Shown piece by piece: positions 1 to 64,000 of a DNA stretch of 64,000 bases. This stretch comes from Anseranas semipalmata (taxonomy: Eukaryota; Chordata; Aves; Anseriformes; Anseranatidae). Below the pieces are notes generated by a model. It was given only the letters and a program-made list of their open reading frames with translations, did not search any database and had not been told where the DNA came from. The position numbers and the translations under genes were made by a program. Each line of letters opens with the position of its first letter. The stretch's first letter is position 1. Location of the stretch: NCBI GenBank assembly GCA_013399115.1, contig VXAA01005226.1:118509-182508 (forward strand). The letters run 5' to 3'.

Positions 1-2033
1 AATCAGCCTTCCCAAGTGTTCTAGTGAAATCATGAATGAAAGAATTGGCATGCCAGGCAAATGCCTTCTAGTCTGTCTCCTGCAGCCTTCCTTTCTCTGG
101 AACATTCATCATCTTCCTTTTTGTATTTTGCAGATACTTTCTTGTGAACACTGAGGCAGAGCACTAAGAGCTACCATCACATCTTTCCTTGCAGTGAGAA
201 AATTACTTCAGCTGGAGCCCAGCTTTCCCCTCCTCTGCTGTGTGCAAGTCTGGTGCTTCACGAGCTACATTCACAAGCTTCTGCGTGTGCCGCAGTGGTC
301 CTATGTGGTTTTCCATAAATGATCATATACATCTACTTGGAGCAGGAGAGCCTCTGCAGGCAGGCATGCCACCTCAGTCCCAAGTAGTCAGAACCTAGGA
401 GGTGAGGGGTGTGTTTCAGGGTCTAAAGCAGGGACAGACACCTAAGAAACACAAGGAACAAAAATAAGGCTACCAAGGAGCTGATTTCATTGAGTGCCCA
501 ATGAATGTATTTGATGAGGACTTCACATCCTTTTGGAGAGAAGTGCCTGGGACTGGTTAGGTCGAAATATGAATCCTTTCAAGAGTCCAGGTAGAAACTG
601 TGGAACCTCAGGTTCAGAAATGGGGCTGCTCAGGGCACCTGATTTGTGCTGTCAGACTTTTTCTTTTCTAGAACTCCCAACAGTTTGTGTTCTCTATTTG
701 TTCAACACAAGAAATCTCCTTACTGCAAAGGATTAGGTGAAGAAGTTCGCTGGCAGCTCCTTGCCTGGCCTGTTGTTCTGTTAAGACAATGCCAGGGCAT
801 AGATCACTGAGCAATTACAATCATCGGTGACAGAATTTAGAAACTGCATTTTTTGCTGTTAACTTGCCATTACATTATATGGTTTCTGTGCTGCAGCTCT
901 TTCATCTTGTGCAAGATCAGCCTCTTCCTCCTTAGCTATGACTGTTGTCCTTTCCTTGTCAGTCTGGTCACAAAATTGTCATCTGATGAACAAAATATCT
1001 CTGTACAATCTATGTCACATGCTTTGCATGACAACAGAAGGTCATGTCTTACTGTGGATTTAGTACATGGCCCTTAACCGATAGTTCAAAATGATGTGTA
1101 AAAAAGACATGAAGAAATTGTGTTTTCTGCTGGTCATTTGTAGCTTTGTGTTTTCTTTTGTTCTGTTTTGGTTTTCTTTTGTTTCTTTTTAAATTCTTTT
1201 TCATGTTTCTGTGGGTTTAGTTTTGCCTGATATTTATTCTTTGCGTGATAATCATTGCTATAAATATTGCCCTCCCAGAGCTTTTCTGCAATGTTTTCAT
1301 CCATGCATTTATGGATAAAAGTCATTTTCAACACTAAACTCCTTTCACAACTTTATTCATGTGTGGTTCTTCTCTGTATGCCAGATAGCTGCTCCCTCGC
1401 TCACGGTTTATAAAATACTGCGGCACTCAGGACACCAAGCTAGATTATATATGATAAAAGGCAGGAACTGTAGTGTGTTTTTATGTTTATGATTGCACTG
1501 GAAAAGAGAAAGATACAGTTGTGAAAACTGCTGTTCTGAACAAGGACACCCTGATGTAAGTGAATCCTACGTCAGGGGACCAACTCCTTCCTATCAAAGA
1601 GTCACCCTGAAATTCAGGATGTCAGGACAGCCAGGACAAGGATTTCAGACTCAAAAAGTGAAAATTCAAGACAAATTACAGATTTAAGCCTGAATTCTGG
1701 GCAGAGTACGTGAAGTGAACTGTTTCATTGTTCATGGAGACAAAGTTAGTGTGTCCATATATCACACACACTCTGCAAGCATGTCAGCCCCACACCATTC
1801 TCCCCACAACCTTTTACAGACCACTTTATTTATTTCATACTTGTGAAACTGCAAAGGAAATGATCTTCAGCTATTGCAGACAGCAGAATGGGCAATGTAA
1901 ATGGTAATGAGAGTCCTGCTATGTATGGACTTGGCAGCTTGGGCTGTCTGAGGCAAATAGCATTACTTGATCATCCTTTCATTTTCTCCACCAAAATCTG
2001 TTAGTGCTCAAAATGCTAATGCTCATGTGGAGA
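1..2033. other. Intergenic, nothing recognised
   Basis: Unique-looking AT-rich sequence. Open frames are short, lack coding-like composition and are not bounded by convincing splice sites. No interspersed repeat was recognised. Confidence 0.6.
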
Positions 2034-2190
2034 AGAAAAAATAAAGAGAGAGGAGGGCTTTGTTTCCTCCTAATGCATCTGTTCCTTCTGCTTGCTTACA
2101 GAGAGGGGCATGCTCATCTGACAGCATCATCAATATGACCTTTCTGTATAAGCAAGCAGAAGGAACAGATGCATCAGAAGGAAATGGAGA
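2034..2190. repeat. Long inverted repeat (hairpin-forming)
   Basis: The 25 bases at 2074-2098 are the exact reverse complement of 2149-2173, separated by a 50-base spacer. Outside the perfect arms, pairing continues imperfectly for roughly another 16 bases on each side. The pair could fold as a hairpin or cruciform, and a transcript through it would be pre-miRNA-like in size. It could equally be a decayed foldback transposon. Nothing in the spacer is recognisable. Confidence 0.85.
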
Positions 2191-4089
2191 CTTATTTATT
2201 TATTTTTTTTCATTTGAGTATTGCTGTTCTGGATAGTAGCAGATTTGAATTACAAAAAATATGCCCCTTGTGCATTTTGCCTGTGAGTGGGCTCACATCA
2301 GCCTCAGCTCTGTTTACAAGGGTATGCCTGAGTCAGGTAAAAACAGGCCAGCTATAGCAGCATTGTGGCTGTGACAGCAGGGAGTTCCATAAATGCACAC
2401 ATAGATTCAGGCATGCGTAGTAAATGAGTTTTTTGTGCTTTCTACATTCCTGTTGAGATCTTCAGAGTAATTTCGCTACCAAAGATAGCATTTATGTTCT
2501 AAGTTTGCAGAGGGACTGAGGCTGATATGGAAGTAAACTGACCAAAGTCATGGCTTCAATAATGAAGATTGAAGCCAAGGTCAAGCTTCGCATTTTCCAG
2601 AAGCGCCTGGACTTTTGATTGTTGGTCAATCTAGTTTAATAGCATATGTCATGGCAGAGAATAGAGCAGAGAAAACAACCTTCTGTGTTTGTGCTGTCCA
2701 GGTACATTTTGCCAGAGGGAATGCAAACTCTGGGAGAAGAAAAAATATTTTTTTTCTGGAGACCCGTTGGCACACTACTTTTTGATTATAAGAATTCTAT
2801 TGCTCTGCCTATAGATTTCTATTAGCAAACTAATTTAGGGTGTCAAGGTGTGCAAGCGAGCTTTTGGTTTTGTTTTGCTTGCCTGTTCTTCTTAAGCAGA
2901 ATTTCATGCAAAGAACAACAGACGATGCATTTAGCAGTTTGATATTCTTTCCTGTAGCATGTCTGGGGATTTTCCCAGTGTTCATTTGATGGCATTAAAA
3001 ATGAATGGGATGACTAAATGGCTTACAATTTTACATATTCAGTTAACACGAAAGCAATTACTAATGTGTATAATTATCTCCAGAATTACTTGGATCATAT
3101 AAATGGCATTCAAACCAACCATTTTTAACTGTGTTCCAGGGGATGTGTCATTACATAATACGTAGTAAGAACAATATCCTACAGTCTGAGCTCAGTATTA
3201 TTGCCCTTTCAGAATTTACTTCTCAGATTACCCTCCTGGAGAATGATAACTTTTTATTTTAACCAGTATTTAGAGTGCTTCCAGATTTCAGCAGGGGATT
3301 GGGTACTGAATACAGCCAATCTCTTTCACTTTAATATGAGTCTCAGATCTAACAACACTGGGATTAATGCTCGATCTAACAACACTGGGATCAATGCTCG
3401 ATCCATTTTTCTCTGAATTAAGAGGACCACACTGAGACCAGTGAGTGGTTTGACCTTGCATGACTGAGACCTAGGCAGTGAGAAGAGACAGAGAAAATGG
3501 TCAAGCATGAAAAAGAAAAAGGAACTTAGGTTAAATGCAGGATAGATAGATCAATGGTGAAGGCCAACATAGATCAATGGTGAAGGCCAACAGATAGGGG
3601 AGTATGATTCATGGGCAGGGTTAAAGAAAGTGACTGGTGGAAGAAGGAATGGGGATAGGTATGATCTGGATGGTACAGCAAGCACTAGAATGAAGTTCTA
3701 TCTGAAGCCATGGTGCAAACCTGTTTTAGATTTTAAGAAATATGAGAAGAAGCTGAGCACAAGCTGCACTTCACTTTCCATACTTTTCTTCATTGCGATG
3801 GTTAATAATAAGAGTTATCATTGTTTGACTGTGGCTGCAAGGAAGAAGAACCACAGGTGCAAATTTCAGCTACATCCACTTTTCTGGTGTACCAAAATCT
3901 CACACCAGGTTTGAAGTGAAGATAGTATGAAGATAGTTTTCTGTTTGCTAATGCTTATTCTTCACAGTTGATCCTTTTCTGAGGTATAATAATAATGAAG
4001 TTTGCCTTGGCTCTCTGTTGGGGAGCAGCAAGAGAGGGCTGGAAACCAGGTATCATCAAGGCAGGCAGGGGCCTCACCAACAAGCAGCA
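2191..4089. other. Intergenic with two short direct duplications
   Basis: No gene recognised. A 27-bp unit is repeated in tandem at 3346-3372 and 3373-3399 with one mismatch. A 23-bp unit is repeated at about 3547-3592. Both look like small local slippage duplications. The short open frames across them are not otherwise coding-like. Confidence 0.6.
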
Positions 4090-4622
4090 TGTGGTGGGCT
4101 GACCACAGCCAGCCACCAAGCACCAACACAGCTGCTCCCTCAGTGCCTCCACCCCCAGAAAGACAGGGAAGAGAACAGGAAGAACAAAAGCAAGAAGACT
4201 CATGAGTTGAGATATGGACAGTTTAATAAGTAAAGAAAAGAGAAAAAATAACAACAAGAAACACAAAGGAAATCACTCCTCACCTCCCACAAGTAGTCTG
4301 ATGCCCAGCCAGTCTCAGAGCAGTGGCCACCAAGGAAGTCAATGCCTTCCCTTCTTCTTCCTCTACCGCAGTTGCTATTGGTGAGTATGACATTATTTGG
4401 TAAGGAATATACCTTTGGCAAGTTCAGGTGAACTGTCCCATCTGTGTCCCCTCCCAGTGTCTTGTCCACCCACAGCCTACTCACTAGGGAGCAGCAAGCA
4501 CTGCCCTGCAGTAGCCAAAACATCGGTGTGCTAATAGCACTGTTTTAGCCACAAATCCAGAACATATTACCGTACAGGCTGCCACAAAGAATGTTAATTC
4601 CATCCCAGCAAGACCCAGTGCA
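4090..4622 (+). mobile_element. Solo LTR of an avian endogenous retrovirus (copy 1)
   Basis: The element starts TGTGGTGGGCTGACC and ends in CCAGCAAGACCCAGTGCA, giving the TG...CA ends expected of an LTR. It shares a collinear set of blocks with the copy at 18966-19477: a GGTTGAGATA-like block, a block around GGTAAGGAATATACCTTTGG, CTGTGTCCCCTCCCAG, and a CATCCCAGC 3' end. No gag, pol or env lies beside it, so it is a solo LTR left by recombination. The exact ERV class (K or L type) cannot be fixed by eye. No clean target-site duplication was found. Confidence 0.8.
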
Positions 4623-7600
4623 GCGTGCAATCCCACAGTGCCTTAGGAAGGCAAGTAGAGCAGGCTGGTGTTGGCCAACAGTCAGCGATTGCCAGACAAA
4701 TATGAAGTGACAGTACAGCTTCAGCATCGAGGCAGGAAGTCAAGTCAGTGGGTCAGGATTATTTCAGCAAGGATTACTTCTCAGGTAGGCACAGGAAAAA
4801 ATCTCAAGCAAAAGCCAAGTGCAGGGCCACCAGACCAAACTGGGTAGGCCATCAAGCCAAGGTGGGGAGCCCCCCAACAAGGTGTTTTTTACAGCTCCTT
4901 CTCACACCACTCTGTTAACAGCATCTGACACAGGATTAGGCAGCTGCATTGTCTCACAGCCAGCCTTCAGCACAAGCAGCCAAACCTCCAGGAGATGGTG
5001 GGGAGAGGTTGAAGAGCCTGTTGGTCCACTCAGAGTCCTGCCATTTCTGTGCTGGATTGAGCAAAATTATTTCTGCTTTGCCCCCTTGCTCAGGAAAAAC
5101 CTTTCACAGCTAATTGCTGAACTGTATACAATACTTTTCCTTGGATTTATTCTGCTGGAAGGATTTCATTAATTATGAAGTATGGCTGAATACAGACATT
5201 GTATAAAAGAATGTGTTAGCGATTCAACTCCTCAAATATAGGTAGGTATGAAATACATAGATAGCGTGATCAACATTATACCGGCACATGGACCACAGGA
5301 CAGCCCAGCTTTGAGGATCTGAAAAGATAAATACTTAGTTCGATAGGAGTTACAGTCTGACCAGAACTGAGCACTTACACAATTATCCCTAAAATCTGGG
5401 GAAATCTCTTTGCAGGAATTATATGGAATGTTACCATAGCTGAAGACATTCATGTAATTTCCCTTTCCCTTCCCCCAGACTTGCCCTACATTATGCTGGA
5501 CTACTTTATTATCAGCAGACTTATAAGCAACACCAAATGACTATGATCTTCACCAGATAGGCCAGCTTGGTAGCACTGGTCAGTAAGAAAAGACAGTGAC
5601 AAGGGTTACTTCTTCAAGCAACAGATTTTTATTTTAGTTACAGGAGTCCAGTAATCAGAAGGGAGAAACAAGGTACTTGTTGCCTCATCGAGTCCTTTGC
5701 CAGTTTTCCTAAAGACTTTGGTAGATCCAACTTAAGCCAACTCTTTCTGGTGGCAGAGATACAAACAGCTTCTCTGCAGACCCCACCTCTTGCCACGTTT
5801 TCCTCAAAATTCTTCTGAAGGGCCAAAGATTTGTTTAAGCTCTTTCACCTTGAGGGACCCTGGCTCTTTTATCAGGTATATATGTAGCATACTGCCCGGA
5901 GAAAGATATCAGAAAGCTGTTATTTTGGGAACAATTCAACCTTTTTAGAATCTGGCCTTTTGCATTGTATCTCTGTTGTATCGTACCTCTAACTGCTGTC
6001 TTTGAAAATCATGGACTGAGAAGACTGTATTGTAAGAGCAGGAGTGGACCTGGTAACACCAGGGGAAGGCCAGGATTTTCAGAAGGCTTCAGGACTTGCT
6101 GATGGTCCCCTGGAGTCCCACTTTTTAAAAGAGGCAGAACGGATTCTGGAACCATTGGGAATTTTGGACAAAGGTTTTTATGGAAATTATTAAAGGCAAA
6201 AATGTTTGTTCAACATTGGCAAAGTCAATGTCTGCTCTTTTGTTTAAAAAAATGCCATCAATCTGAGGCATCACTAGCATTCCTTGATAGCCGTAGCTTT
6301 TTAACCCTCCCAAATCAACTTTTTACCTGTCTGAATCTGGACATCACAGCACTTCTGCAGCAAAGATTGCCAGACTACAAATTATGGCAACGCACAGGGA
6401 TATGAAGGAGAAAGCATACCCTTGTGTGAATTCTGGGAGTCTGGAATGGGAAAAAGCTGACCTCAAGCTGTTGTGATGCAGCAACCGACAGTGGGGCCTT
6501 AGACAGAAGGGTTGGAAACCTTATACACTGAGCATAACAAGCAGCATGCATGAAAATAGCTTTTACATAGTGAAGAGAAAACAGAGATTCCCAGAACGGA
6601 TGTGGTTCCTGAGGGAGCAAGACTCGATTGTTTCATTCCACTTTCCAAGGTCGCAAAGAATATAATCCATCTGATGGAGAAAATATACACTCCTGCAAAA
6701 GTTTATATACACATACATGAGCATATGTTGAACTGATTAAACACAGTTCAGTTAGTTTATTCTAGTTTTGCTTTGTTACATCTGTAAATGGAAAAAATAT
6801 GGCATCTGATAATAAATCAACAGGCAACTGAAAGTGACCAGACATCAAATACATTTTCTGCTCAAAGGTTTTTTGAAGGCTGCTAAAGTATTTCCCTCTC
6901 CTAAAGAGCAGCTGATCCTTCAGTGAAGGACCAGACCCCTCAATCCTGAATTCCAGCTCCAGTTATGGGCAGGGCACCACAGTAACTTGTATTTCTTTGG
7001 CTGCAATAGTCTTAAGGGATAACAGCCATCAATCCAGTACTGGTGGGAGAGTGACATAAGACAGAAGTTTTGAAACTTGTGACCTGTTCAGCTCTCGCTC
7101 ACTCTAAAGGTGTAATTACCTCAATTCAGGGAGCTTCTTGTGTTTTTGAAATGAATCAAATAAAGGTGAAGTTATGAGAATGTTAAACGTTTTCATTTCT
7201 TTTAATATACACTTTGTATAGGTGAAGAAAAGAAGCTTCTGCTAAAATATTCTACTAAAACATTTCATTCATGCCCTGTTTTATGCCTTGAATACATTTT
7301 AATATAGTTTATGTCCTTGTAATCTAAAATCATTTGTACAAAAAATCTTGTAGAGGAATTTCCTTCTTCCCTCTCCCCTTCAGTATCACACCTGTGAAAA
7401 CAAGTTGTTAGACTCTTTCACAGTGCACAACTTATTGGCCATGGTGGGTTGTTATTGAGACAGTTTGAGGAAAAAAGAGGAAGGAAGGAATACTTGTGCT
7501 CTAATGGTTAGAGAGAGGGACAACTGAGGAAAATCTTAATGAAGCTTCATGGCATGACATTTAGGTTAAAGACCAAAGTAAGGCTCAGGAGAGAAAATAA

Positions 7601-7724
7601 AAAAAAACAGTAGCTTCTGAAAGATGGGTCTTTCTAGCCTGAAAAAGCCAGAGACTACTACAATCCCATATAGCCATGCTGAAAAGTCATCAGTCTCCCT
7701 GTCTCAGCAAAGTCCTGACACAAT
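4623..7724. other. Intergenic, nothing recognised
   Basis: No coding exon or known repeat was identified. Open frames are short and overlap in several frames. The right end approaches the 3' end of the GPR141-like gene. Confidence 0.55.
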
Positions 7725-7730
7725 TTTATT
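7725..7730 (-). promoter_or_regulatory. Possible polyadenylation signal of the GPR141-like gene
   Basis: AATAAA on the minus strand, about 55 bases past the stop codon of the GPR141-like receptor. It is correctly oriented and the first such hexamer downstream. Distance and hexamer are the only evidence; a more distal signal may be used. Confidence 0.3.
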
Positions 7731-7785
7731 TCGGCCAAGAGCCAGTATTGACACAGTGTGGCTGGATTTCCTGATATTTCACAGT

Positions 7786-8649
7786 TCAATGGGCTATTCC
7801 TGCTATGAAGCACAACATATCCAAGCAGCACATTGTTGTTAAAGCTAAAAAAAATTCATTGTATGGGAGAAGTTTATGGTCTTTATCCAGGTGGAAGTTT
7901 TGGATGTAATATACTCTGAACACATGATGAGGCATAAAGCACATTAATGTTACCAAGATGAAGAAGAAACTCTTTGCCTGAGCCCTGAATTCCACGTGGG
8001 AGTTGATGTCAGGCCAGTATTTCACAGCCAGTCTACAGATCACAGATAACTGGATTACAGTGAGCACAGCACAAACTACCACCGAAATTCCAACCAAGCA
8101 GTAGTTTACTACCACCATGGGTGTCTTTTGCATCTCCTGCTGGAACTGAAAGCACTGGGAGGAAGGGTATGTTTTAGAGGTGCCATAGTAGGAGAGAAAA
8201 ACAGGTGCAATCACCAGTGCTCCCAGCAACCAGACAGCAGTCACCCAAGTTGTAGTGTAGCACTTCTTAAACTCAAGTCGGAAGAGACGTATTACGATGA
8301 TAGCAATGTAAAACGCAAAGGTGGTGTACATGTGGAGGTAGATGATGCCACTTGCTAGCCTGCAGGTGAATGTCCCAAATTTCCATTCTTGTAAAATGTA
8401 ATAGCTGAGGCGGAAGGGGATGCTGAGTAGCAGAAAGGTATGCAGTACCAGCAGGTTGATGATGATAATGGTCATCACAGACTGTGATTTCCTTCGAAAC
8501 AACTGATGGGACATCCCGATGACCCCGAGGGTGCCACCAGCCAGGTCAATGCTGTACAGGATTATGAGAACAGAGTGGAACCTCTCTGAGGTGTCCAGCA
8601 GTGTCTCATTGGAGGAATGGTTATTCTGGGTTAAGCTGCTATTAGGCAT
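7786..8649 (-). CDS. GPR141-like class A G-protein-coupled receptor
   Basis: A 287-residue seven-helix receptor. The start chosen is the ATG at 8649-8647 (MPNSSL); the frame extends four codons upstream only to a GTG. A strong acceptor (pyrimidine run then CTTTCAG) ends at 8677, so this is one coding exon behind a 5' UTR intron. The N-terminus has three N-glycosylation sequons (N3, N10, N14). Cys96 and Cys166 are the usual TM3-ECL2 disulphide pair. GPR141-type features are His70 where class A receptors usually have the TM2 Asp, IRL at 120-122 in place of DRY, CFMPHH at the TM6 bend, and DMLCF in place of NPxxY. It parallels the second receptor helix by helix but is clearly diverged. The protein stops right after TM7, with no helix 8 or cytoplasmic tail, whereas GPR141 has about 20 more residues. 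It is probably a tandem paralogue; the ligand is unknown. Confidence 0.9.
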   Translation of the reverse strand: MPNSSLTQNNHSSNETLLDTSERFHSVLIILYSIDLAGGTLGVIGMSHQLFRRKSQSVMTIIIINLLVLHTFLLLSIPFRLSYYILQEWKFGTFTCRLASGIIYLHMYTTFAFYIAIIVIRLFRLEFKKCYTTTWVTAVWLLGALVIAPVFLSYYGTSKTYPSSQCFQFQQEMQKTPMVVVNYCLVGISVVVCAVLTVIQLSVICRLAVKYWPDINSHVEFRAQAKSFFFILVTLMCFMPHHVFRVYYIQNFHLDKDHKLLPYNEFFLALTTMCCLDMLCFIAGIAH

Positions 8650-8676
8650 CCTCTTAAGCACCTCTTTTGAAGGTTA
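8650..8676 (-). other. 5' UTR part of the GPR141-like coding exon and its acceptor
   Basis: The minus-strand sequence reads a pyrimidine-rich run ending TTTCAG at 8677, then about 27 bases before the ATG. An in-frame TAA just after the acceptor blocks any coding extension. The upstream 5' UTR exon or exons lie at higher coordinates and were not located with certainty. The exon at 11599-11692 is one candidate. Confidence 0.65.
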
Positions 8677-8679
8677 CTG

Positions 8680-10828
8680 AAAGTGAAAAATGGGAATTCT
8701 TAAAATAGACACATTTTCTTTGTTTCTTCTATAACTATAGAATGTCACAGATTCATGAAGTGACATTTTAGTGAATTGTGCCTGAAATAATGTTATCCCA
8801 TGTATATATAACCTTATTGTAGTTGTCATGCTGCACACGATGACAGCAATAAGCTGTGCCTCTTGGTGTTAAAACCATATCATATATAATAATAAATGAG
8901 TTTTTAATTTACTAAACTGCATGCCAAGATTTTTTTTTTCAGTTATTTGCCTCTCTCAGCCTTTTGAAATAGGCAAGACACTGACTGTAAATTCTACAAG
9001 TTTAATTTGCACCTATGTTATAAAGCTAAAATTGAAGGTGGGAAAAATACTGAAATGTAAAGAGGTTGCATGTATAATTTGTGTATAATTTATGAAGACA
9101 CCAAAGCGATCTTTTTAGCGTCTTGCTGGATGACTGCAAGGCACCCATAAGGCAGCAATAGTTTCAGTTTCTAGATTTGCAGAGCACAGTGTAAATACGT
9201 ATCAGCAGATGAAAAGTCAATTTCTTCTTGCTTCAGCTCCAGGTCTTTTTGTTACAGAATTTCTCCTGCACTACTCTATTATGAAAAATAAAGAAAGGCT
9301 ACAAATTAACTTAGTATCTTTTTTTTTTTTTTTTTTTTTTTCAAGGATATAACCCTATTAGCACTTCTTGAGCATAGCCACGTACATCTGCATTCATATT
9401 TAGATGTAAGGCTTGCACACAGGTTTCTGTTTACACAAAAGTATACAGGGATAGCATGCAGGGTACATGCATATTTTGCTAATGAAATCTTTCCCTACCT
9501 TAGAGTGAGTTTTAAAAGAATGAAGTGACAGCTGAAAAATGGTTTCTTAGAAAGGTAGTGTATTCTTTCTCTGATTCCTCTCGAGTTTGAAATCAGTAAT
9601 GTGGCATTAATCAGCAATTCTTAATTCTGTTGCACTCATCTATAAGATTATTACAAAGCACATTTCTAGTATTAGGGTCACATTTTTCCTAGTAATTGAT
9701 TGTACCTGAAGAACATTTTCAGAGAAACTTCTTCTTTATAAAGCATCAGTCAAAGCATCTTTAGAATGCCATTGAAGTGTTGTGTCCAAAACTGATGTAA
9801 ACCATTCTACTCCAATTTAAAATTCATGTTCTTAGAAGGATCAAATGTTTAAAATTGTTGCCCATCTAATATTCTTGAGACAGGCATAAGAAATTTGCTT
9901 TTCTATCAACCTTGCTCCAAGAAAAGTTTTATGAGCTTTAACAAGATGACTACCTGCTCTTGACACAAAATAACTTTCCACTGTGTGTTGTTAATATTTC
10001 AAACTTGCTTAAATAGGTACAATCATTTCTTATATAATATTTCTTATATATTATATTTCTTATATAAAATATTTATTATATATTATTATAAACAACATCA
10101 TTACAGCCCAGATACCAACAGTTTATATTACTCAGAAATAGATTATATTTTTTTTGCTATTTATAGAAATAAAATACTTAAATTTTACCTTATAATCTCT
10201 TATTTTTGCAATTTCCCCCCTCTTTATTGCCATTTCATGCATCCACAGCATACAGCATATATAGTCAGTGTGAATAAAAGAGCCTTGGCTGTTACTGTTA
10301 GCCCAAAAACAGTTGAGTGTTTTCTCAGCCTGCATACAGGAAGGCACAAGCCGTTTCTTTGCTTCACAGAGATAGCAATCAAATATTTTCAACATCTAAT
10401 GCTACTCTGTTGTTCATGCAGAAAGAAATGCTGGAAAGTTGCTGAGCTGTCAGAGATCATCATTATGCTTTGACATGTAGGACGGACCCACCTGGCTGGA
10501 CAGCTTCTGTCTACAGCTTGGTCAGTCTTAAAGTTAAGATGGGCAGTGATTCCCTAAGCTGTATAACCATGACAAGTTACTGGATTTTGCTGCTAAGCAA
10601 GTAAGTGAAGAAATATGCATCTGAGCAGAGGATTTGTCTCCAGTACTTGTTTTATATATAATAGTTAATCAAAATGTGTCAGAATAACAAAGTGTTTAGC
10701 AGATTTAGAAAACAACTTCACTTGAATGCCCTGTCTTCAAGAATTCATAGGAGATTTCTCGCTGTTTAAATTGCGTAAGTAAAATAAACTTCATACACAT
10801 ATATAAAGCAACTTAAGAGTTCCCACTG

Positions 10829-10859
<31 letters not shown>

Positions 10860-11202
10860 CAACAACAAAAAAAACAGACAGAGGCCAGTGATGCTTGAAG
10901 GTTATGTCTGAATGACAGACATCAGTGCTGACCCCAAACCACAGCACAGGTAAAAGGTAGCTTACTGTAGAAAGGAAAGCATTGAGTCAGGGATCTTCCA
11001 GGGACAGCAAGAACAAGTTTCCTGACTGGAAACGAAAGAGAAAAAAATATTAGTGGTTTTTGGTTTTTTTTTTTTTAATTAGAGTTCTAAACCACATTCT
11101 GAAATGTCAGTACTCAAACAAGAATGGATAATACATGAAGTTTTGTGAGCAGTAACATAAAACCAATATCCTAGCAGGGCTGAACTAGCATTGCTTCTGC
11201 CA
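8680..11202. other. Intron/intergenic with simple repeats
   Basis: Probably the 5' UTR intron or upstream region of the GPR141-like gene. It holds a 27-base T run near 9319-9345, an AT-rich block at 10027-10094 with repeated TTTCTTATATA-like units, and an (AAAAC)n/(AAC)n stretch near 10835-10865. No coding exon was recognised. Confidence 0.55.
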
Positions 11203-11502
11203 TTATATGCAGTCATCCTCTTCTGTTGAATGTGAGGGTGGTTCCCTCTGAGAGAGTTCTCTCTTATTATTAAGTACAGTCATTAGGAAGAACAAGATAG
11301 GGAGTAAGTAAATGCAAAGACTCAAAAAACCAAGGGCACTAAAAGTCAGGGAGATAAACTGAAAGGCATTTGAACGTGAGCAAAAGCACAGAGAGAATAG
11401 TCTGTGGGACATTCTCAGGATAAGCTCTGAAAACCTTGAGAAAGAAGCTACCATCTCATCTAGACTAGGATTCACAGCAGGAGAGCAAGCTTGCTTTGGA
11501 GA
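11203..11502 (-). CDS. Candidate last exon, small membrane protein
   Basis: An open frame of 99 codons ends in TAA at 11203. It has a plausible acceptor (ACATGCAG, end at 11503) in phase 0 with the donor at 11598. The encoded segment has a Ser/Phe/Arg-rich stretch, one long hydrophobic span (from about FQFISLTF to FFLMTVL, roughly 31 residues) and a short charged tail ending EEDDCI. This fits a single-pass or hairpin membrane protein with an acidic cytoplasmic end. No family recognised. The frame is also open straight through the putative 96-bp intron, giving a 149-codon single-exon alternative. It could also be a chance frame in the 5' region of the GPR141-like gene. Confidence 0.35.
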   Translation of the reverse strand, partial: SPKQACSPAVNPSLDEMVASFSRFSELILRMSHRLFSLCFCSRSNAFQFISLTFSALGFLSLCIYLLPILFFLMTVLNNKRELSQREPPSHSTEEDDCI

Positions 11503-11598
11503 CTGCATGTATTTGTGGCTTGGGGATAAGAGAAATGAGCAATTGCTCCAGCGGACAGAGTGCAGAAGGAAAACAGCTATGTGAATAATGGTACTCAC

Positions 11599-11692
11599 CA
11601 GGTATGGTTCCAGCATCTTAATCCCACATAAGGACAGACTGCTGCCTGACATGGTAGTAATGATGTTTGGATAGCAAAATGATCAGCTGGAT
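11599..11692 (-). CDS. Candidate first coding exon, small membrane protein
   Basis: A 94-bp exon bounded by very good signals on the minus strand: acceptor with a long pyrimidine tract ending TTTTTCTGCAG, and donor CTG|GTGAGT. The ATG at 11652-11650 has A at -3 and opens MSGSSLSLCGIKMLEPYL, 18 codons ending in phase 0, matching the exon at 11203-11502 to give about 117 residues. The splice sites are the strong part of the evidence; coding status is inferred. Alternatively it is a non-coding 5' UTR exon of the GPR141-like gene on the same strand. Confidence 0.4.
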
Positions 11693-14600
11693 CTGCAGAA
11701 AAATATAGGAGGGTAGGGAACAGCCTGGGTGTCAGACACCAAGGCTTTTGATGGGTTAACGTGACCATGAAACTATACCCACAGCCTCTGGGTAAAGCAG
11801 GGAAATGCCTGCAATCTTGTGCTCTGAGCACAGGGTCTGGAGCAATCCACAGCTTGAATCACCAAGTAATAATGTAGAAGAGGCATGAAGATATTGGATT
11901 CCTGAAATGACTACTGTGTGACAGCCGGTACTCCAGTCAGAGCCAAGGCGAACTATGACATCAAGAGCTTTGTGTACTCTCTTACCTTATCCAGTCCAGT
12001 CTGAGCTCTTTGGATGTAAAGTAATTCCAAAAACCCTGCAAAGGCTTTTGGAATAAATAATTCTCTTGTCACCTGGGGAAAAGCATCTTTGGCTGACACC
12101 AAAACTGCTGGGGGCCAGAAACTGAACTTCTGAATTGATGTTTCATACCTCTGAGTCGCTATGTCCTTGAAGTGTTCCTTGAAGTTTGTATGTTGAAATT
12201 GTTCAGTGTTCGGTGTGTTGACTTTTCATCTTCGTCTTCTTCTCTTCAGGAAAAAAAATAATCATGTACTTTGTAAACTAGGTCTTGAATTTTAGGTCAG
12301 CTTCCCATTAGAGTACAACAGGAAATTGAGTCACCTCGGCCTGTTCAAATGATCTTTGAGATCTTGCTTTTGCTTTTTATTTCATTATTGTATAGTTTGT
12401 CTGGACCAGTGGAGAGAATAAAGGTTGAAAGAGAAATGCATATACATGTCAGACATCAAGGTGAAGACAAGTATCACAAATAGAGTTTAAGGAGGGAAAG
12501 AACTGGGCATGTCTGGCTCAACACTGGGGGAAATAAGATGAAGAGGAAAGCTGGGGTTTTAAATTATTAAGAAAAGAAAATTAAACAGAAGAAGAACTGA
12601 TAGTTGAGAGATGAGGAACAAGACCTGCTGGATGTTCAGAGATTCTGGAAGTGTTTCTGAATGTGCCCACGCATGGGTGTAGAGAAGTTCCTCTAAGCAA
12701 AGCCTAGATCTAGTTAGTAGAATTCTAAGTTTTTTATTTTATTTCATTTCTGCATGATTTTCTCTGCTTTCAGTGTCACTGTGTAAGAAAATATCGTATT
12801 TACTGGTCATTATAATAACAACTATAGTTTCACATATGAGCTGAAGAGTTCCTTTCTGTCCAGGAATTACCGTAAAACTATGCTACTTTGTGTTACTGGA
12901 TAGGTTTTCAATTTTAGCTACTTCCAACCTAGGGTCATCATTGCTAGTAATTTCAATCCTCTGTTGCTAGCTTGCTATCGAAACTAAGCAGAATATAGGT
13001 CAATCATAAACAACAGAAGGACAGGGAATACTTGTGTTACATTTTAACTTACCGCTTTTTCTGTGATTGCAATGACTCCTGCTGTCTTACTCCCCATCCA
13101 TCATACCATCATACATGAGTCACAGGTACTGTAAAACGAGCAAATCATACTCCATTGTTGTTTCAGGATAATTGCTTTAACTTGAAAATCCCACCCACCC
13201 ATGCTGCATGAAGAAATGAATAATTTCAGTCTGTAAATGGTCAACAAGTATAGCAGGAGAGTTGAGATTCTTGTATTAAACCTCTATTTGTTGGCTGGAG
13301 ATTTGTTGAGAAGTTTCTCATGCTTTGTCATGATGGAAGAGGCTATCTGTCTTCTCTGTTCATTAGAAACAATAATAATACACAGTTGCCTTAGTCATAC
13401 CTATTTAATATACTTCAAAAACAGGTGCTATGCTTTATAATGACAAGAAATAATGTATCATGGATTTCAACAGAGTAATTTAGCAGGGTATATCTCAGGC
13501 AGATTGTATCTTGCCTTTTGAAACAAAACTGTTAGTTTTTGGTTTCGGTGCATGGAGATAAGATTGATTATTACAAGTTCAGGAACTTGTGGTCATTATT
13601 CTCCTGTGCTGGTACATACCAGTTTAGTAGTAAGCTAGAAGATTTATGAAATAGTTATGTCCTATTGTTTGGTCTAGTTGTTCTCCAACACCTATAAAAG
13701 CAAATAAAGTTGTTTCTGCTTTTGAAAACTGATAATTGCCAGCTTTGAAACACCTTTGTACTAGGGAACAGCTGCAGAGAACCACACGTGAGGCAAGGCT
13801 CTGGCACAGACAACATATCTTTTTCCTGGCCCAAAATTCTTTCCTTTCCACTTGAACGTGCTGCCACCCACCCTCCTTGTCAAGTTTAATTTCCTCTGTT
13901 TAGAGTCCCACAGCCTTTCTCAGAAGTCTGCTTTTCAAGGGGTAGCCACACTCAGTGCTGCTTTACCCTGTTTCTCATGTTCTGTCGCTTGATACAGTCA
14001 CAGCCACAGAGCCCAGATTCATCTTTTCTGCTACCAATATGCAGAATCTACAAGGCCTCTGCAGGGATTAAATCCCTGCAACAAATATTTGCTTGACAGA
14101 GAGTTGGACAAGGCTTAATATTTATTAAACCAAAAAGCAATTGGAAAGATAAACACACAAACCAATTGACTGATGCAGGAAAGCAGAGATCCTCATAGCA
14201 TGGACAGTAGTTTTCAATGAATTAGAGGAAGCATGGGCAGTGCCCAAAACACAGAGACGGTGCTTTCTAAGGTGGGCTGAGATGTCAGTTTTGGGGTTAT
14301 TATTCAGTTTTGTGTTGTTTTTCCAAATTCCCACTGATCTTAAACTCACAGAGATCTTGAAATTTGGTGTTTGTGACTAACTCCCACAAAAATAAGCCTT
14401 ACCTTTACTGATGAAAGTTTTTTCTGGGAGGTCATGTTCTGGATGGATCCACAGGGAGAGCTTTTGAAGACAGGGACTAGGACTCAGATAATAAAAAATA
14501 TTGCACATCTGTCAGAAAATCACTTCAAAATTTGATGATTGCAGTGTCTAGAGACCTGTCACCCATTTTTGTCAAAAGACACACCCCAAAAAGCACATCT

Positions 14601-16813
14601 ACTAGACAAACAATGACAAAAGAGGATTTTGAACTCTCGACAGCTTGAAGTATCAGTTGTATCCTTTTCTCAGCTCTCTAGAACCCAAACCCATGAACAA
14701 CTCAGAAAAAAAACAGGTCAGCATTTATCCTTATTTGGAAGTAATAATAATAAAACAGGATAATATCAGTAATGTGAATTCTGATATATAAAATAAATTA
14801 AATATCAGTATAAAACATAAGACCTAGAGCATCTCTGACGTATAGTGATGCTGTTGTCAGTGAGGGAAAGCAGATTGATTGTAAAACTAGAAGATTTTTC
14901 AGTTCCTTTCACTACATAGAGATCTGATTACAAAATTGATGATGTAGGCTACCAGCCGTTTCCTATTTAATTTCATATAGGATTTCTAAAGAATCCCAGA
15001 GAATCAGCGGTGAGTTTGAAATCTGAATATTTCAGCTAGTGGCTTCCACCGCAGAAGCTGCTTCCTTCAACTCACTGGAAGAAAAGAAAAGTCCAAGGTT
15101 TGGAAAACCTACAGTTGGGCAAATCCACAAACAGGGGAACCTCCAAAGCTGAGACCATTTGTGCAGTGAACTAAGTCCTCTATTTACAAAAATTGACTCC
15201 TTCATCATCAGAGTGCCTTATACACAGCATGGCCACATTTCGTGTGAAAAGAGAAAAAAGCAGTTCTGTAATCTTCAGTGATGGAGGTGGTTTAGGAAAC
15301 AGTCTTATGCAGACAGAAATAATCTGAAGGGATTTAAAAGGAGATGCTCACTGTATTTTTAAAGTATTCCTCCTCTCTGCCCTGCTCTGGAAAAGTTTCT
15401 GTTGATTTCTTCAAAGATGCCAGTAACAACCAGGAATGAATGTTTCAGCTGGCCAGGGCATCACCCATGGTAAGACCATTAGTTCCAGCAGACATTTCTC
15501 AGGGCAGAGCTGTCATTTTATATTCTAATCACAAATTTCACTGGCATCATCAGATCTAGAAACTCAGTGGTTTAATAAAAGACTGTCAAATTTACCAAGA
15601 ATATAGCATCTCTGTTGGGGTCTCTTTCTAGTGCTCAGGTTTCTTTTGGGTCCAAAGCACCCAGTTCATCCTCTTCTCAGGAGGAGGTTGCAGACCTCTT
15701 AAATGACAAGAGTGATTACCCCAGCTGATCTGATTTACATCCACACCAGAACTTCTGCTACTTTTAGTGCCATGATAATGAAAAGAAGTGGCTACAGCCT
15801 CCTTACAGAAAGTTATTCCTTCACAGAAAACAAAAAATGGCCTTTAAGAGGAAAAGCATTCAAATCAATAAAGCAGACTGTATGCAGATTTAGGTCTCAC
15901 CCCAGTTTGCTATTTGCTGAAACATGAGGAAAACGTAAGAAACCATTACTTCTCAAAGCACATCTCAAAGCAACACTGAAAGGCCTTTTGCTCACTATAT
16001 TAGATTATATAACAAAATTTATATATATTGTACATATTACTAAATAATTCAGCCACAACCAGCATTTGGAAAAATGAAAGAACAATGTCATTTCTGTTGC
16101 CTTTTTATTAATTGGGAAAGCTCTGTGCTTCCATTATACATGCTGTTCACAGGAACAAAATAAGATTAATGCCATGCCGTATGTCTGTTTATATCCCATA
16201 CTCTCACCACATGGTAAAGAGAATATAGACAACCAATCAAAATCCTCTTTTACTAAAATGATCGTGATCCTAACTATCATCAAACTGTCTACATCGATTG
16301 ATTCAATAGCTTTCACTGTTTCTTTGTTTTATCAGTTCAAGGATTTGAGCAATTTCTGTAATTGTAAGAACATTTCTACCCTCAAGCATAGATGGGCCAT
16401 GTAGCTAATTAACATACTTTAAGCTAACTTTATGAAAATGAAATATGTGATAGGTTCCAAATGAGCCATTTAGCAGAGTCCTCTTGGACTTATCTTTCCA
16501 TCCTAACAAAAATAGATGGTAGAACAAGAGNTGCTTTTCTTTCAACCACCAGCAGTTCCTCGAAGTGAAGGATGGGGGAAGCCTTTGTTAGTGCAAAAGA
16601 CACTGGTAGAAAACTATTTTTGCACATGCAACATGAAATTACTTTATACAGTCTTGTACTCAACTGCCAGTCATTTTTTGAATGACTGAAACTCAAATTA
16701 ATACAAAATGCCACAAGCTCAATGCTTGAATATTTTAAGGCATCAGTTGCCAGCTGAAGAGAGGAATGGAGCAAGGGAGTCTAGAGCAAAGACCAAATCC
16801 CACTGTTCCACGT
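11693..16813. other. Intergenic, nothing recognised
   Basis: Several kilobases of AT-rich unique-looking sequence with no recognisable gene or interspersed element. A single N at 16531 marks an unresolved base. Confidence 0.5.
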
Positions 16814-17150
16814 TGTGGTTTAACCCAGCAGGCAGCTAAGGACCACACAGCCATTTGCTCACACTCTGCCCCGGCCCCCCCCCGTGGTGGGATGGGGCAG
16901 AGAATCGGAAAAAAAGTAAAACTTGTGGGTTGAGATAAAGACAGTTTAATAGGACAGAAAAGGAAGGGAAAATAATAATTGTTATTATGATAAAGGAATA
17001 TACAAAGCCAGTGATGCACAATGCAATTGCTCACCACCTGCTGACCAATGCCCAGCCAGACCCTGAGCAGCGGCACCTGCACCCTGGCCAACCCCCCAGT
17101 CTTATTCTTCAGCACGACGCCACGTGGTATGGGACATCCAAAAGGAGGGA
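16814..17150 (+). mobile_element. Truncated LTR of the same ERV family (copy 2)
   Basis: Starts TGTGGTTTAACCC and follows the other copies through AACTTGTGGGTTGAGATAA, the AGACAGTTTAATA block, TGCTCACCACCTGCTGACCA and CCCAGCCAGACCCTGAGCAG. Similarity fades after the GTGGTATGGGA block, so the 3' third is missing or too diverged to see. It has a C-rich insert near 16872. The right boundary is approximate. Confidence 0.7.
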
Positions 17151-18965
17151 TCAAAGTCACAAGGTGTTTTGGGATGGAGGGGAATGCTCAGACGCAGGGA
17201 TAAGACCTAGGAATTAGGGTAGAAAAGTTCTTAGCATTAGACAAGACAGCTGAGAAACACTGGTCAATTTAAAAAAGAAAAAGGTAAATCAAAATAAAGT
17301 TTAATAGCATGGCTAAGAAGAGTGAGATTTAGTTGGTCATTCAAGCAAGTGAGAGGAAACAAGAACTTTATCTCTTTCATACCCATGTACAGCAGGAGGC
17401 AGGATTTGACAGCACCCATATTAGATTTGCTGCTAGTCTGAAAAGGCGTCCCTTTTAGTACTTGTTCATCCACAGGGTAAATACACATTCTGTCAAGGAT
17501 TAAAAGGAGAAGCTGGTTGTTCCTTAATCATAGCCAGTGGGCTACTAAGATCCTTGCAAACCTGCCCAGCTAATCTATTGCACAGTGACAGTGTTGTCAG
17601 CTGGCTAGTTGTACAGACCTGCAGGACCTCAAAGGGTAGAAACATTTCTGTAGGGAAATGAAGTCATTTGGACCATGAAATAATTGAAAGGGCCTGAAGT
17701 CCTTGATCAGCTCCCATTTTAAATACCTGTGAGGAAAAACAGTGATTGTACTTCACAGAGGATCATAGGACTGGCTCAAGCCAGCTCAGGTGCTATAAAC
17801 CACAATGCTTTTAGATTTATTTCCAGTATAATTTTGAGATAAATAGAAGCCAAAAAATAGCACAAAAATTTCTCTGACCTATGACTATGGTTTCCTTCTC
17901 ACATGGAGATCTCTCCTCTCTTCATTAAAAAGCCTTCTGAATTGTAGTAGCCTTGGTGTCATGGAGCTGCCTTCCAAGGGTGATGGGGCAGGTGGCTGTT
18001 TCCCCAGGGTTATCACTGACCCACGTTACAGGTCCACTTCTCAAAGTACTTTGCTTTCAGGATAACAGCAGTCACACACACTTGCACGAGGTGCTACCGC
18101 AGGACAACTTCCCATGATCCAAGTATCACATTCATTGGCCTACTCCAACATCCCTTCAGCAGCCATTCACTTGTTATAAGAAATAATCACACAAGGAAGA
18201 TTTTTCTTTCAAGAGGTCCTACTTTTCCCCTAAGCAAATCCTGACATATTGGGGATTTTTTTTAATTTATATCTGAGAGAGAAAAAGCTGCCTTAAATAT
18301 AATTAATAATTTGATCTAAAGTGCAGATGAAAATCAGGGATGGATTTTACCTGCAGGTTTCAAAAGTTTCATTTATGTGTTTCACTTATACATTTTCAAT
18401 GTACAGAATAGCTGAAATAATTGTAGTAGAAATAAGTGTCTTTAAAAACATTATTTTCATCTGTAAAGCTGAAGGCCTAATTCATCTAAAAAGTCAAAGT
18501 TACATTCCTTTGCATCAGGAGATCTAAAGTCTCAGAAACAAATCCAGCCATTAGGTCATCAGTTCAAAGAAGGAGAGTGAGAGAGGCAATTAATTCTCTT
18601 ATTGCTGTTTTTTTTGTCACTAGGTACTGTTTAGGCATGACTTTCAAACCTTTGCTAGCCTGTATCAGCCAGTTGCTACCCAAAAAAGCTGAAAATTAAT
18701 TGATTTAAAAGTTGCTTTTTAGATCCTTCTGATACTTGAAAATCCTCCTGATTAAAATAAGAATACATAATAGGTTTTGAGCCTTGGGATTTTTTTTGTT
18801 TTGCATGTTCAAATTTAATAATTTGAATAAAAGTAAAATTGTATTTAAATCCATTTTTATTTTCTAATCTAAAGCTCCTTGGACTTAGTGCAATCCAAAA
18901 CACTAATATAAAGAATTTTACAATCTTTTAACTCCTTCTTTAAAAACGTGGCTTAATTTCAGAAG
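17151..18965. other. Intergenic, nothing recognised
   Basis: No gene, RNA or interspersed repeat could be supported here. Confidence 0.5.
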
Positions 18966-19477
18966 TGTGGTGGGTTGACCCCAGCTGGCAGCTGAGTCCC
19001 CATCTAGTCAGTCTGTCACTTCCCAGAGCAAGATGGGAGAGAGAATTGGAAGTGCAAGAGAGAAAAAAACTTGTGGGTCAAGATAACGATACTTTAATAA
19101 CTGAAGGAAAAAAAAAGTTAAATAAGTGGTGCAAAACCAATCACTCACCATCAGCAGACCAACACCCAGCCATTCTCCGAGCAGCAGCTGCTTTGTTTTG
19201 TTGCTGAACATCACATTATATGGTATGGAGTATACCTTTGGTCAGTTTGGGTCACCTGCCCTGGCTGTGTCCCCTCCCAGCCTCTTGCCTAACACCAGCC
19301 CACCTACTCATGGAGCAGGCTGAAAAACAGAGAAGGCTTTGGCACTGTGCAAGAACATCTCAATGAGAGATAAAACATTGATGTGTTATCAGCACTGTTT
19401 TGTTTGCTTATCTATAACACAGCACCATACCGGCTGCTGAGAATAAAATTAACTCCATCCCAGCCAGACTCAGTACA
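18966..19477 (+). mobile_element. Solo LTR of an avian endogenous retrovirus (copy 3)
   Basis: Begins TGTGGTGGGTTGACC and ends CAGCCAGACTCAGTACA, about 512 bp, with TG...CA ends. AATAAA sits about 35 bases from the 3' end, as expected for an LTR polyadenylation signal on the plus strand. It is collinear with 4090-4622 over nearly its whole length. No internal retroviral sequence adjoins it. The flanks (AGAAG before, GAAAG after) are only loosely alike, so the target duplication is decayed or absent. Confidence 0.82.
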
Positions 19478-19554
19478 GAAAGGAAAAATGCAATTTTGAA
19501 GCAAAGAGCTGAAATATTTTGAAAATGTAACAAAATATTAATCTTTTCAAAATC

Positions 19555-19788
19555 AAAGGAAGGGAGGGAGGAAACAAAGAAGGAAGGGAGGGAGAGAGGA
19601 AGGAAGAAAAAGAGAAAAAGAAAAGAAAGAAAAAGAAAGAAAAAGAAAAAGAAAAAGAAAAAGAAAAAGAAAAAGAAAAAGAAAAAGAAAAAGAAAAAGA
19701 AAAAGAAAAAGAAAAAGAAAAAGAAAAGAGAGAAGAAGACTGAGAGGAAGAAAAAGGAAAAGAAAAAGAAAGAGAAGAAAAGAAAGCA
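19555..19788 (+). repeat. Polypurine tract with (AAAAAG)n core
   Basis: About 230 bases almost entirely A and G on the plus strand. A GGGA/GGAA-rich 5' part is followed by about 15 AAAAAG units and a degraded GA-rich 3' part, with only a few pyrimidine interruptions. It starts about 80 bases after the LTR. Long open frames of Leu/Phe on the complement are an artefact of this composition. Confidence 0.9.
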
Positions 19789-20425
19789 TATAAGTTAGTT
19801 CAGAAAGCCTTTTTGGAGTACACATTACTCCAGAAAAAATCTTTCTAGTCTTCAATTTTCATCTGAATATACCATACAAGCTACCTGAAGAACTACTTAT
19901 TTAATATTTTCCCCAAAGCATCTAGCTTTGAGGAAAAAAAGTAGCAAACAGTCCTCTTACTGTTTGCAGTAGAAAGCAGAGACAGAGTGGGGTGAGGTAT
20001 AATGATGAGAAATTACTTCAGTCACTGGAAGATGGGGCTTCCCAGGTGAGCAAAGACCTCAGCTGTGAGGTTCAAATGTGGCATTGAAAGACCACTGAAC
20101 AGGATCAGATATGAATAGGTGGCAGTAAGTTGTGAGCAGTGCACCTCAGTTCTGGGTCTGGTAACCTTCAACATCCTCACCATGACCTGCATAACATGGC
20201 AGAGCTTTTTGGATATCACCAAACTGGAGGGATTTGAAACACACTGAAGGGCAGGGATGCTGTTCCTCAGCAGACTGAACAAATGGACCAGCAGGAATCT
20301 TACAAAATCCTGCACCTGGGATGAAACAATCCCATGCATCAGCGCTGGCTGGGCACATGATGGAAAGGACAAGAGGCAAGTCACAAGTTACAGCAAGAGA
20401 AACTCTAAATTTGAATGATGCACAA

Positions 20426-20466
20426 AAATTAAAATTAAAATTAAATAATAATAATAATAATAATAA
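20426..20466 (+). repeat. AAATT / TAA microsatellite
   Basis: A few AAATT-like units run into about eight TAA units. A simple repeat with no sign of function. Confidence 0.85.
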
Positions 20467-20720
20467 CAATACTAATGTGAGAGTGGTGCAGCTGTGGCCC
20501 AGTAGTTCAGAGAAGGTGTTTGGTTTCTCTGTCCTTAGAAATTTTCAAAACACAAGAAGACACAGTCCTGGGTAGTCTCATTTATCTTTGAGTTTAGCCA
20601 CACTTCAACAGGGCTCCATGACCTCAAGAGATCTCTTCCAATCTATTTTTCCTATGATTCTGTAATTTTAACTAGTCTTAATACAACAGAGGGCAGAGGT
20701 GAAATTCCTTTTCACATCTT

Positions 20721-20820
20721 TAGAATCATAGAATCACAGGCTATCCCTAGTTGGAAGGGACACACAAGGATCATCAAGGCCAACTCCACCCAAAAATTGG
20801 ACCATATTCTGTGTTCATAG
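20721..20820 (-). mobile_element. CR1 fragment (3' end, reverse orientation)
   Basis: Reads AGAATCATAGAATCA, then a block like TTGGAAGGGACACACAAGG and ATCATCAAGGCCAACTCCA, which is the reverse complement of the 3' end of avian CR1. Only about 100 bp is kept. Confidence 0.85.
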
Positions 20821-22386
20821 ATTTGTGAAGTTTCAAGATATTAGATATGGTACTCAATTTACTAACTTGCAGCAATTATTAATGTGGAGCATTTAGTATC
20901 TCAAAGCTAAGTTACCATTTGCACCATTTGCACACACATTCTGACCTCCAGATTTTGTCCTCGTTTAGACAAGTTTGGGGTTTTTCTGTAATAGCTAAAA
21001 CACCTCTCAACATTAAAAGTCATGAAACTGTTTTAGTCCAACATTTATTATTATTTTTTTTTTCATTTTTACTTCACCAGTAACTGCAGTGGATTCACAC
21101 TCCTACACACTTTTGTAAAAGATGTTGTTATGGTGATTTATTTTGCATGCTGTATTTTTCCATGCGCCTCCGTTACCAATTTTTTGTGTCCCTCATACAG
21201 TTAAATATGCCCACTAGTGACCAGTTTGGGAAATTTAGCCTAGGAACAACTGATCTTTCTTGCAGATTCATTTTTGTCTCACAGCTTGGCTTTACTTATT
21301 TGTCTGTGAACTGCTTACTACCTAATTTCACTTGTCAGGTTTTTCATCAGTTCTTGTAGTTTTGCTGCTCCGTGTACTTTACATTCATTGGGGTGAAAAG
21401 TTTGCTGGTATTGTTCTCCAGCCTTGTTTATTCTCCACACCCCACTGTTGCCTTACAAAGAGCTCCATCTCTCCTAAAGCACCAAAGGTTCAGCCTTTCA
21501 AATTGCTTAATTGACTGAACGTTAATGCTGCTCAATGAAAGAGGTATCAGGTTGTGTTTGCAGTCTGTTGTTAGTGGTGGACAGAATGAGAACTCTACCC
21601 TCATATGTCATTATTTTTCTTTATTTTTTGTGACCGATTTTGCAGGTCGATTACTGTTGAGGCAAAGTAAAATGCACAAAAGGGTGCAATATCCATTCAG
21701 CAGCCTTGAATGGAGCATATTCTTGAATATCAGAACAGTGCTGTGGTAAATTGCCTCTTTATTTATTTCAAGATTGCATACTGAGGAGATACAGCAGAGC
21801 TAACAAGACTGTGCATATATATGGATTACATTAGCAATGAGAAACAGCTACACTAATTAACTCTGATCCTTAATGAAATTGAATTAATGCAGTAAAATAC
21901 ATTTAGAATAAAGTCAATACAAAACCAAACTGTATCTGTTTCTGGTTACTTCCTTACGGCAGGATGACATAAACAATATCATGATAATATATTATCTTGT
22001 AACAGTAATCACTGATAAGGAGGAAGAGGGGCTTTCTGTTGGTTGGCAGTTTCCACCAAATAAAACAATAGCTTTCTTCCCTCCACCCTTTCTCTCCTCC
22101 AGACATACAGACTAGTAAGTTAGTGAACTATTATTATCTCTCACTTTTTAAGTTAATTTTGGAAAAATATCTTGATACATTAATTTGCACATGTAAAATG
22201 TTTAAAAGCAATGTAAGCTCAAAAAGTAAGCTTTAGTTGGAAACATAAAGCAGCATTTTTTCTCACTGAGCTAGCAATTATTTTCATAATTGATACATTC
22301 GTGATGAGGGCCGTTGATGCATCTATTCTGCTCTGTAACATTTCAGTTGGCTTGCTTGCTGGTCCTTTGGTCAGCCTGGGAGACAG
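20821..22386. other. Intergenic, nothing recognised
   Basis: AT-rich sequence downstream of the integrase-derived gene. No gene or repeat recognised beyond short T and A runs. Confidence 0.5.
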
Positions 22387-23590
22387 TCACATTGCCTCCC
22401 TTGTTGCCAGCTGGAAGTTGGCTTGGCCACACACTCTCTTCCTGGATGCTGACCTGTGTTGTTCCACCTGACCAGCCTGGTCTGCCTGTGCTCCTTTGCC
22501 CTGCAGGTGAAAACAAAGGTCAGCTTTGGAGCGTGGGATAGCTAGTGGTTGTGCACTGGCCATGGATTCTGTTGGCAAAAGGCTACATGTCTGTAAGGTC
22601 TGTGTGGGTGGAGGTTTCAGAGGTTGTGGATGAATTTCTTCTAATGGAGACTGGGGTGCAGGATCTGTTACAGCCTCAGTACCAGTTGGATGCTCTGGGG
22701 CTGCATGGGCTCTTGGGATGTGTGATGAAGCAGAGGGAGTCAGCACAAAGAGCAGGTCCTTCTCAGTCATTAGGCAGCTGATGATATGAGATGGAAGAGA
22801 GGTTGAGGTGAGCCCAGACCTGGGATCTGCTCCAAACAGAGCTGAATGTGGTGAACAGTTTATTCCTGAGTGGTGAGCTGAATTCTTAGCAAACTGCACA
22901 AAGTGAATTCCCATAGACCAGTCCCATGAATTATTATCTGCCATCCACTCCATGAGCATTTCCTCAATATTACCATTTGAATGCTCTACCAGCTTTTGAC
23001 TTTGAGAGTGTCCTGCTTTTCCATGAACCAAGCTGAGCTGAGTCCACAAATATTTCAGTTCTTGCATGACTTCAGAAATTAATTCAATTCCATCACGACC
23101 CTCTAATACATCAGGGGCTCCAAAAATGAGAAAGATGTCAAGAAGCTGTAGAGCCAACTCAGCTGCTTTTTTTGACATAAGTGAACAGAGAACACAAAAT
23201 TTGGTGACACAGACCTGGTACACCATTATGCACTTCAAGCTGCCTAGAGACATCGACAGCATATCGATAAAGTCAATTTGCCCCCTTGCTAAGTGCTCCT
23301 TGTTCAGAACAGACTGGCCAGCAAACCGTTCAGCCAAATGGTGCCTTCTTTTTTCCTGGCAGACTGTACAGCAGGATTTGAAGAGCTGAACGGCATCTCT
23401 GGTGATGTTTGCGTAGTTAGACAACAAGTGTTTTATGACACGATCACAGCCACTGTGGCCAGTAGCCATATGTGCTTTTTTGATGATATCATATGTATCC
23501 TCAATGCTCACATAATATGTGTGAGATTCCTCTTTCATCTGCATTCTCTTAATCAGCTTTTCAGTGTCTCCACACTGTAGAATTTCATAT
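22387..23590 (-). CDS. KRBA2/SCAND3-type integrase-derived protein, main exon
   Basis: A long open exon (about 400 codons) after an acceptor CTCATTTCAG at 23591. Counting from the Met at 23544, an HHCC zinc-binding integrase N-domain is intact (H25, H30, C59, C62). An rve-type core follows: D91 in GQIDF, a region with LLDIF, and the VHGK...VEHSNGNIEEML block with E187. The middle catalytic Asp of the usual S-D-N-G motif is replaced: the site reads GRDG, with Arg150 in the aligned position. After ALFGADP the protein turns into a Pro/Ser/Thr-rich tail of about 130 residues. KRBA2-like and SCAND3-like host genes descend from Ty3/gypsy or Ginger-type integrases. This copy cannot be assumed to be catalytically active. 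It may be a domesticated DNA-binding protein or a fossil with a surviving frame. Confidence 0.8.
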
Positions 23591-23707
23591 CTGAAATGAG
23601 GGAAATAGGAAACTGTTCATTAGCAATAAAGCTGTGTCTCTGAAGGGGGAAAAGTAGCGACATATACACTTACAGTTAAAAAAAAAGAAAGAGTGGATCC
23701 TCCATAC
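23591..23707 (-). other. Predicted intron in the integrase-derived gene
   Basis: 117 bp between donor AA|GTATGG and acceptor TTTCAG|A. Removing it joins LLAK to YEILQCGD in frame, which restores the expected spacing before the zinc-binding domain in this family. Read without splicing, the frame runs into stop codons. A TATG direct repeat near both ends means an insertion is an alternative to a true intron. Confidence 0.6.
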
Positions 23708-23880
23708 TTTGCAAGCAGATAGTATTCATGTCTCGACTTTGACCTGGGATTTTGCTTTGCCTTCTTTATTTCAGCAATAATTGCATAATTCTCTGTCCTT
23801 GGGATCATGTACTTGGAGCGTTTCTTATACTTTTTGTAAAGTTCTTTTCTAAATTTAACTTCAAAGTCCTGAGGAATCTT
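23708..23880 (-). CDS. KRBA2/SCAND3-type integrase-derived protein, upstream exon
   Basis: Encodes a basic segment (DFEVKFRKELYKKYKKR, then MIPRTENYAIIAEIKKAK and HEYYLLAK) that resembles the N-terminal region preceding the zinc-binding integrase domain in KRBA2-like proteins. It ends in phase 2 at 23708 and joins the main exon. Either the ATG at 23808-23806 is the start, or the exon begins at the acceptor ATTCCTCAG near 23877 and earlier exons exist; an in-frame TAA lies just upstream. No KRAB or SCAN domain was found. Confidence 0.6.
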
Positions 23881-23989
23881 CAGAACTTATTACTTAGTAA
23901 GTAGAGAAATCTGATCCAACTACCTCTTTTTATGTACAACTGCTTTTGCACCAATTTCTGATGTATGCTACAGTCATATTGTGAAACCA

Positions 23990-24092
23990 GTCATTTTGCA
24001 AAATGACTAAAATCTTCAGCCATTTCTCAAAATGACTTCCAGTTATTTTGCGAAATGACAGAAAGCAGTAGGCAGGTATTATGCAAAATGTC
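23990..24092. repeat. Array of TTTTGCAAAA-centred palindromes
   Basis: GTCATTTTGCAAAATGAC at 23990-24007 is a perfect 18-bp palindrome. Three degenerate copies follow at 24019-24036, 24042-24059 and 24076-24092, spaced 23 to 34 bases apart. Looser copies (GTCATCTCATGAAAT, GTCATTTCATGAAAG) occur near 24330 and 24472. The array lies about 100 bases upstream of the integrase-derived gene, where promoter elements or subterminal transposon repeats would be. Confidence 0.75.
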
Positions 24093-24099
24093 TAATTTC

Positions 24100-27000
24100 T
24101 GGCTTTTTGAAGTTATTAGCTTAAAAGACAATATAAATAGCTGTTTTCTTTCATTTTCTTTCCCATGCTGTTCAGAAATACACAATAAATCACAGAACAA
24201 ATGCTGATTTCTATAACAGAGACTATTATAAGGTCATTTTTGCTTTGTAAAATTTGGATCTGTTTTTAATTTTTTTCTTCCATTGGACTGATATTTGAAA
24301 TAACTGACTTTCCCCACTAGAATAATATGGATGGTCATCTCATGAAATCTTAAAAACCATTAGGCATTTCAGGTGATAGCCAAGTATGGAGTTGAACAGT
24401 GTGATAAAACAGCCAGTATTTTCTGAAATGCCTTCAATCTTCACTTATTTTATGTAATAAGTGGCTGAAACAGTCATTTCATGAAAGAATTGCAAATTTT
24501 CAGTCTTTTTTTTTTCGGAGTAGCTGCTTCCACAGTATTGTCATAATACATACAGATTGTGTGCCATTTGGGTTTAAACTTCTGAAGGCCAGTTTAGTGC
24601 AGGGATAATTTTATTCTTGCAAGTTCAATTTAACTTACAAGCCTCTTTTTGTTATGTTAAATTTTGTAATGATATTTCCAGACACATTTCCAGTCTTGAA
24701 CATATACTGATTCATCTGCTCCTTCTATAGCAAAGGATGGGAACAGCAACAGAAGAAGGAAAAAGAGGTTGGGATCTGTCTCCAGGTATGTGGAGTTCAA
24801 ACCCATTCATGTTTCTCTGTACATAGCCCATAGACATAGAAAGGCTCTCCCGTTGTCCAAGGATGTGATTCAAGGTTGTCCACCACAGGATTTTCCTCCA
24901 ATGCAGATACAGTCCATGCTGCCCTTTCTTATTTTTGTATTTTTTCCCATGCTTTTGTAGCACCTGACTAAAGAAACCTCTGTAGTCTTTTCCTCTTCTG
25001 AAGAAAAGTTTTGGGAATACCAAAGGCTATCTGCATTACTTACCATGTGTTCTCCTGCATCTTTGTTAGTGATCACGGTGCCACCACTAGTACATGCCTC
25101 CTGCCTCAGCCATGGTCAAGTTGTTGTGTTTCTCTCTGTTGTAGACCTCTAAAATAGATGAGAAGTTGTGCGGTCTTTTCCATGAGTGCCATTCACTTAG
25201 CATGCAACTCCTCTAGAGGCAGAGGTCAGGGTCTTGCTTCCCAAATTTATATGAAGAATTCAAACATGCTGTTGAATTTCCATGTTAACATCTGTCTTGA
25301 CTCTCTTTCTGGCACTGGGCAGGTGGTCTTTCTTTACCATGACCCCGCTACAGATTAGGTTGCCTGTGGATTTGGCGGCTCTGCCCCCAGTCAGTTGCAT
25401 GTTACCCTGGTCAGCTATGGGCCTGGCACAATTTCTGTTAGGAAGACCTAAGAGTCAGGTGAGCCCCAGTCACACACTGGGGGCACACAACTACCTGAGG
25501 GTGCAGCTACCAAAGCTGGTGGCTCTGAGGCTTGTGGCAAACGGTGAAACCATCCAGGCCCTCCCAAACAGGAGGCATTACTGGAAGGGCGGGATGTGTT
25601 GCTAGAAGGAAGGGAAAGCAGGAGCCAGCCTGTCTGCTGCCTCATGAGAGGAAAGAGGACTATATAATACAGTTATATTTTAGGGAATTGATAATGCGTA
25701 TTATCTTTATAGGTATTTCTCTTTTTAACAAAAAATATCTTGTTTATTAAGCAACTGTTTGCACGTGGGCAAAATTACCTCACTAAGTAACAGAAAGTAT
25801 AGCTTGATTTCCTGAGGTTTGTGGCTGGGAGCTCAAACTGGTGTTTTATTAATGATCCCTTGACTTTTGAAACCAGCACTGATCAAGCTCTACCCATAGG
25901 GTTTACTTACAGGGAGAGCACAAACAAGGTAATAATTCTCTGAGAACAGAAGAAATGAGTCTGCCTCATTAATGGGTCTGCCTCCTTCAGGAATTCCTAT
26001 GCCCACCTCTCCCAGACTTGGAGAGAGCTTCAAGTGCCTGAAACCCCCTTCCTGGCTTGCAGCTGTGGAGATCCCTCCTTCCTCTGGCAGCACTGCTAGT
26101 CTAATATGCTCTGGTCCTTGGGACCATAGGGAAATGGAAATGGAAATGCAAGGTGATGTGGGCCTTTGGAAAACTGCCTGGAAAGAAAAAATCTGAAGCC
26201 TAAGGGGGATAAGAAAAGTAGGACTAAACTCTGACAAATGCCCCAAACCAGCATTGCTGCAAAAAAAGCAACCTTGCTGTATTTATCCTTGCATCAACAT
26301 GATTTTGCATGGTTCACTGGTGAGCTAAAGAGGGAAATGATGCAGCTGAAAGCCATGCAGGAGAAGAATCCCAACCCTATGGAAACGGTGATGTGGAAGT
26401 GGGAGCAAGGAGTGATGGAGGTCAAGTTTGCTCCTGTCAGTGAGATTTCCACTTTTTGACAGCGTTAAGGATTTCATAAACAACAACGTGAGATGAAGTC
26501 CAGAGACAGTCTGTGTTATCTTGCCTCTGTGTGGCAGAAACATGCTTATACTCTGCCTTCCTATCCTTTTCCCCATCACCTTTTCCAGTGCCTGTGCCCT
26601 CTATGTTCTGCTGTTGTAGAGCTTTTTTTGTTCTTGTGTGGTTGTTTTCTAATCCAAAGCTCTCCTCTGTAATCTAGAGTCAGCAAAATCAAGGTCTCTT
26701 TTAAGGCTGTGGTATCTCTGACCAAACAGATGATGGCAACTGGAATTTCCCCCTTCCTCTATGGACTGGCTCCTGCATTTCTGCAGCTCCCCACTTCTGC
26801 CTCCATCACCACTGGTCACAGGAGCTGCTTGGCTACATTTTAGATGCTGCTCTGGCCTTGTCTGCGCTTTCATTTTCAGGAGACTCTTCTTCCACGGCCT
26901 TGCCTGGCAGCACCTCCAGTCCCTCCTCAGCCCTCGCAGGGGGAGTGAGCAGGAAGGTTGACCAGGAGGGTGGGAGAGATCAAGACTGATGTTGAGGGGC

Positions 27001-27670
27001 AAAGCAGGAGGAAGCTGGAGGGAACAGCACCCCATCCTCCCCACAAGCCCTGTCAGCACCCTTGCTGGAAGCACCGCTTCTGTCACCACCTGGCAGGGCA
27101 ATTCCTGCCAATGTTAACCCAGACTTCATTCTCACTGGGCAGGAGGAGGCTTTCTCTGCCAGACTCACAATGTGAGATGAGTGGCAGATGTAAAGTTTGT
27201 CTAGGCAGTCCCATCAAAATCATGATTTGGTGCTGACTAGTACCACCAACTCAAAGCATAGATTACATCCCCCTCATTCTGCCCACTAGTATCATGAATT
27301 AACATTAATATTATTAGTACCAATTTCCATTTGGAAAAAAAGAAAATCACTGTCTGGTATTTTTTGTGATGCCATGGTGCAGGGTCTTGCAAATATATAC
27401 ATTTTTACAAGAATTAAACTACTTGTGATTTTAACACATTCATGAACAAGGTTAGTTAAGCTGTATTGTCAGGATGCACTATTTGTAAAAATATGTTTTA
27501 TTTTTCAAATTTAATTTTTTTTTAACTTTTTGAGCAAATAGCCATTTTGTGTTAACAACTTTATTACAACAAAAGATTTATAATATAGTGTTACAAAGGT
27601 ATGCAGTGCTTACAGAATGCACATAAGACATTTTCATCCACCAATAATGTTGCTATAAGAGAAAACAGAA
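24100..27670. other. Intergenic; GC-richer block at about 25.3-27.2 kb
   Basis: No gene recognised. The part from about 25,300 to 27,200 is richer in G and C and carries several open frames of 70 to 150 codons on both strands. They overlap one another, have no recognisable domain, and lack matched splice sites. It may contain an old unrecognised repeat or a non-coding transcript. Confidence 0.4.
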
Positions 27671-27674
27671 ATGT

Positions 27675-28768
27675 GTCATAGAGTCAGAGAATATCTGAGT
27701 TGGAAGGGACCCACCAGGATCATCGAGTCCAACTCCTGGCTCCACACAGGACCACCCCAAAATCAAACCATACGTCTGAGAGCGTTGTCCAACTGCTTCC
27801 TGAGCTGTGACAGGCTTGGTGCCGTGACCACTTCCCTGGGGAGCCTGTCCCCATGCCCAAGCACCCTCTCAGAGAACCTTTTCCGAACTTCCAGCCTGAA
27901 CCTTCCCTGCCGCAGCTTGATGCCGTTCCCTGGGGTCCTATTGCTGGTCACCAGAGAGCAGAGACCAGCGCCTGCCCCTCCGCTTCCCTCGTGAGCCAGC
28001 TGTAGGCCGCCATGAGCTCTCCTTTCAGCCTCCTCTTCTCCAGGCTGAACAAACCGAGTGACTTCAGCCGCTCCTCATATGTCTCGCCCTCTAGAGCCTT
28101 CACCATCTTCGTAGCCCACCTTTGCACACTCTACTCTTCTCTAACAGTTTTATGCCCTTCTTACCTGGTGGCACCCAAACCTGCACAAGGTACTTGAGGT
28201 GAGGTTGCACCAGCGTGGCATAGGGTGGGACGATCGCTTCCCTTGACCGGCTAGCAATGGTGTGCTTGGTGCACTCCAGGACACGGTTGTCCCTTTTGGC
28301 TGCTGGGGCACACTGTTGGCTCACAGTCAACTTGCTGTTGACCTCTAGAACCTTTCCCTTTCCATGGGGCTGCCCTCAACCTCTCATTCCGCAGTCTGTG
28401 TGTATAGACAGGGCTGCCCTGTCCCAGGTGCGTGTGCTTGGTGCACTCCAGGACACGGTTGTCCCTTTTGGCTGCTGGGGCACACTGTTGGCTCACAGTC
28501 AACTTGCTGTTGACCTCTAGAACCTTTCCCTTTCCATGGGGCTGCCCTCAACCTCTCATTCCGCAGTCTGTGTGTATAGACAGGGCTGCCCTGTCCCAGG
28601 TGCAAAGTCCAGCACTTACTCTTGTTAAATTTCATACAGTTGGTGGCTGCCCAGCTCTCCAGATCGTCAAGATCTCTTTGCAAGGCCTCTCTACCCTTGA
28701 GGGAGTCAACAGCTACTCCTAATTTAGTATCATCTGTAAGCTTATTTAGTATGCATTCAATTATTTAA
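27675..28768 (-). mobile_element. CR1 retrotransposon 3' part (reverse), interrupted
   Basis: Begins with the reverse complement of the CR1 3' end (TCATAGAGTCAGAGAATATC, then GAGTTGGAAGGGACC) and continues through blocks typical of CR1: ACCACTTCCCTGGGGAGCCTG, CTTCTCCAGGCTGAACAA, and CTTGTTAAATTTCATACAGT. It contains an internal tandem duplication (28261-28603). It is broken near 28768 by another CR1 and resumes at 29128. Confidence 0.93.
28261..28603 (-). repeat. 172-bp perfect tandem duplication inside CR1
   Basis: 28261-28431 and 28433-28603 read the same base for base, with a period of 172. The surrounding CR1 is old and diverged, so the duplication is much younger than the element, or is an assembly error. 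Confidence 0.92.
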
Positions 28769-28769
28769 C

Positions 28770-29127
28770 CTACAGAAAAGGAGGCTCAGGGGAGCTCTCT
28801 ACAACTACCTCAAAGGAGGTTGTAGCAAGGTGGGGGTCAGTCTCTTCTCCCAAGCAACAAGCAATAGGACAAGAAGAAATGGCCTCAAGTTGCCCCAGGG
28901 GAGGTTGAGGTTGGATATTAGGAAAAATTTCTTCACTGAAAGGGTTGTGAGGCATTGGAACAGGCTGCCCAGGGATGTAGTTGAGTCACCATCCCTGGAG
29001 GTTTTCAAAAGACATGTAGATGTGGTGCTTAGGGACATGGCTTAGTGTTAGACTTAGCAGTGCTAGGTTAACAGTTAGACTGATGATCTTAGAGGTCTTT
29101 TCCAACCTAAATGATTCTATGATTCTA
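28770..29127 (+). mobile_element. CR1 inserted into the older CR1
   Basis: Sense-orientation CR1 3' part: GGCTCAGGGGAGCTCTCTAC, TGCCCCAGGGGAGGTTGAGG, TTCACTGAAAGGGTTGTGAG, AACAGGCTGCCCAGGGATGT, ending AACCTAAATGATTCTATGAT then TCTAA, the CR1 3' terminus. It splits the reverse-oriented CR1, which continues on both sides. Confidence 0.92.
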
Positions 29128-29290
29128 AGTCCTGCATCCAGATCATTTATATAAACATTAAAGAGAACTGGGCCTAAAATGAAGCCCTGGGGAACCCTGC
29201 TAGTGACTGGCCACCAGCCTGATATAACCCCACTTACTATAACCCTTTCATCTCAAACCTGTCTCCTCTCCTGCCACAGGGTAAAACTGC
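29128..29290 (-). mobile_element. Continuation of the interrupted CR1 (reverse)
   Basis: CATCCAGATCATTTATATAA, AGAGAACTGGGCCTAAAATG and AGCCCTGGGGAACCCTGCTA, then GTGACTGGCCACCAGCCTG, continue the CR1 body from before the nested insertion. Confidence 0.88.
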
Positions 29291-31347
29291 TTCATGTACT
29301 TTTAAACTAAATCTGGGTCAGAGCAGTTTATTGCTTTTTTAATGACACATAATTAACTGGTAGTCAGTGAACTACACATTCAAGCTGACTTCTTCCATGT
29401 TTTAAATGTCCCTGTAGTTCCCCAATTACTGTTTAATCTGGATGGCGGTCTTCTTCATCTTTAACACGCTCCTTTTGGGATCCTTGGGGCAAACGCCTTC
29501 TCAGACAGTTTTGTCTCAAATTCACGCACACTGCAAACTCTCACATTTCTCTCTTAACAGCTGTTGTGATACAGACAATTTGCTAAGGGTGGGCCATGTG
29601 AGCATCCCCACATCTTCCTTGTGTTATGAACTTCAGTGATTTCCAACTTTCGGTGTTATATAGCAGTACTCAGCCTCTGACCTGAAAATACTCTCTCATG
29701 ATCAGACCTACTGAGGGATATAGTGGAGCTTGAAACAGGAAGGAAGACAAGGAAGAACAAATATGGAAGAGATGGGATCCTGTAATCTAACCATCTTGTA
29801 CATCACACTTTGGTGGGACCAAAAGCAATGAACAGTGGTAAGATCATACAGGTACAGCAAGATCTACCAATCATTATTTGATTGCTGTCTGATGAGCAAG
29901 AGATGTTGAAGTAGAAAGAAATGGAAAGATTCGGAAGTATGAAAAGGTGGATTTCAACAGCATCATGAGAAGAGACTTTCACTGGAATTTAATTAGTTGA
30001 TAACCTCTAGTTTGTCAAAAGATTGAGGTATTATTCCTCTAACTCTAAATGAAAAATGTGACTTTATGGAGATGGCAAGAAGAAGAAAGATAAATTAGCC
30101 ATTGCTGTCTTGGATTATAGCAGTCACAGATTTATACTCTTTTTGGGGGGGGAATAGGTGTAAAACAGCAGAGCTATGAAAGCCTGAATGTCTTTCACAG
30201 AATTATTTTGCTGATTTTTTCCAATTTTCAAATGGAGTTCAATTCTGTCTTCAGAGATAGCAACTCACAATGCCTCACTGAGGTATAATAAGCTCTTTAG
30301 CTACACCGGGTTTATTAGTGTTTTCCACCCCTCCAATCCAAGCAGTAACATTTTAATTTCTTCTCCTAGTCCAGGGTACTAAATGTATAGAATTTATTTC
30401 AAACTAAAGGTACTGAGAGTAATTAGTTACAAACTTCTGAATTACACAAAATCAACATAGGATTAAAAAAAACATTGTTACCTTGGAGACCTAAAATATT
30501 TGACTTTTTAAGAGAACACAACTATTGTCTGAATGATCTAAATAAAATGATCCTCACCATACACTTTTTTTTTTTTAATTGAACAAACCTGTAAGTAAAA
30601 CTGCAGGTTTTTGGTCTGAGCTTACAATATTCAGTAATGATATATAATTTTTGTTGTTGGAGACATTTTCACAATGTGGGAAAGAGAACAAAGCTCTTTT
30701 CTGCTGTAATGATACCATCTCCAAAAGGTGATTTTGAGAAAGTCTTTCAGAGAAAAAAAAATATATTGATAGTTTGTTTTTAAAGAGTTGTTTGAATTGT
30801 TCACGTAGAAAGTTATGCTTGTCTTTATAGTGAAGAAACAGACCTATTCAGGTGGAATAACAGCTTCACCAATATTTTATGAGAGCTTGCAGGCAATAAA
30901 TAAGAAATGTATGTGGAAAATTATATAGATCTTTGCATTTCAAAAATACTGTCCCTGATTCCATCAAAAACTGCTCTTTTTCTGTGTTTCTACGTACTTC
31001 GCAAATTCTCTTAAATTCTTCTCCTAGCGCCTCAGATTTCACAAATCTTGATGTAAAAAAAGTAAAGTTGATGAGCCCATGCCCTTTTCTCCCACTCCTC
31101 AAGGTGTATCCACAGCTCACTAGGTAGCGCTGTGAGGAAATCCCAGAGGTAGCCCTCCAGTTTACGAGCTGAGATATGGGGGATTGTTCACCCCATTATT
31201 TCAGGAAGCAGGTGTGCAGAGCCCTCCACAAGTGGGTTATGTTGTTTTGGGGGCCCACCCCAACATGTTGAGGAGTAGGTTTGCTGTGTCTGTCCAGCAC
31301 TGGGCTGGATCTGGCGATCCAGGTCCACGCGTTGCAGGTGGCTGGTG
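29291..31347. other. Intergenic / GPR141 3' flank, nothing recognised
   Basis: No coding exon or known repeat recognised. The right end is the 3' flank of GPR141, and its 3' UTR probably extends into this stretch on the minus strand. Confidence 0.5.
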
Positions 31348-32292
31348 CTAGCAGCAGAAGAACCTGCTTCGAAGCACGCCCACCTTTTGCTTGAAGATGC
31401 GGCTTCCGCTCAGCACAAACGACAGCAGATCCAGGCAGCTGAGGGCAGTTAGACTCAAAAAAACCTCATTGTAGCTTTCTAACTGGTCATAATCGTTCAC
31501 ATGCTGTATGTAGTAGGCCCTAAAGAGGTGATAAGGAAGGAAGCATATTATGATGACACAGATGAAAATCAAGTTTTTCACCTGGGCCCAGAACTCTTGG
31601 TGTGACCAGAGGGAGGTGGAGAGTTTTCTTGACACTTTTATCAGAATGAAAATCTGCAGGCCCAAGAGGACGCAAGTAATACAGGCAACAGTCACAATTA
31701 CCAGGTAGTTCAGGATTTTCACACTGTCTTGATGCAGCTCTTTGTGGAACTTAAAGCATGTTTTATTATCGTACTTCCCTGAGCGTCCATACTCAATGCA
31801 GAAGAGTGGCACCACAAAGATGATGACGAAGATCCATACGGCAATGCTTGCGGCAATGGCGTGCAGCTTCCTATAAAACTCTACCTTATCCTTCCATTGA
31901 AAGAAGATCAGCCACCGGATCACCAGCGTGATCACATAGAATAGGAAGGTCAGGTACATGTGTATGTGCACCATGGCACTTACAATTTTGCAGAATGGCA
32001 TCTGGAAGACCCACTCCTTTTTGACATAGTAGTGCAGGCGGAAGGGCACTGTGAGAAGAAGGAGACCGTGCACCACAACCAGGTTAATGATGGCTGTAGT
32101 GGTCACAGACAGAGTGTTCATCTTGACCAGCACAAATGACATTGCAATGGACCCTATCGCACCTCCAGCAAAGGCAACTGAGTAGGTAGTAATGAGGATG
32201 GCACTCATGGTGTTGGTGTGGGCGAAGGCAGAGGAGGAGCCATTGCTGGCCGTATTTTCTTCAATCATGTTCCTGAAATCTTCCTTGTACAT
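31348..32292 (-). CDS. GPR141: G-protein-coupled receptor 141
   Basis: A 314-residue class A orphan receptor in the plasma membrane, close in length to human GPR141 (about 305). Recognised by family-specific stretches: LVKMNTLSVTT, INLVVVHG, VHIHMYLTFLFYV, KDKVEFYRKLHA, SHQEFWAQVKNL and CFLPYHLFRAYY. Sequons are at N17 and N176. Cys101 and Cys179 form the expected disulphide. Family-typical departures from class A are His75 at the usual TM2 Asp position, IRW at 125-127 instead of DRY, and DLLSF at 288-292 instead of NPxxY. The C-tail is short and basic with two terminal Cys, possible palmitoylation sites. The ATG lies three bases after an acceptor (CATTTTTAG), so the coding exon is complete and the 5' UTR is spliced. 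Known mammalian expression is in myeloid cells; nothing here shows that directly. Confidence 0.97.
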   Translation of the reverse strand: MYKEDFRNMIEENTASNGSSSAFAHTNTMSAILITTYSVAFAGGAIGSIAMSFVLVKMNTLSVTTTAIINLVVVHGLLLLTVPFRLHYYVKKEWVFQMPFCKIVSAMVHIHMYLTFLFYVITLVIRWLIFFQWKDKVEFYRKLHAIAASIAVWIFVIIFVVPLFCIEYGRSGKYDNKTCFKFHKELHQDSVKILNYLVIVTVACITCVLLGLQIFILIKVSRKLSTSLWSHQEFWAQVKNLIFICVIIICFLPYHLFRAYYIQHVNDYDQLESYNEVFLSLTALSCLDLLSFVLSGSRIFKQKVGVLRSRFFCC

Positions 32293-32297
32293 ATTCT
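32293..32297 (-). other. GPR141: Splice acceptor of the GPR141 coding exon
   Basis: Minus strand reads TTCTTTCATTTTTAG|AATATG: acceptor AG at 32297-32296, three bases of UTR, then the start codon. The upstream non-coding exon lies at higher coordinates and was not identified. Confidence 0.7.
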
Positions 32298-35200
32298 AAA
32301 AATGAAAGAATACATAAAAACTAAGGTAAGGTAAGAGTAGAGGGCCCACCTGAAACGCCAGCAGAGCTTTCCATCTGGCTCTTACTCAAGGGGTAAATCC
32401 TGGAATCTCACACATGGAACAAGCTGTAATGGTTATTCAAACATCTTCCAGCCTAGAGAAAAAAGGCTGAGAAGGGTGGGAGGAGGAGCTGCTGTAGTAC
32501 TTGATACGTTACAAGCCATACCCTTAAAAACAAGCATGAATTAGTCATAGGTGAGAAGAGATTCTTAGAGAAATCATGATTGTGGTGGTTTTGAGCTCTC
32601 TGTGTTATTAATTCACCTTTCTTCTGATCATCTGCATGCTTCTTCAGTGAACATTAGAGATATCGTTTGAATTCTGCTACTCATTCATCATTTTGTTTAT
32701 TTGAAGCACAAATCTGCCCTTCCCAGAGCCAGATAATAACCATATGCTGTTCTATCAAAGCTACAAATTTTGTTTCCTACTGTGTGCTGAGTTTTGCACA
32801 CATTACAGTCAATTCCTTCTCCATGGACAGCACATCTAAGTAATGGATTAAATACCATGGATACTCAGGCTCCATGGAGATCCTGCTCAGATCCTGCTAG
32901 CCTGAGCAGCACGTGCAGAGCTGTCCTGGTGCTCAGGGCCATTTCACATCTAATATGTGGTGACAGAGTGTTATGAAATAGGATGTTAGAAAATGTTAGA
33001 AAAGGCCATCTTGGGTTAGTGCAAATAAGCTTTCCTGGCTGGAACTGATGGAGGCTAACTGAAAGTTAACAGAAAGTTTAACATGTATGCTATACATTTT
33101 TAATATAATGCTACTACAAAGAGAGATTAAATGCAATTTTGATAACTCTAATTCTGTAATTTCTGTTCAGATTTTTAAGTATTACAAGAGTATGCGGGAG
33201 AAGAAGAGTTCAGGTAAGGTGTCATCCTGAAGCATGTTTGCATCTATGAAAGTATCAAGAGGATGCCCACATTACAGTCACAGAAAGAAAGTTGGAAAAA
33301 TGGAACAGTGCTGGGCTCTGTACTATCCCGGTTATACTGCTAATGCAACCTGAGAAATCTAATTTAAAGCTGGCTCTGGTATGTCTTCCATTTCACCTGT
33401 GAATCCTGCAACACAAGAAGGTTTTCTTCGTGGGTGAGTTTTTGGAATCTTTTAATATGGCAATGATGTTAACTTCACAAAGTAGTGTCTTTATCTCTGT
33501 GTATGACTGGTATTTCAGCTTGTTTTCATAAATAAGTTGGGAGGGAAAAACGTTATTTAGCAGTTCTCTCTTCTGGAAAAGAGGAAATACCTGTAACAGT
33601 TTTATAAACTGTTTTTGCTTGCAATGAGGCATTAATATTTGTGATGTGTCTCAGATATTTTTATTGTTTCTTAGCAATATTTCTAGGCATTTGCCCCTAC
33701 AGTAATCAAGATCTCTTTACATACTGAAAAATAGGTTATTCTGTTATCCCAATGCAGCCAAGACTTCAGATATTTTATTGCATTAGACATAAATAGAACT
33801 GCCATATCTTAAATTGCATGTGGTGTTTGTTGGTACATACTGACCTTTTCTGTTTGGAAAAGGCGTTCTGAGTTACATGGATAATTATGTCCAGTACATT
33901 ATGAGAAGTAAAACGGGATACAAAGAAAGACCTTCTTGTCAAAGGTGCTGCTTATTGGCACATTGCAACTCTTGCATCAGAAACCATAGAAGTTCCTTCC
34001 AGTTCTGTTCTCATTTCTGAGATGTTGCATTTCAGCCTTAAGCCGTGAAAGCCAGAAGGCATTAGCAATAGCTACTCATCAGTTTCTCAAGTTGTTAAAC
34101 TTTAATTTGAAAAGGTGTCTCTAAAAAGTAGCATTATCACACTGTTTTAATTTAAAATGCATATTTAAAGTTTTAAAAGTGTCACAGCCCTTAAAGCAAC
34201 ATGCTGCAAATGAGGGTAGATGTTAGCAGCCCTGGCAGCAGTGCTGTGCTTGGAGAGGAAGGACCTCTCGTGGTCACTGTTCAGAGTCCAGCAATGAAAC
34301 TTGATCTGAAGGCAGAAAGGAAAAGATACGCAGAAGTCAGATAACTGATATTATCCTCATACAGTCCTATTGGGTGGACAGCTAGTAACCTATTTGTGTC
34401 CACAAATAAGCAACCTAGACACTGAAATGCAGGCTTCTGCAGAATTTTGCAGTCGTTGCTAAGTCCCTTCATTGTAAGATTCTACAGGAAATCTCATTTT
34501 CTTTAATCTTCAAAAAAAAGTTACCAGTAGGTATGATACATGAAATAAGCTTATCAGTTCCCCACTGGTACAGACATCCAACTGAAATGTCATTGTGTGA
34601 TGAGTACAGAGTGTTTGACACTCTGTATGACACAGGATGTTTCACAGAGGAGATGCTGCTTTCTGGTAAGATGAGGCTTCCTATTGTATCAGCTGCAGAA
34701 GTCTCCAAGAGCAGGAAAACATCTCACAGAAGAGGAGAAACAACAGAAGAGATCGCTGAAATGGTACCAAGCTATCTCAGAAATGGTCTTTCCCCATGCT
34801 GCTTAGCCCCTGGCAAATGTTAGCTGGCATAAGCTCTAGCCAACTGTAGCAGCACTCCTTCAGTACTGAAGCCAGCTTCCTTAGAACTAGCTTTTAAGGC
34901 TATCTTATCATCACCCTGCATTTTACAGAGTGACTGTACCCTGTCCACAGAGTTTCAGTTTACTCTCATCCCTTCTTCCCTTGTCCCCACACTGGCCCAT
35001 CCCCAGAGAACATCTGAAGGACTGTGGAGCTCCTTCAGAACAGTATTTTTCAGCTTTGCCTCACCCAGACAGCTTTCCTTCATGCATACTGATACTAGCT
35101 CTTGATGTCTGTAGGAACGGAAGAGCGTGGCAGGGATTTACCCTCATTGCATGTCCAAAGGCAGAGTTTCTCCTCAAAGTTTCAGTGCCTTCCTATCCCC

Positions 35201-37054
35201 TCCCCCTCTAGCTACAGACAGTTCAGTGATATTACTCAAGTTTTGGAGCAAGGTTTGGTCTTCCTCTGCATTAAGTCTCTCATCAGTTGGTTAATTTCTG
35301 CTGGACATGTGCTTTGACCAGTCATGAGGCAATGATGAGCAACCACTTCATCTGAATGCCATAGCAGTTCAAGAGACATCTACTGGTGCCAAGGACTCAG
35401 GGACATTGCCAAAATAGCTACATGTTAGTTTGACAAAGGAGATAGATTGCCAAGAGGCCAGATGCTGGGTACTTTCAGAAATATGATCAGCAAAAAGATT
35501 TGTGTGCATTCAAGATTCATCAGTTTTCAGTGTGGATAACGCCATTACTTTCATTTCCTGTTACTTTCTGCGCAGCACAGTCTGCAGAACTTCCCTGGAC
35601 TGCTCTGGTCAGGCAGAGCGTGTCATTTACAAAATGATTCAGTCTCTGTTAAAATTTTCCCAGTAAAAGCATATTCATTCCAAGATTTAAGAACTCATTT
35701 CTCTTTTATCCTACTGTTAATTATCCTACTGATAAAAACAAAAAAAAAGTAAACCATATTTCTAGACAGAATTTGTATAGGTTCAACTTCCAGGCATAGT
35801 ACATACTTATGTTTCTGCCTTCAGATTTAAAAACCTTTGTCAATTTTTTGCTTTCCCAATAGATACTTAGAGATAAGTAGAGATAAGAGATACTTATCTT
35901 CTTTTTGTCCCAGTCATACTTGTGTCTCCTCACTGAACTCCTCCATGCCATCAAGATTGTGTTCCTATTCTTTGGTTCTTAGATAAACAAGTTTGCATTT
36001 CACAGTAGTAAAATGCCCCTGACTTAGCAATCCAAATCAGTCAGTCACTGACTTGTCCTCTTCACTGCTTACTCTCTTCCCAGGCAGGTTCATCAGTCAC
36101 CATTATGTTACATCAACATTATAGCAGCTTATCACAAAATAAATAAATAAATCACATTTATCAAAAACTATGACACTCCTACAATCTCTGCCAAACAGTG
36201 AGCTCTACTGTCTGTATAACAAGTGTCTGCAAAATTTACCCCCCCGTATATGTCTGCTGAGGGACTGGCAGGCTTTCATGTATTCTGACAGTTGGGTTCT
36301 ACAGAAGAAGCGTTTGCAGCCTGCATGCAGTCAACTGAGAAGTTTCATTTGAATTTGCAGGGGGAAAAAGTTCAATTCAAATGAAGGATTTCTATTTTTG
36401 ACAGACTTAATAAAATGGAAAAAAGAACATTTATCAAAACTGACATCTCTGCATCAAACTAGACTAGGTTGGTAGCAGTGCAAAATACAAATATTATTTA
36501 ACAAAAGCCTGATTAAAATGTGCATTTGTTTCACAAACATCTTCATTTAGTCTCAGAGCTGCTTTCTGTTGAGAGCACTGTAATTGCTTTTCGATTTGCT
36601 CTAATTCCATGCTGTGTTATTGTAATGTAGGCAATGCCACTAGAATAATTGCAATGTTCTCTTAATTTCAAAATAACCACACACACACAAATTTTGAAAT
36701 ATAAATGTCTGCTTAAAGGAAAACATTAGGTATTAAAAATATGAATTTTACGTTTACTCTGCATTTAGATATTGATTTTTCTGAAACAACTTTTAGTGAT
36801 TCCTCTAACTCATTCTCATCCTCTAACTCATTTACTCATGTCCTGTAGTCTGTGTCATCATTACCCTGGCACTTTTTAGTTTAAATCTGGTCTAATGAAC
36901 AATGAATGGGATGGAAAAATATGTTGAGTCCTCTCTTGTTAGAGATTTTCACTGTTTTTGCACAAAAAATGGAAACCACGGAACCTTCCTAATTATTTAC
37001 CACTCTAGCTATTTCATACCAAAGAGAACAAACTTATCCTTCTGGTCTTTACAG
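32298..37054. other. Intergenic / GPR141 5' region, nothing recognised
   Basis: Should contain the GPR141 promoter and 5' UTR exon or exons, which I could not place. Open frames such as the one at 34533-34823 have no family resemblance and no convincing splice sites. Confidence 0.45.
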
Positions 37055-37351
37055 GGATTCGATGATACCAGCACATGCACAAAGATGGATGAAAACCAAA
37101 AAAATTACCTCCTACTTTTAGGAGGTGTTGTAGAACTACAGGATAGCATTACAAAAAAAGTTGAAACAATGTCTTCCTGTACTAGGAAATTACAAACACA
37201 AATGATGAAAACAGTTGTGCAAATTTTGAAGTTGCAAACTCATTTTAAAACCATTGCAAACCAAGCCTTTTGTTCATTCTGTGTATACATATGCATTAGA
37301 GTTTGTCTCCACTCTTCAAGTGTTGTTTACTTGACTCTTCACTTTATGTAA
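37055..37351 (+). CDS. Possible coiled-coil exon, unrecognised
   Basis: Follows a good acceptor (TTCTGGTCTTTACAG) and stays open for 98 codons. The first two thirds have heptad-like spacing of hydrophobic residues (VVELQDSITKKVETM, then MMKTVVQILKLQTHFK), as in a coiled coil. The last 30 codons do not look coding, and no consensus donor was found except a weak AT|GTAAAC at 37348. It could be an exon of the plus-strand gene at 52-62 kb, an exon of something else, or chance. Confidence 0.25.
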   Translation, partial: GFDDTSTCTKMDENQKNYLLLLGGVVELQDSITKKVETMSSCTRKLQTQMMKTVVQILKLQTHFKTIANQAFCSFCVYICIRVCLHSSSVVYLTLHFM

Positions 37352-40300
37352 ACTCTAAGAACAAAAAGGAAAACATCTGCTATTTTAAAGTGCAATTACC
37401 TTACTTCTTTCTGTGAACCTATGACAAAGCAACAACCATGAGCCTCCAGCTATGTGAGGGCAGGGCTATCCATAAGCACACAACCTCAGGAACATTTTTG
37501 GTTTCATCCCCAGTGACGAATTCATGGGGAGAAGAAATGCCCCCTTGGCTTACATGTTACTATCCCCTACCACTAACCTGATGTCTTGTCAGAAGAGCTC
37601 CTTAGTGAATTTAACACAAGACCCCTTAATTTACAGTATTTCTTAGCCTCTGGAAGTCTTCAAAGCCTCCCATTTCTGAACAGTTACGTTATTCTGCTGC
37701 CTGAAATAATCAAGCCTACACACAAATGTAAGCCCCACAGACTACAGAGATGCTTGTTTGGAAGGTTATTGCCCAGGTTGGAAGGGATCATTTGAAAGAG
37801 TGTTTTGATAAAACAGGGTAGTACAGGAACGAAGTATGATTTATATTGCAACTGACAAAATGTGGGTTTGGATATGGTTAAAGTCTAGACATCAAAGTGC
37901 AAGGGATGAAACAAAGCTCATGCTATAGCCCAGCACCTTGTCTCTGTGCTGTTTTCTGCCAAGATTGTAGCTCAGTGTCAGGATCTCTTGGGACTCAGTG
38001 CCACTGCTACACCTGTACAGTGCTAGCAAAATAAAACCTGGAGATTTTACTAAGTAAACATTAGCCACGTCAGCACAGAGGACTCATTGGCAGCATTGGT
38101 TTTTGTGTGGTGTGCGTAGTAAAAGATGTCTTGCTGCAGGACTGAGTCTGTTATGAGTCTGCTCAAGCCCTCCTGCAGTCTTTACTCATTTCTGTCAGAA
38201 CACACAATTATATTTGAGTACAATATTTCTGAAAGCAAGGGTATTAACATTCAACATTTAGATATAGTCTTACATAAGAACATTTTAACTGACTACATCC
38301 TATTGCTTCACATTTGGTTAAAAAGCTCAAGTGACATACAGTTCTGTGGTACTTCACAACAGACTGGTATGTGTTGGAGACCATCTTTTTGCATTTTGCA
38401 ATTCTAGCAGTGGCTAACAGTAAAAGAAATATTGAGGTAATATTAAAAAGTGATAATAATAATACTTAGCTCTTACCTAGTATCTTTCTTCAGCTGATCT
38501 CAAAGCTCTGTTAAAAGGCATACATATCATTCTCCCCATGCTACAGCTGAAAAGCTGAAGCCTCTGTGGCAAAACCAGATATAATTCTAGGATATCCTTA
38601 AATCAAGTTCTGTACTTTCTCAAGATAGTCATGTTGTCTTGGCTTCTTGTAGGTCTTGTTCTGGAATAAATACAGGCCAATTAATAGTGGTAAGAAAGCA
38701 ATGATATCTTAAAGATCTGCAGATAGCATCTGAATGATATTTTTTTTGATGTTATATAATATTGTTGATACATATAAAAAGTTAATACATACAATATGTT
38801 AATACATTTAATATTGTTGATACGTATAATAATTACATAACATATAAGTTATATAATATTGTTGATACGTAACAGTATTGTTTTTTCTAAGTGGTCATCA
38901 CCAATGGGAATTTCCATGTTGAGTTCTTTCCATATGTTTGCATTCTGCAACAAATTTTCAATTCTTTTCCTAAATCAAAATGAAAATAAATATGAAATAC
39001 CAGTTTGCTCTGGGACAGACATCTTTATTGTCTTTGTTTGCCGCTAAGCTGTAATTAGTGTCAAGTTCTAGATAGGTATAAAAAGATTAATACACATAAT
39101 TGCAATTCATTTTCCTCACTGAAATGATGTAATTTTGCCCAGGATTTAGCAATAGCATCTCTGGAATATGTTTCTGTAACTGCAATTCAGAGAATAGATT
39201 TCAGACTGGCAAGTTTAGATTTTCACCAGTAGTGTAATAAGCTGGTGACAAAATGGGATTATTTTAGAACATCACACATCAGCTGAATTTAAACACGGGT
39301 GCTAGAAATGTGCATATTTTGTATGTTTTGAGTAATTTCTGAGAGTCTGAGCATTACCCCAAAATCTAAAAGAAGTATGACAGCAGGTTTACATAGTCGC
39401 ATTATATCACCTGTATGAGACCTTCACCTAGTTTAAATTTGCATTATAGCAACAGTTTCATGGGCCAAGGCTGCTTAATAATAGTTGAGAATCTGGCCCA
39501 GATTTCAAGGACTACCTGTCCTGAGATCGGAGTAACATCAAGGTTCCTTTACTCTGAATTGCATGAAAGGTCCTTGAGAGATGAGAACTGTGCCTTTTAT
39601 GCTCAGATATAATACATGCTGTCAGTGATTTTTTCAGCTGTTCTGAACTTGGAGATGTACATAGAATTACATGGCAACCCAGGTGTTTTGATTTTTTGCA
39701 TTTATTGTGCCAGGACTCAAGGATTTGGAGTGTTAATTCAGAAGTAGACCATACAGGGTGGTAGGAAGCATGCAGGTGTGGTGGTTTGGTCTTCTGGAAA
39801 ACTACTTATTTCCTGCACTTATGTAGGCAGCAGAAAGCAGAAAAAAAGATTCACCTGAACACCTAAAATTCACTGTGGGTAACCTGACTCTTTTAGCTAC
39901 TTGAGGGTAAAGATCAAGGGCAGCGTCTGCTTCCTAGGCAAGAGGATGAGAGATCTTCTGCTACATTCTGAATTCCTCACTCAAAGCCCAGATCTGCTCA
40001 GAGTCCCTCCCCGTGCCAGCTATGGACCAGGTCCTAGTCTTTAAGACTGTCTGAATCAGTCATTAAGCTGTAATTGTGACAGGTTAATTGCAATTTATCA
40101 GTAAGCAAAAGATCAGCTGCTATTATGAATAACTGAAAGTTAGTATGTAGTTAGAGTAACTTTTAGTTGCTACTAACAAAGTTATATTTTTGACTCATAT
40201 TTCTAATGTGCCTTACTATTTCAAGCACCTGAATAGAAAGATAATAATTATCCATGAAAGGAGAAATGTTCAGTATCAGTATCAGCCAAAAACATTTTAT

Positions 40301-43300
40301 GGGTAATAGGTTTCTTAAAATGTCTCTATCTGGGTTCTGAAGCAGTTGTGATTTATGGCTGTCACCCAGGTGGTGTAAAGCATCCTACGAGAGAGAAATA
40401 CTGCCTGTGACACATCTGAAAGAACATTTTGCAAAAAGTATAGGGAGGAAAATGTGACTTGCAATTCCTCATTTCACACATCTTTGCACAGCAGAGATAT
40501 AAATTCAAGCTCCTCTGAAAAGTGGAAATATAGCTGGTGGCCTCCTTCTTGTTCCCTTTTCTAGCTTAGAAACAAAGCAAAACAAAACATTTTGCAAGTT
40601 ACTGTCCCTGGGCATTGTTACTCCAAATAAATTTGCTTAAAAATACCTGAGCCAGAGTGGTGTGGAGAAAGGTTGTTTCACCCTCAGTCTGTCTCACAAC
40701 CTTTCCCTCCTTTACAAGCACCGAAATGGCACCTCATTCCTTGTTGAAAAACAATATATCAATAAAACTGCCTCAAATTTCTATTCGGGTCTTCCCCTAA
40801 CCCAAATCTTTCACTAGAGGAGTACTGCAAACAAAACAAAAACTAAATCCACATAAAAATCTGTTGTACTCCTTCTTTAATAGTTTGTGTGTGGGGGTGT
40901 CTTGATTCTAGAAAATAACTGTTCTAATGCTAATAATTTGCCTTATTTTCTCCTTACCTGCTTATGTTTTCTGTTGGCATTCTGCTTTGGCCTCAGTGTT
41001 TGTTGCTGAGGAAGGTAGGAGCCATCAGAACCACGTTCAAAAGCTATCTGTGCAGACTCCAGTCTAAAGGGACCTTTTGAGAAGGTGTCTTATTTATTTT
41101 TAACAACTGCACACTTCCAGCAGTCTGTCACCAGCTTTAATATTATCCTGTTCTGCAGGATTTTACTAGTTCACATCTCTCGCATGCCAGTAGGTTTTTC
41201 AGGAGATATGCCTTTCATCAGGAATCCAGCACAGCTATTCACTTGTTATCAGAGCTCGTTCTCATCAGGATGAAAAAAAATTGGAGGGAGGAGCTGATTG
41301 ACAAGGACATGCATTACTCCTGCCATAAGGATGACATTAAACTGCAGAGAATGAAATCATATATGCACTACCATGCAAATCATGTATGCATATATGCCCT
41401 TTTGAGAAGAAAAAGACATTCCCTTCACCTAAAAAGATAGTGCTCATCCTAAAATTTGTTTGAACTATGTACTAGCCTCTCACTAACTGCCTACTGAGGC
41501 AGGTAGCATGTTCTAAGGAGGAATATTTTTTAAAAATGGTCTATTGCTACTCATCCTCAAAATGTTTACTGAAATTGCTAACGCTGTTTAATTCTCAGAT
41601 CTTTTACTTCATTTGATTTCTGACTGCAAACACAAAACAAACGCTATCATCAAATGCAGAGAAAAAATCATTTTAGTAGTGATCACTTTACTGTTGAATA
41701 TATACATACAAATATTTATGAATTTAGTATGCTAAAATGTGTTCCCCATGTTGGCAGAGGAACACACCCCCCTACATTAGCCTAGATTTTCTGCACAGGA
41801 AGTACAGAAAGCAAAGCTTATTGTCAGTACTGCTAGTTTGATACAGAAGGTGCTTCCCTGCATCGCCATAAGCACAATCAAATACATAACTTTGGTACTG
41901 CAGCTGGATTAGACAGGGGCTTGGAATTTAGGGTTCCTCATATCTCTTTCAGAAATGAGGAATTTACTGCAATGGCAGTGTTCTGCATTTCATTCAAAAA
42001 GTATATTGATTTGCAAGAGCCTTTCCTAACCAGCAAAGCTGAAGAATTTGTAATGAAATGAGGCACTGTATGCATGCGGCTGCTCTATTACATCAAATTG
42101 TTTGGGCTGAAATGGCTCATTTTACTGCTAAATCTGGAGGTTTCTATTCTGAACTAATGACAAGCATTTGTGTTAGATAAAGATCTTCAGTGTATCTGCT
42201 GAAGTGTAAAGCTAATTGTGTTAGAAGTAAGCACATTACTGACGCATTCTTAAAGACTTTTGCCTATTTGAAGTGCAGCTGAAATTCTTAAGGATGCAGC
42301 TAGAGAGTCCAGTCAGGAGCAGCTGTAGAAACAACTAGCATAAGGGCTGCTGTTTTGGGCTGTGGGAGGAGTACCCACATCTGTGCTTCCTCCCACCATC
42401 AACTTTCTTTCCCTGAGCCTCTTTCCCCATTTCATTGACACAGGACTTCCCAGAAAATCTTGGGCCATGCTGCTTGTGGCCATAATGCTGTTTTACCATG
42501 CATGATAGTTCTTTCTTAAATCTGTTTATTTGGTTTTGGAGCTCTGCAGAGCATGGACTGCCCCGTGATTTTGCAGAGCACCATGCCACTGGGCCCCTGT
42601 TCTCGGTTGTTCTGTAGACCTCTCTGTGAGAAGAAGAATTAAAAACACTAAATTATCAATTAGGTTCCCTGCCTAACTTTCTTCTTTTCATTTCATCAAG
42701 TTTATTTGATGTAAGTATTGTATAGATTTTCAATTGCTGGAAATTATTTATCAAATATTTTATGTCATTATTATATAGGTCTTATGAGCTCTTCTTAACT
42801 GAAGCCAGACTGAAGGACATTCACGTACAGTATTAAGAGCCCTACTAGATAGACATACAAAAAAAAAAAGGTAAAATTCATCTGGAGTCAGTGGAGCATG
42901 GTGGAGAGAAGGCCCAATATAAGTTGGTGCATCAGTGTGTTGCCTGTGCAGATATGACCGCTGATCCTCAACAGTATTTGTTAGGCTGGACATAGCAACA
43001 TACTTCTTTAACCCCACTGTATTTCATTCTCAAGTTAGCTAGTTTGTAGATATCCCAGGAATAGTTTTCCTGTTGATTTCAGTGGTGTTAAGGATTCAAG
43101 ATTAGGAAAATAAAGTACACAGTTAACATGCTTAATTGTGCTACTGAATTGGAAATGAGAAGTATCAACTCACTGAGGAGAGATTCTCATTGCTTTCTTT
43201 TCTCTCTGCATCATCAAATCAGGATGATCACTGGAAGTGATTCAATGACTTCTACAGCTCTCATGGTGAGAGATCTCACCATTCACTGTGAAGTATCATT

Positions 43301-44036
43301 AACACAATGAAAAGTGCAGATAAAGAAATGCCTATTAAGTATCCAGTGCAGATTTTCCTTTATGGCTATCTTACTTTGGCTGAAACCTGTTTCCATTTAA
43401 TTTTACTTAGGAAGGAAGATTTCATTCTGTTCAGTGAGCTGACAATAAGATAATGAATTCTGTACCATGAGCTATCTCTACTTTATTTTTAGATTCACTT
43501 TCCCCTAGACAAGTTACTGGACATCTGAGCTCATCTGGTGATCATTCCCTTCCCACCCTAAGATTATCCTCACTTTAATTTAATTTCACTTGTGTGTCAG
43601 AAAGCTCTTCTAGGTTAGGAAGAAGTCAATTAATCTGGTGAGGGGTTCCAGCATTATATTTTGTTACACTTCTTTGAAGTATTTTTTTTTTTCAAATTCA
43701 GAAGCAGCCTAAGCATACTGTTTTAGGGGCAAAAGGGTAGAATTCATGCAGTTGTTCAGTATGGCATTGGCAAAAGAAGTTGTGCACATTCCCATGTGAG
43801 TCTGAGGCATGTACATAATTCATAATGCAATGCTATGCAGAAATATCTAAGCTAGCTTTAAATAGGTAGTTGGTGATAAGTCTGTGTTGGTGTGACACTC
43901 CCTCTGGTCTGATTTATTCCAGTTTTCCAGACCTAGAGGCTGTAGTATTTTCAACGCTTCAGTTAGGTCCTTCAGAGCTAGCGTAGGTACCTCTGCATGA
44001 CACTGCATTTGTGCACATCCCAGTTTGTGGCTGTTG
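37352..44036. other. Intergenic, nothing recognised
   Basis: Long AT-rich stretch with no supported gene. The only structured part noticed is the degenerate minisatellite at 38750-38881. Confidence 0.5.
38750..38881 (+). repeat. AT-rich degenerate minisatellite
   Basis: Three copies of a TAATATTGTTGATACRTA-like unit (near 38758, 38809 and 38856) with related GTTAATACATA units between them. Confidence 0.7.
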
Positions 44037-44930
44037 TGGCTGTTCAATCATAAAAACATCCAGGTTGACAGGGACCTCTGGAGATTGTACGGTCAAACCA
44101 CCTGTTGAAATCATTGCCTTAGACTGGGTTATCCAGAGTCCCATCAAACCAAGTGTTGACTACTTCCAGCAAGGGAGATTCCACCACTTTCAGTGTTTCA
44201 GTGTCTGTCTTGAACCAGGGAGACAGTATCGCAGTTATAGCCGACAGGGTGCTAATTGGAGTGGAATAATCACACCCTTGACTTCTGGCTGTACTCTGGT
44301 TGATGCAGCCCACAACAAGGTTTCCCTTCATAGGTAAGGGCACGCTGCTGGCACATGTTCAGGTTGCCATCCATCAGAACCCCCCAGGCTGCACCCCAGC
44401 CAGCCAAACACCCCCATTCCCAAAACTGCTGTATGGGACTACTCTGTCCCAGGTGCAGGATTTAACATTTATCTTTGTTAAACTTCATGCAGTTTTTGTT
44501 GCCCTGATCTTCCAGGCTGTCACAATCTCTCTTTTTGGTGGTCCTTCCTTTCAGTATCTTTCAGCTTCCAATTTGGTGTCATCTGCAAACTTGCTGAGGA
44601 TGCATTCAAACCTGTCATCCTGAGTTTTTATAAAGCTATTGAGTAGTTTCAGGCCCAGCGTTAACCCCTGAGGAACTCCACTTGTGACTGGCTGCTGGTT
44701 AACCACCATCCTTTCAGCTCAGCAGTTAAGCCAGTTCTCCACATATCTCATGGTCAATCTGTCCAGATCATATCTTGCCAGCCTGCCAACAGGATACTGA
44801 GGAAGAACAGGTCAAAAATCTAGCTAAATTCAAGGTAGATGATGTCCACAAATCTCTTCTCACCTACTTAGCAAATTGATTCATCCTGGAAGGCATCACA
44901 GAATGGCAACTAAAGACATTGCAACGCTCT
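44037..44930 (-). mobile_element. Old CR1 fragment (reverse)
   Basis: Diverged CR1: ATCATAAAAACATCCAGGTT at the 3' terminus, AGATTCCACCACTTTCAGTG, TGTCCCAGGTGCAGGATTTA, GGTGTCATCTGCAAACTTGC, ACCCCTGAGGAACTCCACTT and ATCATATCTTGCCAGCCTG, in the order expected for a reverse-oriented CR1. The frames here are not genes. Confidence 0.9.
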
Positions 44931-47900
44931 TTATAGGTTGATAGATACTTTTGTCCTAAAGAAACCATTTTTATACCAACCTCTTCATCATTTGACAGCT
45001 ATTCGCCTCAAAATTTCCTTCAAACAATGCCACTTACACTGTTAATACTTTCTGATATCCTCAGAAACATAATGGAACAGAATTCCAACTATTTTGTCTG
45101 TTTGTTGGTATTGCTAGCTTTTTCACTTATAAAATGGCAAAAAAAAAAATCTCCTCAGACTCTAGTTGCTTCTGGCAACATACTGGAAAGGCTGGTAATT
45201 TTACATACTAAAGTGGAGTGCTGTCCTATAGTATACAATCATGCAACAAGCAAGGTAAAATAGCCATCACACTTGCTGCTGCCCACAGCATCACTTTTGA
45301 ACCATTTGTGTTTTTGCAGCAGTTCTCCTAAGAAGATGAGTCTGTGCTTGGCTCACAATCTGAAGAGCAGCAGACACGTTTTTTCGGGGCCAAATGTACA
45401 GAGCATATTCAAGGGAGTGATGCCTTTCTGTGGGTGCTAAGAACACCATGGAGATTTAAGTTCTCATGTAGTGAGAAGCTCCTGGACAGCAGCAAGTTAT
45501 TGAGGGGTATGTGGTGCCCTTGAAATTTACAGCCTAGTTTTACCTACAGTAAGTTTTTTGCGTGCTTCAACTGATAATGTTGGCATAAAGGTGAGAACTG
45601 CAACAATACTGTTCAAAGTGGGAGGTGAAAAAACAATCTTGCTACTTCCTGTCTTCTCAGCAGGAAGGGCATGGAGCTCTGGGTTCACAACAAGGGGAGA
45701 AAAAAGCTGCTACTGCTCCTACAGAGGTAAAAACAACCCACCTGATACATGGTCATCCAGCAAAGTTCTGAAGTCCAAACAGAAACTGCATAGCTACCTG
45801 AATAATATATATATACACCATTCTACATTTGATGACACAGGTCATTTTTACTGGTGTACCTTCTGATCACTTTTCTCTACCCTCCAGCCACAGCTCTGTC
45901 CTGTCTGATTTATCCATGTCACCTCAGTTCATGATTTTCTTTTCCCTGGTCTCTGAGAAGGGCACTCAGTTGCTCTTCCTGGCTAACAAGAGAAAGGTCT
46001 TTAACATCAATAACATGAAAAAATAAACTGTCATCCATGATTCCTTTGTTGCCCTCCTAATGGCCTCTTGTACACAAAGAGCAACAGGAGGACAGTGACG
46101 TAAAATTCAGTATCAGAGCAGATAACCAGTGGCTAAATCAACCATTCAAAGCCTCTCAAGAAGTGGACACTACACCACTCACCAGCCGTTCTTGCTGAGC
46201 TGCACAAGTGTCTGAAAGCATCAGGGAAGGTGTCCAAAAGCACCATAGTGGTGCCAGAGCTGACAGCCCTCTGACTGTCAGGGGGAGCTGGGGTCCTCAG
46301 CATCTGAGGTGATTATGAAAATTTGACTCGTCACAAAAGTTTATCAAAGCCTGTGAGAGAGCTAATAGAAGCAGTATGGAAATTTTCTTCTTATTCTTTG
46401 CTTAAAGTTTGACTGCCCAAACCAGTAACTTTACTCTTGTATTTCCAAGTTACATTTTCTTTTAATAAATTAATTTTGGGGAAGGATTTTGGAAGTGGGG
46501 ATGCTATTTTAAGAGGATCCCAGATGCCCCTCCTGCAACCCTGACTCCCATAATATACTTTAAACTGCCTTGTACTTTGCTTCCACAAATCGCACAAAAT
46601 CTGACATTCACAACTGCTGCAGTAGAGTAAAAAGCCAAGCACTTCTAACTTCAATCTTGTAACTTTTCTCCCAGCTTAAAGTTTAAAGCGTTAAGCTTAC
46701 CTCCCACTAAGAACCATTCTGTCCAGATCTGCAGCCTTCTCATCTGAGTTTAATAACATTTCTCTCCTCCTCTCCAAGGTGAGGGGAAAAAAAGTTCTCT
46801 GTTCTGCAAGGCTACCTCCAGCACCTCTGCAGAATACCTTTGCAACACTTACCTGCCAACTCTCCAGTGGCATAGCAGGAGACTTATGTTGCTCTGCACA
46901 ACTCCCTGACTTTGCAGAGAAGTGCTGTTGAGGAACTGCAACTGCAACTGCAACCAAGCTCTTTCTGCTTCCTGAAATGTCTGAACCCATTGCCCACAAA
47001 CCACGAACAGCTGACAAATGTGCTCGGACCAATTGTGATCATCTCATGTCTATTGATGTTGATGTGTTTTGTTTTTTGATACAATACATATTAAATATTT
47101 CCACTTACTGCAAAATTTATCTGCCTGTAAGCAGTCACAGTTGCGGGAAAGAAAGAGGACTAATAGGACTGAAAGTGAAAAAGCACACATGCGCATATGC
47201 TATTATAAGCACATGTTAATATATAGATACAGGCATTTCTTTCCTGTGGTATGAAGGCCATTCAGCCTCTCTGTAATATTTGCTTAGATAACAGCTGAAT
47301 ATAAGTTAGCACTAAGAGATTTTGTGCATTCTATGGTCTGTGTGTGCCCACTGGTAGTCCAATAAGCTTTCTTTTATGACAGACTCTCTGATGCCACTTA
47401 CAGCCCCATATGTAGAGTTGAGACCATGTCAGTGGTGAACATATTGATCTGAGAGCCATGGCAGGCACTGTCTCCATGATGCAGTGATAAAACGTGTGGT
47501 AATCCTGAGGCAGGGCAGCCCGCAAGGCTCAATACTTTCTGGCTCTCTTGAACTGCTTCTGTCTCATTATTGAATGATAGAGCCTTCCAAAGAGACGAGT
47601 ACCTGCTTAGTATGTGCTGTATGTAGACTACAGTCTTTTTAAAAGTGAAAAGTATTGGCTCAGTCTCTTTATAAATGAAGAGAATAAAGTATGCAAAGGG
47701 AAGGAAGTTTTGGCAGGGATTTGCTATTATCCTGATCCTCTTCATTATACACTGTTCACTGTATTCTTAATTGTATTCAACATATGTATCTGCAACCAGA
47801 AATCTGGCAGAGCAACAGAGATACATGCAAAAGTGCTAGAATTCCTTCACCCTCTTTAATTTCTAAATATTGTTCACTATCAGTGTTGCAGCGGAGTATC

Positions 47901-48789
47901 TGCAAAACCTGACTATGCAGGAGGTAGCAGGACAAACTCATTTCTCTTCAAAAACTTAAAGATATATTCCCAGGAGTTTCAGTATGAATAATAAGAGTGT
48001 TCAGAGTAAGGATGTTCTCTTTCTTCCAAATTAAGGGGATATGCTTGGGGACTTTTAAATCCAAAAGCTCATTAAACGTTATGTTTTATCCCTTTGTTGA
48101 GATTCTCCAAGATAAAAAGCAATAGTGTGGGAAAATATAATTCTATCCTTAGCAATGTCTAACTGTTCTTTTTAGTGTTTAATAAGGAAACTATTGCTCC
48201 AATTACTGGTTGAGCTTATAAAATATTCTTATAAGATTTTAGTGATCTGCAGTTTAAAACTTACAACCGGTTCAATATAAAAAAGACCGAGTAATACCTT
48301 TCATAAAATAAAAAGTAAAGAAATATTTTCCACTACACCCAAATGCAAAAATTCAAAACAGTGTTGAATTTGTCTCATCTGTGTAATATCCTACTAGTTC
48401 TGTATTATATGTTGTGAAGGTAAGGCATAAAAGAGTTCAGATGATTTTTCAAAGTCACATGGCAAGTCTGCTACTGAATTAAGATTAGACCGCATATCTC
48501 CTAAAGCTGTGCCTTATGCTTTAATCTGTAGGGTGTATTTTTCCCTTCAGTAACAATCAGGAGGGCTTCCGGAACCAAACTTGTCACATTAACCTGTGAA
48601 ATCCAGTAACCTCACTGTTGCTTCAAGCCAAAAGCAGCTGTAAGTTTTTAAGGAGCTGCTCATCCTCAGCACTCATATAGCACATTAAATAGCCCTGAGA
48701 CTTTGATTTTTAGGGAGTAAAGTTTGCACTGTCCCTGGGAATGTAGTTTTTTCCACGGTTCTTAAAGACTGACCTACTTGTAGAGTACT
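44931..48789. other. Intergenic, nothing recognised
   Basis: No gene or known repeat supported. Open frames on both strands at 46.4-47.7 kb overlap and lack domains and splice signals. Confidence 0.5.
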
Positions 48790-49700
48790 AGGTTAACACA
48801 GGGTATGGACTTCTGGAGGTTGTCTGGTTTAATCCATCACTGAAAGCAGGGTAAGCTTATGCCAGGTTGCTCAGGGCCCAGTCCAGTAGTTTTAATGTCT
48901 CCAAGGATGTAGAGCCTACCATCTGTGTGCACTTGTTCTGAGATTTGACCTCCCTCATTGTGATTTTTTTTTTTTCTAACGTGTAAGTGAAATTTCCCAT
49001 GCTGCTACTTATATCTATTGCCTCTTGCCCTGTTATTATGTAACTCTGGGAAGCATCTGGCTCCATCTTTGCTTATTGCCTCTCATGGGGTAGTTGGAGA
49101 CAGTGATAAGATCTGCCTGTGGTCTTGGTAATGCAGCCCAGAATGTGGTTGGCCTTTTCAGCTTCCAGGGCTAATGTTCAACTTCTTGTCTACCAGGTAC
49201 CTCCTGATCCTTTTCTGCAAACCTTGATTTCTAGACTGGCAGTGCCCAGCCCATACTATTTACGGGTTTATTCGGACCCAGGTGCAGGAATTTGCATTTG
49301 CCTTTGCTGTCCTTCATGAGGTTCCTGTTAGCCTATTTTTCCAGCTTGTCCAGGTCCCCCTTTATGCCCCTGAGCCTTGCCCTTGAGTGTATCAGCCACT
49401 TGTCTCAATTTGGCATCTGTCCAGCTGTGTCATTAACGCGGACGTTAAATAGTATTGACCTCAATATCAGCTGACAAATGCTGCTAGTTGTTCACTGCCC
49501 TCGGTCAGTCCTTCCTGACTGTTCCCAATCCCCTCATCTTCTATGAGCCTGGATACTATTTCTGAACAGGTTTGCTCCATAAACAATTGCCACAGTCTTC
49601 AAAAGATGATCGAGATCATCCTTGTAGTGGTATCAGGAACTCTTGGTAACCTTAGATGAACATCATGTCCCATGGATTGGACCCTGTGGGACATAGGACA
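48790..49700 (-). mobile_element. Old CR1 fragment (reverse)
   Basis: Diverged CR1 body: CTCAGGGCCCAGTCCAGTAG, AACGTGTAAGTGAAATTTCC, ACCCAGGTGCAGGAATTTGC, TGTCCAGGTCCCCCTTTATG, TTTCTGAACAGGTTTGCTCC, AAAGATGATCGAGATCATCC. The boundaries, especially on the right, are approximate. The following 280 bases are unexplained. Confidence 0.82.
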
Positions 49701-52030
49701 TGAGCAGTCAATGGCACTGGTGACCCTTGATGAAGGTGTAGACAAGGTGGGTGTCAGGCATGGAACCTCGCTGCGCCACCCACTGTTTGCATCACAAGGG
49801 CTGGCAATCCTGCTGTGGCATCTCGTGGAGGCTACAGGCCTACAGATATGTCCATGCTTCTGCCATGGTAAAACATCACTCAGGTAGGCAGTGAAAAATA
49901 CAGCAGTAAGACAACAGCTGTTGCTCATCTGCTTTATTATGGAAGTAATTTGTCCTGGTGGCTTGACCATGCCCATCAATAAATCACACCAGAAACCTGA
50001 AAGACTTCAACTACCTCCTTAATCTTTACAAGGGAAAACTGCCTGATTCATACTATCATTTCCAGAGAAAAACAATAGAACTGTTTCTTTCTAACTACAG
50101 AATGACAATGAGAGAGAAAAAAACAAATAGGTAGCTAATATAGCATTTAACTTTCATGGCTTTTCTCTTCTTTTATCTCTATTGTCCAGTTCTTTTCCCC
50201 TGTGTGCAAATCGAGTATTACAACATTGTAGAGTGGAGGAGTAAGGATGGATTAAAGCATAAGGATGGAGCAGAATGGAACAGGAGAAGTCTGATGTATT
50301 GTGAGGAACTGTCTGATGTATTGTAAAGGAGAAAATACTAATAACATTAAAGCACTCCTGGACACCAAAGGCTTGAGCCAGCAGGTTTTCAGCCAACTGC
50401 TGTTCCTACTCTGTGTGGTACAACATCTGTATGAGTACTACAGTTGCATCTAATAAAAATGGGAGTTTCAAACATATGTCCTCAGTGGGTTGCTGCGAGC
50501 AGATCGTAGGGCATCTCCTCATTGCCTCTGAGTGTCATCTTAAGCAGTGAAGAGGAGAATAGTGGATAAGCCTTTGAGAGTCTCAGCTAATAAACAGAAA
50601 TTGCCTGTTGTGACTTTTGTCCTTCCAGGAATGTTATGCAAGTGAGTGAACAATACAGTTTGGCCTAGACTGGGGAAGGCTGCAAGGAGACTGAAGAGTT
50701 TAAGTACCAAGATGTGGCCCCAACTTACAAGATGTCCTCAGTAACTAACATGACTTTGCTGCATGTTCATAGGCCTCACCACAAGTTTTATCATTGTAAA
50801 TATGGTAGATGCTTGTTGTTTGCATTAAGTTTTTACTATTTTCTCCAATGTTGTTTTTTTTTTTTCTAGAAGTCAGAGATTATAGATACAGTGATAACTG
50901 TTGAAGTCTCTAGATCATGTGCAAACTCTTTGAACTCTGAACAGAGTACTGGCCTTCTTCAGAAAAGCCAATGAATTGCCTTCTTAGAGGAAAATGTGAA
51001 TAATTTCTGCTACAAAAGGGCACGGTTGATTTCAGCTGATTTTTAATAGCCAGAAGAGGCATGGATCTGTTTTACAAATATTTCTTTGTATCTTCCATGT
51101 TAAAGAAAAGACAGAAGAGCAGAAAAGGCAGCGGACAGGAGCTGCTGCTGAAGTCTTGAGTTATCCACCTTGATGATGAATCCTCTGGAGATTATTTTTC
51201 CTGTGGTGAGGGAGGATATGTCTTTTGCTGCAATGCCTGAAGAACAATGTTGGTTGCTTTTGTTGTGCAATTCTGTGCAGAGAATAAAATAGAAAGTATG
51301 CTCTGCTTCTGCTATTGTGGTGGCTACGTTTGGCAATAGGCTTGCCTATGAGCAGATAGGACCAGTTCTGAGGCAACAACAAACTATCTTCTGATGTTTG
51401 GGCTTTCCAGTGCAGCCTATCAGTGAAACATAGTCATATTCTTTGGTCAGTGAGGAGAGGAAAGCAACTTAGACACAAGAAAGGCAGAGTACATACTAGA
51501 AGCACTGAAAATACTCAGCGCAAAAGAGGTGTCATGAAATTTTACATGTCAGCTCCTTTGCTGTGAAAGTGTGACTTACTTTTCTAAAGCAAACTGGAAA
51601 TGCAAGAAACTAAAAAGCTTCCTGTGATGGAATCACCTTTTGTTAGTTTCTTCTCCTGGAACAAGCACAGAAGTCTTTGACTGCTGGGAGGGTTGACCCC
51701 TCTCAGGAGCCAGTCTTAAGCAATAGGCCATGCCTCTGTGAACTGTCCGAGGTGAAAAGCTAATCCAAGGAAGGCATAAAAATATCCTTATTTTTATCCC
51801 AGTTCAGTTTCTGGTTGTCATGGTTGCCAAACCTAGCTTAAGAAAAAAATAATATAGGAAAATCAAGTTTTTCTGACCACATGGAAGGGAAAACAATGTA
51901 CTTTAAGCACTGTGTGTAGTAAAAACAGGGTGCAGGCATCCACTATCTGAGCATTCATGGCAGACATCTTCTCTGAGCAAACAGACTTGGAAATAACAGA
52001 GGATTTTTTTTAATTACCATTGAATAAACA
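49701..52030. other. Upstream region of the plus-strand coiled-coil gene
   Basis: No known element recognised. It should contain the promoter and any 5' UTR exon of the gene starting at 52031; a possible acceptor (GGAAATAACAG) lies near 52001. Sequence at 49701-49990 is GC-richer than its surroundings and may be an unrecognised repeat. Confidence 0.4.
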
Positions 52031-52209
52031 ATGAAGTTGTACTTTGAAAACTCATCAGGGATGCAGAGCAGTGATGAAATCAGATGTAGGGTTTCTTACC
52101 CATACACAAACAAAAAATCTCTGGATAAACAAGATGTAAATGACTATTCAGCTGCGATAACAGGACAGACATCTGTGCCACAGAACAGTCAGAAAGCTTG
52201 CCTTCTTAA
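52031..52209 (+). CDS. Unrecognised coiled-coil gene, coding exon 1
   Basis: The ATG at 52031 has A at -3 and an in-frame TAA two codons upstream, so it is a natural start. It encodes 59 codons plus two bases. The peptide is polar and looks coding (MKLYFENSSGMQSSDEIR..., NKKSLDKQDVNDYSAAITGQ..., SQKACLL). It ends at donor AA|GTGAGG in phase 2, matching the next exon; read through the donor, the frame stops at once. I do not recognise the protein. Short likenesses to the N-terminus of the meiotic protein IHO1 (NKKS, NDYS) are too weak to use. Confidence 0.55.
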
Positions 52210-53270
52210 GTGAGGGCTTCTGCATCTGGAGGCCACAAGATTTCACCTTCCTCTGGAGGAAGAGAGAACTGTCTTGTGGGCTATTGCAAGCAGTAGCCCA
52301 GTACTTTCACAGGGTGAAGTACGTTGTCTGTAAAGAGACAGTGGTGTCCCAGAGAAAGACGGAAGCCATAACATGTAAAGGAGCACAAAGCAGAAAACCA
52401 GAAATCAGAAGTAAAGACATGAATTCAGGTATATGACACCACTGAGACTGCAAAATTAGGCACTCAGAAGTCAGGAAAGGGAGAAAATTGAGTAGAACAA
52501 AGCTCACTCTCTCTGTCTCTTTTTTTTTTTTTTTTGAGCCACATTCCTCCACTTGTGAGACAGCACTTTTGATTTGCTAAATGCTATGAGGATAGAGAAG
52601 TGGGGAGGGCTGGCACTACAGCCACAACAAGCTGCTGGAGTTAACCAGATCTGTATGGGACGCACAGCCTGAAGACCATCTCTCCCTTATTTGCCTCTGT
52701 CACATTGTTTTCGTGACATTTCTGGAAGATCTGATGAATGCAAAGTTCAGGCTGATACTTTTTATTGAGCCACTTTAAGTTATGCACCACACTGAACATT
52801 CAACCTGAACATATTTTGCTGTAGGTATGTAGCTAAAATTGAAATCCTTACAGACCTTGATCGGGGGCTGGCATTCAGTGTGAGAGCCCCATAACACTGG
52901 CTGCGCTTCGCACATTGCTGAGAGACAATCGCTGCCTGACAGAGCTCACAGATGGAGCTGGCAGTTAAGATAAACCCTCATCAAGGAAATAGCTCTTGCT
53001 TTATTAAATTGAGCCAAGCCAACTTCCTCTTAATTACCTAGGCCCCTTGTCTCACCTCCTGCACCACCATTGCTTCGGTCAGAGACCCTCTGTACTACCC
53101 TGCCTATGGGAAAAGAGTCTAAACTCTTTGCTTACACTGCCTCTGCAGTCAAGACATGGCTTCTTCCAGGAAGGCTGAAGCAGTTCCTGTCTTCAGGTCT
53201 TCTCAGAACTGGAGGCAAAGCTGACAGTATTTAATCTTACACAGCTATTATTTTTCTCTCCCTATCCTTT

Positions 53271-53325
53271 TGCATGCATGCATTCATGCACACATGCATG
53301 TGCACACATGCACACACAAACACAG
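53271..53325. repeat. Alternating purine-pyrimidine tract (GCAT/CA repeats)
   Basis: TGCATGCATGCATTCATGCA followed by CACATGCATGTGCACACATG and CACACA. About 50 bases of nearly strict alternation, a sequence type able to form Z-DNA. Confidence 0.8.
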
Positions 53326-54443
53326 GTATGTCTTGGTTTAGACAGACTTGCTTCATAATCCATAGCTGAACATAGTTTAATACAATATTTATAGGTCTGA
53401 ACTAAAAATAAATACTGACTGCTAACACATCACACACCTACGCAACTCAGACTGCATGCTGATTATCATAATAGCCAGCTTTCCAGTTCCCATTTTGCAG
53501 CCAGGGCAGTGGACTTCCAGAGAAGCCTTAATGCAGTACACCACCCTATCCCTAGAGGCTGACAGGGAGAACATCTCTAAAATGGAAAGAAGCACAAAAG
53601 CAGACTATGTGCTAGGTCTAAAATAACAACAGCAAAATCATTCTTCTGTTTAAAATGAAGCTGAGGAATTCACCTGGGAACTAGTGGAAATAATGCCAGC
53701 TCCAGCTGGTCAGGCATGGACTGCAGCAATAATTGCATTCAGGTTATTGAATCCCACACATTAGCACATAGCATTGCATCTTACTTTAGTATCTGTAGTT
53801 CCTCAGAGACTCTCTCTGAAAAATGACAGCCTAGCTGGGCTGCTCACCACAGACCCCTGCAACAGTAGGAAGATGTGAACCAGTACCTTACCATATGAAC
53901 CACTCCAACCACAGGTGCATCACAGCTTTTATCCATCACACAGCTTTTGTTGAAAGAGCTGAAAGTTTTGACATTGCAGTCTTCTACTATAGAAGCATGC
54001 GGTTTAATCTATAAACTCACTGAAGAACCAGTTTACTTTGTTTAGAGTGTCTCTGTGGTTAGTCTAAGTGCACTTGTAGTACAGTTGTAAAATTACTACA
54101 GCGTAAAATCTCACTTGCAGATTAGCAAGAGCACTGAAGACTTTTTTTTTTTTTTTCTGAGAGCCTGCTTGTAACCTATGCCTGTGTTAGAAGAGCTTCA
54201 GCTTCAAAACTGTGTGTCACTTCTAATCACTATCTTCAGCTCTATCTGCATAATCTTGCAGAAAACATCCTGGCTTTCTTGCTGTTCTGTGCTCGGTTAA
54301 TCCTTCTAAGCTTCTGTCACTCAGATGTACTTTTTGGTGGGCCTACTTTGATGCGTACTAGAAATATCAGAACTCATGTGATGTCAAAAGTACTTAATTT
54401 TCAAATTCCACTGAGACTGCCTCAGGGGAGGAGAAAAATTCCC

Positions 54444-54483
54444 TGTTTTTTGTTGTTGTTTGTTTGTTTGTTTGCTTGTTTTT
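54444..54483 (+). repeat. TTG/TTTG microsatellite
   Basis: Simple repeat of TTG and TTTG units in intron 1 of the coiled-coil gene. Confidence 0.85.
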
Positions 54484-55995
54484 AATGTATAGTCCATTTG
54501 TTCATTAAAGCATTTGACTGGTTGTCACTGAAGTTCTGGCACACTGCATTTTCTGGTTTATGACAGTTAGCCAGGGGCAAGAAAACACAGTTTTGGTCTT
54601 TGCTATGTTATCACTGAATATTGATAGATTTTTCAAGGCCCTATCTGCCTCCATTTCCCCTTTTGAGGAAAGAAAGTCCAGGTCACATATTTGTTAACTG
54701 GAGCTTGTAACTGAGTACATTACTGATTTGATTGTCATGATATAAGGCCCAATTTTAAAAGCACATGATTAACTTCAAGCACTCATATTCCCATTCAAGT
54801 CAGTCATTATTCCTTTGCTTAAGTGCTTTGTTGAAGTGGGTCCTGAATATGAAGCAGCCCTGTGCTATAAAATTAATTTCCTGAATGTCTCTCTGCCCCA
54901 GGAGCTTAGCTGTTTTGCTAGCAGAACCAACACAGGGAAATTATATACACCGTGCACAATGAGAATTAATAGTGCTGTGGACGTGACTGGTACCTGAGAG
55001 GATGACTATCAGGAGAAAGGTTTCAAAGTGAAACTGAAAAATAACAAGCCAAAACCAATGAGCTTTATATCTTGTTGGGGATCATGGTCAGGTCAGGTCT
55101 GGTGAGCCACCAAAGGATGCAACCTCTGAGATCAAAATGCCGCACCGCAGAGGGTGGGGGTCAGGAGCTGTCCCATGTGTTATGGCGGTGGGGCTGAGGG
55201 GGCCGTGGGAGGAGCAGTGGCCCCACAACTCTCACAGCCGGCCCCTCAGAGCTGTGCTCATGTGGCAGGAAGCCCAAGCAACCAGTGAGCATGCTGTGGC
55301 TGCTGTAGGGTGAAATGCCTCCTGTCAAGGACGTTGAGGAAATCAACCTATCTGCACCAAGTCTATAGCTGCAAAAGCCATGGCAGGGACCAGACATGTC
55401 TTCGCAGCTATGGACTTCTGGGCAACTAATGCTGTCAGGGCACGGATGGGCCATGCTGGATCCCACTGCATAGCACTGACCTCGTGGGAGGGAGCTCAAG
55501 AGGCACTGAGCAAGGTGCCTCTGGTCACTGCAAGGACCGCAGCCTGAGGGGCTGGTGGCAGGAAGAGCAGGGGAAAGCCACAGAGCTAAAGCTCATCTTC
55601 ACTCTTCTCTTGCCGCAGTGGTTAAGCCAGACGTGCTCTCTCAGTTGGGAGCAAAATCAAGCCTGGAGAAATACCAAGGCAAGATGCTGAATAGTGTCCG
55701 TTAACTAAGAAATTATTATTTTATGCCACCTCACAGTACTTGATGGCCTTAGGGAGCTTGGTGTGGTGGATATAACTGTAACCATGTTTGGAAAAGGGTT
55801 CTTCATCTTTGACCTTCTGAAGGCCGGGAGTGCAGCCCTCTGACCCTAGCTTCTATTTTCTGTGTCAGGTGCTTTGTCATCTCCTTCTTATTTTGCTGTG
55901 TTCTGTTTCCGGCTTGAGTGTAGCATCCACCTTTTGGGGGGAAGGGTAAATAAGCCTTGATGACAGGATGGTGTGCAGGTATAGAAGAGGCTTCT

Positions 55996-56056
55996 GTTTG
56001 TTGTTGTTGTTGTTGTTGTTGTTTTTGTTGTTGTTTGTTTTTGTTTTTGTTTTTTT
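55996..56056 (+). repeat. TTG / TTTTTG microsatellite
   Basis: About nine TTG units followed by TTTTTG units. The Gln-rich and Thr-rich frames on the complement come from this repeat. Confidence 0.9.
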
Positions 56057-57563
56057 GGTGAATTCTTGCCTGCTTTGTCACTCTGCTTGCTTGGTCCACA
56101 GTGATGAATTTTTGTGCAGGGACAATGCAAACATCTCTCAGGGCCCCCTATCCCTCTACTGCTTCCCCTTCACTCCCCGGTGCAAGTATTTACAAGGAAA
56201 TACAGAGAACAAACTTCTGGAAAAAAAAATCTAAATTTGTCTCTCTGCCTCAAAGGCCAAATTGAGACTGAGGGCACAAAAAGCAGTACAGATAGTGTTG
56301 TGTTTAGAGAGAGGAGAGGGTGTAGGATTTTGTCCTCTGTAGAAGGAATTAGCTGAGATTATCCTGCATTTTAGAGATGGTATCTAAGTGCATATTTTTG
56401 TGTGAATCTTCATTAACCTTTGTTCTCATGTGCCCTACCCAGTCAAAAAAAAAAAAAAAAAACACAGAAAAAAAAACAGTGTATGTGAGTTTTCACACTA
56501 GTCAGCTAGAGAACAGACTCGCGGTGCCCAAGCGAAGTACTAGATAGATACATTTGCATTTCCTCTGGCACCCCGCTTGCATCCCCACCTCTTGCATCTC
56601 ACCCTGTAGATAATGAGCAAGCCATGGGATTTTGGTGCTGCACCCACCCAGGTTGTGCGGGCACATTCCTGGGACCACACAGCCACCAGTCCTGCCCATA
56701 GACCCTCATGCGGTCGCAGCATTCAGATGGGCAGCTGTCCCAGATCTGTCCCTCAGTTTGTATCTGACATCCTTGCCATGAAAACCAGAGGAAGAGCTCG
56801 ATGCCTCTGCTATATAAACAGTGGCAGAGTTATCCCTGAGAAATGCCTCCAAAAGCTCCCTATGTACAGACTATTTTGCTCTTGAAAGACTGTGCAGAAT
56901 TTCAGCAAATTTTTTTTGCACTTGGGATGAAGAAAAACAATAAAAATAGTGCCATGGCCTCACCCAGTACTTCCTACCCCTGAGAAGGGGCTCACTGCAC
57001 TGCCACAGCCCTTTCTCTTGCAGCATCCCTCTGGGCATGGGCATGCAGCCCTCTGCCTGTGGGATCCTGCCAGACAAAGCCCTGGATGGGGGCTGCTCTT
57101 TCTGGCTGAGTCCCTCATATCCTGTATGATGGCCTCAAACCTATTTGTGCCCAAATGCCCTGTCTAAAAAGGGAAATTGAAATAAATTCAGCAGTTGTGG
57201 TACTAAAATTAAAATTATCCTTAATTATCCTGATCATGGCTTACATAATAAAAAAAGATCCAACAGGTTTTGTGTTTGCCTTTTGCAGTTTCATAACAGT
57301 CATTGCTATGAAATATATTTTATTGCGTTGTTAGAGCTTGGTATGAGGATTTATTTTTCTACAAGCTTGTCTCAAAATCTGAAAAAAAACAAGGTATTAA
57401 ATGTATAAGAGACAACCCACTGTGAAGTCTGTCAGACATGAAGAATTTGGGAGAGGAAATTATATCGTCCACCTGAGTATCTCGTTCCAGCTCTGTAGGA
57501 GATGAGACATGACACAGCGTTTAGCGTGAAACAACAGATTTTTCTGTACAAATGTTTTTGTAG

Positions 57564-57695
57564 GAGCATACTGTTTTCAGATGTGACCTTATCTACAGAG
57601 AGACTAAAAAGTGCGAAGACAGATCTCAGCAAGATGGTTTCGAAATTTCATGCAGAAAACAAACAGCCCCTCAGTGAAAACAGACGTTTCAAGAG
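57564..57695 (+). CDS. Unrecognised coiled-coil gene, coding exon 2
   Basis: 132 bp between acceptor AATGTTTTTGTAG and donor AAGAG|GTAAAT, entering and leaving in phase 2. With exon 1 it reads K-SILFSDVTLSTERLKSA, then KTDLSKMVSKFHAENK and QPLSENRRFK, a helical, Lys-rich segment. A second acceptor (TGTTTTCAG, 16 bases on) is present but is out of phase with exon 1. Confidence 0.62.
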
Positions 57696-59088
57696 GTAAA
57701 TGCTGTTTAAACAGATGTGTTCATTACTGTGTCTTCTAGAATAAGTGGAAAGCAAACAACTTTTAGAGTATTTAGCATAATAAGATTACGAGGTGGACAT
57801 TTTCTGGCATTATGTAGGCCTGAGCAGAAACGCACTTACTTCCCAGCCCACTAAGAAATCAGGAAAACACGGTTTTTTTTTTCTGAGGTTTTGTTCACTT
57901 CTTGTTAGGCTAAAATAAATGTGAGATAAGGTTGTTCCCTNCCAGGAAAACACAGGGTTTTTTTCTGAGGTTTTGTTTACTTCTTTTTCTTGTTAGGCTA
58001 AAATAAATGTGAGATAAGGTTGTTCCCTATGTATTTTGATGCACTTACTAACGGGTCAAGTCAGACAATTGAAAAGTGCTGAAAAGATAATTGTGAAAAA
58101 CTGTTTTGGGCAGTTCATCAAAACATTTCATCAGTCAAAAATGGGATTAAGTTGGTGTTACATAAAAATGTTTAATTTTGTTATATAACAACATCAACAA
58201 AAAAAAACTTACATGAGGGGAGGAAAGACAGCAAAAGGAATAATATGGAGTTTGAATTTAGGTCTTAATGTTCATACTCCTGCCTTGGCCATTTTCATGT
58301 AACCAGAATGGTCACCCAACCTGTGATCCTTCACCTGACACTGTAATTCTGTAGTTTTCAGACATCACCTGTGCCTCCAAGGACTGAGATGAGACAGAAT
58401 GATGTTGTGGGCTCCACACCTGCAAAGGTCAAGAAAGAACTCGAGTGGCAGGTGGAGGAGGTAGGGCAGGTTGGAGGGGGCTCCTAATGTCTCTGTGGTC
58501 AAGGACATGCAGTGTTGTAGTTCCTGCAGCTGATTCACGGTGAGGCTGTGGGCAAGTCACTTTTACTCCCTTGGTCTCACTGCAGTTGGCAGAACTTTTC
58601 CAGGTGTTTCAAAATGGATTTCACCCTCTGTTTCATTGCTTCTGGGCAGAGAGGGGGGAGGGAGCATGCACACAATAAAACACCAAAATGCTTACTAACA
58701 GCATCACAATAAAACATAACTTGTGATGTCTGGGGATATTCTACTTCAGCTAATTGCAAAGAAGCAAGTGCTCTAAAAATAATAAATGAATAACTAAATA
58801 AGTAAAGGTTTTATTTATGTACTTTGCAAATGTAGCTAACTTCCTTACAACTAAAGGCAACCTGAAAATATGACCAAAATATATTCTAAAATACTTGAAG
58901 ACTTACCTTGAAAACAGACTTCATCTTTCCAGTGTCATTAAATGACACTTATCGTTATCTTAATATTTCAGGCATCTTTTGAAAATGAAGTTATGTCCTT
59001 GATCGAAAGCATAACTAAAATTGCAGTTCCTGCAAAGACATATCTTCAGATATTTTTACATTTTTATTCCATTCTATCTCATAACTAG
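57696..59088 (+). other. Intron 2 of the coiled-coil gene
   Basis: 1.4 kb. Holds the 83-bp duplication around the N at 57941. A candidate exon after TATTTCAG at 58970 was examined but lacks a proper donor. Confidence 0.5.
57861..58026 (+). repeat. 83-bp tandem duplication around an unresolved base
   Basis: AGGAAAACAC...GGTTGTTCCCT at 57861-57940 recurs from 57944 to about 58029 with small differences in T-run length and a few substitutions. The single N at 57941 lies exactly at the junction, which suggests an assembly joint rather than a biological repeat. Confidence 0.85.
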
Positions 59089-59128
59089 GCCTCACAGGGA
59101 AACTTTCTGTCATCTTGAACAGAAACAT
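59089..59128 (+). CDS. Unrecognised coiled-coil gene, coding exon 3
   Basis: 40 bp, acceptor CTCATAACTAG, donor CAT|GTAAGT (a near-perfect donor). It enters in phase 2, completing the Arg codon begun in exon 2, encodes PHRETFCHLEQKH and leaves in phase 0. Only this frame is free of stops. Confidence 0.6.
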
Positions 59129-59232
59129 GTAAGTCTGAAGAATCAAGAACCCTTGTATGAAGAGAATGGAGAAAAATACCTACTACCCACTGCATTGTTT
59201 CTTTTTCATACATGTTTTATTTTAATTTTCAG

Positions 59233-59307
59233 ATTTCTGAATTCCATGAGTATAAACTTCTTAGACATCAACAGGTTCCATGTTTGGAGGACATAAGTCA
59301 TTTGAAG
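59233..59307 (+). CDS. Unrecognised coiled-coil gene, coding exon 4
   Basis: 75 bp, 25 codons, phase 0 at both ends. Acceptor TTTTAATTTTCAG, donor AAG|GTAATT. Encodes ISEFHEYKLLRHQQ and VPCLEDISHLK. The other two frames contain stops. The intron before it is only 104 bp. Confidence 0.65.
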
Positions 59308-60027
59308 GTAATTGGTCAAATAACAACATATCCTGTTATTAATGATTTGTTAAAATCTGTCGTATGCACACTTTATATTTTCACTTGATGCACAGAAATG
59401 TTCAAACCAAGACATCTTTGTTTCCCAAGGACTGGTTAACTTACTCAAGAGCATCTTTTCTGAGGAAGAAAGCAGATGAAAGATACCCTGGTTAGTGATT
59501 AAGCCAGAAGTAACCTGTGACATGCAAGGTTCTTAACCAGGAATGGTGTTTGGTACATGAGATATTTTCCACACGGAAGGAAAAATCCAGTTCCTCTTCT
59601 AAAGTCTTTGCAGTTTAGACACGTGCAAGAGAATACTTGAGGCCAGAGTTTCTGGTATTGGTAGAAACAATCAAGAGGCCTCTTTGTTTTCCATTTGGCT
59701 GGCTATTCCATTGGTTCCTACATATAACTGCAGTAAGGAATCAGTTGTGGGCTGAACGCATGAATACACACACATGCACGCTTCCTCCATCTTCCTCTGA
59801 CTGTAAAACATCCACAAATAACTGGCACAGAAACGATTCGATTAATCATTTTCTAAGAGAAATAAAACCAAATGGCATAGTTAACGTTAAGAATGCCTAC
59901 AGATAGTTATTGAGCCATGCAAAGCTTACAGCGTGACTTGTATTTGGTTTCCCATCTTGCCAAACTTCTCCCTCCCTCTGCCTCATCCTGCTCAACCTCA
60001 CCCACTCCTAACCTTTTCCTGTGACAG

Positions 60028-60084
60028 GTATGTTTGCAGAAGCTATTGAAAAGGATGGAAGAAAAGGAAAAGGACATCATAAAG
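60028..60084 (+). CDS. Unrecognised coiled-coil gene, coding exon 5
   Basis: 57 bp, 19 codons, phase 0 at both ends. Acceptor CCTTTTCCTGTGACAG with a long pyrimidine tract, donor AAAG|GTATCA. Encodes a strongly charged helix (VCLQKLLKRMEEKEKDIIK) with Leu/Ile at heptad spacing, typical of a coiled coil. Confidence 0.72.
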
Positions 60085-61907
60085 GTATCAAAAAGCCCTT
60101 ATGTGGAAACAAATAGGCATAAGATATGCAGAAAGAGTGTGAGAGTCTACTGTAAGATTATTAACAATTTGTTATAAGTTTGGACTTCTCCCAGAGCAGT
60201 AAAGGCTGTGTTGGTGTAGCTCTGTGATGCTTAACTCTGCCCAGACACAGGCTCACCAAAGATTTTCCTGGCTGTCACTGGCATGACAAAAATCCCCCAT
60301 CATTACTGTCTCTGATGCTGGGATGGCATAAGACCTGGCTTTTGGATGAGTTGGAGTGACTTCAAGTTTGTGACTTACTGAGTCTTTGTGGTCTTTTCTG
60401 AAGCTGCCCAAAGTGCATGATAAATCATTTGCTCCTGTGGTGTGCTGTTGTCCATGAAGAGATGTATGTGGTCCACCTTTCTTTCACAAATATCAGCATA
60501 GCTGACCAATTTTCACCTGTGTATTTTCCTAATTTCTTATTTTGTGGGCATAATAACGACCCCATGCCAACAAGCTTTCTTCTCCTGTTTTACCACAGGA
60601 GCATAAATCAGCACTTGGGTAGCTAATACCTTGGTTGGTCCCTCCAGTGGAAGGGGCTTCAGATTTCTGAACGTGCAGCTGGGATTTGAATTAGCCTCTC
60701 GGAAACAAAATCCTCTATATTCCATCAATCATCATCAGATTTTGAAAAAGCACAGTGGTAAACAACATAGACTGTTTTGACTTACAAATTCCGCTTCCTA
60801 CCTCCCTGCTTTGACTGGTTGATAGTTTCTTTTTGTTCAGTATGAATAAAGATTATTTTTTCCCAGCAAAACAATTAAGTGCAAGCACTTGTCATAACAA
60901 AGTCTCCAGCAAAGTTTTGAAATAGTGCGTATGTCTGTGATTTCATGCTAAGCTACAGAAAAGCAAATCTTTTACTTAGGAGGGGCCTCCATAAACCAAG
61001 CTGACTTGATTTATGAGTCAGCAGAGCCATGGGATCACAGAATAATTTAGGTGGGAAGGGAACATGGGGGGTGTCTGTCCAACCTCCTGCTCAAAGCTCA
61101 GTCCAATGTGCTCAGGGCTGTATCCAGATGGCTCTGCAAAACCTTCAAGCACAACCTCCAGGGCACCTAGCCAACCACCTTGGAGGCCTCCCCTGAACTC
61201 ACTCCAGTTCATTGATATCCATCATGTATTGGGGGTGATGCAATATCCACATGTGGTCTAAAGAATGTTGAGTAAGGGTAGATAATCTCTCCCTTCGAGC
61301 TACAGGCTGAGCTCCTGTCCATAGAAGCCAGATGCTGCTGGCCTCCATCTCTGCTAGGCACACTGGTTGCTCACACTAAGCTCCCTGCCGACCATCCCCA
61401 GGCCTTTCCTGTGCTGTTCACTTCCTGAGGATTCTTTCATGCTCAGGACATTCTACATCCCACCAGCTACTGAGCCCACCACCCGTATGTTTTCATTAGT
61501 TTCCACTGATAATGAAAAAAAAATCATCCCAAAGCTTGCTCCTGTGTAGATCCTCTGGGGCCTGCTAAGATAGCCACGCTCTCCTGAAGCACTTGTCTCA
61601 GCATGGGCACCAGCTTCAGCTTCCGTCTTCTATCCCATTGCCTATTTTTACCAAACAGATAGGAATTTCATTCCTATGAGATTTCTCTTCACTGCTGATA
61701 TCAGCTACATCTTCTGAGGCTAGAAAGACTGTCAAACACACAGTGTGGTCTCATAATCCTCACTTTTGATAAATGTTTGATGGATAGCAAGTGCTGCTTT
61801 GTAGCTTTTTACTAGAGTCTATTTACCTTGAAAATTTAACCAATGCTACCTTTTTAATATTAATGCTTTTCACCTAACAAGTTATATTTGATTTTGTTGA
61901 TTTTTAG
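60085..61907 (+). other. Intron 5 of the coiled-coil gene, containing a CR1
   Basis: 1.8 kb; the CR1 fragment at 61030-61490 accounts for a quarter of it. The rest is unrecognised. Confidence 0.5.
61030..61490 (-). mobile_element. CR1 fragment (reverse)
   Basis: GGGATCACAGAATAATTTAG, AACCTCCTGCTCAAAGCTCA, CAGGGCTGTATCCAGATGGC, CTCTGCTAGGCACACTGGTT follow the order of a reverse-oriented CR1 3' part. It lies antisense within an intron of the plus-strand gene. The right boundary is approximate. Confidence 0.87.
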
Positions 61908-61967
61908 GAAAAGGGGGAAATATTGCAAGAAAGAGAACTAGTCATACAACAGGACAAAATCTTAGAG
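61908..61967 (+). CDS. Unrecognised coiled-coil gene, coding exon 6
   Basis: 60 bp, 20 codons, phase 0 at both ends. Acceptor TTTTGTTGATTTTTAG, donor GAG|GTACGA. Encodes EKGEILQERELVIQQDKILE, which continues the heptad pattern of exon 5 without a break. Confidence 0.72.
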
Positions 61968-62464
61968 GTACGACATCCTATTACATATCACAGTACATTT
62001 TCTTTCTTTGTTTAGACCAGTACCATTCAGTGATAGCCTTTTACAAAGTTAATTACAAAGATGTCAAGCAGTGAAGCAATAGAGTGAAATACAGTACTGG
62101 TAAGAATGCAGGGAGTTAGTCTGTCAGTATTTTCCGGAACAAAAAAATAATGCAACATTGAGAAATTGTAGTTTAGAAATTTTGCAGACCATAGCCTGCA
62201 AAACAGCAAGTATGCCTTTAAAATGCTTAAGCTTGTATTATAGGGAACTTAAGTCATCAAGAAAGCCACGGTAATCCAAAGTAATACTGGGAGGGCCGAT
62301 TCCCGTAGATTTCTATCAGAGACAATTTGGGAGAGGAGAATATAATATTTTCAAGGACTGCACTGATGCAGATCTCATGCTAATAAGCTCTGACTTGACT
62401 TTTATTACACACCAGACTGATGGACTAATATTAAGAATGTTTGCTTTTCTTTCAAACTTTTAAG

Positions 62465-62526
62465 GACATGCAGATAAAAATAAGCCACTTAGAAGAGCAG
62501 CTCAAGAACTCTGAACTAATTGGGTT
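62465..62526 (+). CDS. Unrecognised coiled-coil gene, coding exon 7
   Basis: 62 bp, phase 0 in, phase 2 out. Acceptor TTTCAAACTTTTAAG, donor GGGTT|GTAAGT (strong). Encodes DMQIKISHLEEQLKNSELIG, more coiled coil. The next exon must supply one base to finish a Leu or Phe codon. Confidence 0.72.
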
Positions 62527-62885
62527 GTAAGTATTAGCAATGCCTTCTATTCTGCGTTTATTATGTTATAGTATCTAGAATATTTCCACATCAGCCACAC
62601 CTGAAATATATGCTATTGATTTTAAGCTAATACAGTTTATGCAGCATCAAACAAGTTCCTCAAATTTATGTAGAATAGATTCTTTTTTTTTTTTTTGTCA
62701 CCTAATCATCCAACCACAGAAATGTAAATGAAATTTAGATGTGGAAAGTCTCATTTTACTCTTAGCAAATTCCAGGAGCAGTTTATCTTTTCCTCAGAAT
62801 ACACAAGTTACAGCACATATCCTGGATGTTTATTTCAATTCTCTTTCTTTATAATCTGCACCAGGTTCATATTATTACTTTGCAG

Positions 62886-62973
62886 AATAAAAAGCAAAAA
62901 CAGCAGCTTGAACAGCAGCAGCAAAGTCTACAGCTACACAGTTATTTTCAGAGCAACAGCTCTGTTTTCTTGA
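62886..62973 (+). CDS. Possible terminal exon of the coiled-coil gene
   Basis: After acceptor ATTATTACTTTGCAG, and in the phase left by exon 7, the frame reads IKSKNSSLNSSSKVYSYTVI and stops (TGA) at 62973, which would give a protein of about 230 residues. In another phase the same stretch encodes NKKQKQQLEQQQQSLQ and stays open to 63254, which looks more like coiled coil but needs a different upstream donor. The true next exon may also lie beyond the window. Confidence 0.22.
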
Positions 62974-64000
62974 CCAGAGTTCAAGTGCCATTAAAACCAT
63001 GTCCTACTAGACTACTGGACTGTAGTTGCCTGTATGTAATGAGTTATATAAAATCTCTGAATTTCAAAACATCACATCCTCACAGCATGATCTACGTACA
63101 GAGACCTGCCCATGTGCATTTAAGCACTGGGCTTCTCACTCTCACTCTTCCCTTTCCTCGCTGTTCTGCAGTTCAGAAATCCTCTAAATTCAGTAAACAC
63201 AAGGGATTAAGTATTCCTTCTAGCAATCACTCCCAAATTAAGCACAAAGTATGAAGTGCTGGCAGTAGGTATGATCCCTGTTTAAAAACTCCCCTTACGG
63301 TCATGTGAAGTGATTCAAGATTCAGTTTTGTGTTCTCTGTGTTCTGAAGAGAAGATCTGTGTAATGACATTAAGTATGCACCACATGAACTGTAACAACA
63401 AAGGCTGAAATATAACATAAAGTTTAAATTAACAAGAATTTTTAGGTGATTTTTCAGCTCCTCTGCTGTTTGCACTGGTAGGGCTACCCCACACCTAATG
63501 GGCAGTAGAGATCCTCTACTTTTAATTGCTGTAGTGTCTCCATCAGGCAAAGTTGGAGGACATCATAGAAGAAAATACCAGACCTTTTTTCCCACCTTAC
63601 TGCCATGGTAGCATATATTTTATGGGAAGAATCCAGAAATACTAATGCTGCTCTCCTGCAATACAATAATCTACAAAGTGTTAGCTCAATGCCAGTGGCA
63701 TCCGCTCTTACCACTGTGTGGGTTCTTCGGGACTGCAGAGTTTTGCCTCTTATCCAAGACAGGATGAACCCGTAAATTCAGTTGTTCCATACAGTAATTC
63801 CTAAGAATTACTACAAAGTAAAGGAGTTCCTAATTCAGGAGCTTATAAATACATGAGAAGGGACAATATCTCACCAAGAGAAGTTTGGGGCTCTCAGTAA
63901 ATGATAGTATAAAATGCAGCAGGAGAATTTATAGCACAGCAGCCTTGAAATGATCCTGAGCACAACTAAGCTTATGGAAATCACTACTTTTTTTTCCAAT
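62974..64000. other. Right edge of window, nothing firmly recognised
   Basis: Probably intron or 3' region of the coiled-coil gene. No further exon with matching phase and a good donor could be identified before the window ends. Confidence 0.4.

What the first reader, a model, noticed from the sequence alone, without database searches (positions are those of the whole stretch)
52031..62526. An unrecognised multi-exon coiled-coil gene next to GPR141
Seven exons found by eye join with compatible phases at all six junctions (2/2, 2/2, 0/0, 0/0, 0/0, 0/0). Each internal exon is flanked by credible splice sites, and most are open only in the correct frame. The last three exons form one continuous charged heptad pattern. 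The start ATG has an upstream in-frame stop. I cannot match the protein to any family, and human has no annotated coding gene that I know of between GPR141 and ELMO1. It could be a gene lost in mammals, a fast-evolving germline protein, or a lineage-specific gene.
Basis: partly seen in the sequence, partly recalled or inferred. Interest (0 to 1): 0.75.

Follow-up and report, generated by a model that had tools for sequence, protein, structure and literature searches.

The report
Bird-only membrane-anchored coiled-coil gene

Summary
Three protein searches returned 30 relatives: 28 from named birds, all labelled uncharacterized, hypothetical or unnamed, and 2 from unnamed contigs.

Best reading: a bird-restricted orphan gene for a tail-anchored coiled-coil protein, probably on the ER or nuclear envelope. 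No named non-bird relative was found at E<=10 among 1478 scored candidates, and no Pfam family.

Constraint looks weak: replacements are no more conservative than random (20 comparisons, p 0.10-0.86), and parrot intron identity (17/27) equals parrot coding identity (52/81). A decaying or near-neutral ORF stays open. The family is annotated but uncharacterised in several birds; 13 of its LOC or locus tags gave no paper. Species, expression and dN/dS could not be tested.

The parts
49760..49883 (+). probable upstream, untranslated exon; donor CAG|gtaggc after 49883, phase 2 if translated. The duck models start their protein here, but the window is frameshifted relative to duck at about 49841
   Evidence: matched by 2 of 30 relatives (duck P0003, P0004): 49760-49840 (21/27 identical) and 49843-49884 (13/14) in different frames; donor score 4.6. 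Start of the exon not determined.
   Evidence: 15 of 30 relatives match; 41 of 45 residues identical to duck. 16 of 30 relatives begin at this Met and 5 more contain it internally.
   Evidence: matched by 24 of 30 relatives; AG/GT borders and phases checked
59233..59307 (+). exon 4: ISEFHEYKLLRHQQVPCLEDISHLK (phase 0/0); absent from the parrot models and from some passerine models (P0018, P0021, P0023, P0024, P0030)
   Evidence: 13 of 30 match; 23/25 identical to goose; alignment
60028..60084 (+). exon 5: VCLQKLLKRMEEKEKDIIK, start of the long coiled coil; a cassette skipped in some relative isoforms (P0003, P0008, P0009, P0021, P0024)
   Evidence: 9 of 30 match; sequences
61908..61967 (+). 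exon 6: EKGEILQERELVIQQDKILE (coiled coil)
   Evidence: 17 of 30 match, some out of frame; 16/20 identical to duck in frame
62465..62526 (+). exon 7: DMQIKISHLEEQLKNSELIG + 2 nt; ends at donor GTT|gtaagt in most relatives, not at the TAA
   Evidence: 26 of 30 match, some out of frame; 22 of 30 continue to W-P/T-H, 1 (P0014) ends at ELIGL. No downstream exon found in 62501-64000.
52031..52209 (+).
   Evidence: 0 of 30 relatives match; one of 7 ATG-to-phase-2-donor ORFs of this kind on the + strand of 63 kb
59089..59128 (+).
   Evidence: 0 of 30 relatives match; relatives with exon 4 are contiguous from 58355-58460 into 59233-59307

Best explanation
This is the 5' and middle part of a real bird gene (first, probably untranslated, exon ending at 49883; coding from Met 57634; further exons to the right of the window) that encodes a tail-anchored membrane protein of about 200-250 residues: a disordered N-terminus of about 40 residues, a long charged coiled-coil helix, a flexible linker, one C-terminal transmembrane helix, and a tail of about 24-29 residues ending in W-P-H or W-T-H. 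Most likely mechanism (inferred): it is inserted after synthesis into the ER or outer nuclear membrane, exposes the coil to the cytosol, pairs through the coil, and works as an adaptor holding a cytosolic or cytoskeletal partner at the membrane; the cassette exon changes coil length between isoforms. Shown here: exon structure, relatives in many birds, coil and transmembrane prediction in relatives. Inferred: topology, organelle, dimerisation, partner, and that it is under useful selection at all.
For: 30 relatives in three searches; exon-by-exon matches with AG/GT borders and consistent phases; window protein 120/140 identical and ungapped to goose from the Met. The window DNA was not chosen for being open, yet its 164 codons carry no stop or frameshift, while about 131 hand-collected codons of aligned, probably non-coding sequence carry 4 disabling differences (Fisher p=0.038). 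AlphaFold2 on 19 relatives (mean pLDDT 65.9): helix 74-156 with block means above 90 over 81-130, helix 172-224 over the hydrophobic stretch, no structure in 1-38. In the 15 relatives examined the best 19-residue stretch has GRAVY 1.40-2.47 and the part after it has net charge -3 to +3 and 24-29 residues (39 in P0010, where the stretch was placed further upstream). In PMC5450235 (passages) mean tail charge is +0.21 for ER, +1.12 for mitochondrial and +6.03 for peroxisomal tail-anchored proteins, so peroxisome is unlikely and ER or mitochondria fit. W[PT]H ends 22 of 30.
Against: Protein-level constraint is weak: replacements are no more conservative than random single-base changes in any of 20 (non-independent) comparisons (p 0.10-0.86); Amazona intron read-through identity (17/27) equals its coding identity (52/81); exons 6 and 7 read out of frame are as similar to duck (17/21, 19/21) as in frame (16/20, 19/20). 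The transmembrane tail is not in the window and was not shown for this species; one relative (P0014) ends before it. Relatives are gene predictions, selected for open frames. No expression, localisation or partner evidence. pTM of the model is 0.26. ER against mitochondria was not resolved.
Confidence: 0.6

Rival explanations
1. A real spliced bird transcript whose open frame is no longer (or never was) an important protein: a near-neutral or decaying orphan gene, or a non-coding RNA to which annotation pipelines assign a frame.
For: Replacements indistinguishable from random changes; intron-flank identity equals coding identity for Amazona; out-of-frame identity of exons 6 and 7 to duck equals in-frame identity; exon 4 missing in the parrot models and some passerine models; the Bambusicola model matches the intron after exon 4 and is only 40/81 identical to the window, less than pigeon (93/121 or 102/140).
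Against: Frames stay open with in-frame gaps in models from six bird orders (orders recalled; models are selected for this); the W-P/T-H end persists in 22 of 30; zero disabling differences in 164 window codons, which were not selected for openness.
Confidence: 0.27
2. A fast-diverged bird orthologue or duplicate of a known vertebrate coiled-coil plus C-terminal membrane family (for example TMCO5-like, SMCO-like or a KASH-type protein; names recalled) that sequence searches no longer recognise.
For: Same broad architecture: cytosolic coil, one C-terminal membrane helix, short tail. Fast evolution hides ancestry.
Against: No Pfam match at its cut-off, nothing in solved structures except designed helices at E 0.11-0.48, no named non-bird protein at E<=10 among 1478 scored candidates. 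The KASH-defining terminal PPPX (PMC8115505, passages) is absent from the 22 tails that end in W[PT]H. No sequences of TMCO5 or SMCO proteins were compared directly.
Confidence: 0.1
3. The reader's own seven-exon protein (start 52031, exon 59089-59128, stop 62530) is the translated product in this species.
For: Phases agree and splice sites are credible.
Against: Exons 1 and 3 match 0 of 30 relatives, and a conserved exon matched by 24 of 30 would be skipped; 22 of 30 continue past the stop to W-P/T-H.
Confidence: 0.02

Closest known systems
Avian 'uncharacterized protein' loci, e.g. LOC106018394 (Anas), LOC110357134 (Columba), LOC121064357 (Cygnus), LOC113964016 (Neopelma), LOC136007529 (Lathamus)
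   Same: Same protein family with matching exon boundaries; goose 120/140, pigeon 102/140, named passerines from 53/107 (Cyanistes) to 88/138 (Corvus) identical over the window's part
   Different: They show the C-terminal part that lies beyond this window. Some isoforms skip exon 5; parrot and some passerine models lack exon 4. Orthology by position was not tested for them.
Tail-anchored (TA) membrane proteins as a class
   Same: Single C-terminal hydrophobic helix followed by about 24-29 residues; near-neutral tail charge as in ER/mitochondrial TA proteins
   Different: A topological class, not a family; insertion not tested
KASH proteins (Nesprins, KASH5, LRMP/JAW1)
   Same: Cytosolic part, C-terminal membrane helix, short tail with a conserved end
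   Different: Tail ends W-P/T-H, not PPPX; no KASH match among the Pfam results

Membership tests
Avian LOC106018394-like family | significant sequence similarity and matching exon boundaries and phases | tested here: met
   for the exons inside the window
Avian LOC106018394-like family | C-terminal transmembrane exon ending in W-P/T-H | tested here: inconclusive
Avian LOC106018394-like family | location between GPR141 and ELMO1 in other birds | not testable with these tools
   no annotated bird genomes in the collections offered
KASH domain proteins | C-terminal PPPX motif needed for SUN binding | tested here: not met
   22 of 30 relatives end in W[PT]H, the other 8 end otherwise and several are partial; motif requirement from PMC8115505 passages
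Tail-anchored proteins | one C-terminal membrane helix with a short tail and no N-terminal signal | tested here: inconclusive
   hydropathy of 15 relatives and helix 172-224 fit; signal peptide and insertion not tested; the helix is not in the window
Any Pfam family | score above the curated cut-off | tested here: not met

The most novel reading that the evidence does not exclude
A gene born in, or uniquely kept by, birds encodes a membrane-anchored coiled-coil adaptor whose conserved W-P/T-H lumenal terminus is a docking peptide working like, but unrelated to, the KASH peptide, with fast evolution reflecting a germline role.
Probability: 0.08. Interest if true: 0.7.

Novelty: new member of a known kind. 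Interest (0 to 1): 0.38.

Why it matters
Genes restricted to birds are little studied (recalled). This one is found in models from six bird orders (orders recalled), has a defined architecture, and sits beside a receptor cluster in an interval that in placentals is flanked by GPR141 and ELMO1. A corrected exon map lets anyone check reads, test selection and ask whether a new gene arose in birds or was lost elsewhere. It also shows how by-eye exon chaining with agreeing phases can be right in the core and wrong in single exons.

Tried and rejected
Fold comparison of the model was not run, because a long lone helix matches almost anything.

Led nowhere: bacterial genome and viral contig collections (286 and 381 pattern matches, no relative); the bacterial promoter/terminator scan, which has no meaning for a bird; paper searches for GPR141+ELMO1+chicken (5 papers), 13 LOC/locus tags (0 papers), tail-anchored bird testis genes (0), avian-specific genes (259 papers, 10 listed, listing only). 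The conservative-replacement test for selection came out negative and is reported against my reading. The splice matrices and the indel ratio and transition bias in the simulation are recalled values; the simulation is illustration only. A dN/dS estimate was impossible: I had only proteins, no DNA, of other birds.

Limits: the profile search scored only the 7990 candidates sharing most words; one search scored all 1478, but with a query from which the coil had been cut, built from 7 of the relatives. Both need shared 5-residue words, so a distant reptile relative could be missed. The species of the window was not identified.
Full report
What was claimed. I rebuilt those exons: phases 2/2, 2/2, 0/0, 0/0, 0/0, 0/0 and an in-frame TAA at 52025 upstream of the ATG.

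Is it real? A search of the joined peptide against about 5.8 billion proteins gave 14 hits at E<=0.1 among 90 candidates, the best at 4.8e-38 to Anser cygnoides. A profile search gave 28 hits at E<=10 among the 7990 candidates scored, and a profile without the coil gave 27 hits at E<=10 among 1478 candidates, all scored. Together these are 30 proteins: 28 from named birds (Anser, Anas, Cygnus, Columba, Corvus, Ficedula, Neopelma, Cyanistes, Coccothraustes, Mimus, Passer, Pitangus, Lathamus, Pezoporus, Amazona, Guaruba, Ciconia, Bambusicola) and 2 from unnamed contigs. Their labels are "uncharacterized", "hypothetical" or "unnamed". No hit from a named organism outside birds appeared.

Correct exon map. 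tblastn of the relatives onto the window at E<=0.01 (29; all 30 counted) gives matches for 57564-57695 (15 of 30), 59233-59307 (13), 60028-60084 (9), 61908-61967 (17) and 62465-62526 (26), adds 58355-58460 (24 of 30), and gives 0 of 30 at 52031-52209 and at 59089-59128. A few exon 6 and 7 matches are out-of-frame isoforms (P0004, P0026, P0027). All six true exons have AG/GT borders and consistent phases. The remaining exons were not found in 62501-64000 and should lie to the right of the window. Two duck models start in an exon corresponding to 49760-49883; the window differs there by a frameshift, so I read that exon as untranslated. 16 of 30 relatives start at the Met equal to window 57634, and 5 more contain it.

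How the error arose. The wrong exon 3 shares entry phase 2 and exit phase 0 with the true one and has better-scoring splice sites under simple recalled matrices. Agreement of phases is therefore weak evidence for any single exon.

What the protein looks like. AlphaFold2 on 19 relatives (first row goose) gives mean pLDDT 65.9 and pTM 0.26: low confidence for residues 1-42, a helix 74-156 with pLDDT block means above 90 over 81-130, a low-confidence linker, a helix 172-224 and a short helix 228-243. Hydrophobicity repeats with period 3.5 over goose exons 5-8 (p=0.0018), more weakly over the window's three exons alone (p=0.074). In 15 relatives the most hydrophobic 19-residue stretch is near the C-terminus (GRAVY 1.40-2.47) and what follows has net charge -3 to +3. 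22 of 30 end in W-P-H or W-T-H. By the values in PMC5450235 (passages) this tail charge argues against peroxisomes and fits ER or mitochondria; the choice of ER or nuclear envelope is inference. There is no Pfam family at cut-off and no solved relative.

Is it under selection? Mixed. For: 164 window codons without stop or frameshift, against 4 disabling differences in about 131 aligned, probably non-coding codons (Fisher p=0.038; a small sample collected by hand), and frames kept in models from several orders. Against: replacements are no more conservative than random in 20 of 20 non-independent comparisons (p 0.10-0.86); Amazona intron flank 17/27 and coding 52/81 are the same; exons 6 and 7 read out of frame are as similar to duck (17/21 and 19/21) as in frame (16/20 and 19/20); parrot and some passerine models lack exon 4; the Bambusicola model is only 40/81 identical and matches the intron after exon 4. 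Neutral simulation with recalled settings gives 84% identity at 0.08 substitutions per site, close to the 86% seen with goose, so identity alone proves nothing. The gene is therefore real as a conserved locus with spliced gene models, but how much its protein matters is open.

Setting. PMC9683012 (passages) names NME8, EPDR1, GPR141, ELMO1, AOAH and ANLN as the three nearest coding genes on either side of the human chromosome 7 Maverick integration, which, by that order, fits the absence of an annotated coding gene between GPR141 and ELMO1 in placentals. PMC12529555 (passages) lists GPR141 and ELMO1 next to each other in its human, frog and axolotl gene lists.

Verdict. A bird-restricted (as far as these searches reach), annotated but uncharacterised orphan gene; most likely a tail-anchored coiled-coil membrane protein; function inferred from architecture only. 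Interest is moderate.

Noticed in passing
window 22387-23616 (-) and 23620-23886 (-): A long stop-to-stop ORF (409 residues) with an 88-residue ORF just upstream; the longer one resembles foamy virus integrase (E 2.5e-5) but has no Pfam match. Probably a transposon- or retroelement-derived integrase of the KRBA2/Ginger kind (name recalled).
   Followed up: partly
window 7786-8673 (-) and 31348-32295 (-): Two single-exon class A receptor ORFs about 23 kb apart, suggesting a tandem receptor pair (second has 7tm_1; first matches CysLT2 receptor at 5.7e-16).
   Followed up: partly
window 28260-28603: A perfect 172-base tandem duplication (2 copies, 100% match), very recent or an assembly duplication.
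   Followed up: no
window 61113-61236: Repeat-like intron sequence that a duck isoform (P0004) uses as a cassette exon; in the window the same stretch has two in-frame stops and a frameshift.
   Followed up: partly
window about 57860-58030: A stretch of roughly 70 bases appears twice close together, with one N between (seen by eye), perhaps an assembly join.
   Followed up: no
Bambusicola thoracicus P0028: This galliform copy is far more diverged from the window than pigeon is (40/81), and its model matches an intron; the gene may be decaying in pheasant-like birds.
   Followed up: partly
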